A DNA stretch of 48,598 bases from Streptomycetaceae bacterium (lineage in GTDB: Bacteria; Actinomycetota; Actinomycetes; Nanopelagicales; Nanopelagicaceae), in contig QYPG01000026.1 of NCBI GenBank assembly GCA_007279945.1, positions 1-48,598 of the forward strand, written 5' to 3'. Each line of letters begins with the position of its first letter. Within the stretch, counting starts at the first letter, position 1. The notes beneath the pieces are model-generated. The model searched no databases and was not told the origin of the DNA. It was given only the letters and a program-made list of their open reading frames with translations. This document shows, one piece after another, positions 1-48,598 of the stretch. The position numbers and the translations under genes are program-made.

Positions 1-49
1 CATCATCGACGCCAGTATCGACATCTAGAATCATTGAAGTTTTATTCAT
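1..49 (-). CDS. Nucleoside hydrolase, N-terminal fragment (runs off left edge)
   Basis: Only the first 16 codons lie in the window. The peptide reads MNKTSMILDVDTGVDD, which matches the N-terminal Asp-rich Ca2+-binding motif (DxDxGxDD) of inosine/uridine-preferring nucleoside hydrolases. These enzymes cleave the N-glycosidic bond of ribonucleosides to give a base and free ribose. The start is ATG at 49-47, with a second Met at codon 6. The gene diverges from a ribokinase that could phosphorylate the released ribose, and the nearby genes are nucleoside transport and salvage, which supports the call. A -10-like TAGGCT (62-57) ends 7 nt before the ATG, suggesting a leaderless mRNA. The rest of the protein cannot be seen, so the exact subfamily is unknown. 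Confidence 0.68.
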   Translation of the reverse strand, partial: MNKTSMILDVDTGVDD

Positions 50-52
50 ACC

Positions 53-65
53 CGATAGCCTATCG
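53..65. promoter_or_regulatory. 13-bp perfect palindrome holding two divergent -10 boxes
   Basis: CGATAG-C-CTATCG is a perfect inverted repeat lying in the 18 bp between two divergent ATGs (49 and 68). On the + strand TAGCCT (56-61) ends 6 nt before the ribokinase ATG, with a candidate -35 TTGAAG at 34-39 (16-bp spacer). On the - strand TAGGCT (62-57) ends 7 nt before the nucleoside hydrolase ATG. Both promoters would give leaderless mRNAs, and a repressor bound here would cover both. The operator role is inferred. Confidence 0.5.
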
Positions 66-67
66 CC

Positions 68-964
68 ATGAGTAAATCAGTTATAGCTGTCGTTGGAAGC
101 GCCATGATGGATCTCACGGCCTATGCCGATACTCTTCCCGAAGCTGGTCAGACATTACTCGGCCAGCTTTTTACAACTGGTTTCGGCGGGAAAGGTGCTA
201 ACCAAGCAGTTATCGCCGCACATTGTGGGGCCGACGTTCACTTTATCGGCAAGTTGGGGCGTGACTTATTCGGTGATTCAATAGCAGCTAATTTTTCAAC
301 CGTTGGAATAAACACTGACTCGCTTGAGCGTGGTGAAAATCCAACCGGTGTTGCCCATATATGGGTAGATGGCCATGGCGAAAATCGAATCATAATTATT
401 CCTGGAGCAAATCATGACATTGAAATCTCTCAGGCAAAAAAAGCAATCCAATCGATCCCTGATTTATCTGTAGTGATCGCTCAATGTGAGATCAAGCAAG
501 ATGTCACTCTTGCAGCCTTCACTGCAGCTAAGGCACGAGGGTGCACAACAATTCTAAACCCTGCCCCTTTCGAAGCTGTCAGTGATGAATTACTTTCAGT
601 TACTGATTGGTTAATTCCTAATGAGACTGAGTTCAAGGCGCTGACACAGACTGACGCTCACGATGAGAAAAACCTTGTCAGTTTTAGAGTGGGTAAGTGC
701 TCAATTGTGACTTTAGGTTCACAAGGCGCGGTTTTAATAAGTGCAAAAGGAGAATTAACTCGCGTGAGTGCACCTCCTGTGAAGGCAGTTGATACGACTG
801 GAGCCGGAGATGCCTTTGTCGGTACTTTCGCTTTTGGCTTAGCTAGTGGGATGTCTGAAGAGAATGCAATGGCTCTTGGAATAAAAGTTGCATCCTTTAG
901 TGTCACAAGAAAAGGTGCTCAGTCTTCTTATCCTTCTCAGGCTGAGATTAAAACACTTTCATAG
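68..964 (+). CDS. rbsK: Ribokinase / PfkB-family sugar kinase
   Basis: The 298-aa protein has the usual length for a PfkB-family kinase. It carries the N-terminal substrate-binding motif FGGKGANQ (residues 39-46) typical of ribokinases and the C-terminal anion-hole/catalytic motif DTTGAGDAF (242-250), where D248 is the likely catalytic base. The expected reaction is ATP-dependent phosphorylation of ribose to ribose-5-phosphate in the cytoplasm. It diverges from a nucleoside hydrolase, whose product would be ribose, and lies beside a nucleoside transport operon, so ribose from nucleosides is the likely substrate. No Shine-Dalgarno is seen; a TAGCCT hexamer 6 nt before the ATG suggests leaderless translation. 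Its 3' end overlaps the convergent P450 gene by 28 bp. Another PfkB substrate, such as deoxyribose or a nucleoside, cannot be excluded. Confidence 0.82.
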   Translation: MSKSVIAVVGSAMMDLTAYADTLPEAGQTLLGQLFTTGFGGKGANQAVIAAHCGADVHFIGKLGRDLFGDSIAANFSTVGINTDSLERGENPTGVAHIWVDGHGENRIIIIPGANHDIEISQAKKAIQSIPDLSVVIAQCEIKQDVTLAAFTAAKARGCTTILNPAPFEAVSDELLSVTDWLIPNETEFKALTQTDAHDEKNLVSFRVGKCSIVTLGSQGAVLISAKGELTRVSAPPVKAVDTTGAGDAFVGTFAFGLASGMSEENAMALGIKVASFSVTRKGAQSSYPSQAEIKTLS

Positions 965-2121
965 CCTCGTAGAACAAATGTAGGTCTGCGAATTGGTTGG
1001 CTAGCTAACTGCATAGTTGGATACTTTTCCCATAACGCAGGCAGAGAAACACTCATCTCGAGACGTGCTAGCGGGGCTCCGATACAAAAATGGATTCCTG
1101 CGCCAAAACCAATATGTGGATTGGGATCACGTATTAGATCCATTTCATCAGCTGAATCAAATACCGAACTATCACGATTAGCAGCCCCGATAAGGGCGGC
1201 AATTTTCTGACCCGCCAATATTTCTACCTCTCCCACGTGGGTATCTCTCGTCGCTGTCCGCTCAAAAAGCTGCAGTGGGGCATCAAAACGCATGAACTCC
1301 TCAAGCGCAGTAGCGGTAATCGCGCGTGGGTTTTCGCGCAGCAGCTTAACTTGATCAGGGCGTTGCAGAGCAGCAACCATTCCATTACCAAAAGCATTCA
1401 CACTCGCTTCATGACCGGCATTGAGAAGCAAAATGCACGTTGCAACTAATTCATGGGAGTTAAGTTTCTCGCCATTTTCTTCGACCATCGCTAAATCAGT
1501 AATTAAATCAATACCCGGACTCTTCTTACGGTGTTCTGCTAAATCACGAACATAGGAGGCGAACTCACCGGCGGCCACTTGGGCATCTTGTTGGTACTGC
1601 AGTGAAGGATTAACCTCATACATTTTTACAATTGCCTGTGACCATGGGCGCAACAAGTGTTCTTCTGACTCTGGAAAGCCTAACAAATCAGCGATTATCT
1701 TTACGGGCAAAGGTTCAGCGTAATCTGCTATTAAATCAAAGGTTTGTCCAGCCTTAACTTTTACATCAATATCATCAAGTAACCTGTGTGTAATTCGCTC
1801 GATGGCAGGACGCATGCCTTCAATCTTTTGGCGGTTAAATGCTTTAGCAACTAGAGATCGCAAACGCGTGTGCTTAGGTGGTTCGCTATCCAAAATGGAA
1901 TCTGAGTGTAGCCAATTAAAAGTTTCCCATTCAAACTCTGGTTGCTTGTCAATGAAGATCCGACCTAAAGACTTATTTCTAAAAACATCGTTAGCATCAC
2001 CGTGGACAGCAGCTAGGAACATATTCATATCTTCATGCCAGACAGGTTTACCAAAACTTCTCAGTTCGGCTAGCCCTGAGTATGGATCTGCTACAAAAGC
2101 TGCGTCGTTAAAATCGATCAT
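937..2121 (-). CDS. Cytochrome P450 (bacterial class I type)
   Basis: The 394-aa soluble protein has all P450 landmarks: an I-helix motif around residues 235-240 (AGHEAS), ExxR at 275-278 (EFMR), a PERF-like segment near R288, and the heme-binding loop FGAGIHFCIG at 339-348 with C346 as the axial thiolate. It would be a heme monooxygenase needing an external ferredoxin and reductase, neither of which is encoded here. The conserved I-helix Thr after the acidic residue is Ala (A239), followed by Ser240; a comparable substitution is known in EryF-type P450s that use substrate-assisted proton delivery. The start codon shares one base with the adenosine deaminase stop (TAATG), so translation is probably coupled and this is the last gene of the nucleoside operon. 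The substrate is unknown. Confidence 0.9.
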   Translation of the reverse strand: MIDFNDAAFVADPYSGLAELRSFGKPVWHEDMNMFLAAVHGDANDVFRNKSLGRIFIDKQPEFEWETFNWLHSDSILDSEPPKHTRLRSLVAKAFNRQKIEGMRPAIERITHRLLDDIDVKVKAGQTFDLIADYAEPLPVKIIADLLGFPESEEHLLRPWSQAIVKMYEVNPSLQYQQDAQVAAGEFASYVRDLAEHRKKSPGIDLITDLAMVEENGEKLNSHELVATCILLLNAGHEASVNAFGNGMVAALQRPDQVKLLRENPRAITATALEEFMRFDAPLQLFERTATRDTHVGEVEILAGQKIAALIGAANRDSSVFDSADEMDLIRDPNPHIGFGAGIHFCIGAPLARLEMSVSLPALWEKYPTMQLASQPIRRPTFVLRGYESVLISA

Positions 2122-3215
2122 TATTCCGAAGAGATTTTCGCATAACCAGGCTTAATGATGCTATCTATAATCTTTAAGCGGTCAGGGTATGGGATAAATG
2201 CGCTCTTCATCGCATTAATGGTGATGCGCTGTAGCTCGGCAAAATCCCAATTAAAAGCCTTCACTGCTTCGCGCATCTCAAGACTCATTGATGTCTGACT
2301 CATGAGGCGATTATCGGTATTTAGAGTTACTCGAAAACGTAGACGGGCTAGAGCGCCGATTGGGTGCTCGGCGTAGCTTTTTGCCGCTCCAGTCTGCAGA
2401 TTCGACGTCGGGCAAAGCTCCAATGGAATTCGTCGATCACGAACATAGGATGCTAATTGGCCTAGCTTGGGCTCTGGACCAGAAAAATCAATGTCATCAA
2501 TGATGCGAACACCATGACCTAAACGCTCAGCACCACAGATTTGAATTGCTTCCCAGATAGATGGAATTCCATAGGCTTCACCAGCGTGAATCGTGTAATG
2601 CGCATCTTCTTTACGTAAGTAATCAAAACTCTCTTTTTGATCACTGGGCGGAAAACCATCTTCAGGTCCAGCAATATCAAAACCAACAACACCTTGTCCT
2701 CGATATTTAACAACTAATTCGGCAACTTCTTGTGAGTTCTTATTCTGGCGCATTCCACATAGAAGTGAAAAGACCGAGATTGTTAAACCTTCAACTGCAG
2801 CATCGGCTACACCTAATCGGTATCCCTCAATAGTCGCTTCGACAACATCAGACATAGTTAGACCTTGCTCAGTAAAGAGTTCAGGTGCTCCGCGAACTTC
2901 GGCATAAACAACACCGTCACGAGCAAGATCTAGTGCGCACTCACGAGCCACGCGAATAATATCTTCACGGCGTTGCATGACTGCAATGGTGTGTGAAAAA
3001 GTCTCCAAGTAACGCACAAGTGAGCCTGAATCACATGATTCGCGGAACCAGGTTGCAAGCTCCTTGGCATCATGCGTTGGCAGTGCGGTGTAGCCGATCT
3101 CTTGTGCAATATCAATGATTGTTTGAGGACGAAGTCCACCATCTAAGTGATCATGAAGTAAAACTTTAGGAACGCGCTTAATTTGATCTGCCGTTGGAAT
3201 GCTATTCATTGCCAT
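2121..3215 (-). CDS. add: Adenosine deaminase
   Basis: This 364-aa protein fits the adenosine/AMP deaminase family. It has the zinc-binding H21-x-H23 in the LLHDHLDGG segment, HAGE at 210-213 with the catalytic Glu, a metal or substrate His in GHG (about 234), and the C-terminal NTD motif (D301, here NTDNR rather than the more usual NTDDP). It converts (deoxy)adenosine to (deoxy)inosine in the cytoplasm, making a substrate for hydrolases or phosphorylases. An AAGGGAAC sequence upstream serves as ribosome binding site; M1 and M3 are both possible starts. It lies 12 bp after deoA and overlaps the P450 start by 1 base, in an operon fed by a nucleoside ABC transporter. Confidence 0.93.
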   Translation of the reverse strand: MAMNSIPTADQIKRVPKVLLHDHLDGGLRPQTIIDIAQEIGYTALPTHDAKELATWFRESCDSGSLVRYLETFSHTIAVMQRREDIIRVARECALDLARDGVVYAEVRGAPELFTEQGLTMSDVVEATIEGYRLGVADAAVEGLTISVFSLLCGMRQNKNSQEVAELVVKYRGQGVVGFDIAGPEDGFPPSDQKESFDYLRKEDAHYTIHAGEAYGIPSIWEAIQICGAERLGHGVRIIDDIDFSGPEPKLGQLASYVRDRRIPLELCPTSNLQTGAAKSYAEHPIGALARLRFRVTLNTDNRLMSQTSMSLEMREAVKAFNWDFAELQRITINAMKSAFIPYPDRLKIIDSIIKPGYAKISSE

Positions 3216-3227
3216 TGTTGGGTTCCC

Positions 3228-4532
3228 TTAATCAACGATTCGTTCAATTACTAATGGCAATCTATCTACTTTTCCATTGATAGGTAAATCACCAATAATT
3301 ACGCTATCAATAAGTGCTTCCTGTGCGCGAACAAAAGCTGCCGGAGTATCTGTATGCAAAGTGAACAATGGCGCTCCAGCCTTGATGAGCGCACCTGGTT
3401 TAGCGTGTATTTCAATGCCGGCACCTGCCTGAACTGCTTCTCCTTGCCGAGTTCGCCCTGCGCCAAGTCTCCATGCGGCAAGACCCACTGCCATCGCATC
3501 CATACCTAACACCGTGCCCGACGTCTGCGCAGTTATGACTAAATTTTCCTTGGCTACGGGAAGCGTGGCATCTGGATCACCACCTTGCGCACTAATCATT
3601 CGGCGCCATACATCCATGGCTTTACCGTTTTTCAGAGCCTCAGCTGGATCAGCTCCTTTGATTCCTGCGATCTCTAACATTTCGCGCGCAAGTAAAACAG
3701 TGAGCTCAACAATGTCAGATGGTCCACCACCTGCAAGCACTTCAACTGATTCGCGAACTTCTAAAGCATTACCTGCAGTTAATCCGAGTGGAACATCCAT
3801 TGCAGTAACGAGAGCTACGGTCTTTACCCCAGCACGTTTTCCTAGACCCACCATAACGTGGGCTAATTCAGCGGCCTTAGCTGGATCACTCATAAATGCA
3901 CCTGCACCGGTTTTAACATCGAGTACTAAAGCACTCGTACCCTCGGCAATCTTTTTGCTCATAATTGAAGATGCAATCAGTGGAATCGCTTCAACAGTTG
4001 CAGTGACATCACGCAATGCATAGAGTTTTTTATCGGCTGGTGCTAGGCCAGCTCCTGCTGCACAAATTACTGCACCCACATCTTGTAAAACTTTTAACAT
4101 CTCATCATTTGACAAAGATGCACGCCATCCTGGAATCGACTCTAACTTATCTAACGTTCCACCCGTATGTCCAAGGCCTCGACCTGATAACTGCGGAACA
4201 GCGGCGCCACATGCTGCCACTAATGGTGCAAGTGGCAAGGTAATTTTGTCGCCGACTCCCCCAGTTGAATGCTTATCTACTGTAGGACGAGAAAGTGTTG
4301 ACCAGTTCATGCGTTCACCGCTGCTGATCATGGCATCGGTCCACCGTGAGATTTCACGTGATTCCATACCGTTGAGCAAAATAGCCATCAATAATGCTGA
4401 CATCTGTTCGTCAGCTACTGCACCCCGTGTGTAAGCATCAATAATCCAGTCAATCTGAGGATCACTTAGAGAATGCCGATCACGTTTTGCAGCGATGATT
4501 TCAGTAGCGGAGAAGGCTTCTATCGATGACAT
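3228..4532 (-). CDS. deoA: Thymidine (pyrimidine-nucleoside) phosphorylase
   Basis: This 434-aa protein contains the thymidine/pyrimidine phosphorylase signature at residues 116-131 (SGRGLGHTGGTLDKLE) preceded by the phosphate-binding segment KHSTGGVGDK (87-96). It splits thymidine or deoxyuridine, and possibly uridine, with phosphate to give a free base and (deoxy)ribose-1-phosphate. The three-domain length is standard. It follows cytidine deaminase with no spacer (TAA then ATG) and precedes adenosine deaminase, so deaminated pyrimidine nucleosides go straight to phosphorolysis. The sequence does not separate a strict thymidine phosphorylase from a broader pyrimidine-nucleoside phosphorylase. 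Confidence 0.93.
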   Translation of the reverse strand: MSSIEAFSATEIIAAKRDRHSLSDPQIDWIIDAYTRGAVADEQMSALLMAILLNGMESREISRWTDAMISSGERMNWSTLSRPTVDKHSTGGVGDKITLPLAPLVAACGAAVPQLSGRGLGHTGGTLDKLESIPGWRASLSNDEMLKVLQDVGAVICAAGAGLAPADKKLYALRDVTATVEAIPLIASSIMSKKIAEGTSALVLDVKTGAGAFMSDPAKAAELAHVMVGLGKRAGVKTVALVTAMDVPLGLTAGNALEVRESVEVLAGGGPSDIVELTVLLAREMLEIAGIKGADPAEALKNGKAMDVWRRMISAQGGDPDATLPVAKENLVITAQTSGTVLGMDAMAVGLAAWRLGAGRTRQGEAVQAGAGIEIHAKPGALIKAGAPLFTLHTDTPAAFVRAQEALIDSVIIGDLPINGKVDRLPLVIERIVD

Positions 4533-4934
4533 TTACCGCTCGTTACGGTCTAAATCATCTGGACCAAAGGCCCACGGCAACATAGTGGCCATAGTCTGTG
4601 CCCCATCATCAGTCATCAAGAGTGCGTTAGCTCCGCCGTGTTCAAATAATAATTGTCGGCATCGACCACATGGTGCTAAATAATTTCCTTGTCCATCGAC
4701 GCAGAGGATAGCCACTAAACGTCCACCACCAGATGCAATCAGATTTGAAACTAGTCCGCACTCGGCGCATAGCCCTAAACCGTAACTAGCATTTTCAACG
4801 TTGCAGCCCGAAACGATTCGACCATCATTTACGAGGGCTGCAACACCTACTGGAAATTTTGAATATGGGGCGTAAGCTGTTTTCATCGCAGCAACTGCTG
4901 AAGTGCGAAGTTGATCCCAATTGATCTCGCTCAT
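4533..4934 (-). CDS. cdd: Cytidine deaminase
   Basis: This 133-aa protein is a small homotetrameric-type cytidine deaminase. The zinc and catalytic motifs are CAE at residues 56-58 (C56 ligand, E58 proton shuttle) and PCGRC at 88-92 (C89 and C92 ligands). The substrate-binding segment GCNVENASYG lies just before the first motif. It converts cytidine and deoxycytidine to uridine and deoxyuridine for deoA. It overlaps the upstream permease gene by 4 bases (ATGA) and abuts deoA, so all three are probably translated from one mRNA. Confidence 0.95.
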   Translation of the reverse strand: MSEINWDQLRTSAVAAMKTAYAPYSKFPVGVAALVNDGRIVSGCNVENASYGLGLCAECGLVSNLIASGGGRLVAILCVDGQGNYLAPCGRCRQLLFEHGGANALLMTDDGAQTMATMLPWAFGPDDLDRNER

Positions 4935-6169
4935 CGCATTCCACCGCGGCGGTATGGAATACCGTCAGCTGCCGGCATACGTAATCGTTGAGATGCAACG
5001 GCCATTACAAGAAGTGTTGTGATGTATGGAGTCATTGTTACTAACTGACCAGGTAGTTCATCAACTGCTAAGAAGTACCACAGTGACAAAGCGGCAAATC
5101 CTAAAGTAAGTCCCGCCTTGAGTAACTTACCTTTACGCAGATCGCGTACAACTAAGAAACCTAAAATTAAGACAATCAAAAGAATAAGTGCATGAATTGA
5201 AGCTGAATCTCGTAGTTGCAGAGCATCTGCAAAACCAAACAATCCTGCGCCCATTAAGATTCCACCTGGTCGATAGTTTCCAAAGAGAAGTGCGGCAAGA
5301 CCAATGTATCCACGGCCAGCAACTTGATTCTCTTGATAATGATTTGCGGCCACGATTGCTAAGAAGCCTCCGCCTAAGCCAGCAAGTGCACCAGACATCA
5401 ATACTCCGGCATATTTCATTGCATACACATTGACACCAAGTGATTCGGCGGCGATTGGTGCTTCTCCAGCACTACGGAGGCGTAGACCAAAGGAGGTCTT
5501 CCAGAGAATAAATAACGACAGTGGTACTAAGATTATTGCAACCATAGTTACATACGAGAGATCTCCAGTTATGCCGCGCAGAATTGCCGCTAGATCAGAG
5601 ATGAAAAACCAGTGTTTATGGGCGATTGAGCCAAGTAAATCAGGGCTTTTCCAACCAAAGTACGTTCCACCCGATAAAACAGGAAGACCATTCATTCCAA
5701 TTGAAGTTACATCGGGCGACTGCGAAGGCCCTAACCATGCGCCACTCTTGTACAAAATTGTAGACATGTATCGAACTAGTCCAGCAGCAATAATATTAAT
5801 TGCTACACCCGATACAACATGATCGACGCCAAAAGTAATCGTTGCAATTGCGTGAAGAAGGGCCCCAGTCGCTCCAAATGCAATAGCAGCTAATAAGCCT
5901 ATCCATGGTCCGTGCTTGGTACCAATCATTCCTCCGGCCCAAGCACCCATAATCATCATGCCCTCTAGACCGATGTTTACTACACCTGATCGTTCAGAGA
6001 AAAGTCCACCGAGACCAGCTAAAAAGATTGGCACCGAAAGCAATAGTGCAGCCGAAGCAGTTCCAATGCTAGTTAAATCCGATGCACCGGTTATTTGGCG
6101 CACTATAGACAAAATTAAAACTACTGCAAAAGCATTGACTAATAGCTTTGGGAACTTCATCAACTTCAT
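4931..6169 (-). CDS. Nucleoside ABC transporter permease (NupQ/YufQ-like)
   Basis: This 412-aa polytopic membrane protein belongs to the BPD_transp_2 permease family used by ribose- and nucleoside-type ABC importers. It has about ten hydrophobic segments and the family stretch GLEGMMIMGAWAG in the N-terminal half, with FGLRLRSAGEAPIAAESLG as the cytoplasmic coupling region. It should form half of the membrane channel with the next permease. It overlaps both neighbours by ATGA junctions. The C-terminal tail after residue 360 has extra hydrophobic segments, making it somewhat longer than the partner. Nucleoside specificity is inferred from the BMP binding protein and the catabolic genes in the operon. 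Confidence 0.9.
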   Translation of the reverse strand: MKLMKFPKLLVNAFAVVLILSIVRQITGASDLTSIGTASAALLLSVPIFLAGLGGLFSERSGVVNIGLEGMMIMGAWAGGMIGTKHGPWIGLLAAIAFGATGALLHAIATITFGVDHVVSGVAINIIAAGLVRYMSTILYKSGAWLGPSQSPDVTSIGMNGLPVLSGGTYFGWKSPDLLGSIAHKHWFFISDLAAILRGITGDLSYVTMVAIILVPLSLFILWKTSFGLRLRSAGEAPIAAESLGVNVYAMKYAGVLMSGALAGLGGGFLAIVAANHYQENQVAGRGYIGLAALLFGNYRPGGILMGAGLFGFADALQLRDSASIHALILLIVLILGFLVVRDLRKGKLLKAGLTLGFAALSLWYFLAVDELPGQLVTMTPYITTLLVMAVASQRLRMPAADGIPYRRGGMR

Positions 6170-7269
6170 GCTTCGACCGCCTTAGCAAGCTCTTTGCTCT
6201 GCAGAGTGAGTTTGTACCTACGAACAACTTCATAGGCAATCACTGATGAAAGTAAAATCGATCCTTGCATAATCACGTATGTCTCGGGTGCAATATCAAT
6301 AAGTTCAAGAGAACGTGAGCTGACTTCTAAGAATCCAAAGAGCAGCGCACTTATCGCCATGCCTACTGCATTGTTTCGGCCTAAGAGAGCTACGGCAATC
6401 GCAGAGAAGCCAATTCCCGTACGAAAGCCCATATTAAATGCGTGTGTTTCACCAAGTACTGCGGGAAGACCTGCGAGCCCAGCAATGGCACCGGAAGCGG
6501 CGAGAGCCACAAAGGTCATGCGCTTTGAATTAACTCCACTGACTCGTGCAGCGATTGGATTTGCACCTGATGCACGAAGTTCGAAACCAAAACGCGTGCG
6601 ACTGATAACAAACCAGAAAACAATTCCTAAAACAATGGCAAAAATGAGCATTCCGTAAACTCCACCACCAGGTTGGTCTTTAATGCCGATTTTGTTTAAA
6701 ATCGGCATTAAATCAGGTATTTGACCTGACGCTGGGAGAGTTTTAGTTGATAAGTTGTTTGAATTTGTGGTGGTATCTACAAAGTGATTGGCAAGTAAAT
6801 ATGAGGAAAGACCACCGGCCAAACTATTAAGCATAATTGTGGAGATAACTTCACTCACACCGCGCTTTACTTTGAGATAACCAGCAATTGCCGCCCAGAG
6901 TCCGCCAATACTCATTGCAATAATCATGATAATTAAAATATGCATCACGGGTGGTAAAACAAACATGGCACCAAAGTATGCACCGAATAGAGCACCTAAA
7001 CGTAACTGACCTTCAACGCCGATATTAAATAAGCCAGCCCGAAAAGTTATTGCGATAGCGATAGCTGCTATGTAATAAGGCGTGGCCGTGTTAAGTGCCT
7101 GCATTAAAGATCCAGATTCGGTTCCAAAATCCCACATTGTCTTGTATGCATCAATAGGAGATTTGTGCGTTGCTAAGACAGCTAAGCTCGAGATAAAGAT
7201 TGAAACTACCGCAGCAGCAAGTGGTGCTGCAATAGCAAGAAGAAAAGATGAGAGTTTGACCTTCTTCAT
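6166..7269 (-). CDS. Nucleoside ABC transporter permease (NupP/YufP-like)
   Basis: This 367-aa integral membrane protein is the second permease of the importer. It shows the BPD_transp_2 features NIGVEGQLRLGALFGAYFG in the first half and the coupling segment FGFELRASGANPIAARVSG in the second, the same cytoplasmic motif seen in its partner. Strong hydrophobic segments begin near residue 10 and recur through the protein. It overlaps the ATPase gene by 4 bases upstream and the other permease by 4 bases downstream, so stoichiometric synthesis is likely. The assignment to nucleosides rather than simple sugars rests on gene context. Confidence 0.9.
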   Translation of the reverse strand: MKKVKLSSFLLAIAAPLAAAVVSIFISSLAVLATHKSPIDAYKTMWDFGTESGSLMQALNTATPYYIAAIAIAITFRAGLFNIGVEGQLRLGALFGAYFGAMFVLPPVMHILIIMIIAMSIGGLWAAIAGYLKVKRGVSEVISTIMLNSLAGGLSSYLLANHFVDTTTNSNNLSTKTLPASGQIPDLMPILNKIGIKDQPGGGVYGMLIFAIVLGIVFWFVISRTRFGFELRASGANPIAARVSGVNSKRMTFVALAASGAIAGLAGLPAVLGETHAFNMGFRTGIGFSAIAVALLGRNNAVGMAISALLFGFLEVSSRSLELIDIAPETYVIMQGSILLSSVIAYEVVRRYKLTLQSKELAKAVEA

Positions 7270-8771
7270 GCTGCACCCGTCATCGCTGAGCCAAGTTGTT
7301 CCGGTGAGGTCTTAGCAGGATCAATCTGCGCCGTGATCACTCCGCGCAACATAACCAGAAGGTGATCGGACATGCCGATGAGCTCTTCTAAATCTGCAGA
7401 AATTAAAACAATTGCCATTCCTTTTTCGCGCGCCCGGCGAAGCTCTTCCCAAATTGCACCTTGTGCGCCGACGTCAACGCCACGTGTTGGATGAGATGCC
7501 ACTAATAACGCTGGGGCTTTACTCATCTCTCGGCCAATAATAAATTTCTGTTGATTTCCGCCGGATAACGCTGCAGCTAAAGTCTCTGGACCAGGAGCGC
7601 GAACATCAAACTCTTTCATGATCCGCTTAGTGTCAGCGATAGTTGATTTCTTATCCAAAACAAAGCCACGCATCACTGGTTTAGCGCGCTGATGACCCAA
7701 TATGCGGTTCTCCCACAATGGTGAGTTCATCATTAATCCTTGACGTTGACGATCTTCAGGAATAAAGCCGATACCCAAATCATGGCGTTGGGCCACGCTG
7801 GCATCGTCAATTGATTCACCATTAAATGCGATGGAACCCGTGTAATCGCGTAGACCCAAGATAGCTTCAACAAGCTCGGCCTGACCATTGCCCTCAACGC
7901 CTGCGATTCCAACGACCTCACCTGCATGTAAGTTAAAAGAGATATTAGATATTAGATCACGGCTACCTGTGGCCGTGGGAATACTTACATGTGATAGTGA
8001 CAGAGTAACGTGATCGCGACGCGTCACTCCATGGGTAGTTGGTTGAGGTAATTCGCTACCAACCATCAGCTCGGCCAGTTGGCGAGCAGTTACATCCTTT
8101 GACTTAACCTCAGCAACGGTGGAGCCTTGACGGACAACCGTAACGTCATCGGCAACGCGTAAGACTTCATCTAACTTATGAGAAATAAAAATAATTGCCA
8201 TTCCTTGAGCACGTAAACCTTGCAAAGCGGCAAATAGATCATCCACTTCTTGTGGAACCAAGACCGCAGTTGGTTCATCGAAGATCAGGATGCGAGCACC
8301 ACGATAGAGAACTTTCAGAATCTCTACACGTTGACGCTGACCAACACCAAGCTCTTCAACTAAAACATCTGGATCGATTTCAAGGCCGTACTGAGCGGCC
8401 ATCTCTGTAATCTTTTTACGGGCTGCCTTAAAATCAATTGTTACTCCGTGAGTGGGCTCAGAGCCTAAAATAATATTCTCTAAAACCGTAAAATTATCAG
8501 CCAACATAAAGTGTTGGTGCACCATACCGATACTGGCTTCAATGGCATCATTTGGATTTTTAAAGTGCACTGATTGACCATTAACTAAGATTTCGCCACT
8601 ATCTGGGCGCTGCATGCCATACAAAATCTTCATTACTGTGGATTTACCAGCGCCATTTTCACCGACTAATGCGTGAACTGTACCTGTTTCTACGCTCATT
8701 GAGACATCTTTATTAGCGACGACCCCTGGAAAGCGCTTAGAGATGTGTCGTAGTTCTACCGCTACCGACAC
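7266..8771 (-). CDS. Nucleoside ABC transporter ATP-binding protein, two tandem ATPase domains (NupO/YufO-like)
   Basis: This 501-aa protein has two fused ABC domains. The first has a full Walker A (GENGAGKST, 37-45) and Walker B (ILIFDEPTAVL). The second has a degenerate P-loop (GVEGNGQAE) but a good signature (LSGGNQQKF) and the ASHPTRGVDVGAQ segment, as is normal for the RbsA/NupO class. It powers nucleoside import with the two downstream permeases. The start is GTG, preceded by AAGGAG with 7-nt spacing. It begins 107 bp after the binding-protein gene; a strong hairpin in between probably lowers its expression relative to the binding protein. Confidence 0.93.
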   Translation of the reverse strand: MSVAVELRHISKRFPGVVANKDVSMSVETGTVHALVGENGAGKSTVMKILYGMQRPDSGEILVNGQSVHFKNPNDAIEASIGMVHQHFMLADNFTVLENIILGSEPTHGVTIDFKAARKKITEMAAQYGLEIDPDVLVEELGVGQRQRVEILKVLYRGARILIFDEPTAVLVPQEVDDLFAALQGLRAQGMAIIFISHKLDEVLRVADDVTVVRQGSTVAEVKSKDVTARQLAELMVGSELPQPTTHGVTRRDHVTLSLSHVSIPTATGSRDLISNISFNLHAGEVVGIAGVEGNGQAELVEAILGLRDYTGSIAFNGESIDDASVAQRHDLGIGFIPEDRQRQGLMMNSPLWENRILGHQRAKPVMRGFVLDKKSTIADTKRIMKEFDVRAPGPETLAAALSGGNQQKFIIGREMSKAPALLVASHPTRGVDVGAQGAIWEELRRAREKGMAIVLISADLEELIGMSDHLLVMLRGVITAQIDPAKTSPEQLGSAMTGAA

Positions 8772-8816
8772 TGTGACTCTCCTTTAATCTAGTTATTTGC
8801 TTAGTAAATAAAAACA

Positions 8817-8859
8817 TTTGGCCCGACAAGTGAAGATTAAACTCCATTGTCGGGCCAAA
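8817..8859 (-). terminator. Intra-operon terminator/attenuator after the binding-protein gene
   Basis: A perfect 13-bp inverted repeat (8817-8829 with 8847-8859, 17-nt loop) is followed in the leftward direction by the T-rich run TGTTTTTATTT. It lies between the binding-protein gene and the ATPase gene. Such hairpins commonly cause partial termination so that the solute-binding protein is made in excess, and they also protect the upstream mRNA end. Confidence 0.75.
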
Positions 8860-8878
8860 CGCCACTACTGAAAGCCGA

Positions 8879-9937
8879 TTATGGCTTTGTTGGAACCTTA
8901 ATTTTTCCTGACTTGATTGCTGCTGCTGCCTTATCGATTTGGGCCTTGTACTTGGTGATATAACCACCAGAGTATGAGACGCCAACACCGTTAAGTGCTA
9001 GATCATAATGACGACCGTAGATACCGGCCTTGTCATCTAGAACGTCGTTGACTGATGAGCCAACTACTGCAGTTGCAATAACATCGTAGACAGCTGTATC
9101 AACACGCTTAATCATTGATGTAAGCATGTTCTTCTTTTCAGCTGCAGATGCTGTTAGGTACTGATCAGAGTCAACTCCGATTGTCCATACCTTCATACCT
9201 GCTGCTGCTGCATCAGTTGCAGCTGCAAAGTTACCCGCACCTGAACCACCGGCAGCTGAGTAGATAATATCTGTGCCCTTATCGATCATTCCCTTAGCAA
9301 TAACCTTTGCCTTAGCTGGGTCATTGAAGCCTGAGAAATCTGGGAACTCAGTTACATATTTTACGTCAACTGATACCTTCTTGTTTGTTGCCTTAACCCC
9401 AGCAACGAAACCTGCTTCAAACTTCTGAAGTAGTGGAATACGAACTCCACCGATGTAACCGACCTTGTTTGACTTTGTTGCAAGTGCTGCTGCAACACCA
9501 GCAAGGTATGAACCCTGCTCTTCAGCAAATACAAGGCTTGCAACGTTCAGAAGATCTACTGATGCATCATCGATGATACCGAACTGAACGTTTGGATACT
9601 CAAGTGCTACAGCCTTAATTGGACCGGCGTAAAGGAATCCCACTGCAATGATTGGATTGTATCCAGCCTTTGCAAGCAAGCGAAGCTTGTCTGTGCGCTC
9701 TGAATCTGAACCAGTTGTGACAGTTACTTCTTTAGCAGTAACGCCAAACTTCTTCTTAGCTGCATCAAGACCGGCTGCTGCTGAGTCGTTGAATGACTTG
9801 TCGCCACGTCCACCGATGTCATAAGCAATACCTACTTTTACCTTTGATGCTGCTGCTGTTGCTGATGGTGCAACAAATGCAGTGACTGCAAGAGCTGCTG
9901 CAGCTACTGCTGCTACGAGACGAAATATCTTCTTCAA
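8879..9937 (-). CDS. BMP/PnrA-family nucleoside-binding protein
   Basis: This is a secreted substrate-binding protein of the BMP (PnrA-like) family, which binds purine and pyrimidine nucleosides for ABC import. The family motif GGRGDKSFNDSA follows the signal peptide, and the GFLYAGPIKAVA and IYSAAGGSG segments also fit. I place the start at TTG 9937-9935 because GGAGGA lies a few bases upstream and the next codons give a signal peptide (LKKIFRL, then an Ala/Val-rich core). This gives 352 aa; an in-frame ATG at 9979 would add 14 residues but spoils the signal peptide. There is no lipobox Cys, unlike most family members, so it may be freely secreted or held by the membrane complex. It is first in the operon, followed by a hairpin. 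Confidence 0.9.
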   Translation of the reverse strand: MKKIFRLVAAVAAAALAVTAFVAPSATAAASKVKVGIAYDIGGRGDKSFNDSAAAGLDAAKKKFGVTAKEVTVTTGSDSERTDKLRLLAKAGYNPIIAVGFLYAGPIKAVALEYPNVQFGIIDDASVDLLNVASLVFAEEQGSYLAGVAAALATKSNKVGYIGGVRIPLLQKFEAGFVAGVKATNKKVSVDVKYVTEFPDFSGFNDPAKAKVIAKGMIDKGTDIIYSAAGGSGAGNFAAATDAAAAGMKVWTIGVDSDQYLTASAAEKKNMLTSMIKRVDTAVYDVIATAVVGSSVNDVLDDKAGIYGRHYDLALNGVGVSYSGGYITKYKAQIDKAAAAIKSGKIKVPTKP

Positions 9938-10003
9938 TTTTCCTCCAAATGGTCTTTGATATGTGCTCAAATGGCGCATATAAAAGGTTGATGTGTAATG
10001 GTG

Positions 10004-10033
10004 AGCCTAGTGTTTGAGCCTATAAAAACTCAA
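10004..10033 (-). promoter_or_regulatory. Candidate promoter of the nucleoside uptake operon
   Basis: On the leftward strand TTGAGT (10033-10028) and TAGGCT (10009-10004) are separated by 18 bp and lie upstream of the binding-protein start at 9937, leaving a leader of about 60 nt with a strong GGAGGA ribosome site. The 172-bp gap between this gene and trpS holds no other gene. Confidence 0.4.
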
Positions 10034-10073
10034 GGAGAACTCCTTATTTTTGATGTCGTTGAGATAACGTTTT

Positions 10074-10111
10074 AAAAGCCTCAACCTAGCCTTGATAGTC
10101 GAAGGTTGGCT
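10074..10111 (-). terminator. Probable trpS terminator (imperfect hairpin)
   Basis: Leftward, right at the trpS stop, AGCCAACC can pair with GGTT-GA-GGCT (8 bp with a 2-nt bulge), followed by TTTTAAAA. An alternative inner pairing CCTT/AAGG is also possible. It would separate trpS from the nucleoside operon. Confidence 0.4.
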
Positions 10112-11108
10112 AAAGAACCACTCCTAGGTGCTTATAAGCCTCTTCAAGGGTCACAGAGGCGGTTTTCTTGGCCTTTTCAGAGCCAGTATGGAGCAGCTGA
10201 ATTAAGTGATCTTCATTCTCTAGAAGTTCTAGTGCACGGGCACGAATTGGCCGCAGATACTCAACTACTACATCGGCAACTGCGCCTTTAAAGTCGCCAT
10301 AGCCCTTACCGGCAAACTGCGCCTCTAGGGATTCAATGCTTTGACCCGACAAAGCGCTATGAATAGTCAAGAGATTACTTATGCCTGGCTTTTCTTTTTC
10401 ATCGAATCGAACGTCACGGCCAGCATCTGTTGTTGCACTCTTAATCTTTTTAGCATTGGCTTCCGGCATATCCATAATCTCAATAACGCCAGCAGCTGAT
10501 CCTGAAGACTTACTCATCTTTGAAGTCGGCTCCTGTAAATCATTGATCTTTGCCGCGGTCTTTAAAATGTACCCAGTTGGCTCAGTAAAAACCTGTCCAT
10601 ATCGGGTATTAAAGCGGCCTGCTAAATCGCGAGTCAGCTCAATATGTTGGCGTTGATCTTCACCCACTGGAACTAAATCGGCTTGATATAAAAGTATGTC
10701 GGCCGCTTGCAACATTGGATACGTAAATAAGGCAACGCGGGCACTGTCGGCGCCAGTCTTTGAAGACTTATCTTTGAACTGCGTCATTCGATTAGCTTCG
10801 CCAAAGCCAGCAAGACACTCCATCAACCAACCCAGTTGATTATGTTGTGGGACTTGTGATTGAACAAAGAGCGTAGATTTTTCTGATGAAATCCCGAGTG
10901 CTAATAACTGTGCCGCCGAAGCCAAAGTGCGTTTGCGCATTAAGGCCGGTTCAGTCTCAACCGTTAATGCATGCAGATCAACAATGCAATAAAAAGCATC
11001 ATGGCCATCTTGTAGCTCTACCCACTGCTTAAGCGCACCTAAGTAGTTACCTAGATGAAACGAGTCACTGGTCGGTTGAATACCGGAAAGAACTCGCTTC
11101 ATACTCAT
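10110..11108 (-). CDS. trpS: Tryptophanyl-tRNA synthetase
   Basis: This 332-aa class Ic aminoacyl-tRNA synthetase has the SGIQPT N-terminal segment, a HIGH-type motif (HLGN at 18-21) and the KMSKS loop (SKMSKSSGS near residue 200). It charges tRNA-Trp in the cytoplasm and has the usual bacterial length. M1 or M3 may be the true start; no clear Shine-Dalgarno is present, and a short inverted repeat sits directly before the ATG. It lies 19 bp downstream of the CorC-type gene on the same strand and is likely cotranscribed. Confidence 0.96.
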
Positions 11109-11109
11109 G

Positions 11110-11126
11110 GTGTGATTCTTTCACAC
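11110..11126 (-). promoter_or_regulatory. Inverted repeat in the trpS leader
   Basis: GTGTGA-N5-TCACAC fills the short gap between the upstream stop codon and the trpS ATG, occupying the place where a ribosome binding site is expected, with an A-rich loop. It could be an RNA hairpin affecting trpS translation or a protein-binding dyad. The function is unknown. Confidence 0.35.
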
Positions 11127-11127
11127 A

Positions 11128-12423
11128 TCATGCGGTTCGAGAGATAAGTAGTTGACCAGCACGCTTGCCCTCCATGGACAGCACTGTAATTCGCAGGCCA
11201 TTGAGGTTCACGATGTCGTGCTCGTGCGGAATCCGCCCCAAATAATGCATAACAAAGCCGCTAGCCGTCTCATAAGGTCCGTCAGGAATCTGGAGCTGTG
11301 TTTGCTCAATTAAATCCTCAATCGAGATCAAGCCATCAACTTCAAAATCTCCCGTGCGGGCCTCTAGGTTAACTTCGGCCTCTTCATCATCATATTCATC
11401 ACGAATATCTCCGATAAGACACTCCACTAGATCTTCTAATGTGATGATGCCATCAGTGCCACCATATTCATCCAAAACAATTGCAAGGTGTTGACCCTGC
11501 ACACGCATCTCCGTCAACGCCGGTAGTACGCCTTTAGTGCCGGGTAAAAACATAATGCTACGGACTAGTTCTACGATCTTGGTTGACTTGCTGGCAAGAG
11601 AGGTATCTAATAAATCACGTACGTGAATAAATCCAACGACTTCATCGGATGATCCACGGACAACTGGGTACCGCGAGTGTGCTTTATCAACGGCTAATTC
11701 GATAGCTTTGCCCACTGATAACGATGCATCCATAAAATCAACTTCAGTGCGAGGAACCATAACTTCATGCACTTGGCGCTCGGATGCATTAAATACTTCT
11801 TCGACAATGTCGCGTTCTTCGTCGGTTAATGCGGCATGGCCAGCGACTAGATCGAGCAACTCTTCTTCACTCATAGCACTGCGCTGCTCTTTAGGATCTA
11901 CACCAAATGCGCGGACAACAAAATCTGTTGACTTAGATAACAGCCAGATTATTGGGCGAAAGATCTTGGCGATAACATCGATAATTCCAGCTGAAGCTAA
12001 TGAGATTTCTTCAGAGCGAAAAAACGCCAAGCGTTTAGGAACAAGCTCACCAAAGACAAGTGAGAAATATGCGATTACTAAAGTCACGCCAATGATCGAC
12101 AGCGTGGTGCTTGCACCATGAGAGAGGCCCTTGTCTTCTAGCCATGGGATGACGTAGCCACCAAGTTTTTCAGCACCTAGTGCGGCCGATAAAAATCCAC
12201 AGACTGTCACGCCGACTTGGGCAGCGGCTAAGAATCGGTTGGGGTTCTCGGTCAGCTTGGCAACGCGAGCGCCGCGTTTTCCACGGACGGCAATCTGGCG
12301 AATCTGGCTATCGCGCAGCGAGATGAGAGCGATTTCAGCGGCTACGAAAAGCGCCGCGGTCAGAATCAGAGCCCCGACTATTGCCAGGTCGCCTAGCAGA
12401 GAGCCCAACGAGTGAGATTCCAT
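11128..12423 (-). CDS. CNNM/CorC-family membrane protein with CBS pair (HlyC-type)
   Basis: I place the start at ATG 12423 (431 aa) because the following sequence opens directly into the first membrane helix and a TATAGT -10 hexamer lies 10 nt upstream; an open frame extends 40 codons further without support. Domains in order: the CNNM (DUF21) membrane region with four hydrophobic segments (about 1-190), two CBS motifs (about 215-335, including the ILDEYGG-like LDEYGGTDGIITLEDLVE), and a C-terminal CorC_HlyC domain (FEVDGLISIEDL onward). These proteins are linked to Mg2+/Co2+ transport or homeostasis; older names call them hemolysins. It precedes trpS by 19 bp and diverges from an ABC ATPase. 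Confidence 0.88.
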   Translation of the reverse strand: MESHSLGSLLGDLAIVGALILTAALFVAAEIALISLRDSQIRQIAVRGKRGARVAKLTENPNRFLAAAQVGVTVCGFLSAALGAEKLGGYVIPWLEDKGLSHGASTTLSIIGVTLVIAYFSLVFGELVPKRLAFFRSEEISLASAGIIDVIAKIFRPIIWLLSKSTDFVVRAFGVDPKEQRSAMSEEELLDLVAGHAALTDEERDIVEEVFNASERQVHEVMVPRTEVDFMDASLSVGKAIELAVDKAHSRYPVVRGSSDEVVGFIHVRDLLDTSLASKSTKIVELVRSIMFLPGTKGVLPALTEMRVQGQHLAIVLDEYGGTDGIITLEDLVECLIGDIRDEYDDEEAEVNLEARTGDFEVDGLISIEDLIEQTQLQIPDGPYETASGFVMHYLGRIPHEHDIVNLNGLRITVLSMEGKRAGQLLISRTA

Positions 12424-12433
12424 TATGTGGTCA

Positions 12434-12439
12434 ACTATA
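12434..12439 (-). promoter_or_regulatory. -10 box of the CorC-type gene
   Basis: TATAGT on the leftward strand ends 10 nt before the chosen ATG at 12423, giving a leader of only a few nucleotides. No convincing -35 is visible. It is the main reason for preferring this start over the upstream in-frame one. Confidence 0.45.
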
Positions 12440-12572
12440 CGGCACCTCAAGAAAGCCTTGCGTTTGCATATTGCGCCAATGCGCGTAATCTTGCCGCGTT
12501 GGCCCATCCGGGTCATCACCTTCATCCACGGACCGTCGGGCACGTACCTGCCCGGAGAAGGAGAGCAATCTC

Positions 12573-13652
12573 ATGGCATCAGTAGTTTTCGAAGCCGCAT
12601 CACGCATCTATCCAGGAACAACAACACCTGCTGTCGATAAATTAAATCTCACTGTCAATGACGGTGAGTTTTTGGTTTTAGTCGGCCCATCAGGCTGCGG
12701 AAAGTCAACATCACTTCGTATGTTGGCAGGGTTAGAAGAGATCGACACTGGTCGCATCTTGATCGGTGATCGCGATGTAACAAACGTTGCACCAAAAGAT
12801 CGCGATATCGCAATGGTCTTCCAGTCATATGCACTGTATCCGCACATGAGCGTTGCAGAGAACATGGGCTTTGCGTTAAAGATCGCAGGAACTCCAAAGG
12901 AAGAGCGCGATCGTCGCGTACTTGAAGCTGCAAAGCTTCTTGACCTTGAGCCATATCTAGAGCGCAAGCCAAAAGCTCTATCAGGTGGACAACGTCAGCG
13001 AGTTGCAATGGGTCGCGCAATTGTTCGCGAGCCACAGGTATTCCTTATGGATGAGCCGCTATCAAACCTTGATGCCAAGTTGCGTGTAGCAACTCGTACA
13101 CAGATCGCTGCATTGCAGCGTCGTCTTGGAATCACAACTGTTTACGTAACTCACGACCAGGTCGAAGCTATGACAATGGGTGATCGCGTAGCAGTTCTAA
13201 AAGATGGTTTGCTACAGCAAGTTGATACACCTCGTAATCTTTATGACAACCCAGCTAATGCATTCGTTGCAGGCTTCATCGGATCCCCTGCCATGAACTT
13301 GCTGAACGCTCCAATCGTTGCTGGTAAGGCAATGCTTGGAAATCTTGGTATCGCGGTTCCAGCATCTGCTGGCAACGAAGTAACTGTTGGCGTGCGCCCA
13401 GAAGGCTTTACTCCAGCATCAGATGGCTTCCACGTATTGGTAGAAGTTGTTGAAGAGCTTGGTTCAGATGCATTTGTTTACGGAAAGCCAGCCGATACAA
13501 ACGTTAAGTTTGCTCAAGCCGGTGACGAAGGCGCGCAGATCATTGTGCGTTGGGATCCAAAGAACCCTCCAAAGCCAGGTGAGACAATCTCTGTAACTGC
13601 TAATCCACATGCAGTGCACTTGTTCAACTCAGTAACTGGAGAGCGTATTTAA
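12573..13652 (+). CDS. Sugar ABC transporter ATP-binding protein (UgpC/MsmX/MalK type)
   Basis: This 359-aa protein has one ABC domain (Walker A GPSGCGKST at 38-46, signature LSGGQRQRVAMGRA, Walker B VFLMDEPLSNLD) followed by a C-terminal TOBE/MalK-like regulatory region. It energises import of sugars or glycerol-3-phosphate through partner permeases. No permease or binding protein is nearby, so it may serve several transporters in trans, as MsmX/MsiK ATPases do. AAGGAGAG with good spacing precedes the ATG. Codon choice looks more biased (GCA, TCA, CGC, CGT) than in the neighbours, which suggests high expression. A strong terminator follows. Confidence 0.92.
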   Translation: MASVVFEAASRIYPGTTTPAVDKLNLTVNDGEFLVLVGPSGCGKSTSLRMLAGLEEIDTGRILIGDRDVTNVAPKDRDIAMVFQSYALYPHMSVAENMGFALKIAGTPKEERDRRVLEAAKLLDLEPYLERKPKALSGGQRQRVAMGRAIVREPQVFLMDEPLSNLDAKLRVATRTQIAALQRRLGITTVYVTHDQVEAMTMGDRVAVLKDGLLQQVDTPRNLYDNPANAFVAGFIGSPAMNLLNAPIVAGKAMLGNLGIAVPASAGNEVTVGVRPEGFTPASDGFHVLVEVVEELGSDAFVYGKPADTNVKFAQAGDEGAQIIVRWDPKNPPKPGETISVTANPHAVHLFNSVTGERI

Positions 13653-13661
13653 TTAGTAATT

Positions 13662-13698
13662 AAAAAACCCGCTGGCCATAATGGTCAGCGGGTTTTTT
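13662..13698. terminator. Bidirectional rho-independent terminator between ugpC-like gene and narI
   Basis: An A6 run, a GC-rich stem (CCCGCTGGCCA with TGGTCAGCGGG, one G-T type mismatch) and a T6 run form a compact hairpin working on both strands, between two convergent stop codons. Confidence 0.92.
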
Positions 13699-13706
13699 AA
13701 TGTCTT

Positions 13707-14447
13707 TTAATACTTAATTCGCTCCCACCCTGGACGGGCTTTACGGTTACCCGCAATGCCGCGACCATCTCGCGTGCGATAGACAATAGATGGGCGGAAT
13801 AAATACCCCACTGGCGCACTTAATGAATGTACTAAGCGAGTAAAGGGCCAGATTATAAATAGAGACATTCCAATCACTGCATGAACCCTAAAAGCAATTG
13901 GACTGGCCATCATCAGCTCTCCATTGGGACTAAGTGTAAGAATCGATCGAACCCATGGTCCAACAGTTTCACGGTAGTTGTGCTCTTCACCAATGACTCC
14001 GGCACTCGATAGCGTTGCCGCACTGCCAGCCAAAAGTGTTGCTACAAGAAATACATACATTGTCTTATCGTTCTTCGTCGTTTGTGCAAAAACCATTGCC
14101 GTAGTGCGGCGACGATAAATGAGAAGCGTTATCCCAACAAGTGTTGCAATTCCAGCGGCGCCACCCAAAGTGACTGCACCAAGGTGATAAGCCTCGTGGC
14201 TTAAGCCAAGAGAATCAGTGAGAGTTTGTGGAACAAGCAGGCCAACTATATGGCCCCCAATTACTGCAAAGAGTCCTAAGTGAAATAGCGGTCCTGCAAT
14301 ACTGAGCAACTTACCTTCATAGATTTGTGATGAGCGAGTAGTCCAATTGAATTTATCGTATTTGAAACGCCAGACTAAGCCGATCACAAATGATGAGATA
14401 GCTATGTATGGAAATACTGACCATAAAAGGATATTTGTTGAACTCAT
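13707..14447 (-). CDS. narI: Respiratory nitrate reductase gamma subunit (cytochrome b)
   Basis: This 246-aa integral membrane protein has about five hydrophobic segments. Four histidines match the known diheme ligands in position and spacing: H56 and H66 in the second helix region, H189 and H207 near the C-terminus (10- and 18-residue intervals, as in E. coli NarI). It takes electrons from menaquinol at the membrane and passes them to NarH. It overlaps narJ by 4 bases (ATGA) and ends the narGHJI operon before a shared terminator. Confidence 0.95.
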   Translation of the reverse strand: MSSTNILLWSVFPYIAISSFVIGLVWRFKYDKFNWTTRSSQIYEGKLLSIAGPLFHLGLFAVIGGHIVGLLVPQTLTDSLGLSHEAYHLGAVTLGGAAGIATLVGITLLIYRRRTTAMVFAQTTKNDKTMYVFLVATLLAGSAATLSSAGVIGEEHNYRETVGPWVRSILTLSPNGELMMASPIAFRVHAVIGMSLFIIWPFTRLVHSLSAPVGYLFRPSIVYRTRDGRGIAGNRKARPGWERIKY

Positions 14448-15091
14448 CGTGAAACTCCCTCTAGTGAAAAATCTTTATGCGGTGAAAATGGTTCTAAAGC
14501 AACAGCTACCGCGCCACTTAAACCCACGAACTCTTTAGGCGGTCCGGTAATAGCGAGTGCTTTTGCTCTCGCCTCAATCTCAGGCGTCATTTCCGGCAGT
14601 GATTCAACTACGGCATCTAATACATGTGCATACATTGAGCCGCTTTTATGTAAGGCATCTCTGATCAGCAGAATCGGTGCTTGGTGTTCACCAAGAAGTA
14701 GATCTCCCTCTGCAGGATTCTCTAATGCAGCGAACTCAAGTACCACCGCTAAATGATCTGGCAACTCTTCCGGGCTTAGCAAGAGTCCACAACGTTTATA
14801 GATTTCAATGAAGTAGACCAAAGCCATGCCACGATTTCTGGTATCTCCATGCGTCCACGATGTTAGAAATAGTGAACACTTTCTGCGCATGTCAAAGATC
14901 TCGACATAATGCTGCTGCAGTTTATTAAGTGGCATTTCAGCGGCTGTCTTTAGAAACATAAGTAATGGACTGCCAAGCTGTGGATCTAATCTAGATGCCA
15001 GGTGAGCTAGTTCGCCGTTTCGTTCGATGAAGGCCTGCTCTGGATAGACAAGGCACTGTGCAGCGATTGCTCGAGCAATCTCCTTGCTCAC
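14444..15091 (-). CDS. narJ: Nitrate reductase assembly chaperone NarJ (TorD/NarJ family)
   Basis: This 215-aa all-helical protein belongs to the NarJ/TorD chaperone family. The recognisable segment LFLTSWTHGDTRNRGMALV (beginning about residue 74) matches the NarJ core. It helps insert the molybdenum cofactor and Fe-S cluster into NarG before membrane attachment, and is not part of the final enzyme. It overlaps narH and narI by 4 bases each, placing it in the usual GHJI order. Confidence 0.93.
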   Translation of the reverse strand: MSKEIARAIAAQCLVYPEQAFIERNGELAHLASRLDPQLGSPLLMFLKTAAEMPLNKLQQHYVEIFDMRRKCSLFLTSWTHGDTRNRGMALVYFIEIYKRCGLLLSPEELPDHLAVVLEFAALENPAEGDLLLGEHQAPILLIRDALHKSGSMYAHVLDAVVESLPEMTPEIEARAKALAITGPPKEFVGLSGAVAVALEPFSPHKDFSLEGVSR

Positions 15092-16653
15092 TTTGTCTGC
15101 CTATCTTTCATAATATGAAAGTTCTCGATCGTAACGGGAACTGGATTACCCGATGCTTGACCAAAAGGCCCAGAGTTTGGTCCAAGATCAACACCATCTA
15201 GTGAACATCCTGAACTCTGCCCCATATTTTCTAGATCCTTAGCCTGTTCGGCGTGGGCTGCAGGGATTACATAACGATCTTCATACTTTGCAATTGCGAG
15301 TAGTCGGTACATCTCATAAATCGACTCTTGATTCATTCCAACGGCCTCAGGAATCTCTGGACGTGGTTCGCGGCCCAGGTTGATATCCCGCATATACGAA
15401 CGCATTGCAGAGAGTTTACGAAGTGTGGATTCAACGAGTTCAGTATCCCCTGCAGTAAATAGCTCGGCCAGATAAGCAAGTGGAATACGTAGGGCATTGA
15501 TTGCCCCAAAGAGATTGCCGGCATCTTCACCATCGTGACCGGTCTCGGTCAGCACATCCACGATTGGAGACAGTGGAGGTACATACCAAACCATTGGCAT
15601 CGTGCGATATTCAGGGTGCAATGGCAGGGCGATCTTGTACACCTTTGCCAACTTATATACAGGTGAGTTTTGAGCCGCGACTAACCAATCCTCTGGAATA
15701 CCTTCGGCGCGTGCAGCGGCAAGAACTTCTGAGTCATGTGGATCTAACATCAGATCGAGTTGAGCTTGATATAAATCCTTTTCATTCTCGGTTGCAGCTG
15801 CCTCTGCTACACGATCTGCGTCATAGAGAAAGAGACCTAAGTAGCGAAGTCGGCCAACGCATGTTTCAGAGCAAACTGTTGGTAGGCCAATTTCAAGACG
15901 TGGATAGCAGAGCGTACATTTTTCTGCTTTACCTGTTTTGTGATTGAAATAGACTTTCTTATACGGACATGCCGAAACACACATACGCCATCCGCGACAC
16001 TGCTGCTGATCGACTAAAACGATTCCATCTTCGGCGCGCTTATACATCGCACCCGATGGGCATGCAGCAACACATGCAGGGTTTAGACAGTGCTCGCAAA
16101 TACGTGGAAGGTAAAACATAAAAGTCTGCTCAAAAGCTAGCTTCACTTTTGTTGTTACATCTTCGGCTAGTTTTTTAAGTATTGGATCTTTCTCAATATT
16201 TTCAGGTCCTCCGCCTAAATCATCATCCCAGTTGGCCGACCATTCAATCTTCATAGGTTTGCCAGTGATAAGTGATTTCGGGCGGGCAACAGGAGTCTGT
16301 TGTCCCAGTGGAGCTGTAATTAAATTGTCGTACTCGTACGTCCAAGGCTCGTAATAATCCTTGATGTTGAGCATGCGCGGATTTGAAAAGATTGAAAGTA
16401 AACGACGTGCGCGACTGCCCGCCTTTAAGCGAAGTCGTCCTCGAGAAGTTCGTACCCAGCCACCTTTAGCTTTCGCTTGATCTTCATATCCGCGTGGATA
16501 TCCCTGCCCAGGGCGGGTCTCGACGTTGTTAAACCATGCATACTCAAGTCCGGTGCGATTAGTCCACGCCTGCTTACACGTTACTGAGCATGTATGACAC
16601 CCGATGCATTTATCGAGATTCATCACCATGCCCATTTGGGCCATGACCTTCAT
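15088..16653 (-). CDS. narH: Respiratory nitrate reductase beta subunit (Fe-S)
   Basis: This 521-aa electron-transfer subunit carries four Cys clusters: C16-x2-C19-x2-C22-x3-C26 (CIGCHTCSVTC); CEHCLNPACVAACP; CRGWRMCVSACP, where Trp replaces one Cys, as expected for the [3Fe-4S] centre; and KCTLCYPRLE with a later CSETC. It relays electrons from NarI heme to the NarG active site on the cytoplasmic face. The length is typical. The start follows the narG stop with a 1-base overlap, and it overlaps narJ by 4 bases. Confidence 0.97.
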   Translation of the reverse strand: MKVMAQMGMVMNLDKCIGCHTCSVTCKQAWTNRTGLEYAWFNNVETRPGQGYPRGYEDQAKAKGGWVRTSRGRLRLKAGSRARRLLSIFSNPRMLNIKDYYEPWTYEYDNLITAPLGQQTPVARPKSLITGKPMKIEWSANWDDDLGGGPENIEKDPILKKLAEDVTTKVKLAFEQTFMFYLPRICEHCLNPACVAACPSGAMYKRAEDGIVLVDQQQCRGWRMCVSACPYKKVYFNHKTGKAEKCTLCYPRLEIGLPTVCSETCVGRLRYLGLFLYDADRVAEAAATENEKDLYQAQLDLMLDPHDSEVLAAARAEGIPEDWLVAAQNSPVYKLAKVYKIALPLHPEYRTMPMVWYVPPLSPIVDVLTETGHDGEDAGNLFGAINALRIPLAYLAELFTAGDTELVESTLRKLSAMRSYMRDINLGREPRPEIPEAVGMNQESIYEMYRLLAIAKYEDRYVIPAAHAEQAKDLENMGQSSGCSLDGVDLGPNSGPFGQASGNPVPVTIENFHIMKDRQTK

Positions 16654-19600
16654 TAGTACTCCACATCTTGTGAACGTCGTCGGATAACAGTGATTTCATC
16701 ACGCTGATTACCAGTTGGTCCTAGGTAATTAAATGCGAATGTCAGCTGTGCATAGCCACCAATAAGGTGCGAGGGTTTTATCATTAAACGTGTCAGTGAG
16801 TTATGAATTCCTCCACGCTTGCCCGAAGTCTCGGCCAAGGGAACATCTACAACTCGATCTTTAGCGTGATACATAAAGACTGTGCCAGCTGGCATACGGT
16901 GCGAAACACATGCACGCGCAACAACTACTCCGTTACGGTTATATGCCTCGATCCATTCGTTGTCTTTGACTCCGATAGTCTCAGCATCCTCAACACTCAT
17001 CCAAATCTCTTGGCCTCCACGTGAAAGTGAGAGCATAAATAGATTGTCTTGGTACTCAGAGTGAATTGACCATTTAGAGTGCGGTGTTAAGTATCGAACC
17101 GTGACCTCTTTTTCAATGCCATCGCCTTGGTTTCCAAAGATGCGATGCATATTTAATGGCGGTCTAAAGATTGGCATCTGCTCGCCGAGCTCACTCATCC
17201 AATCATGATCAATAAAGAAATGCTGTCTGCCCGTCAAGGTGTGCCATGGTTTTAAGCGCTCAACATTTATTGCAAATGCGGTGTATCGCCGGCCGCCATG
17301 TTCAGAGCCTGACCATTCAGGACTTGTGATTACCGGAACAGGCCTGGCCTGAGTATCGGCAAATGTAATTCGCTTACCTTCATTATCTAGAGCTAAGTCA
17401 GTTAGTTGCTGGCCTGTGCGTTTTTCTAACGCCCTAAAGCCTGCAACTGCGATACGCCCATTGGTTGTGCCAGAGAGTGCGAGGATCGTTTCGCAGGCAT
17501 CTACATCGCGAGCAAGTGATGGCCGGCCTTCGGCGATTCCATGAGATATAACGCCATTTTTATGACGTAAAACTTCAATCTCTGGCAGAACACTAACTGG
17601 TACGCCCTTCGTATTAGTGCCCAACTGATCAAGTAAGGGCCCCAGGGCTCCCATTTTTTCACCTAGCTGGGTGTAGTCGCGTTTGACCACAACTAACTTC
17701 GGCATTGTTAGACCAGGAATCGGCTCTATATTTCCATCTTTCCAATCCTCAACAATGCCACTTGGATTTGCCATTGCATCGGGGGTGTCATGTAAAAGTG
17801 GAACAACAACAATGTCTTCACGTTCGCCTAAATGTCCCTTCGAAACTTCGGCAACTTGGCGCCCCAGCATCTGGAAGATGTCGTAGTCGGTCTTTGTCTC
17901 CCATGGTGGATTAATCGCTGGTGTGAATGCGTGAACAAAGGGATGCATGTCAGTACTTGATAGATCGTGTTTTTCATACCACGTGGCCGCCGGTAATAAA
18001 ATATCTCCAAATAATCCAGTACTTGTCATTCTAAAATCGATAGAGACGAGCAAATCCAACTTACCTTCTGGTGCCTCCTCTTGCCACTTCACATCTCGCG
18101 GTCTTGCATCAGGAGCGTTTTCTTCGGCACGTACAGAGTTATCGGTACCCAGTAAATGCTTGAGGAAGTATTCATTACCCTTACTTGAAGAGCCGAGAAT
18201 ATTTGCGCGCCATACAGTTAAGACGCGTGGCCAGTTTTCTGGTGCATCGGGATCTTCTATTGCAAACTTTAGATTTCCATTTTTTAACTCGGTGACGACG
18301 TGAGCTGAAGGCTCTACACCTAGTGCGCGAGCTTCATCAGCTAAATCTAACGAGTTGCGATTAAGCGATGGGTAAGAGGGCATCCAACCCATGCGTGCCG
18401 ACTTTGCCATAACATCAATGGCGCTCATGTTTTCAAAGCGTTTTTCACCAAGAGGTGTTGCAAGGAGCTCTGACTTTAATCCGTCATAGCGCCATTGATC
18501 CGTTGATACATACCAAAAAGCTGTTCCAATCATCTGGCGTGGTGGCCGTGCCCAGTCAGCGCCAAAGGCTAACTGCGCCCATCCAGTTACGGGACGACAC
18601 TTTTCTTGACCTACGTAGTGCGCCCAACCGCCACCGTTAACGCCTTGGCAGCCCGTTAATGTAACTAGGGCTAAGAATGTTCGGTACATAGTGTCAGAGT
18701 GGAACCAGTGATTAGTTCCGGCTCCCAGAAGAATCATTGAACGACCTTCAGATTCATCAGCATTTTGTGCAAACTCTCGCGCAATACGAATCACTTGAGC
18801 TGCCGGAACATTTGTAATCTCTTCTTGCCATGCCGGTGTGTATGGGGTCGTGTCGGTGTAATCAGTTGGCCAATCACCTTCTAGACCTTCGCGACCAACT
18901 CCATATTGAGCCAGCATTAGGTCGAAGACTGTTGTGACTTTTTTATCGCCAATGTGAATAGTTGGAACACCGCGATGGAGTACTCCGCCACTCTCTGATT
19001 CCTTTTGCCCCATGTCAAAGCGTGGAAGCAAAATCGGTGCGGCCGAGGCATCTGATCGCCCATAAACAGTAAGTGAAGGATCAACGCCTTCTAGATCTAA
19101 ATTCCATTTACCCATCGAATCATCGTTGTAGCGATGACCTAATGAGCCGTTAGGGATATATGTGTTGCCGTTTGCAGAATCCAGTACCACGGTCTTGAAC
19201 TTTGAACCCTCCGATGTGTCACCTAGATCTGATGCAACAAGGAACTTATCCGGCACCCAAGCACCATCTTTTTCACGGAGTGAGACTAAATATGGAAGGT
19301 CTGTGAACTTCTTTACATAATCAGTAAATCGTGGAGTTTGTTTGTCAACAAAAAACTCCTTCAAAATAACGTGTCCCATTGCCATGCCAAGTGCGCCATC
19401 TGTGCCTGGATGTGGTGCAACCCATTCATCGGCAAACTTTGTGTTGTCGGCATAATCTGGGCTAATTGCAATTACTTTTTGCCCGCGATAACGAGCTTCA
19501 GTCATGAAGTGAGCGTCGGGTGTGCGTGTTACTGGAACATTTGAGCCCCACATAATTAAGTAAGAAGCATTAAACCAATCGGCAGATTCAGGTACATCAG

Positions 19601-20336
19601 TTTGATCGCCAAAAACTTGAGGTGATGCAACGGGAAGATCGGCATACCAATCATAAAATGAGAGCATCGAGCCGCCCATTAATGAGATGAAGCGAGCACC
19701 TGCTGCATGGGAAGCCATTGACATAGCTGGAATTGGAGAGAAACCAAAGACTCGATCAGGGCCATACTTCTTAATTGTGTGCACGTGTGCAGCTGCAATG
19801 ATTTCAGAGATCTCACCCCACTGTGCACGAACTAATCCACCTTTTCCGCGCGCTTTTTGATACATGCTTCTGCGAATTGGATCATCCATGATGTCGGCCC
19901 ATGCCAATACCGGATCGCCGAGACGTGACTTTGCTTCTCTATACATGTCCAATAGAAGTCCGCGAACATATGGATATCTAATTCGAGTTGGAGAATATGT
20001 GTACCAAGAGAATGCAGCTCCGCGAGGACATCCACGTGGCTCATACTCGGGTGAATCTGGACCAACGGATGGATAGTCAGTTTGTTGTGACTCCCACGTG
20101 ATGATTCCATCTTTTACATAAACTTTCCATGAGCAAGACCCCGTGCAGTTAACGCCATGTGTGGAACGAACTACTTTGTCATGGCTCCATCGATCACGAT
20201 AGAAATCATCACCCTCGCGACCACCACTCTTTGTGATTGATCGAAGATCATCGGAGACAACTCCCTTAGAAAAATATCTTCCAAGTTTGACAAGTGATTC
20301 TTCGATATCTATTTCAGAGAATTTATCGCGTTTCAT
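16653..20336 (-). CDS. narG: Respiratory nitrate reductase alpha subunit (molybdopterin)
   Basis: This 1227-aa catalytic subunit of membrane-bound nitrate reductase reduces nitrate to nitrite with bis-MGD molybdenum. The FS0 cluster ligands are H60, C64, C68 and C103, with the same spacing as E. coli NarG (H-x3-C-x3-C-x34-C). The Mo-ligand region SFYDWYADLPVASP is present, with the Asp in YADLP the expected ligand. I start at ATG 20336 (MKRDKFSEID); the open frame reaches a TTG at 20369, but that TTG overlaps a good -10 box. Cofactor synthesis genes and a nitrite reductase are absent from the window, so the fate of nitrite is unknown. Confidence 0.97.
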   Translation of the reverse strand: MKRDKFSEIDIEESLVKLGRYFSKGVVSDDLRSITKSGGREGDDFYRDRWSHDKVVRSTHGVNCTGSCSWKVYVKDGIITWESQQTDYPSVGPDSPEYEPRGCPRGAAFSWYTYSPTRIRYPYVRGLLLDMYREAKSRLGDPVLAWADIMDDPIRRSMYQKARGKGGLVRAQWGEISEIIAAAHVHTIKKYGPDRVFGFSPIPAMSMASHAAGARFISLMGGSMLSFYDWYADLPVASPQVFGDQTDVPESADWFNASYLIMWGSNVPVTRTPDAHFMTEARYRGQKVIAISPDYADNTKFADEWVAPHPGTDGALGMAMGHVILKEFFVDKQTPRFTDYVKKFTDLPYLVSLREKDGAWVPDKFLVASDLGDTSEGSKFKTVVLDSANGNTYIPNGSLGHRYNDDSMGKWNLDLEGVDPSLTVYGRSDASAAPILLPRFDMGQKESESGGVLHRGVPTIHIGDKKVTTVFDLMLAQYGVGREGLEGDWPTDYTDTTPYTPAWQEEITNVPAAQVIRIAREFAQNADESEGRSMILLGAGTNHWFHSDTMYRTFLALVTLTGCQGVNGGGWAHYVGQEKCRPVTGWAQLAFGADWARPPRQMIGTAFWYVSTDQWRYDGLKSELLATPLGEKRFENMSAIDVMAKSARMGWMPSYPSLNRNSLDLADEARALGVEPSAHVVTELKNGNLKFAIEDPDAPENWPRVLTVWRANILGSSSKGNEYFLKHLLGTDNSVRAEENAPDARPRDVKWQEEAPEGKLDLLVSIDFRMTSTGLFGDILLPAATWYEKHDLSSTDMHPFVHAFTPAINPPWETKTDYDIFQMLGRQVAEVSKGHLGEREDIVVVPLLHDTPDAMANPSGIVEDWKDGNIEPIPGLTMPKLVVVKRDYTQLGEKMGALGPLLDQLGTNTKGVPVSVLPEIEVLRHKNGVISHGIAEGRPSLARDVDACETILALSGTTNGRIAVAGFRALEKRTGQQLTDLALDNEGKRITFADTQARPVPVITSPEWSGSEHGGRRYTAFAINVERLKPWHTLTGRQHFFIDHDWMSELGEQMPIFRPPLNMHRIFGNQGDGIEKEVTVRYLTPHSKWSIHSEYQDNLFMLSLSRGGQEIWMSVEDAETIGVKDNEWIEAYNRNGVVVARACVSHRMPAGTVFMYHAKDRVVDVPLAETSGKRGGIHNSLTRLMIKPSHLIGGYAQLTFAFNYLGPTGNQRDEITVIRRRSQDVEY

Positions 20337-20367
20337 GTGCTCAGTCTCTCGCGCATGCCTGCTCGTC

Positions 20368-20395
20368 AATATAGGTACAAAGACCCTATTTTCAA
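20368..20395 (-). promoter_or_regulatory. Candidate narG promoter
   Basis: Leftward TTGAAA (20395-20390) and TATATT (20373-20368) are separated by 16 bp, with the narG ATG at 20336. The spacer contains an imperfect dyad (20372-20388). Confidence 0.5.
20372..20388. promoter_or_regulatory. Imperfect dyad in the narG-narK intergenic region, possible DosR-like box
   Basis: Read leftward, TAGGGTCTTTGTACCTA has symmetric ends (TAGG/CCTA) and a GGG-x-CTTT half resembling the DosR box half-site. A DosR-like regulator is encoded 4 kb away. Only about 9 of 14 core positions match the consensus as I recall it, so this is weak. Confidence 0.28.
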
Positions 20396-20446
20396 TGGTC
20401 GTAATAGAGCACTGTTTGCTTAGGATGTGCGCAATAAGGAGAATTC

Positions 20447-21763
20447 ATGTCACAACGTAATGGTTCAGGGCGAGTGCTAGCACTTTCAACATTCGCATTT
20501 ACTTTGATGTTTGCAGTGTGGTTAATGTTCGGAGTTCTTGGTATTCCGATTCAAAAAGAGTTCGGAATTTCAGACTCACAACTTGCTTGGCTATCATCAG
20601 TTGCAATCCTTAACGGCTCAATCTGGCGATTGCTTTTAGGTGTTCTTGCAGATCGAATTGGTGGAAAAAAAGTAACAGTAGTTATGTTGCTCGTTACCTC
20701 AATTCCTGCATACCTTTTGGCACATCTCGAACTCACTTACACATGGTTGCTCGTTTTAGCTTTCTTTGTTGGCTTTGCGGGAAATCTATTTAGCGTTGGA
20801 ATTGCATGGAACTCTCACTGGTTTGATCGCAGTCGCCAAGGCTTTGCCCTGGGTGTTTTTGGCGCAGGAAATGTTGGGGCATCTGCAACAAAATTCATTG
20901 GTCCAGCGGTAATCGCTAGCACAATTGGCGGATCCTACTTAGGTGGAATCATCCCTGGCGGATGGCGCTTTGTTCCAGCACTGTATTCAGTCCTTCTTGT
21001 AATTACCGCATTTGCAATCCTATTTTTCACACCTGCAGACTCTGAGAATTTGCAAACCTCTAGACCTCTACGTCAGATGTTTGCACCTTTGCGGTATCTA
21101 CAGGTGTGGAGATTTAGTTTCTACTATGTTGTCGTCTTCGGTGCTTATGTTGCACTGGCTTCATGGATGCCAAAATACTATGTCTCAGTTTATAACTTGA
21201 ACTTACATGATGCAGCCCTTTTAACTGCTCTTTTCATTTTCCCTGCATCCTTACTTCGGCCACTCGGTGGATACATTTCCGACAAGATCGGGGCGCGTCG
21301 TTTAATGTACGCAACATTTATCACAATGCTCATTGCACTGCTTTTTCTAGCAGCACCATTTGGATACATTGTTTTGAATACACCAACAGGCAGTAAGAAT
21401 GTTTTACCGTATCACTTAGGTGTAATGCCTTTTACGGCTCTCTTATTCATTGTTGGCTGCTCAATGGGAATTGGTAAGGCCGCCGTTTTTAAGCACATCC
21501 CTGAATATTTCCCCAACGATGTTGGCGCAGTTGGTGGCTTGGTGGGAACGCTCGGCGCACTGGGCGGATTCTTATTGCCTCCACTTTTCGTCTCAGTTAA
21601 AGATTGGACTGGACTGCCTCAATCCACCTTCGTTGTACTTTTTCTGTTGACTTTGGCAGCAACGATCTGGATGCACGTTGTAGTTGTAAGAGTACTTAAT
21701 CAAGCTAACCCATCCCTCAAGCATCAAATCGATTATCTACGCCCACAAATGAATGGAGATTAA
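20447..21763 (+). CDS. narK: Nitrate/nitrite MFS transporter, NarK1-like
   Basis: This 438-aa protein of the NNP branch of the major facilitator superfamily has about 12 membrane segments. The nitrate signature region reads FAGNLFSVGIAWNSHWF followed by GVFGAGNVGASATKF, and the inter-helix motif GVLADRIGGKK is present. The lack of the FFP-QG form found in its neighbour suggests the NarK1 (nitrate-proton symport) type. AAGGAGAATTC precedes the ATG. It diverges from narG over a 110-bp gap, with a TAGGAT -10 hexamer at 20421-20426 but a poor -35, which would fit activator-dependent transcription. The subtype is an inference. Confidence 0.9.
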   Translation: MSQRNGSGRVLALSTFAFTLMFAVWLMFGVLGIPIQKEFGISDSQLAWLSSVAILNGSIWRLLLGVLADRIGGKKVTVVMLLVTSIPAYLLAHLELTYTWLLVLAFFVGFAGNLFSVGIAWNSHWFDRSRQGFALGVFGAGNVGASATKFIGPAVIASTIGGSYLGGIIPGGWRFVPALYSVLLVITAFAILFFTPADSENLQTSRPLRQMFAPLRYLQVWRFSFYYVVVFGAYVALASWMPKYYVSVYNLNLHDAALLTALFIFPASLLRPLGGYISDKIGARRLMYATFITMLIALLFLAAPFGYIVLNTPTGSKNVLPYHLGVMPFTALLFIVGCSMGIGKAAVFKHIPEYFPNDVGAVGGLVGTLGALGGFLLPPLFVSVKDWTGLPQSTFVVLFLLTLAATIWMHVVVVRVLNQANPSLKHQIDYLRPQMNGD

Positions 21764-21764
21764 A

Positions 21765-23093
21765 ATGTCTACACAGAAGGTTAAATCCTCAGAGTGGTTG
21801 GAATCTTGGGATCCCAACGCTGAAGGTAAGTGGGAGTCCACAATTGCTTGGAAGACCTTATGGGTAACAACGTATGCGCTAACCCTTGGCTTCATGAGTT
21901 GGTTCTTAGTGTCAGCCCTTGCGCCAAAGCTCAATAACTTAGGCTTTGATCTATCGAAAAAAGAGCTCTACTGGCTAGCTGCAATGCCAGGCCTTGCAGG
22001 TGGAGGACTACGTTTAATCTGGATGTTCCTCCCCCCAATTCTTGGAACCCGCAAATTAGTAACGTACTCAACGTCGCTACTTCTACTGCCACTTATCGGT
22101 TGGTCGTTTGCGGTGCGCTCACCTTCAACACCTTATTTTGCTCTGCTCATTCTTGCCTTCTTCTCTGGAATCGGTGGCGGTGTTTTCTCTGGGTTTATGC
22201 CAAGTACGTCCTACTTCTTCCCTAAATCAAAACAGGGACTAGCTCTTGGAATTCAAGCCGGCGTTGGCAACTTTGGAGTAAGTATTATTCAATTCTTTAC
22301 GCCAATTATCGTAGGCTCAGCAATGTTTGGTGCAACCCTTGGTGCTCCACAACATTTCGTAGACAAAGTTAAAGGCATTGATAAATCTGTGTGGTATCAA
22401 AATGCTGGTCTTGTCTGGGTGCCTTTTGTAATTATTTCAGTCATACTTTCATGGGTCTTTTTAAAGAGCGTGCCGGTGACTTCTCGGGGTGTCAAAGATC
22501 AACTAGATATTTTCAACAATAAGCACACCTGGTTAATGACCGTTCTTTACTTTATGACTTTTGGAACTTTCTCAGGCTTTTCAGCTCAATTTGGTTTATT
22601 AATCAAGAACCTCTTCGGTGAATTCGCTAATGCGCCGGATCCAGTTAAATATGCATTCTTCGGCCCTCTTGTAGGTTCGGCGGCTCGCGTAATCAGCGGA
22701 CCGATTGCAGATCGCTTAGGTGGAGGAATTCTTACCTTCTTCTCGGGAATCGGTATTGCCGCATCGGCAATCTTTACATCGACTCAATTAACACCCGGTA
22801 GCAGCGATGACTTTATGAAGTTCTTCTGGGGCATGATGGCCATCTTCTTCTTTGCTGGAGTTGGAAATGCAAGTACTTTCAAACAGATGCCAATGATCTT
22901 TGAGCCTCGTCAAGCAGGAAGTGTTATTGGGTGGACGGGTGCCATCGCAGCTTTTGGTCCCTTCATCTTTGGAGTTCTGCTCTCAATGATGGCTCCTGCG
23001 GGCTTTTTCCAAGGGGTCGCACTCTTTGCTGTAGTCGGCACATGCATCGCCTGGTGGTTCTATACGCGCAAAGAGGCTGAGGCGCGAAGCTAA
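21765..23093 (+). CDS. narK: Nitrate/nitrite MFS transporter, NarK2-like
   Basis: This second NNP transporter is 442 aa from ATG 21765, chosen because GGAG lies 6 nt upstream; an earlier ATG at 21753 would overlap the previous gene and its own ribosome site. The signature region GFMPSTSYFFPKSKQG then GIQAGVGNFGVS matches the E. coli NarK/NarU type, usually a nitrate/nitrite antiporter. The first cytoplasmic motif region is short and the N-terminus is hydrophilic (about 40 aa). With the preceding NarK1-like gene it forms a symporter plus antiporter pair, which in some bacteria is a single fused protein. It is followed 36 bp later by the sensor kinase. Confidence 0.9.
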   Translation: MSTQKVKSSEWLESWDPNAEGKWESTIAWKTLWVTTYALTLGFMSWFLVSALAPKLNNLGFDLSKKELYWLAAMPGLAGGGLRLIWMFLPPILGTRKLVTYSTSLLLLPLIGWSFAVRSPSTPYFALLILAFFSGIGGGVFSGFMPSTSYFFPKSKQGLALGIQAGVGNFGVSIIQFFTPIIVGSAMFGATLGAPQHFVDKVKGIDKSVWYQNAGLVWVPFVIISVILSWVFLKSVPVTSRGVKDQLDIFNNKHTWLMTVLYFMTFGTFSGFSAQFGLLIKNLFGEFANAPDPVKYAFFGPLVGSAARVISGPIADRLGGGILTFFSGIGIAASAIFTSTQLTPGSSDDFMKFFWGMMAIFFFAGVGNASTFKQMPMIFEPRQAGSVIGWTGAIAAFGPFIFGVLLSMMAPAGFFQGVALFAVVGTCIAWWFYTRKEAEARS

Positions 23094-23129
23094 CTCGTCA
23101 TTCCGGGTGATATTCGGCAGACTCACGTC

Positions 23130-24233
23130 ATGGATGTCACCCGGCTTAGCGCACTCTCCGATGCTGTTATGGATGTCGCTAAGGGCGAAGACTTAAAGAC
23201 TTCACTCAAGCGGCTCATTCATAACGCTGTTCTCATTACCGACTGCACTTATGGTGCTCTTGGTTCAATTACTCCTGATGGCACACTTGAGGATTTCACA
23301 TACGTAGGCATGAGTGATGAAACTGCCGATGAGATAAATACTTTTCCTGAAGGTAAGGGCCTTCTTGGCCACTTACTTAAATTTCCAGCACCACTTCGTG
23401 TGTCAGTTATTCAAGATCACCCATCCTCGGTTGGTTTTCCCAAGGGACACCCTTCCATGTCGGGTTTTTTAGGTGTTCCGATTCGCATTCGTGAGGAGCT
23501 GTACGGCAGTATTTATTTGACTCAAAAACGCAATGGTGAAGATTTCACGCAAGAAGATGAAGAGCTTGTTGTCGTTTTAGCATCTGCCGCTGGAATCGCA
23601 ATTGATAGCTACCGGGGGCACATTGCACGTAATCAAGTAGGAGTTCTGGCTGAACGGGAACGTATTGCTCGTGACTTACATGATTTAGTTATTCAGCAAC
23701 TATTTGCATCTGGAATATCCCTGCAATCAATTGCCGCCGATGCATCTATCCCAGTGCAATCACTAGCAAAGATTAACGATATTTTAGAAAATCTAGATTC
23801 AACGGTTCAGCAGATTAGAACGACTATCTTTGCCCTTCACAATGACCACCCAATTCAGAATGTCCGCACATTAGTCCTTGGCGAAATTGCATCTCTGTCC
23901 TCAATCGCTGGCTTCCAAGTGACACACTCGTATATAGGACCAGTAGATACAGTCATTAACCCAGATCTTGCACGAGAAGTGATTCCAGTCATTCGCGAAC
24001 TTGTCACTAACGCGATTCGCCACGCAGAGGCAACTTCTATCGATTTAGTAGTAATGGCCAATCAAACATACTGTGAAATTAGAGTCGTTGATAATGGCAA
24101 AGGTTATGTACCTAGTGAGCGAAAGAGTGGTCTTCTCAACCTTGAGCAACGCGCATTGGCCAGAGGTGGAGAGTTTGAAATTACTAAAGATGGCTCATCG
24201 GGCACCCGAGCGATGTGGCGTGGAAGTCTTTAA
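23130..24233 (+). CDS. GAF-domain sensor histidine kinase, DosS/DevS-like
   Basis: This 367-aa soluble kinase has one GAF domain (about 20-160), a HisKA_3 dimerisation helix (ERIARDLHDLVIQQLF, phospho-acceptor H184) and a HATPase domain (N294 in the N-box, DNGKGY at 321-326). The GAF domain resembles mycobacterial DosS GAF-A. H107 (GHPSM) and Y129 (SIYLT) lie 22 residues apart, matching the proximal heme His149 and Tyr171 of DosS, so it may bind heme and sense O2, NO or redox. DosS has two GAF domains; this has one. It follows narK2 by 36 bp and converges with a DosR-like regulator, overlapping it by 4 bp. No clear ribosome site was seen. Confidence 0.88.
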   Translation: MDVTRLSALSDAVMDVAKGEDLKTSLKRLIHNAVLITDCTYGALGSITPDGTLEDFTYVGMSDETADEINTFPEGKGLLGHLLKFPAPLRVSVIQDHPSSVGFPKGHPSMSGFLGVPIRIREELYGSIYLTQKRNGEDFTQEDEELVVVLASAAGIAIDSYRGHIARNQVGVLAERERIARDLHDLVIQQLFASGISLQSIAADASIPVQSLAKINDILENLDSTVQQIRTTIFALHNDHPIQNVRTLVLGEIASLSSIAGFQVTHSYIGPVDTVINPDLAREVIPVIRELVTNAIRHAEATSIDLVVMANQTYCEIRVVDNGKGYVPSERKSGLLNLEQRALARGGEFEITKDGSSGTRAMWRGSL

Positions 24234-24871
24234 CTTCTGCCAACGCTTAAACGAACCGCCATTGCAGCAGCCTGTGTTCGACGCTCCAAACCTAGTTTTC
24301 TTAGAAGAGACGAGACGTAGTTCTTAACAGTCTTTTCAGCCAAGAACATATTCTTTGCAATCTCCCGGTTAGTCATTCCCTCACCGATGAACTCAAGAAC
24401 TCGCTGTTCCTGATCGGTGAGCTCATAAATCTCACTTGCTGGATTCTTGTTTTCGCGAAGGCGATTAGTAACTGAAGAGATTAACTTCGTATCGAGGAAA
24501 CTTTCGCCAGATGCAACTTTACGAATAGATGCAAGAAGTTCAAGGTTCTTAATATCCTTAATCAGGTAGCCAGAGGCACCGCCAAGGACTGCACCAAGAA
24601 GAGCCTCATCATCTTGAAAGGACGTCAGCATTAAAACCTTTACTTTGGAATTAATAGAGATTAACTCTCTACATAACTCAATTCCATTTCCATCGGGAAG
24701 CCGCACGTCTAATACTGCAATATCGGCATCTACTGTCACAAAATGAAAAAGTGCGTCAGCAACATTTGCCGCACTGCCCACAACGGATAAGTCAGCTTCG
24801 GCATCAATGAGATCAATTAAGCCCTTTCGAACCAGCTCATGATCATCGACTACAAATACTTTAGTTGGCAC
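24230..24871 (-). CDS. NarL/DosR-like response regulator
   Basis: This 213-aa regulator has a receiver domain (D9/D10 acidic pair, phospho-acceptor D55, T83, K105) and a LuxR-type HTH (about 148-213). The recognition-helix region KTVKNYVSSLLRKLG is almost the same as the mycobacterial DosR sequence I recall, so a similar DNA site is plausible. It is the likely partner of the convergent DosS-like kinase, with which it overlaps by 4 bp. It starts inside the end of the DUF2249 gene (11-bp overlap), so it is translated from that mRNA. Its likely targets are the nar genes; this is inferred from position. Confidence 0.92.
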   Translation of the reverse strand: MPTKVFVVDDHELVRKGLIDLIDAEADLSVVGSAANVADALFHFVTVDADIAVLDVRLPDGNGIELCRELISINSKVKVLMLTSFQDDEALLGAVLGGASGYLIKDIKNLELLASIRKVASGESFLDTKLISSVTNRLRENKNPASEIYELTDQEQRVLEFIGEGMTNREIAKNMFLAEKTVKNYVSSLLRKLGLERRTQAAAMAVRLSVGRS

Positions 24872-25187
24872 GGCTAACTTCTACCGTGCTTCGGATAAAT
24901 TCAATGTGCCACTTATCGGGACCCTCATCGAGAAAGTTGACCGAATAAGCACCTGGGTGCATCTTTTCAATCTGGGCTAAGAGCGGAATTGGCTTGTGGG
25001 GTGCAACTAAAACCATTCCTTCTCCAACCTTGAGTGATTCAAGGGCACCGAAAATTGCTGGGTGACGAATCTCGTGAGGAATAAGCGTTGCATCGAGCTC
25101 TGGGTATGTCGATGAACTCTCTTCACCGCAACGACATGAATGAGATCCTGCATTTTCTGGAGCCTGAGTGATTGAGATAATTTCCAT
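24861..25187 (-). CDS. DUF2249 domain protein
   Basis: This 108-aa protein contains a DUF2249 domain (LDATLIPHEIRHPAIFGALE, then GEGMVLVAPHKPIPLLAQI), a small TusA-like fold often found beside nitrate, nitrite or NO metabolism genes. The biochemical role is not established. An N-terminal CRC motif (C18, C20; SHSCRCGEES) and a His near it could bind metal, an inference. The ATG is preceded by TAGGGT with 6 nt between, so a leaderless mRNA is likely. It is cotranscribed with, and overlaps, the response regulator. Confidence 0.8.
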   Translation of the reverse strand: MEIISITQAPENAGSHSCRCGEESSSTYPELDATLIPHEIRHPAIFGALESLKVGEGMVLVAPHKPIPLLAQIEKMHPGAYSVNFLDEGPDKWHIEFIRSTVEVSRAN

Positions 25188-25193
25188 GGGGTA

Positions 25194-25199
25194 ACCCTA
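25194..25199 (-). promoter_or_regulatory. -10 box for the DUF2249-response regulator operon
   Basis: TAGGGT read leftward, 6 nt before ATG 25187. No good -35 was found 16-18 bp upstream, which fits an activated promoter. Confidence 0.45.
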
Positions 25200-25250
25200 C
25201 CTTTGCTATAAAAAAGCTCAGCACTATCTCTGCAGTTATGTGAGTGCAAC

Positions 25251-25277
25251 CTCTCATGCAAGAACTAGTTATGAGAG
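25251..25277. other. Hairpin-forming inverted repeat after the aldehyde dehydrogenase operon
   Basis: CTCTCAT (25251-25257) pairs with ATGAGAG (25271-25277) around a 13-nt loop that includes AACTAGTT. No T-run follows on the leftward strand, so it may be a weak terminator, an mRNA end stabiliser, or an operator for the DUF2249 promoter. Confidence 0.35.
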
Positions 25278-25284
25278 TGAGTAT

Positions 25285-25686
25285 CTACGCCCCAGTTGTT
25301 ACGGGCGAATTTTCTAACACGCGCCACTCTTCATCAGTGAATAACCGCGACCTTGTAAGAAAGCGTTTTCCCTCTGTCGACTCGAGGGAAAACCCTCCTC
25401 CTCTTCCATCTACAACATCAATAGTTAAATGCGTGTGCTTCCAGTATTCAAACTGAGTTGCAGACATCCATACGCGAATCGCTTCTTCAACTCCTTCAAT
25501 AACTAATTCGCCGACTAAAACATCAGAGCCACCAACTCTAAACTCACCTTTCAAATAACACATAGGCGATGATCCATCACAACAACCACCTGATTGATGA
25601 AACATTAGCGGACCATTTATTTTTGTTAACTTGAGTAATAGCTCTGCCGCCTCGGGTGTGTAATCAACGCGGGACGGCAGAGACAT
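25285..25686 (-). CDS. DUF779 family protein
   Basis: This 133-aa protein matches DUF779, a small family usually encoded next to AcoD/ExaC-type aldehyde dehydrogenases. The conserved core is LMFHQSGGCCDGSSPMC (residues 28-44), with three Cys (C35, C36, C44) and a His that could bind a metal or cofactor, an inference. It starts 9 bp after the aldehyde dehydrogenase stop and is surely in the same operon. Its biochemical function is unknown; a role in maturing or assisting the dehydrogenase is suggested only by the linkage. Confidence 0.82.
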   Translation of the reverse strand: MSLPSRVDYTPEAAELLLKLTKINGPLMFHQSGGCCDGSSPMCYLKGEFRVGGSDVLVGELVIEGVEEAIRVWMSATQFEYWKHTHLTIDVVDGRGGGFSLESTEGKRFLTRSRLFTDEEWRVLENSPVTTGA

Positions 25687-25695
25687 TAGTACTCC

Positions 25696-27219
25696 TTAAA
25701 AGAAGCCGAGCTTGTTTGGTGAGTACGAAACAAGCAGGTTCTTAGTTTGTTGGTAATGATCAAGCATCATCTTATGGTTCTCGCGGCCGATTCCAGAGGC
25801 TTTGTAGCCACCAAATGCAGCTCCAGCTGGATAAGCGTGATAGCAGTTAGTCCAGACACGACCAGCTTGGATAGCTCGGCCTGCGCGATAAGCGGTATTC
25901 ATATCGCGTGTCCATACACCTGCACCTAGACCGTACAAGCTGTCATTGGCAATCTCAATGGCATTATCGAAGCCATCGAACTTTGTAACTGAGACAACTG
26001 GACCGAAGATCTCCTCTTGGAAGATGCGCATCTTGTTATGGCCTTCAAAGATAGTAGGCATAACGTAGTAGCCACCGGAAAGCTCGCCGCCCAAATCTGC
26101 GCGCTCACCACCCGTGATTACCTTTGCGCCCTCTTTCTTACCAATATCTAGGTAGGAAAGAATCTTTTCTAACTGATCTGTGCTGGCTTGTGCACCAATC
26201 ATCGTAGAAAGATCCAATGGGTGTCCCTGCTTAATCGCATTGGTGCGTGCAGTGACATCACCTAAGAATCGATCGTAGATTTTGGTATCGATCAAACCGC
26301 GCGAAGGGCAGGTGCAGACCTCACCCTGGTTGACGGCAAACATCGTGAAGCCTTCAAGTGCCTTGTCATAAAAGGCATCGTCTTCGGCAGCAACATCACC
26401 AAAGAAGATATTCGGACTTTTGCCACCGAGTTCAAGGGTGACAGGAATAATGTTCTCTGATGCATACTGCATAATCAAGCGGCCTGTTGTGGTTTCACCT
26501 GTGAATGCGATCTTGGCAATGCGTGGAGAAGATGCCAATGGCTTACCGGCTTCGACACCAAAGCCGTTAACGATATTAACAACACCATCTGGCAAAAGGT
26601 CTTTGATGATATCCATCAAGAACAAGATCGATACTGGAGTCTGCTCAGCTGGCTTTAGTACGACGCAGTTACCTGCGGCGATTGCTGGAGCTAACTTCCA
26701 TACTGCCATCAATATTGGGAAGTTCCACGGAATAATTTGGCCAACTACACCCAGTGGTTCGTGGAAGTGATAGGCGACAGTGTCATTGTCCAGTTCGCCA
26801 GCTGATCCTTCTTGCGCACGGATAGCTGCGGCAAAGTATCTAAAGTGATCGATTGCAAGTGGAATATCTACATAGAGCGCCTCACGAACTGGTTTTCCGT
26901 TTTCCCATGTTTCGGCAACTGCTATGGCTTCAACATTTGCCTCCATGCGATCGGCAATTTTGTTAAGAATAATTGCGCGTTCAGTTGCAGATGTCTTACC
27001 CCATGCAGGAGCTGCAGCATGTGCTGCATCAAGTGCCTTATCAATATCTTTAGCATTTCCACGTGCAACATCACAGAAAACTTTTCCAGTTACTGGAGTT
27101 ACGTTTTCAAAGTACTGACCTGAATCTGGCTTTTCATACTTGCCATTAATCCAATGGTCATAACGAGGTAGATATGTAACTTTGCTTCCGGGTTGGCCGG
27201 GAGCGATGAAATCAGTCAT
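25696..27219 (-). CDS. NAD-dependent aldehyde dehydrogenase (AcoD/ExaC/AldB type)
   Basis: This 507-aa enzyme carries the family Glu region [12 protein letters not shown] and the catalytic Cys in [12 protein letters not shown], a CTCPSR form characteristic of the acetaldehyde dehydrogenases AcoD, ExaC and AldB. The NAD-binding [17 protein letters not shown] segment and the [11 protein letters not shown]-terminal motif are intact. It oxidises acetaldehyde or similar short aldehydes to acids. GGAGAAGAA precedes the ATG. A palindrome (27237-27254) between the -10 box and the start suggests regulation. It is followed by its usual DUF779 partner. No alcohol dehydrogenase is nearby. Confidence 0.93.
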
Positions 27220-27236
27220 TTCTTCTCCAATTTCAC

Positions 27237-27254
27237 GTGCGCAACGGTGCGCAC
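27237..27254. promoter_or_regulatory. Operator-like palindrome before the aldehyde dehydrogenase gene
   Basis: GTGCGC-N6-GCGCAC lies just downstream of a candidate -10 box and 18 bp upstream of the ATG. Repressor binding here would block transcription. Confidence 0.45.
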
Positions 27255-27265
27255 ATGTTGGATTG

Positions 27266-27294
27266 AAACTAGACCTACGTCAGATGACTAACAA
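27266..27294 (-). promoter_or_regulatory. Candidate promoter of the aldehyde dehydrogenase-DUF779 operon
   Basis: Leftward TTGTTA (27294-27289) and TAGTTT (27271-27266) with a 17-bp spacer, about 45 bp upstream of the ATG. Confidence 0.45.
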
Positions 27295-27338
27295 GGAGAA
27301 TCTGAGGCCTACCCCTCAATAGAGTTGAGAGTTGAGCG

Positions 27339-28553
27339 TTATGCCATAGCTTTCTTAAGGTTCTCATCAATTGATGCCAAGAACTCTTGTGTTGTTTGCC
27401 ATGGCGCAGTTTTGGAGATAAGCAATGCTAGATCTTTCGTCATCTTGCCTTCTTCAACAGTTTCGATGCATACGCGTTCTAGCGTTGCACAAAAAGCTGC
27501 AAGTTCGGCGTTGTTATCTAGCTTTGCGCGATGGGCTAAGCCACGAGTCCAGGCAAAGATTGATGCAATTGGATTTGTCGATGTCGCTTTACCTTGTTGA
27601 TGATCACGATAGTGACGGGTCACAGTTCCGTGAGCGGCCTCTGACTCTACAATCTTTCCATCTGGAGTCATCAAGACAGATGTCATCAAACCAAGTGAGC
27701 CATAGCCCTGAGCAACGGTGTCAGATTGAACATCGCCGTCGTAGTTCTTACATGCCCAGACATATCCACCCTCCATACGAAGTGACATAGCGACCATGTC
27801 ATCGATTAGGCGGTGCTCATACCAAATCCCTGCAGCCTCAAAGGCGGTCTTGAATTCAGCTTGGAAAATCTCTTCAAAGATATCTTTAAAGCGACCGTCA
27901 TAAGCCTTCAAGATTGTGTTTTTGGTTGACAGGTAAACCGGGAAGTTACGGTTAAGTCCGTAGTTCAAAGAAGCCCGGGCAAAGTCACGGATTGATTCAT
28001 CCATGTTGTACATACCCATTGCAACACCCGATGATGGGAAATCAAAGACGTTGTATTCAACTGGCGCAGAGCCATCTGCTGGAACAAATGTCATTGTTAA
28101 CTTGCCGGCACTTGGAACTTTGAAATCTGTTGCTTTGTACTGATCGCCAAAAGCATGGCGACCAATAACAATTGGCTTAGTCCAGTGAGGTACCAAACGT
28201 GGAACGTTGCTGATAATGATCGGCTCGCGGAAAATCACGCCGCCCAAGATATTGCGGACAGTTCCATTAGGGGACTTCCACATCTTCTTAAGGCCAAACT
28301 CTTCAACACGGGCCTCGTCAGGAGTGATCGTTGCGCACTTAATTCCAACGCCATGCTTTTGAATCGCATGTGCGGAATCAATGGTTACCTGATCATCGGT
28401 TGCATCACGGTTTTCCATGCCAAGATCGTAATAATCAAGGTTGACGTCTAGATAAGGAAGGATCAATGACTCCTTGATGAACTGCCAAATGATGCGAGTC
28501 ATCTCATCGCCATCTAGCTCAACAACTGTTCCTTCTACTTTAATCTTGGCCAT
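27339..28553 (-). CDS. icd: NADP-dependent isocitrate dehydrogenase (dimeric, eukaryote-like)
   Basis: This 404-aa enzyme oxidatively decarboxylates isocitrate to 2-oxoglutarate in the TCA cycle. Family marks are [13 protein letters not shown] at the N-terminus, the substrate-loop segment [13 protein letters not shown], and the NADP-site region [16 protein letters not shown] followed by [14 protein letters not shown]. Length and motifs fit the homodimeric type II class rather than the E. coli type or the monomeric form common in other actinobacteria. AAAGGGGAG precedes the ATG. It follows mdh by 15 bp and ends the housekeeping run. Confidence 0.96.
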
Positions 28554-28568
28554 GCGTTGTTCTCCCCT

Positions 28569-29519
28569 TTAGAGTGTTTGGACGTCTGCTTGTTTTGCAC
28601 GAACTGCCTCAGCGGCAGCTTTAAGCGCGGTAACTTCGGATTCAGTCAGTGCGCTTTCAACGACTTTCTTGATTCCGCTACGGCCAATCTCGGCTTCAAC
28701 ACCAAGATAGACACCTGAAATTCCATATTCGCCATCGACCCATGCACACACAGGCATCACGGCACCAGAGTCTTCGATGACGGCCTTTGCCATACGTGCA
28801 GCAGCTGCAGATGGTGCGTAATACGCAGAGCCTGTCTTGAGCAAGGCGACAACTTCTGCGCCACCATTGCGTGTGCGATCAACTAGTTCATCGATTTCTA
28901 CTTGCGACAAAAGCTCAGTCAGGGCTTGTCCATTAACAGTGCAACGACTTGGAACTGGAACCATGGTGTCACCGTGTGAACCAAGCGTCAGAGTTTTTAC
29001 AACGCCAACTTTGACTGCCAACTTCTCGGCAACAAAGTTTGTAAAGCGGGCAGTATCTAGCATTCCGGCTTGACCCATGACGCGATTTTTAGGAAAACCA
29101 GTTGCAATTTGAGCAAGGGCGGTCATCTCATCGAGAGGATTTGAAACAACGATGATGACTGCTTTAGGTGAATGCTTAGCAATGTTTTCTGCAACTCCTC
29201 GAACAATTCCAGCGTTAACGCCGATTAAATCCATGCGGCTCATGCCTGGCTTGCGTGGAAGGCCTGCGGTAATGACAACGACATCTGAATGTGCTGTGGC
29301 TTCATAACCAGCACCTTCGGCTGTTGTAGTTGCACCGATTATTTTGGTTTCAAAACCTTCGATTGATCGCGATTGATTCATATCGAGAGCTAAACCTTCA
29401 GGCTTTCCTTCGACAATGTCGGTTAGCACGACCGTGTCAAAAACATCGTATTCGGCTAATCGAAGTGCAGTTGTTGAACCATAAAAGCCTGCACCTACTA
29501 CTGTTACTTTTCCGCCCAT
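28569..29519 (-). CDS. mdh: Malate dehydrogenase (LDH-like type)
   Basis: This 316-aa enzyme interconverts malate and oxaloacetate with NAD. It has the N-terminal Rossmann motif VVGAGFYGS, the substrate-site segment GLPRKPGMSRMDL, VVSNPLDEMT, and the catalytic His in LGSHGDTMVPVPS. The Arg in the mobile loop (PRKPG) rather than Gln marks malate over lactate specificity. AAGGAGTACGCC precedes the ATG. It is 39 bp from the preceding small membrane protein gene and 15 bp from icd, so two TCA enzymes are made together. Confidence 0.95.
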   Translation of the reverse strand: MGGKVTVVGAGFYGSTTALRLAEYDVFDTVVLTDIVEGKPEGLALDMNQSRSIEGFETKIIGATTTAEGAGYEATAHSDVVVITAGLPRKPGMSRMDLIGVNAGIVRGVAENIAKHSPKAVIIVVSNPLDEMTALAQIATGFPKNRVMGQAGMLDTARFTNFVAEKLAVKVGVVKTLTLGSHGDTMVPVPSRCTVNGQALTELLSQVEIDELVDRTRNGGAEVVALLKTGSAYYAPSAAAARMAKAVIEDSGAVMPVCAWVDGEYGISGVYLGVEAEIGRSGIKKVVESALTESEVTALKAAAEAVRAKQADVQTL

Positions 29520-29558
29520 GGCGTACTCCTTTTTGTGTGTTGTGGCACTGCGTAAACT

Positions 29559-29786
29559 CTACCGTCCGTGAGGAAGTGCAACTGCCAGAGCAAAAAGGGC
29601 TATTGCGATAATGAGTGGAAAATAAAAGTCGAATCTACGACGGCTACGCGCTTTGAGCGCTACTCCTGCAGTGCCGGCTGCGATAAAAAGTGACCCACCT
29701 CGCACAATTCCACCTATGCCTAAAGCTACGCCAAGAAGTATCGAGATACTACTGAAAATATTCAGCAGTCGATTAGTTAGCTGCAT
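29559..29786 (-). CDS. Small two-helix membrane protein, function unknown
   Basis: The predicted 75-aa protein has two hydrophobic segments (about 11-30 and 55-70) joined by a basic loop ([10 protein letters not shown]), giving a hairpin with the loop probably in the cytoplasm. Its start overlaps the folD stop by 10 bp, and 39 bp separate it from mdh. I do not recognise the family. A similar small membrane protein (DUF3017 type) is found next to folD in other actinobacteria, which this may be; this is from memory and not certain. Confidence 0.62.
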
Positions 29787-30616
29787 GCATCAACTACGTT
29801 CTTAATCAACATTGCGCGAGTCATCGGACCTACTCCACCCGGCATCGGCGCAACCCATGATGCAACCTCCATAACACCAGGATCTACATCGCCCAATAAA
29901 CCCTTATCCGTGCGTGAGATTCCAACATCAATGACAACAGCGCCTGGTTTTATCATGGTGGCCTTTAGGAAATGTGCTTGACCGATAGCTGCAACAATAA
30001 TGTCGGCGTTTTTTGTGTGAGTTAACAAATCTTTAGTACCGGTATGTGTCAACGTGACTGTTGCATTTTCTTGTTTGCGAGTAAGTAGTAAACCAAGTGG
30101 GCGACCAACAGTTAAGCCACGTCCAATCACGGTTACCTCTGCGCCTTGTGTACTAACTCCATAATGCGTTAAGAGCTCAACAATTCCATGAGGTGTACAT
30201 GGCAATGGAGCGTCATAACCAGAGACTAAGCGTCCTAAGTTCATCGGATGCAGCCCGTCGGCATCCTTTGTTGGATCAATTGCTTCTAGAACTCTTTGAG
30301 TATTGATTCCTTTAGGAAGTGGTAGTTGAACGATGTAACCAGTGCACTCTGGGGATGAATTGAGATCTTTTATCGCCGCCATAACATCGGCCTCGGTTGC
30401 ATCGGCGGGCAGATCGACACGAATTGAGTTGATACCAACTTCATGGCAGTCACGGTGCTTACCACCCACGTAGGAGTGAGAACCGGGATCATCGCCAACT
30501 AAAACTGTTCCGAGCCCTGGCGTGATGCCACGAGATTTTAATTCGAGAACCCTTACAGCTAATTCAGATTTAATCGAAGCTGCTAATGCCTTGCCATCTA
30601 AGATCTGTGCGCTCAT
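29777..30616 (-). CDS. folD: Bifunctional methylene-THF dehydrogenase / methenyl-THF cyclohydrolase
   Basis: This 279-aa enzyme makes 10-formyl-THF, the formyl donor for PurN and PurH encoded just upstream. It shows [14 protein letters not shown] with the catalytic Lys, the folate-site segment [21 protein letters not shown], and [12 protein letters not shown] at the C-terminus. A TAGGAT hexamer ends 6 nt before the ATG, so an internal leaderless promoter may add to read-through from purH (20-bp gap). Confidence 0.96.
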
Positions 30617-30622
30617 ATGGCA

Positions 30623-30628
30623 ATCCTA
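30623..30628 (-). promoter_or_regulatory. Possible internal -10 box for folD
   Basis: TAGGAT read leftward, 6 nt before the folD ATG, matching the leaderless arrangement at other genes here. The -35 region is weak. Confidence 0.35.
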
Positions 30629-30636
30629 TGCCAGCT

Positions 30637-32172
30637 CTATGCGTGAGAGAAATGGCGCGTGCCTGTGAAGAACATCGCGATTCCAGCGCTTTGCGCTGCA
30701 GCGATGACTTCTTCATCTCGAACACTGCCACCAGGTTGCACCACAGCGATGACACCAGCGTCGAGCAAGATTTGTAAACCATCTGCAAATGGGAAAAATG
30801 CATCGCTGGCGGCGACAGAGCCCGCCACTCGATCCCCCGCTCTAGTAACTGCAAGGCGCGCTGAATCTACGCGATTGACTTGTCCCATTCCGATTCCAAC
30901 CGATGCGCCATCTTTACTTAATAGAATTGCATTGCTCTTTACGGCGCGTACTGATTTCCACGCAAACTCTAAATCCTTCATTAATGCATTACTGACTTTT
31001 TCACCACTAACCTGAACCCAGGCTGCTGAACTATCTCCCGGTGCATTTATTAAGTCCGTCTCTTGGAGTAAAGCTCCCCCAGATACTGGGCGCATTTCAA
31101 GCTTTGAAATAGTTGTAACATCGCACTGTAAAATTCGAATCGAAGGTTTCTGAGCTAAGAGCTCTACTGCACCCGCTTCATAACTTGGCGCAATAACAAC
31201 TTCGGTAAATATCTCAGACAACTTCTGTGCCATAGCCAGACTCACTTGGCGATTTGCTGCAACTACTCCGCCAAAAGCAGAAACAGGATCGCACTCATGT
31301 GCTTTGCTGTGGGCAACCGCTATTTCTGTAGAAATTGCGATTCCACACGGGTTAGCATGCTTGATGATTGCAACACATGGCTGCTCATGATCTAACGCTG
31401 CCCGCCATGCTGCATCGGCATCGGTGTAGTTATTAAATGACATCTCTTTTCCATGTAACTGTACTGCGCCAACAATTCCTGCAGGCCCGCCTGAGTAAAT
31501 CGCTGCACTCTGGTGTGGATTTTCGCCATAGCGCAAAGTATTTTCGCGCTTATAAATTCGGCCAAACCAATCAGGTAACTCTTCGCTGGTATCTAGCCAC
31601 GTTGCTATCGCTAAGTCATATTCAGCCGTTGTTCTAAAGACTTCTAAAGCCAATGCTTTGCGCTGCTCATAGGTAAAGCCACCAGCTTTGATCGCTTCAA
31701 TCAAAGCATCGTATTGCGATGTTTTGCAGACGACCGCCACGGAGTTGTGATTTTTTGCCGCTCCGCGCAACATGGATGGGCCACCAATATCAATCTGCTC
31801 GATAGATTCAGCAAAATCAGCGCCCGAAGCAATGGTTTCGGCAAAAGGATACAAGTTAATAATGACAAGATCAAAAGGGGCAATATTTAACTCAGCAATT
31901 GCATCTAAGTGCTCTGGATTGCTTTGATCGGCCAGAATTCCAGAGTGCACACGAGGATGAAGAGTCTTAACTCGCCCACCCATAATCTCTGGAAAGCCTG
32001 TGTACTCACTTACTTCTACTACTGGAATACCTACGGCAGCTAAATTCTTGGCAGTCGAACCAGTTGAAAGGATTTCGATTCCAGCTTCGCTAAGAACTTT
32101 TCCAATCTCGAGTAAGCGAGTTTTATCGTAGACGCTAACAAGTGCCCGTCGAATCACTTTACGTTCAGACAT
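30637..32172 (-). CDS. purH: Bifunctional AICAR formyltransferase / IMP cyclohydrolase
   Basis: This 511-aa enzyme performs the last two steps of IMP synthesis. The N-terminal MGS-like cyclohydrolase domain begins at [15 protein letters not shown] and contains STGSTAKNL; the formyltransferase domain has the IIKHANPCG motif with the catalytic Lys-His pair. It overlaps purN by 8 bp and is followed 20 bp later by folD, which provides its cofactor. Confidence 0.97.
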
Positions 32173-32734
32173 GTCGCTCCAAAGTTGGAAGAATTAGCGC
32201 AATGGTCGCAACAATGAGACCTCGTTCAACTTTCTTAATTCTCTCATGAAGTGTTGCCTCATCATCACCGGGCAGAATAGGAACCTCCATCTGCGTAATG
32301 ATTGGCCCAGTGTCGACACCATCATCTACCCAGTGAACTGTTGTGCCGGTTACTGCAACACCAGCGGCAAGTGCATCTCTGACTGCATGTGCGCCTGGAA
32401 AGTTAGGCAATAGCGCGGGATGGATATTTATTGTTGGAAATCTATGGACGAAATCAGGGGGAAGGATGCGCATGAAGCCGGCGCTCACCACTAAGTCGGG
32501 TTCATATACAGCGACTCGCTCAGTGATCTGAAGATTCCAATCTTGGCGTGAAGCCCCAACGGCAATGACATCGATTGCAATACCCATTGCCTGTGCTTTA
32601 ACTAAGACCGGTGCTGCATCGTTATCACTTATTACTGCAGCGATTTCTATATCTAAGTCAGCCTGCGAATCAAAGATTGCTTGTGCCAACGTACCTGAAC
32701 CTGAAGCCAAAATGACAAGGCGATGAGCCATCAA
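32165..32734 (-). CDS. purN: Phosphoribosylglycinamide formyltransferase
   Basis: This 189-aa GART enzyme uses 10-formyl-THF to formylate GAR in purine synthesis. The catalytic Asn-His-Asp set is visible in [15 protein letters not shown] and [11 protein letters not shown], and the phosphate-binding loop [11 protein letters not shown] is at the N-terminus, though its usual GSG-N form is GSGT here. It overlaps the PerM-like gene by 4 bp and purH by 8 bp. Two adjacent Met codons start the frame. Confidence 0.96.
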
Positions 32735-33807
32735 CGCTTACCTATTCGAGGAATGTAAAGCGCGAGCAAAGCACCAATAATTAACTCTCCCCCAACACTT
32801 AAAGTAAATTTCCAGGGAGAGACTCCTACCGCTGACATTGCATCAGTAATCAAAGCCCCGCTACCGGCATATCCGATAAGGGCAATTATTAGTACAGAGG
32901 CAGTCAAACTCTGCATGAGAATTTTTGTATTAAGCGCAACAGTCCACACTGCAAGCAATGCGCCAGAAAGAATAACGATTACAATTCCTAAGAGTGCAAA
33001 GTGGAAGGTACCTGAAGGAAGCGCTCCGAGAAGTGGAAAAGCTGGGATGGAATTAAGGTGAAAACTCCAAGGTGAAATCATCGAACCCGATCCAACAGCA
33101 AAGCCCGCACCTGAAAAATAACCTAAGGTTGCAACAACGGCATTAGGTAAATACAAAATATTGAGCAAGAGTAAAAGTGAACCACCAAGCAATCCTGGCT
33201 CAAGGACGGTAGTTAAGTTCTTTACGGTAGATAAATGGGCAAAAATATTGATTCCAAAGATGATTGATGAGATGCCCAGTAAGAATGCAATAATTCGCGA
33301 ACTGTAGAGAATCGCCTGCCCAAAAATTAGGCGGCGACCTACTGTTGCGCCGCTAACAAGTGTGAGTGGCAAGAAGAAAAGTGGGGCCAAATACCACACT
33401 GGTTTTACTGCGCTCGTGGAAGAGAAAATGGCAAAAAGCGCACCGATTGCGCTATATATAACGGCAAACATTGTTCGTGCTAATGGAATAAGTGATGTGT
33501 CATGATCGAGGCGACCAATTGTTCGTGCTATTCCATTTCGTATCGCAAGAATTGGAAATACAAGTGCCCCGAGTGGTAAATACGATAGATAACCTGCAGC
33601 ATTGACTGGCGGAAGCGCTAGCGAAAATGGCAGTTGGTGCGCCGATAACCAAATCCATAACGCTGCCCGAAGTGGATCTCCGGTGTTTCCGGTGGCGCTA
33701 CCTGCAGTGGCCCAGGCAAAGAGAGCTATAAAAGATGTAGGTAATAATAGAAGTGCAATGCTGCGCAGCACTTGGGTCAGTGTGACTCCAAGTACGCGCC
33801 CGAACAT
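32731..33807 (-). CDS. PerM/DUF6350-like polytopic membrane protein
   Basis: This 358-aa protein has roughly eight to nine hydrophobic segments across its whole length and no catalytic motif I recognise. Its position between sucD and purN matches the mycobacterial locus where perM (Rv0955), linked to cell division, sits, and that is the main basis for the call. The gap from sucD is 5 bp and it overlaps purN by 4 bp, so expression is coupled to TCA and purine genes. The function here is unproven. Confidence 0.72.
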   Translation of the reverse strand: MFGRVLGVTLTQVLRSIALLLLPTSFIALFAWATAGSATGNTGDPLRAALWIWLSAHQLPFSLALPPVNAAGYLSYLPLGALVFPILAIRNGIARTIGRLDHDTSLIPLARTMFAVIYSAIGALFAIFSSTSAVKPVWYLAPLFFLPLTLVSGATVGRRLIFGQAILYSSRIIAFLLGISSIIFGINIFAHLSTVKNLTTVLEPGLLGGSLLLLLNILYLPNAVVATLGYFSGAGFAVGSGSMISPWSFHLNSIPAFPLLGALPSGTFHFALLGIVIVILSGALLAVWTVALNTKILMQSLTASVLIIALIGYAGSGALITDAMSAVGVSPWKFTLSVGGELIIGALLALYIPRIGKR

Positions 33808-33812
33808 TTCTG

Positions 33813-34694
33813 TTACCGACCTAAAATATCGCGCAGCAACTGCGCGGTTTCACTAGGAGTCTGGCCAACTTTTACGCCTGCTTCTTCGAGTGCATCTTTC
33901 TTACCTTGCGCTGTACCTGACGAGCCCGAAACAATTGCACCTGCATGGCCCATTGTCTTTCCTTCAGGTGCGGTAAATCCTGCTACGTAGCCAACCACTG
34001 GCTTAGTCACATATTCGGCGATAAAAGCCGCTGCGCGCTCTTCTGCGTCACCACCAATTTCACCAATCATGACGATCGCAGTTGTCTCTGGATCATCTTG
34101 AAATGCGCGCAAGCAATCAATATGTGTTGTTCCAATAACTGGATCTCCACCGATTCCAACTGCCGTACTAAAACCAATATCGCGTAGCTCATACATCATT
34201 TGGTAAGTAAGAGTTCCTGATTTTGAAACTAAACCAATAGGCCCCGCACCTGTGATGTCAGCAGGAATAATTCCAATATTTGATTTTCCAGGACTAATTA
34301 AGCCTGGGCAGTTTGGCCCAATAATTCGAGTTGTTCCCTTGGTGACTGAGTATGCGTAGAAACTTGCAGAGTCATGAACTGGAATTCCTTCAGTGATAAC
34401 AACTACCAACGGCATCGCTGCATCGATTGCATCGATGACTGCAGCTTTTGCAAACTTTGGCGGAACGAAGACAACCGAAGCAGTGGCAGCAGTTGCCGAC
34501 ATGGCCTCAGTGACTGTATTAAAGACGGGAAGCTGGTGGCCATCGATTTCTACGACCTGTCCACCTTTACCAGGAGTTACTCCGCCCACAATCTTTGTGC
34601 CAGATGCCAACATACGGCGTGTGTGTTTAGTTCCTTCAGAGCCGGTCATACCTTGAACAATGACCTTAGTATTTTCATTAAGGAAGATAGACAT
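33813..34694 (-). CDS. sucD: Succinyl-CoA synthetase alpha subunit
   Basis: This 293-aa subunit binds CoA and carries the phosphohistidine. It has the CoA-binding region [22 protein letters not shown], and the active-site [18 protein letters not shown] segment with the phospho-His. With SucC it makes ATP or GTP from succinyl-CoA in the TCA cycle. Its ATG shares one base with the sucC stop (TAATG), so the two are translationally coupled. Confidence 0.97.
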
Positions 34695-35857
34695 TACTTA
34701 GCCGCCAATTCTGCAGCTCGGTCAGCTGCTCCATCCATGGTGTCGGCCTGTTCGATGAGCGGGTGTGCCGCTTTAGCCAAAATTGCACGCCCCTCTTTCA
34801 CATTATTGCCATCTAAACGCACAACAATTGGCTTAGTCGCCTTGTCGCCGAGGAGCTGCAATGCTTGAACAATTCCATCTGCCACGGCGTCACATGCAGT
34901 GATCCCACCAAATACATTAACGAAGACGCTCTTCACATCTTTATCACCAAGAATTATTGAAAGGCCATCGGCCATAATCTGTGCCGATGCTCCGCCCCCG
35001 ATATCTAAGAAGTTAGCCGGGCGAACCCCACCATGCTTGGTGCCCGCATAGGCAACAACATCAAGTGTGCTCATCACAAGACCTGCGCCATTACCAATGA
35101 TCCCAACTTCACCATCCAACTTTACATAGTTTAAGTTCTTAGCTTTAGCTGCAGCCTCTAATGCATTTGTTGCCGCATGATCTACTAAGGCTTCATGATC
35201 AGGTTGGCGAAACTCTGCATTGTCATCTAGAGTAATTTTTCCATCGAGAGCAATTACTTTTCCATCTTTAGTCTTAACCAATGGGTTGACTTCAACTAAT
35301 GTGGCATCTTCAGATTGGAAAACTTCCCAAAGCTTCAATAGGACATCCGCAACTTGATCGGCAACATCACTTGGAAAATTAGCAGCTGCAATAATCTCTT
35401 TTGCCTTAGCCACACTGATTCCATCAACTGCAGAGACGGGAATCTTTGCTAATTTTTCAGGCGCAGTATGTGCAACCTCTTCAATATCCATTCCGCCGGA
35501 AACCGAAGCCATTACTAGAAATGTTCGATTAGATCGATCTAGCAAAATAGCTAAGTAGTACTCAGCTTCAATGGGTGCAGCCGCGGCAATCATCACAATG
35601 CGAACTTCATGGCCTTTAATATCCATTCCAAGGATTGCTGCCGCTTTTTCGCGAGCATCTTTTGGATTCTCGGCCACCTTGACTCCGCCAGCTTTACCTC
35701 GTCCACCTACTTTGACTTGTGCCTTAACGACAACTTTGCCGCCTATTTTTGTTGCTGCAGCTTCGGCTTCATCGGCCGTTGTTGCAACTGCAGCCGCCAA
35801 AACTGGCACCCCATGCTTTTCAAATAAGTCACGGGCTTGATATTCAAAGAGATCCAC
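34694..35857 (-). CDS. sucC: Succinyl-CoA synthetase beta subunit
   Basis: This 387-aa ATP-grasp subunit binds the nucleotide and forms the complex with SucD. N-terminal family motif: [17 protein letters not shown]. The [16 protein letters not shown] segment, EVNPLV, and [10 protein letters not shown] are also typical. The start is GTG, with GGAG 5 nt upstream. The gene follows pcrA by 31 bp, and sucD overlaps its stop. Confidence 0.97.
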
Positions 35858-35888
35858 TGGTACTCCGCATCATGTTCAGGGGGTAATC

Positions 35889-38123
35889 CTAGAGCTTCTC
35901 AACGGGTGCATAACGCAGCAACAATCGCTTCTCGCCATACTGTCCAAATTTTATTGTCGCCTCTGCCTTATCTCCCTCACCGGCTACTGAGACGACTGTG
36001 CCTAAACCAAATGTGTCATGTGACACACGCTCACCAATACTGAGTTCAATTGAAGAAATCTTCTTTCCTGTCGCTCGAGGTGGTGGTGCTATACGAGAGC
36101 GCTTTATCACTGATGGAGACAAAGACGCACTTGATTGATTGCGCCACTCAATCACATCTTCTGGAATCTCATCTAAGAATCGTGATGGTGGGTTGTAGTT
36201 CGGAGCACCCCATGTTGAACGATATTCCGCGCGTGATAGATATAAGCGTTCGCGCGCACGAGTTAAACCAACATATGCAAGTCTGCGCTCTTCTTCAATC
36301 TCATCTTTTTCACCGAGCGTTCGAGAATGCGGAAAGATTCCATCTTCCATGCCCGTTAAAAATACGGTCGGAAACTCGAGACCCTTTGCAGTATGAAGAG
36401 TCATCATTGTGACAACACCTCCATGATCTTCACCCTCTGGAATCTCATCAGCATCTGCAACAAGTGAAACTTTCTCTAGAAAGCCTGAGAGTGAAATCTC
36501 TTCATCTTCGAAGAGTTCATCAAACTCTCGTTCTTCGTACTCCATTGAAACGGCAACAAGTTCTTTAAGGTTCTCAACTCGAACTTCATCTTGTGGATCC
36601 GTACTATCAATTAACTCTTTTAAGATTCCTGATTGCTCTAATGCAGCCTCCACAATTACTGACGGCCGAGTTTTAGCTTCAACTAATACATTGAGCGCGC
36701 TGATCATTGAAGTGAAATCATTGATTGCTTGTGCAGCTCGAGAGGATAAGGCTTCAATCTGTGAGGCTTGAAGTAAACCCTGCCAAAAAGAAACTCCACG
36801 CAGGCGTGCAAATTCATCTACATAATCGAGCGTTGTATCACCAATACCCCGCTTAGGAACGTTGATAATTCGGCGCAAAGAGATCTCATCTTCAAGATTT
36901 GTCAGAACCCGTAAATATGCCAATAAATCTTTGACTTCACGGCGCTCGTAGAATCGCAGTCCCCCAACGACCTTGTATGGAAGTGCATTTCGCATGAAGA
37001 CTTCTTCAAATACACGAGACTGGGCATTAGTGCGATAGAAAATAGCTGTATCACCTGGATTTGAGTGTGAATCCTTTTGAAGCTGTCTAATCTCATCGGC
37101 GACAAAGTTGGCTTCATCATGCTCGCTCTCGGCGACATAACCAGTAAGGAGTGCTCCAGAACCTGAATCAGTCCAGAGGCTCTTCTCTTTACGGCTCTCG
37201 TTCTTAGTGATGACTGCGTTAGCTGCATTAAGAATGTTCTGCGTCGAACGGTAGTTCTGCTCTAATAGCACCGTAGTCGCATTGGGATAATCCAGCTCAA
37301 ACTGCAAGATGTTGCGGATCGTCGCACCACGAAAGCCATAAATTGATTGATCGGCATCACCAACCACGCATAGTTCAGCTGGCGGCATGCCCTCGTCCTC
37401 ATTTCCAACTAACTCTTTTACAAGTATGTACTGAGCATGATTTGTATCCTGATATTCATCGACTAAAACATGGCTAAAGCGAGATCTAAAACGGGCTTTT
37501 GCTTCGGGAAATCTCTGCAAAACTTCTACAGTCTTGGAAATAAGATCATCAAAATCCATCGCATTGGCACGTTGTAGCCGTGATTGATAGACGCTGTAAA
37601 CATCGGCTACGACTTGTTCAAATTGATTGCTCGAAGCATTTAAGTAATCTAAAGGCCCTAAGAGTTCGTTTTTAGCATTTGAAATCATGGCCTGAAATTG
37701 GCGAGCTGGGTAACGCTTTGAATCTAAGTTAAGTTCTTTTGCAACTATTGTAATAAGGCGCAAAGAGTCCGCAGAGTCATAAATCGAAAAAGAGTTGCTG
37801 TAACCCATGCGTGCGGCCTCTTGGCGCAAAATGCGCACACACGCTGAGTGGAAAGTAGATACCCACATAGATTGCGCAACGGGGCCAACTAATTCTCCAA
37901 CGCGTTCCTTCATTTCGCCGGCCGCTTTATTTGTAAATGTAATTGCCAGAATTTGATAAGGAGCAACGTTTCTGTGTGACATTAAATATGCAATTCGGCG
38001 AGTCAAGACTCGAGTCTTACCTGAACCTGCACCTGCCACTACTAACAAAGGCCCACCTGCATGAGTAACTGCCGTACTTTGCGCAGGATTTAGACCTGCA
38101 AGCAAAGTTTCATTACTCATCAT
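35889..38123 (-). CDS. pcrA: ATP-dependent DNA helicase PcrA/UvrD
   Basis: This 744-aa superfamily 1A helicase has all motifs in order: Q motif (LNPAQSTAV), Walker A (GAGSGKT), motif II (VDEYQDTNH), motif III (GDADQSIYGFRGA), motif IV (EQNYRST), motif V (LHTAKGLEFPTVF) and motif VI (YVGLTRARERLYLS). The C-terminal Tudor-like tail (HDTFGLGTVVSVAGEGDKA) that contacts RNA polymerase in PcrA is present. It unwinds DNA in repair and removes RecA or RNA polymerase. It starts 7 nt after a TAGACT hexamer, suggesting a leaderless mRNA, and diverges from the deacetylase gene. Confidence 0.96.
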   Translation of the reverse strand: MMSNETLLAGLNPAQSTAVTHAGGPLLVVAGAGSGKTRVLTRRIAYLMSHRNVAPYQILAITFTNKAAGEMKERVGELVGPVAQSMWVSTFHSACVRILRQEAARMGYSNSFSIYDSADSLRLITIVAKELNLDSKRYPARQFQAMISNAKNELLGPLDYLNASSNQFEQVVADVYSVYQSRLQRANAMDFDDLISKTVEVLQRFPEAKARFRSRFSHVLVDEYQDTNHAQYILVKELVGNEDEGMPPAELCVVGDADQSIYGFRGATIRNILQFELDYPNATTVLLEQNYRSTQNILNAANAVITKNESRKEKSLWTDSGSGALLTGYVAESEHDEANFVADEIRQLQKDSHSNPGDTAIFYRTNAQSRVFEEVFMRNALPYKVVGGLRFYERREVKDLLAYLRVLTNLEDEISLRRIINVPKRGIGDTTLDYVDEFARLRGVSFWQGLLQASQIEALSSRAAQAINDFTSMISALNVLVEAKTRPSVIVEAALEQSGILKELIDSTDPQDEVRVENLKELVAVSMEYEEREFDELFEDEEISLSGFLEKVSLVADADEIPEGEDHGGVVTMMTLHTAKGLEFPTVFLTGMEDGIFPHSRTLGEKDEIEEERRLAYVGLTRARERLYLSRAEYRSTWGAPNYNPPSRFLDEIPEDVIEWRNQSSASLSPSVIKRSRIAPPPRATGKKISSIELSIGERVSHDTFGLGTVVSVAGEGDKAEATIKFGQYGEKRLLLRYAPVEKL

Positions 38124-38130
38124 GGCCTTA

Positions 38131-38143
38131 AGTCTATTAGGCT
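38131..38143. promoter_or_regulatory. Back-to-back -10 boxes for two leaderless genes
   Basis: In the 26-bp gap, TAGACT (leftward, 38136-38131) lies 7 nt before the pcrA ATG and TAGGCT (rightward, 38138-38143) lies 6 nt before the deacetylase ATG. The two hexamers are one base apart, so the promoters share their DNA and may compete. Confidence 0.5.
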
Positions 38144-38149
38144 AATGCG

Positions 38150-38875
38150 ATGGAACCGATCGCCGATAGTGAGATCAAACGAGTTTTGGTCATAAGTGCC
38201 CATCCCGATGACTCTGACTTTGGAGCATCAGGAACCATTGCCCAATGGGTTAAGAAGGGCATTGACGTCGCATATGTTTTTTGTACAAATGGCGACCAAG
38301 GTGGCGAAGAGTCGGGATTTACAAAAGAGGAGATGCCTGCAATTCGCCAACGCGAACAACGTGCCGCGGGTGCTGCGATTGGCGTAACCGATATAACTTT
38401 TCTCAACTATGTAGATGGTCACTTAGAACCTACTCTTGCTTTGCGTAAAGATTTAGTGCGTCAGATGCGGATTTCGAAACCAGATCGTTTGGTCTGTCAA
38501 AGTCCAGAACGTAACTGGGATCGCATCGGTGCCAGCCATCCAGATCATTTAGCTGCCGGTGAAGCCTCGATTCAAGCGGTGTACCCAGATGCGCGTAATC
38601 CCTTTGCTTTCACTGATTTGTTGGAAGTTGAAGGTTTAGAACCCTGGCGCGTAAAAGAGATTTGGGTCAGTTCATTTGCACACCCTGATCACTTTGTAGA
38701 TATCACGGAGACTTTCGATTTAAAGATGAAGGCACTTCATGCTCATGCCTCACAGACTTCTCATAATCCCGAATTAGAAAATATGGTTCGCGAGTGGGGC
38801 CAACGAAATGCGGCAGCCGCGGGCTTTGCCGAAGGCCGAATCGCTGAGGCTTTTAAAATAGTTAATACAAATTAA
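38150..38875 (+). CDS. PIG-L/LmbE-family deacetylase
   Basis: This 241-aa zinc-dependent N-acetylglucosaminyl deacetylase family protein has the metal motif SAHPDDSDFG (residues 16-25) with the His-Asp-Asp set, and a later HPDH (AS-HPDHLAAG) that supplies another ligand. Family members deacetylate GlcNAc conjugates, such as in mycothiol synthesis (MshB and Mca). The substrate here cannot be told; a role in mycothiol or a related thiol is plausible for an actinobacterium. Its stop directly abuts that of the convergent cyclophilin gene, with no terminator between them. Confidence 0.88.
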   Translation: MEPIADSEIKRVLVISAHPDDSDFGASGTIAQWVKKGIDVAYVFCTNGDQGGEESGFTKEEMPAIRQREQRAAGAAIGVTDITFLNYVDGHLEPTLALRKDLVRQMRISKPDRLVCQSPERNWDRIGASHPDHLAAGEASIQAVYPDARNPFAFTDLLEVEGLEPWRVKEIWVSSFAHPDHFVDITETFDLKMKALHAHASQTSHNPELENMVREWGQRNAAAAGFAEGRIAEAFKIVNTN

Positions 38876-39562
38876 TTAGCGAAGCGTTACTGATTTAATT
38901 TCAACGCCTTGAATTGGATTTCCATCGGTGGCGTAGTAAGCCTTTCCATCGCTTTGGTTAACTGTGAAAGAACCAACTTCAGAGAGTTTTACTAAGAAAT
39001 CAATTCCCGAAGTAATCTTTCCCCAAATTGTGTAATTAGGCGGTAACTGTGTGTCTTTATAAACCAAGAAGAACTGGCTTCCATTTGTTTTGGGGCCAGA
39101 GTTAGCCATGGCAACCGTTCCAGCTGGATAGTTAGCTGCCTTGTTTGCTGGAAGATTCTCGTCGGCATAACCCTTCCATCCAGTAGGAGAGCCCGAACCA
39201 GATGCCGTTGGATCTCCGCACTGCAAAACAAAGAGTCCATCTGTTGTCAGGCGATGACACAGCGAAGCATTGAAATACTTTGCCTTAGCTAGAGCGGTTA
39301 TCTTTGTAACAGTTAACGGTGCTTGCTTTGATAGAAGTGAAATAACAATAGATCCGCAGTTAGTAACAAGTGTCATGGTCTTTGGCAAGCTCTTATTGAC
39401 CGCCATAGGCTCAAGAACTTTCATTGGAGTATGACCCTTAGCGGTGACCGCTGCGCAACCGGAGACAGTGGTAGGTCGCTGTGCAGCTTGTACAACGGGA
39501 GAAATAAACATGGCGCACAAAACTAAACTCATAAAAGTTGGAGCAACTAACTTCTTTAACAT
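38876..39562 (-). CDS. Secreted cyclophilin-type peptidyl-prolyl isomerase
   Basis: This 228-aa protein has an N-terminal signal peptide (KK then a hydrophobic run to about residue 26, ending VQA-A) followed by a cyclophilin domain. Conserved parts are FNASLCHRLTTDGLFVLQCGDPT, MANSGPKTNGSQFFL and the WGKITSG segment. It would assist proline isomerisation of exported proteins. The active-site Arg of FHR is present as CHR with Leu-Thr following, and the usual MIQ-GDP is VLQCGDP. It lies 4 bp after guaA and is probably in the gua operon. Confidence 0.9.
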   Translation of the reverse strand: MLKKLVAPTFMSLVLCAMFISPVVQAAQRPTTVSGCAAVTAKGHTPMKVLEPMAVNKSLPKTMTLVTNCGSIVISLLSKQAPLTVTKITALAKAKYFNASLCHRLTTDGLFVLQCGDPTASGSGSPTGWKGYADENLPANKAANYPAGTVAMANSGPKTNGSQFFLVYKDTQLPPNYTIWGKITSGIDFLVKLSEVGSFTVNQSDGKAYYATDGNPIQGVEIKSVTLR

Positions 39563-39566
39563 TTTT

Positions 39567-41109
39567 CTATTCCCATTCGATCGTGCCGGGTGGTTTGCTA
39601 GTCACATCTAACACGACTCGGTTGACTTCGCGCACCTCGTTGGTAATACGCGTCGAGATCTTCTCAAGAACTTCATAGGGAACTCTCGACCAATCTGCAG
39701 TCATGGCATCTTCGCTAGAGACTGGGCGTAAAACAATTGGATGCCCGTAGGTTCGACCATCGCCTTGCACCCCCACTGAACGCACTTCGGCCAGTAGCAC
39801 AACTGGGCACTGCCAAATATCACGGTCGAGTCCGGCGGCTTTTAATTCAAAGCGTGCGATCGCATCGGCTTCACGCAGTAAATCAAGACGCTCCTGCGTA
39901 ACTTCGCCCACGATGCGGATTCCAAGGCCTGGACCTGGAAAAGGCTGGCGCCAAATAATCTCTTCAGGAAGTCCAAGTTCAAGACCAACTAATCGAACCT
40001 CATCCTTAAACAATGTACGAAGAGGTTCGATTAAAGAGAATTTTAAATCATCAGGGAGACCGCCAACATTGTGATGAGATTTAATATTGGCAGTTCCAGT
40101 TCCCCCACCAGATTCAACGACGTCGGGATAAAGCGTTCCTTGGACTAAGAATTCAACTTCTCCTCCTGATGCAATATCACGGGCTGCTTTTTCAAAGGCT
40201 CGGATAAATTCGCGACCGATAATCTTTCGCTTTTCTTCAGGATCAGTTACCCCTTTAAGAGATGCGAGAAAAACCTCTTTAGCATCGATAACAACTAAGT
40301 TAATGCCAGTTGATGCCACAAAGTCACGCTCTACTTGCTCGGCCTCACCTTTTCGCAAAAGCCCGTGATCTACAAAAACGCATGTTAATTGAGTGCCTAC
40401 TGCGCGTTGAATGATCGCTGCCGCAACCGCTGAATCAACTCCACCAGATAGGCCGCATATCACTCGCTTATCGCCAATGATAGTTTTAGCTTTGGCAATT
40501 TCGGTCTGAGCAATATTGGCCGTAGTCCATGTTGCTTCACACTTAGCTATGTTGACTAACCAGTGTCGCAGAATCGCTTGACCATGCTGGGAGTGCAAAA
40601 CTTCAGGGTGGAACTGCACGCCGGCTAACAAACCTGATTCATTTTCAAAAGCAGCGATTGGCGTATCTGCAGTAGTTGCACAAATGGTAAAACCAGATGG
40701 CGCAGTAGTAACGGCATCGCCATGAGACATCCATACATGTTGTTGTATGGGCAGTGATGTGAAAATCTTTGATGCCGCATTAACCTTAATCTCGGTCCGT
40801 CCAAACTCAGACTTACCTGTGTGGCTTACAACGCCACCTAGGGCCTCAGCCATCACTTGGAAGCCATAACAGATACCGAAAGTTGGAATACCTAAATCAA
40901 ATATTGAACGATCAATGATTGGGGCATTGTCGGCATAGACGCTCGAAGGTCCGCCAGAGAGAATGATTGCTGCAGGGTTTTTAGCTTTTATTTCTGCAGC
41001 GGTAATTGTTGAAGGAACTATCTCTGAAAATACCTTGGCCTCGCGAACCCGGCGGGCAATGAGTTGTGCATACTGCGCACCAAAATCGACAACAAGTACG
41101 CCGTGAGAT

Positions 41110-41117
<8 letters not shown>
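39567..41117 (-). CDS. guaA: GMP synthase (glutamine-hydrolysing)
   Basis: This 516-aa enzyme converts XMP to GMP. The N-terminal class I glutaminase has GICYGFQ with the nucleophile Cys and QFHPEV with the catalytic His; the ATP pyrophosphatase domain has [10 protein letters not shown]; and the C-terminal dimerisation domain ends in [10 protein letters not shown]. It overlaps guaB3 by 8 bp and receives XMP made by guaB. Confidence 0.97.
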
Positions 41118-44262
<3,145 letters not shown>

Positions 44263-44336
44263 AGGCTTATCGTTGCGTGAATATGCTCAACCCACCACTC
44301 CAAAGCAACATGTATCACGGCATGGTACCGATGGAC

Positions 44337-44365
44337 TTGAACAACCTATGAAGCGGTTGTATGGT
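44337..44365 (+). promoter_or_regulatory. whiB promoter (leaderless)
   Basis: TTGAAC (44337-44342) and TATGGT (44360-44365) are separated by 17 bp. The -10 ends 6 nt before ATG 44372, so transcription would begin at the start codon. Confidence 0.6.
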
Positions 44366-44371
44366 CTTCCT

Positions 44372-44674
44372 ATGGCCGAACTCTCCAGATTACCCCGCCC
44401 CATTGCCGATGAATGGGAGTGGCAGTATGAGGGTGCCTGTCGTGACTTGCCAGCTGAGATGTTTTTTCATCCAGATGGTGAGCGAGGTCCGCGACGTCGT
44501 AACCGAGAAAATACCGCTAAAGCTATCTGCATCTCATGTCCGGTGATGCTCGCATGTCGCACTCATGCCTTAGCGGTTCAAGAGCCGTATGGAATCTGGG
44601 GCGGATTATCTGAAGATGATCGCCTTGTCATTATTGGAAAAGATGTGGCCCCAGATATTTCTCATGCATCATAG
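44372..44674 (+). CDS. WhiB-family Fe-S transcriptional regulator
   Basis: This 100-aa protein from ATG 44372 has the four WhiB Cys (C23, C53, C56, C62; C-x29-C-x2-C-x5-C) that bind a [4Fe-4S] cluster, and the turn GIWGG (74-78) that contacts sigma factor. Earlier in-frame starts (GTG 44186, ATG 44348) lack promoter or ribosome-site support. WhiB proteins act with the primary sigma factor and respond to O2, NO or redox. The position next to groEL is like that of whiB3 in mycobacteria, but the paralogue cannot be fixed from sequence alone. Confidence 0.92.
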   Translation: MAELSRLPRPIADEWEWQYEGACRDLPAEMFFHPDGERGPRRRNRENTAKAICISCPVMLACRTHALAVQEPYGIWGGLSEDDRLVIIGKDVAPDISHAS

Positions 44675-44691
44675 TTTTCCCTCCTCCTAAG

Positions 44692-44728
44692 AAAAAAAGC
44701 CCCTCGCAATCTGCGAGGGGCTTTTTTT
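44692..44728. terminator. Bidirectional rho-independent terminator between whiB and groEL
   Basis: A7, then a 10-bp perfect stem (GCCCCTCGCA with TGCGAGGGGC, loop ATC) and T7. It ends both convergent transcripts. Confidence 0.95.
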
Positions 44729-44738
44729 ATTACATCTA

Positions 44739-46373
<1,635 letters not shown>

Positions 46374-46661
46374 TTACTTCTCGATTACAGCGAGAATGTC
46401 GCGAGCTGAAAGTACCAAGAGGTCATCTCCACCATGCTTGATTTCAGTTCCGCCGTACTTGCTGTAAAGAACAACGTCGCCAACTTTGACATCCATTGGA
46501 ACGCGTACGCCATCATCAAAGCGACCTGGGCCTACAGCGATGACAACGCCCTCTTGTGGCTTCTCTTTAGCTGTATCTGGAATAACTAGACCTGATGCTG
46601 TTGTTGTCTCTGCCTCACTGGTCTTGATAACGATGCGATCTTCAAGTGGCTTAATGGCCAT
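46374..46661 (-). CDS. groES: 10-kDa chaperonin GroES
   Basis: This co-chaperonin caps GroEL. The sequence has [10 protein letters not shown], the mobile loop [19 protein letters not shown], and [15 protein letters not shown] prefer ATG 46661 (95 aa) because GGGAG is 8 nt upstream; the ATG at 46667, two codons earlier, is only 2 nt from that site and is the alternative. The stop is followed at once by groEL. A CIRCE-like inverted repeat lies 43 bp upstream. Confidence 0.96.
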
Positions 46662-46703
46662 GTCCATAACTCCCTTTGCGTTGTTTTGCTCGTGCGGGCC
46701 CGG

Positions 46704-46730
46704 TTAGCAGTGTGGACCCGTGAGTGCTAA
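46704..46730 (-). promoter_or_regulatory. CIRCE-like element (HrcA operator)
   Basis: Read leftward, TTAGCACTC-N9-CACTGCTAA: the first half is a perfect CIRCE arm and the second differs at two bases from GAGTGCTAA. It lies upstream of groES-groEL, where HrcA repressor binds in many Gram-positive bacteria. hrcA itself is not in the window. Confidence 0.85.
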
Positions 46731-46770
46731 CGCAAGGTTAGAGGTGCCTATTGCCAAGGGCAAATCGAGC

Positions 46771-47805
46771 CTACGACAGGCTTATAACCCCCACTGGCAG
46801 GCTGGAATCGGCATCAAAGGCGATTGGGCTGGGGGCACGGTTAGCTGCGACCATCAGGGAGCCAAGGGCTGCGACCATCGCCCCGTTGTCGGTGCACAGG
46901 CCAGGAGCCGGGATTCGAAGGCGTATGCCTGCCTTTTCGCAGCGCTCCAAAGCTAGCGCTCGCAAACGGGAGTTAGCTGCAACTCCCCCGGCAATTACCA
47001 AGGAATCAATTCCCGTTGCTTTACAAGCAGCTAAGGATTTCAACAACAAGACATCGACGATCGCCTCTTGGAAAGATGCCGCGACGTTGGCCTTTGCATA
47101 ATCAGGTGTGGCCTCTAAATATCTGGCAACGGCAGTTTTTAACCCCGAGAATGAAAAATCAAAGGGGCGAGTCTGCCAATCATTAGATGTTGTTACGCCA
47201 CGCGGAAAATCGATTGACTGCGCATCTCCAGATTGGGCTAATACATCGATAGCTGGGCCGCCTGGGAAACCTAACTTCATTACACGAGCGATTTTATCGA
47301 AGGCCTCTCCGGCCGCATCATCCATAGTTGCACCAAGTTTAGTAATCGAAGCGGTTATGTCATCGACCTGTAAAAGTGAAGAGTGACCACCACTTACTAA
47401 TAGTGCAATCGTTGGATCTAAAGGTTCGTCATGCGTTAAGAAATCGACGCTGATGTGTGCAGCTAAATGATTGACGGCATAGATGGGTTTATCGAGCCCG
47501 AGAGCTAATCCAGTTGCTGCGCTGACCCCGACCAGAAGTGCGCCGACTAAACCAGGACCCGCAGTAACGGCAACTGCATCTATATCTTTCAAAGTTAAAT
47601 TAGAATCCTGTAAAGCTTTTTTAATTGTGGGTTGCATAGCTTCTAGATGGGCACGGCTTGCAATCTCTGGAACAACTCCCCCAAAGCGGGCATGCTCTTC
47701 AACACTAGATGCAATAACATTCGCTAGCAAAGTACGACCGCAAACAATTCCTACTGCGGTTTCATCGCACGAGGTTTCGATACCTAAAACTATTGGCGCA
47801 CTCAT
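46771..47805 (-). CDS. tsaD: tRNA N6-adenosine threonylcarbamoyltransferase
   Basis: This 344-aa ASKHA-fold enzyme transfers threonylcarbamoyl to A37 of ANN-decoding tRNAs. Family marks are [14 protein letters not shown] at the N-terminus, the metal-binding H113-LAA-H117, VSGGHSSLL, and [10 protein letters not shown] near the C-terminus. It overlaps rimI by 4 bp and works with TsaB, encoded two genes upstream. The length is usual. Confidence 0.97.
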
Positions 47806-48257
47806 TGCAGCTCTTTTCGCATTACGAGGGCATCAAGGCCGGCTCCGTAATAGTTAGTTCGCACTGAGATTTCTTTATAACCAAGTTGCTCATATAGGGC
47901 GATTGCTGCGGCGTTCTCGACTCCAACTTCCAGCATCATTGCATTGGACTCTTTATTGATAGCCCAACTCTCTAGCTGTGCCATAAAGGCTTTTCCTATG
48001 CCGGCTTTACGATGCGCCGCCAGAACCCCCACAGTTAATACATCGGCTTCAACACCAGGGGCCGGGACCATAGCACCGGCATAACCGATAATTTCATTGG
48101 CATCATCTACTGCTACAAGAAAGAAATGTGTACGAGGTACGCCCTTGAACTCTTCTTTAAACTGGCCCATCGACCATGGAGAGTCGGCAAATAATACTTT
48201 CTCCAAAGAAACTAAAACAGGAAGATCTAGGGCAAAGGCCTCTCGAAAAGTTGTCAT
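47802..48257 (-). CDS. rimI: Ribosomal protein/peptide N-alanine acetyltransferase (GNAT)
   Basis: This 151-aa GNAT acetyltransferase has the acetyl-CoA loop region [15 protein letters not shown] (Q/RxxGxG/A type) and the C-terminal [16 protein letters not shown] motif B. The substrate cannot be read from the sequence; the conserved tsaB-rimI-tsaD context is the reason for the name. It overlaps tsaD and tsaB by 4 bp each. Confidence 0.9.
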
Positions 48258-48598
48258 CTATCCACCGTCGCAACTGCATCTGGATGTCGCAAGTAAATAG
48301 GTTCGGTAAATTCTTCAACTAATGCAACTAAAGAAATCAGATCAGGAAAGAGATTGTTGTGTATCTCATTTCCTACAACATCTCTCGGAAAACTGACTTC
48401 TGGATTACCGACTCGAACTCCATCTATATAGCGTGCCCAATAAACCTCTTTACGACGGGCATCAACGGTAATAATAAAATCATTTGTATTAACTTGCGCT
48501 GCGATTGCATCAAGTGAACACACGCCCCGTACTTCTATATTTCTTGACAAAGCAAAGCTTCGTGCAAAGACAATTCCGATTCTTAACCCAGTAAATGG
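48254..48598 (-). CDS. tsaB: TsaB, C-terminal part (gene runs off right edge)
   Basis: The frame is open to the window end, and codons upstream of the apparent TTG start give PFTGLRIGIVFARSFALS, which matches the conserved GSFTGLRIG region of TsaB. So the N-terminal part lies outside. TsaB is the inactive ASKHA partner that activates TsaD in t6A synthesis. About 114 residues are visible; it overlaps rimI by 4 bp. Confidence 0.88.
   Translation of the reverse strand, partial: PFTGLRIGIVFARSFALSRNIEVRGVCSLDAIAAQVNTNDFIITVDARRKEVYWARYIDGVRVGNPEVSFPRDVVGNEIHNNLFPDLISLVALVEEFTEPIYLRHPDAVATVDR

Follow-up and report, generated by a model that had tools for sequence, protein, structure and literature searches.

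The window analysed here, a stretch of 48,598 nucleotides from a Streptomycetaceae bacterium placed in the Nanopelagicaceae (contig QYPG01000026.1), carries on its minus strand the genes for the respiratory nitrate reductase, namely the alpha subunit narG (16653..20369, with a start probably at the ATG near 20336), the beta subunit narH (15088..16653; TIGR01660 over its cut-off), the assembly chaperone narJ (14444..15091; TIGR00684 over its cut-off) and the gamma subunit narI (13707..14447), the last assigned from its position after narGHJ and its match to the narI of relatives. Two nitrate/nitrite MFS transporter genes, narK1 (20447..21763) and narK2 (21753..23093), follow on the plus strand, and narK2 ends 36 bases before the ATG of a gene for a DosS/DosT-like single-GAF sensor histidine kinase (23130..24233, plus strand, 367 aa), an open reading frame present as first described. 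The kinase gene is met convergently by the 3' end of a gene for a NarL/DosR-type response regulator with a receiver and a GerE domain (24230..24871, minus strand), and the start of the regulator gene is overlapped by the end of an open reading frame for a DUF2249 protein (24861..25187, minus strand), with which it is probably co-transcribed. The DUF2249 gene is conserved across most of the genus, though not in other genera. Beyond this operon, a DUF779 gene lies beside an aldehyde dehydrogenase-like gene (25285-27219). The intergenic region between narG and narK1 contains a DosR-box-like palindrome, TAGGTMYWAAGACCCTA (20371-20391), with the core AGGTACAAAGACCC (20373-20386).

Across 296 genomes of the family the kinase was found in 29 and narG also in 29, with both present in 26 (Fisher p 9e-31, a value that assumes an independence the genomes do not have). 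Three genomes have the kinase only: in G153 and G278 the contig stops within narK1 or narK2, and in G160 it breaks off within the kinase gene itself; the regulator occurs in the same 29 genomes as the kinase and additionally in G050. The gene order narG< >narK1 narK2 kinase> <regulator is constant wherever the contig allows, with the exception of G265, and at each of the 25 loci measured 36-56 bases separate narK2 from the kinase. In about 29 of the 296 genomes the genes for the kinase and the regulator are grouped with narGHJI and both narK genes in a single conserved cluster. The link to nitrate respiration, which the sequence-only reading had proposed for this kinase beside the nitrate reductase, is strongly supported by this synteny and co-occurrence and by the conserved DosR-like box discussed below. 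A search of the literature on nitrate reductase in this order found nothing on its regulation. In G265 there were no narK matches, and a DUF2249 match lies where the narK genes usually sit. The title of the public record CAMBDL010000002.1 (locus L033), Streptomyces griseus, is apparently a mistake: the kinase that it encodes has 96% identity to the one in this family of small genomes.

Pfam assigns to the kinase a GAF domain (residues 21-159; 23190..23609, plus strand), a HisKA_3 domain (175-238) and a HATPase_c domain (285-332), the last two as in DosS and DosT. The phospho-accepting residue is His184 within HisKA_3, invariant in the homologue alignment, and the ATPase domain matches 8sbm (E 9e-16) and 3zxo (E 1e-15) in a phmmer search of PDB sequences. 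Both Pfam and a profile search found a single GAF, against two in DosS/DosT, so the simpler architecture described from the letters alone was correct; a search of the window genome for a further DosS-like kinase returned this one match in all. The single-GAF architecture is real, yet it is neither new in itself nor unique to the lineage of the window. Single-GAF kinases with DosR-like neighbors are present in other actinobacterial families too, and those at loci L074-L086 have full-length identities of 35-43%, share the His and the Tyr of the window GAF and lie near a DosR-like gene, with no nar genes within their flanks (about 10 kb on each side at most). NreB is a sensor with a four-Cys Fe-S PAS domain, and NarX and NarQ are membrane nitrate sensors; with these the window kinase has in common the HisKA_3 kinase superfamily and a predicted role in the control of nitrate respiration. 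Unlike NreB, its GAF holds one Cys (Cys39), which is not conserved in relatives, and Fe-S sensing of the NreB kind was rejected for want of a cluster of conserved cysteines.

The top PDB match of the kinase was the DosT GAF-A domain (2vzw, E 8e-40), followed by DosS GAF-A entries (E 1e-35 to 8e-37, including 2w3d at E 1e-35), and phmmer aligned the GAF with the GAF-A of both proteins without a gap. The AlphaFold model of the kinase, built on a 27-sequence alignment (mean pLDDT 80; pTM 0.47, so that domain packing is uncertain), superposes with residues 21..166 on residues 63..208 of DosS GAF-A (Z 25.8, rmsd 1.2 A over 146 residues). As the offset is constant at 42, H107 (CAC, 23448-23450) corresponds to DosS His149, Y129 (TAT, 23514-23516) to Tyr171 and G45 to Glu87. 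The alignment to DosS GAF-A, the placing of H107 at the proximal His and that of Y129 at Tyr171 across a 22-residue interval had all been claimed in the sequence-only reading, and all of them stand, no other residue being placed at the ligand position. Among the 50 structure matches listed, GAFs other than those of DosS/DosT reached Z 20 or lower, compared to about 25 for the DosS/DosT heme GAFs; NreA was not among these 50, which excludes nothing. Judged from sequence and predicted fold, the match is one of homology and not of chance.

His149 was identified as the heme ligand of DosS by mutation, the H149A variant losing the spectrum of His-ligated heme, and Tyr171 is needed to discriminate O2 from CO and NO (PMC4082495). 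Their counterparts in the window kinase, H107 and Y129, do not vary among 27 homologues (36-96% identity) and are kept in heme-auxotroph and heme-prototroph carriers alike. H107 is the only strictly invariant histidine of the GAF, as H31 and H81 are variable and H97 is missing in one case. All members of this actinobacterial GAF clade that were sampled, whether they have one GAF or two, contain the GHPxM-FLGVPIR-LYLT stretch or a near match to it that retains the His and Tyr, and being clade-wide it does not by itself single out the window kinase; the second GAF of two-GAF kinases gave only marginal profile matches among the matches listed. The conservation of the His and Tyr is consistent with a clade-wide heme site and is not proof of one. 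The overall interpretation first offered, a heme-based sensor controlling nitrate respiration, is partly supported, with heme binding by the GAF a prediction from homology. DosS Glu87 is Gly85 in DosT, and a stable oxy complex has been reported after replacement of Glu87 by Gly or Ala; laboratories disagree on the autooxidation of DosS (PMC4082495). The window kinase has Gly45 at this position, like DosT, and the glycine is kept in 26 of the 27 homologues, which makes a DosT-like O2 (hypoxia) sensor likelier than a DosS-like redox sensor and favors assignment of the putative heme GAF to the former type.

The sequence-only reading did not mention the partner of the kinase, the conserved box or the apparent lack of heme synthesis genes. 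The best PDB match of the regulator is DosR itself (3c3w, E 1.3e-66), with 110 of 208 residues identical (53%) and a DNA-binding domain that is nearly the same; 31 of 40 residues of the helix-turn-helix region are identical, the stretch MFLAEKTVKNYVS is shared and the recognition helix is DosR-like. The box is near-invariant in 24 of 24 intergenic loci (mean column identity 0.94 versus 0.58 in the surrounding intergenic bases); a perfect GGGTCTAAAGACCC palindrome is present at this position in G034, G032 and G269, and the left arm of the window copy is half-degraded. Exact matches to GGTNNNAAGACCCTA numbered 29 in the 296 genomes, 23 of them at narG promoters; most of the genomes searched have no exact match other than the narG site. 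The box goes with the regulator, because G050, which belongs to another genus and has a regulator of 57% identity, carries AAATAGGGGCTAAAGACCCTATTT at its narG promoter, and G041, which has narG and no regulator match, has no box-like site in its nar cluster; the association rests on related genomes, not on independent events. The canonical Mycobacterium tuberculosis DosR motif GGGACTTNNGNCCCT showed no enrichment in the window, where 20 sites were found for 24 expected, and at nar no site was found with 3 mismatches allowed, only the variant box being present there. The M. tuberculosis DosR box, which we take to be GGGACTWWAGTCCC, has the same layout as the nar box, and GGGTCT-WW-AGACCC differs by one base per half-site from GGGACT-WW-AGTCCC, presumably the M. 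tuberculosis form. The nar box belongs to a wider DosR-like type, a conserved GGGNCN-WW-NGNCCC palindrome that lies at a target promoter and tracks the regulator.

A precedent exists in Streptomyces coelicolor, where OsdK/OsdR (DevS/DevR) controls the nar2 nitrate reductase operon (PMC5069765; PMC9739842). The nar box resembles both the OsdR consensus AGGGCCGATCGGCCCT and the nar2 site AGGGACCTTCGGCCCC (PMC5069765), and the two systems share a DosS/DosR-type pair, a respiratory nitrate reductase operon and a DosR-like palindrome (PMC5069765; PMC9739842). Unlike OsdK/OsdR, which serves a broad stress and development regulon, the pair described here sits inside the nar cluster. The principle of nar control by a DosS/DosR-type pair is already known from OsdK/OsdR and nar2; what is new here is that the architecture is reduced, that there is a single conserved box, that the pair lies within the nar cluster, that the host is apparently auxotrophic for heme and that G050 has lost the GAF.

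In G050 the kinase of the nar cluster (locus L112, 12248-13090) has 280 aa, and its would-be GAF of about 80 residues is without the His and the Tyr; its gene comes after narI and is again downstream of the box. This one genome keeps nar, the regulator and the box despite the loss, and the retention of regulator and box with a GAF-less kinase implies that the sensor domain is not indispensable. HemH (PF00762), HemB (PF00490) and HemE (PF01208) had no match in the window genome (92% complete, so that its absences rest partly on the relatives), and of the 15 other kinase-bearing relatives tested 10 are without all three, among them several genomes of 98-100% completeness, and five have them. The window genome, like many of its relatives, appears unable to make heme, and heme auxotrophy is reported in Planktophila (as cited in PMC12381374). 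A heme-copper oxidase was present in 11 of 11 genomes checked, from which it follows that these genomes use heme and must obtain it.

Starting from what was observed, that is, the homology and residue positions, the invariance of H107 and Y129, the DosR-like regulator, the conserved cluster and the box that tracks the regulator, we propose, with a probability of roughly 0.7, that the locus encodes a local two-component switch devoted to nitrate respiration and made of a heme-GAF kinase, a DosR-like regulator and the nar box. Heme binding, O2 as the signal, the box as the site of the regulator and activation rather than repression are the parts of this proposal that we infer. The single GAF would bind heme b via H107, with Y129 on the distal side; bound O2 would keep the kinase off, and the departure of O2 (or the binding of NO) would trigger autophosphorylation at His184, from where the phosphate would pass to the convergently encoded regulator. 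The regulator would then bind the palindrome between narG and narK1 and raise expression of narGHJI on one side and of narK1, narK2 and the kinase on the other. The kinase closely follows narK2, so the promoter at the box probably drives it too, and judging by the spacing narK1, narK2 and the kinase may be one transcript; the kinase would thereby amplify its own supply in a positive feedback, with the regulator expressed from its own side.

The signal could instead be mainly NO or redox state, with a heme-binding, DosS-like GAF answering to nitrogen oxides from nitrate reduction rather than to O2. DosS and DosT bind NO and CO, both of which turn DosS on (PMC4082495), and the nitrite that the nar cluster makes is a source of NO; against this, Glu87, the bulk of which is linked to DosS autooxidation, is Gly here as in DosT, and no nitrite or NO reductase gene was recognized among the window open reading frames read, so that we regard this as unlikely. 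It is more doubtful still that the GAF has given up heme binding and senses nitrate, like the GAF protein NreA, or only a protein signal, its His and Tyr being kept for the fold. The clade-wide His/Tyr motif, the lack of heme synthesis genes in most carriers tested, the GAF-less kinase of G050 and an operon that serves nitrate would all fit such a GAF, but H107 as the sole strictly invariant histidine and an equally invariant Y129, in auxotrophs and prototrophs, speak for a retained heme site, as does the structural comparison, in which the heme GAFs of DosS/DosT (Z about 25) lie far ahead of other GAFs (20 or lower).

That the box belongs to another regulator, for example of the Crp/FNR or Rex type, and that the two-component pair controls other genes is very improbable: the one-base departure per half-site from the presumed M. 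tuberculosis consensus would allow it, but the geometry is DosR-like, the box is present with the regulator in G050 and absent with it from the G041 cluster, and the narG site stands as the only exact match in most genomes searched. An extension of the proposed switch, which we put forward only as a speculation, is that the kinase is also a gate on heme supply, so that switching on narGHJI would require both a shortage of O2 and a supply of scavenged heme. The heme-less H150A DosS of M. smegmatis has no kinase activity (PMC4082495), and if the apo-kinase were likewise inactive narGHJI would wait for heme. Such a gate, if true, would suit NarI, which needs heme, and by losing the GAF the kinase of G050 would have found a natural way around it.

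The proposed switch shares with DosT and DosS/DevS of M. tuberculosis a homologous GAF-A with the proximal His and the distal Tyr in register. The kinase and regulator genes are convergent here instead of lying in one operon; apparently one main promoter takes the place of the large dormancy regulon of DosR, its box departs by one base in each half-site, and the host seems heme-auxotrophic. DosS/DosR, known from tuberculosis dormancy, seems to have been cut to its smallest working form, with one GAF, one regulator, one promoter and one job, which offers a simple system in which to ask what the second GAF does, how the heme-O2 signal reaches the kinase and where the DosR circuit originated. It also raises the question of how a cell apparently without heme synthesis keeps a heme sensor loaded. 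The host probably turns nitrate respiration on once O2 runs out, and the arrangement suggests how streamlined freshwater actinobacteria may decide when to respire nitrate.
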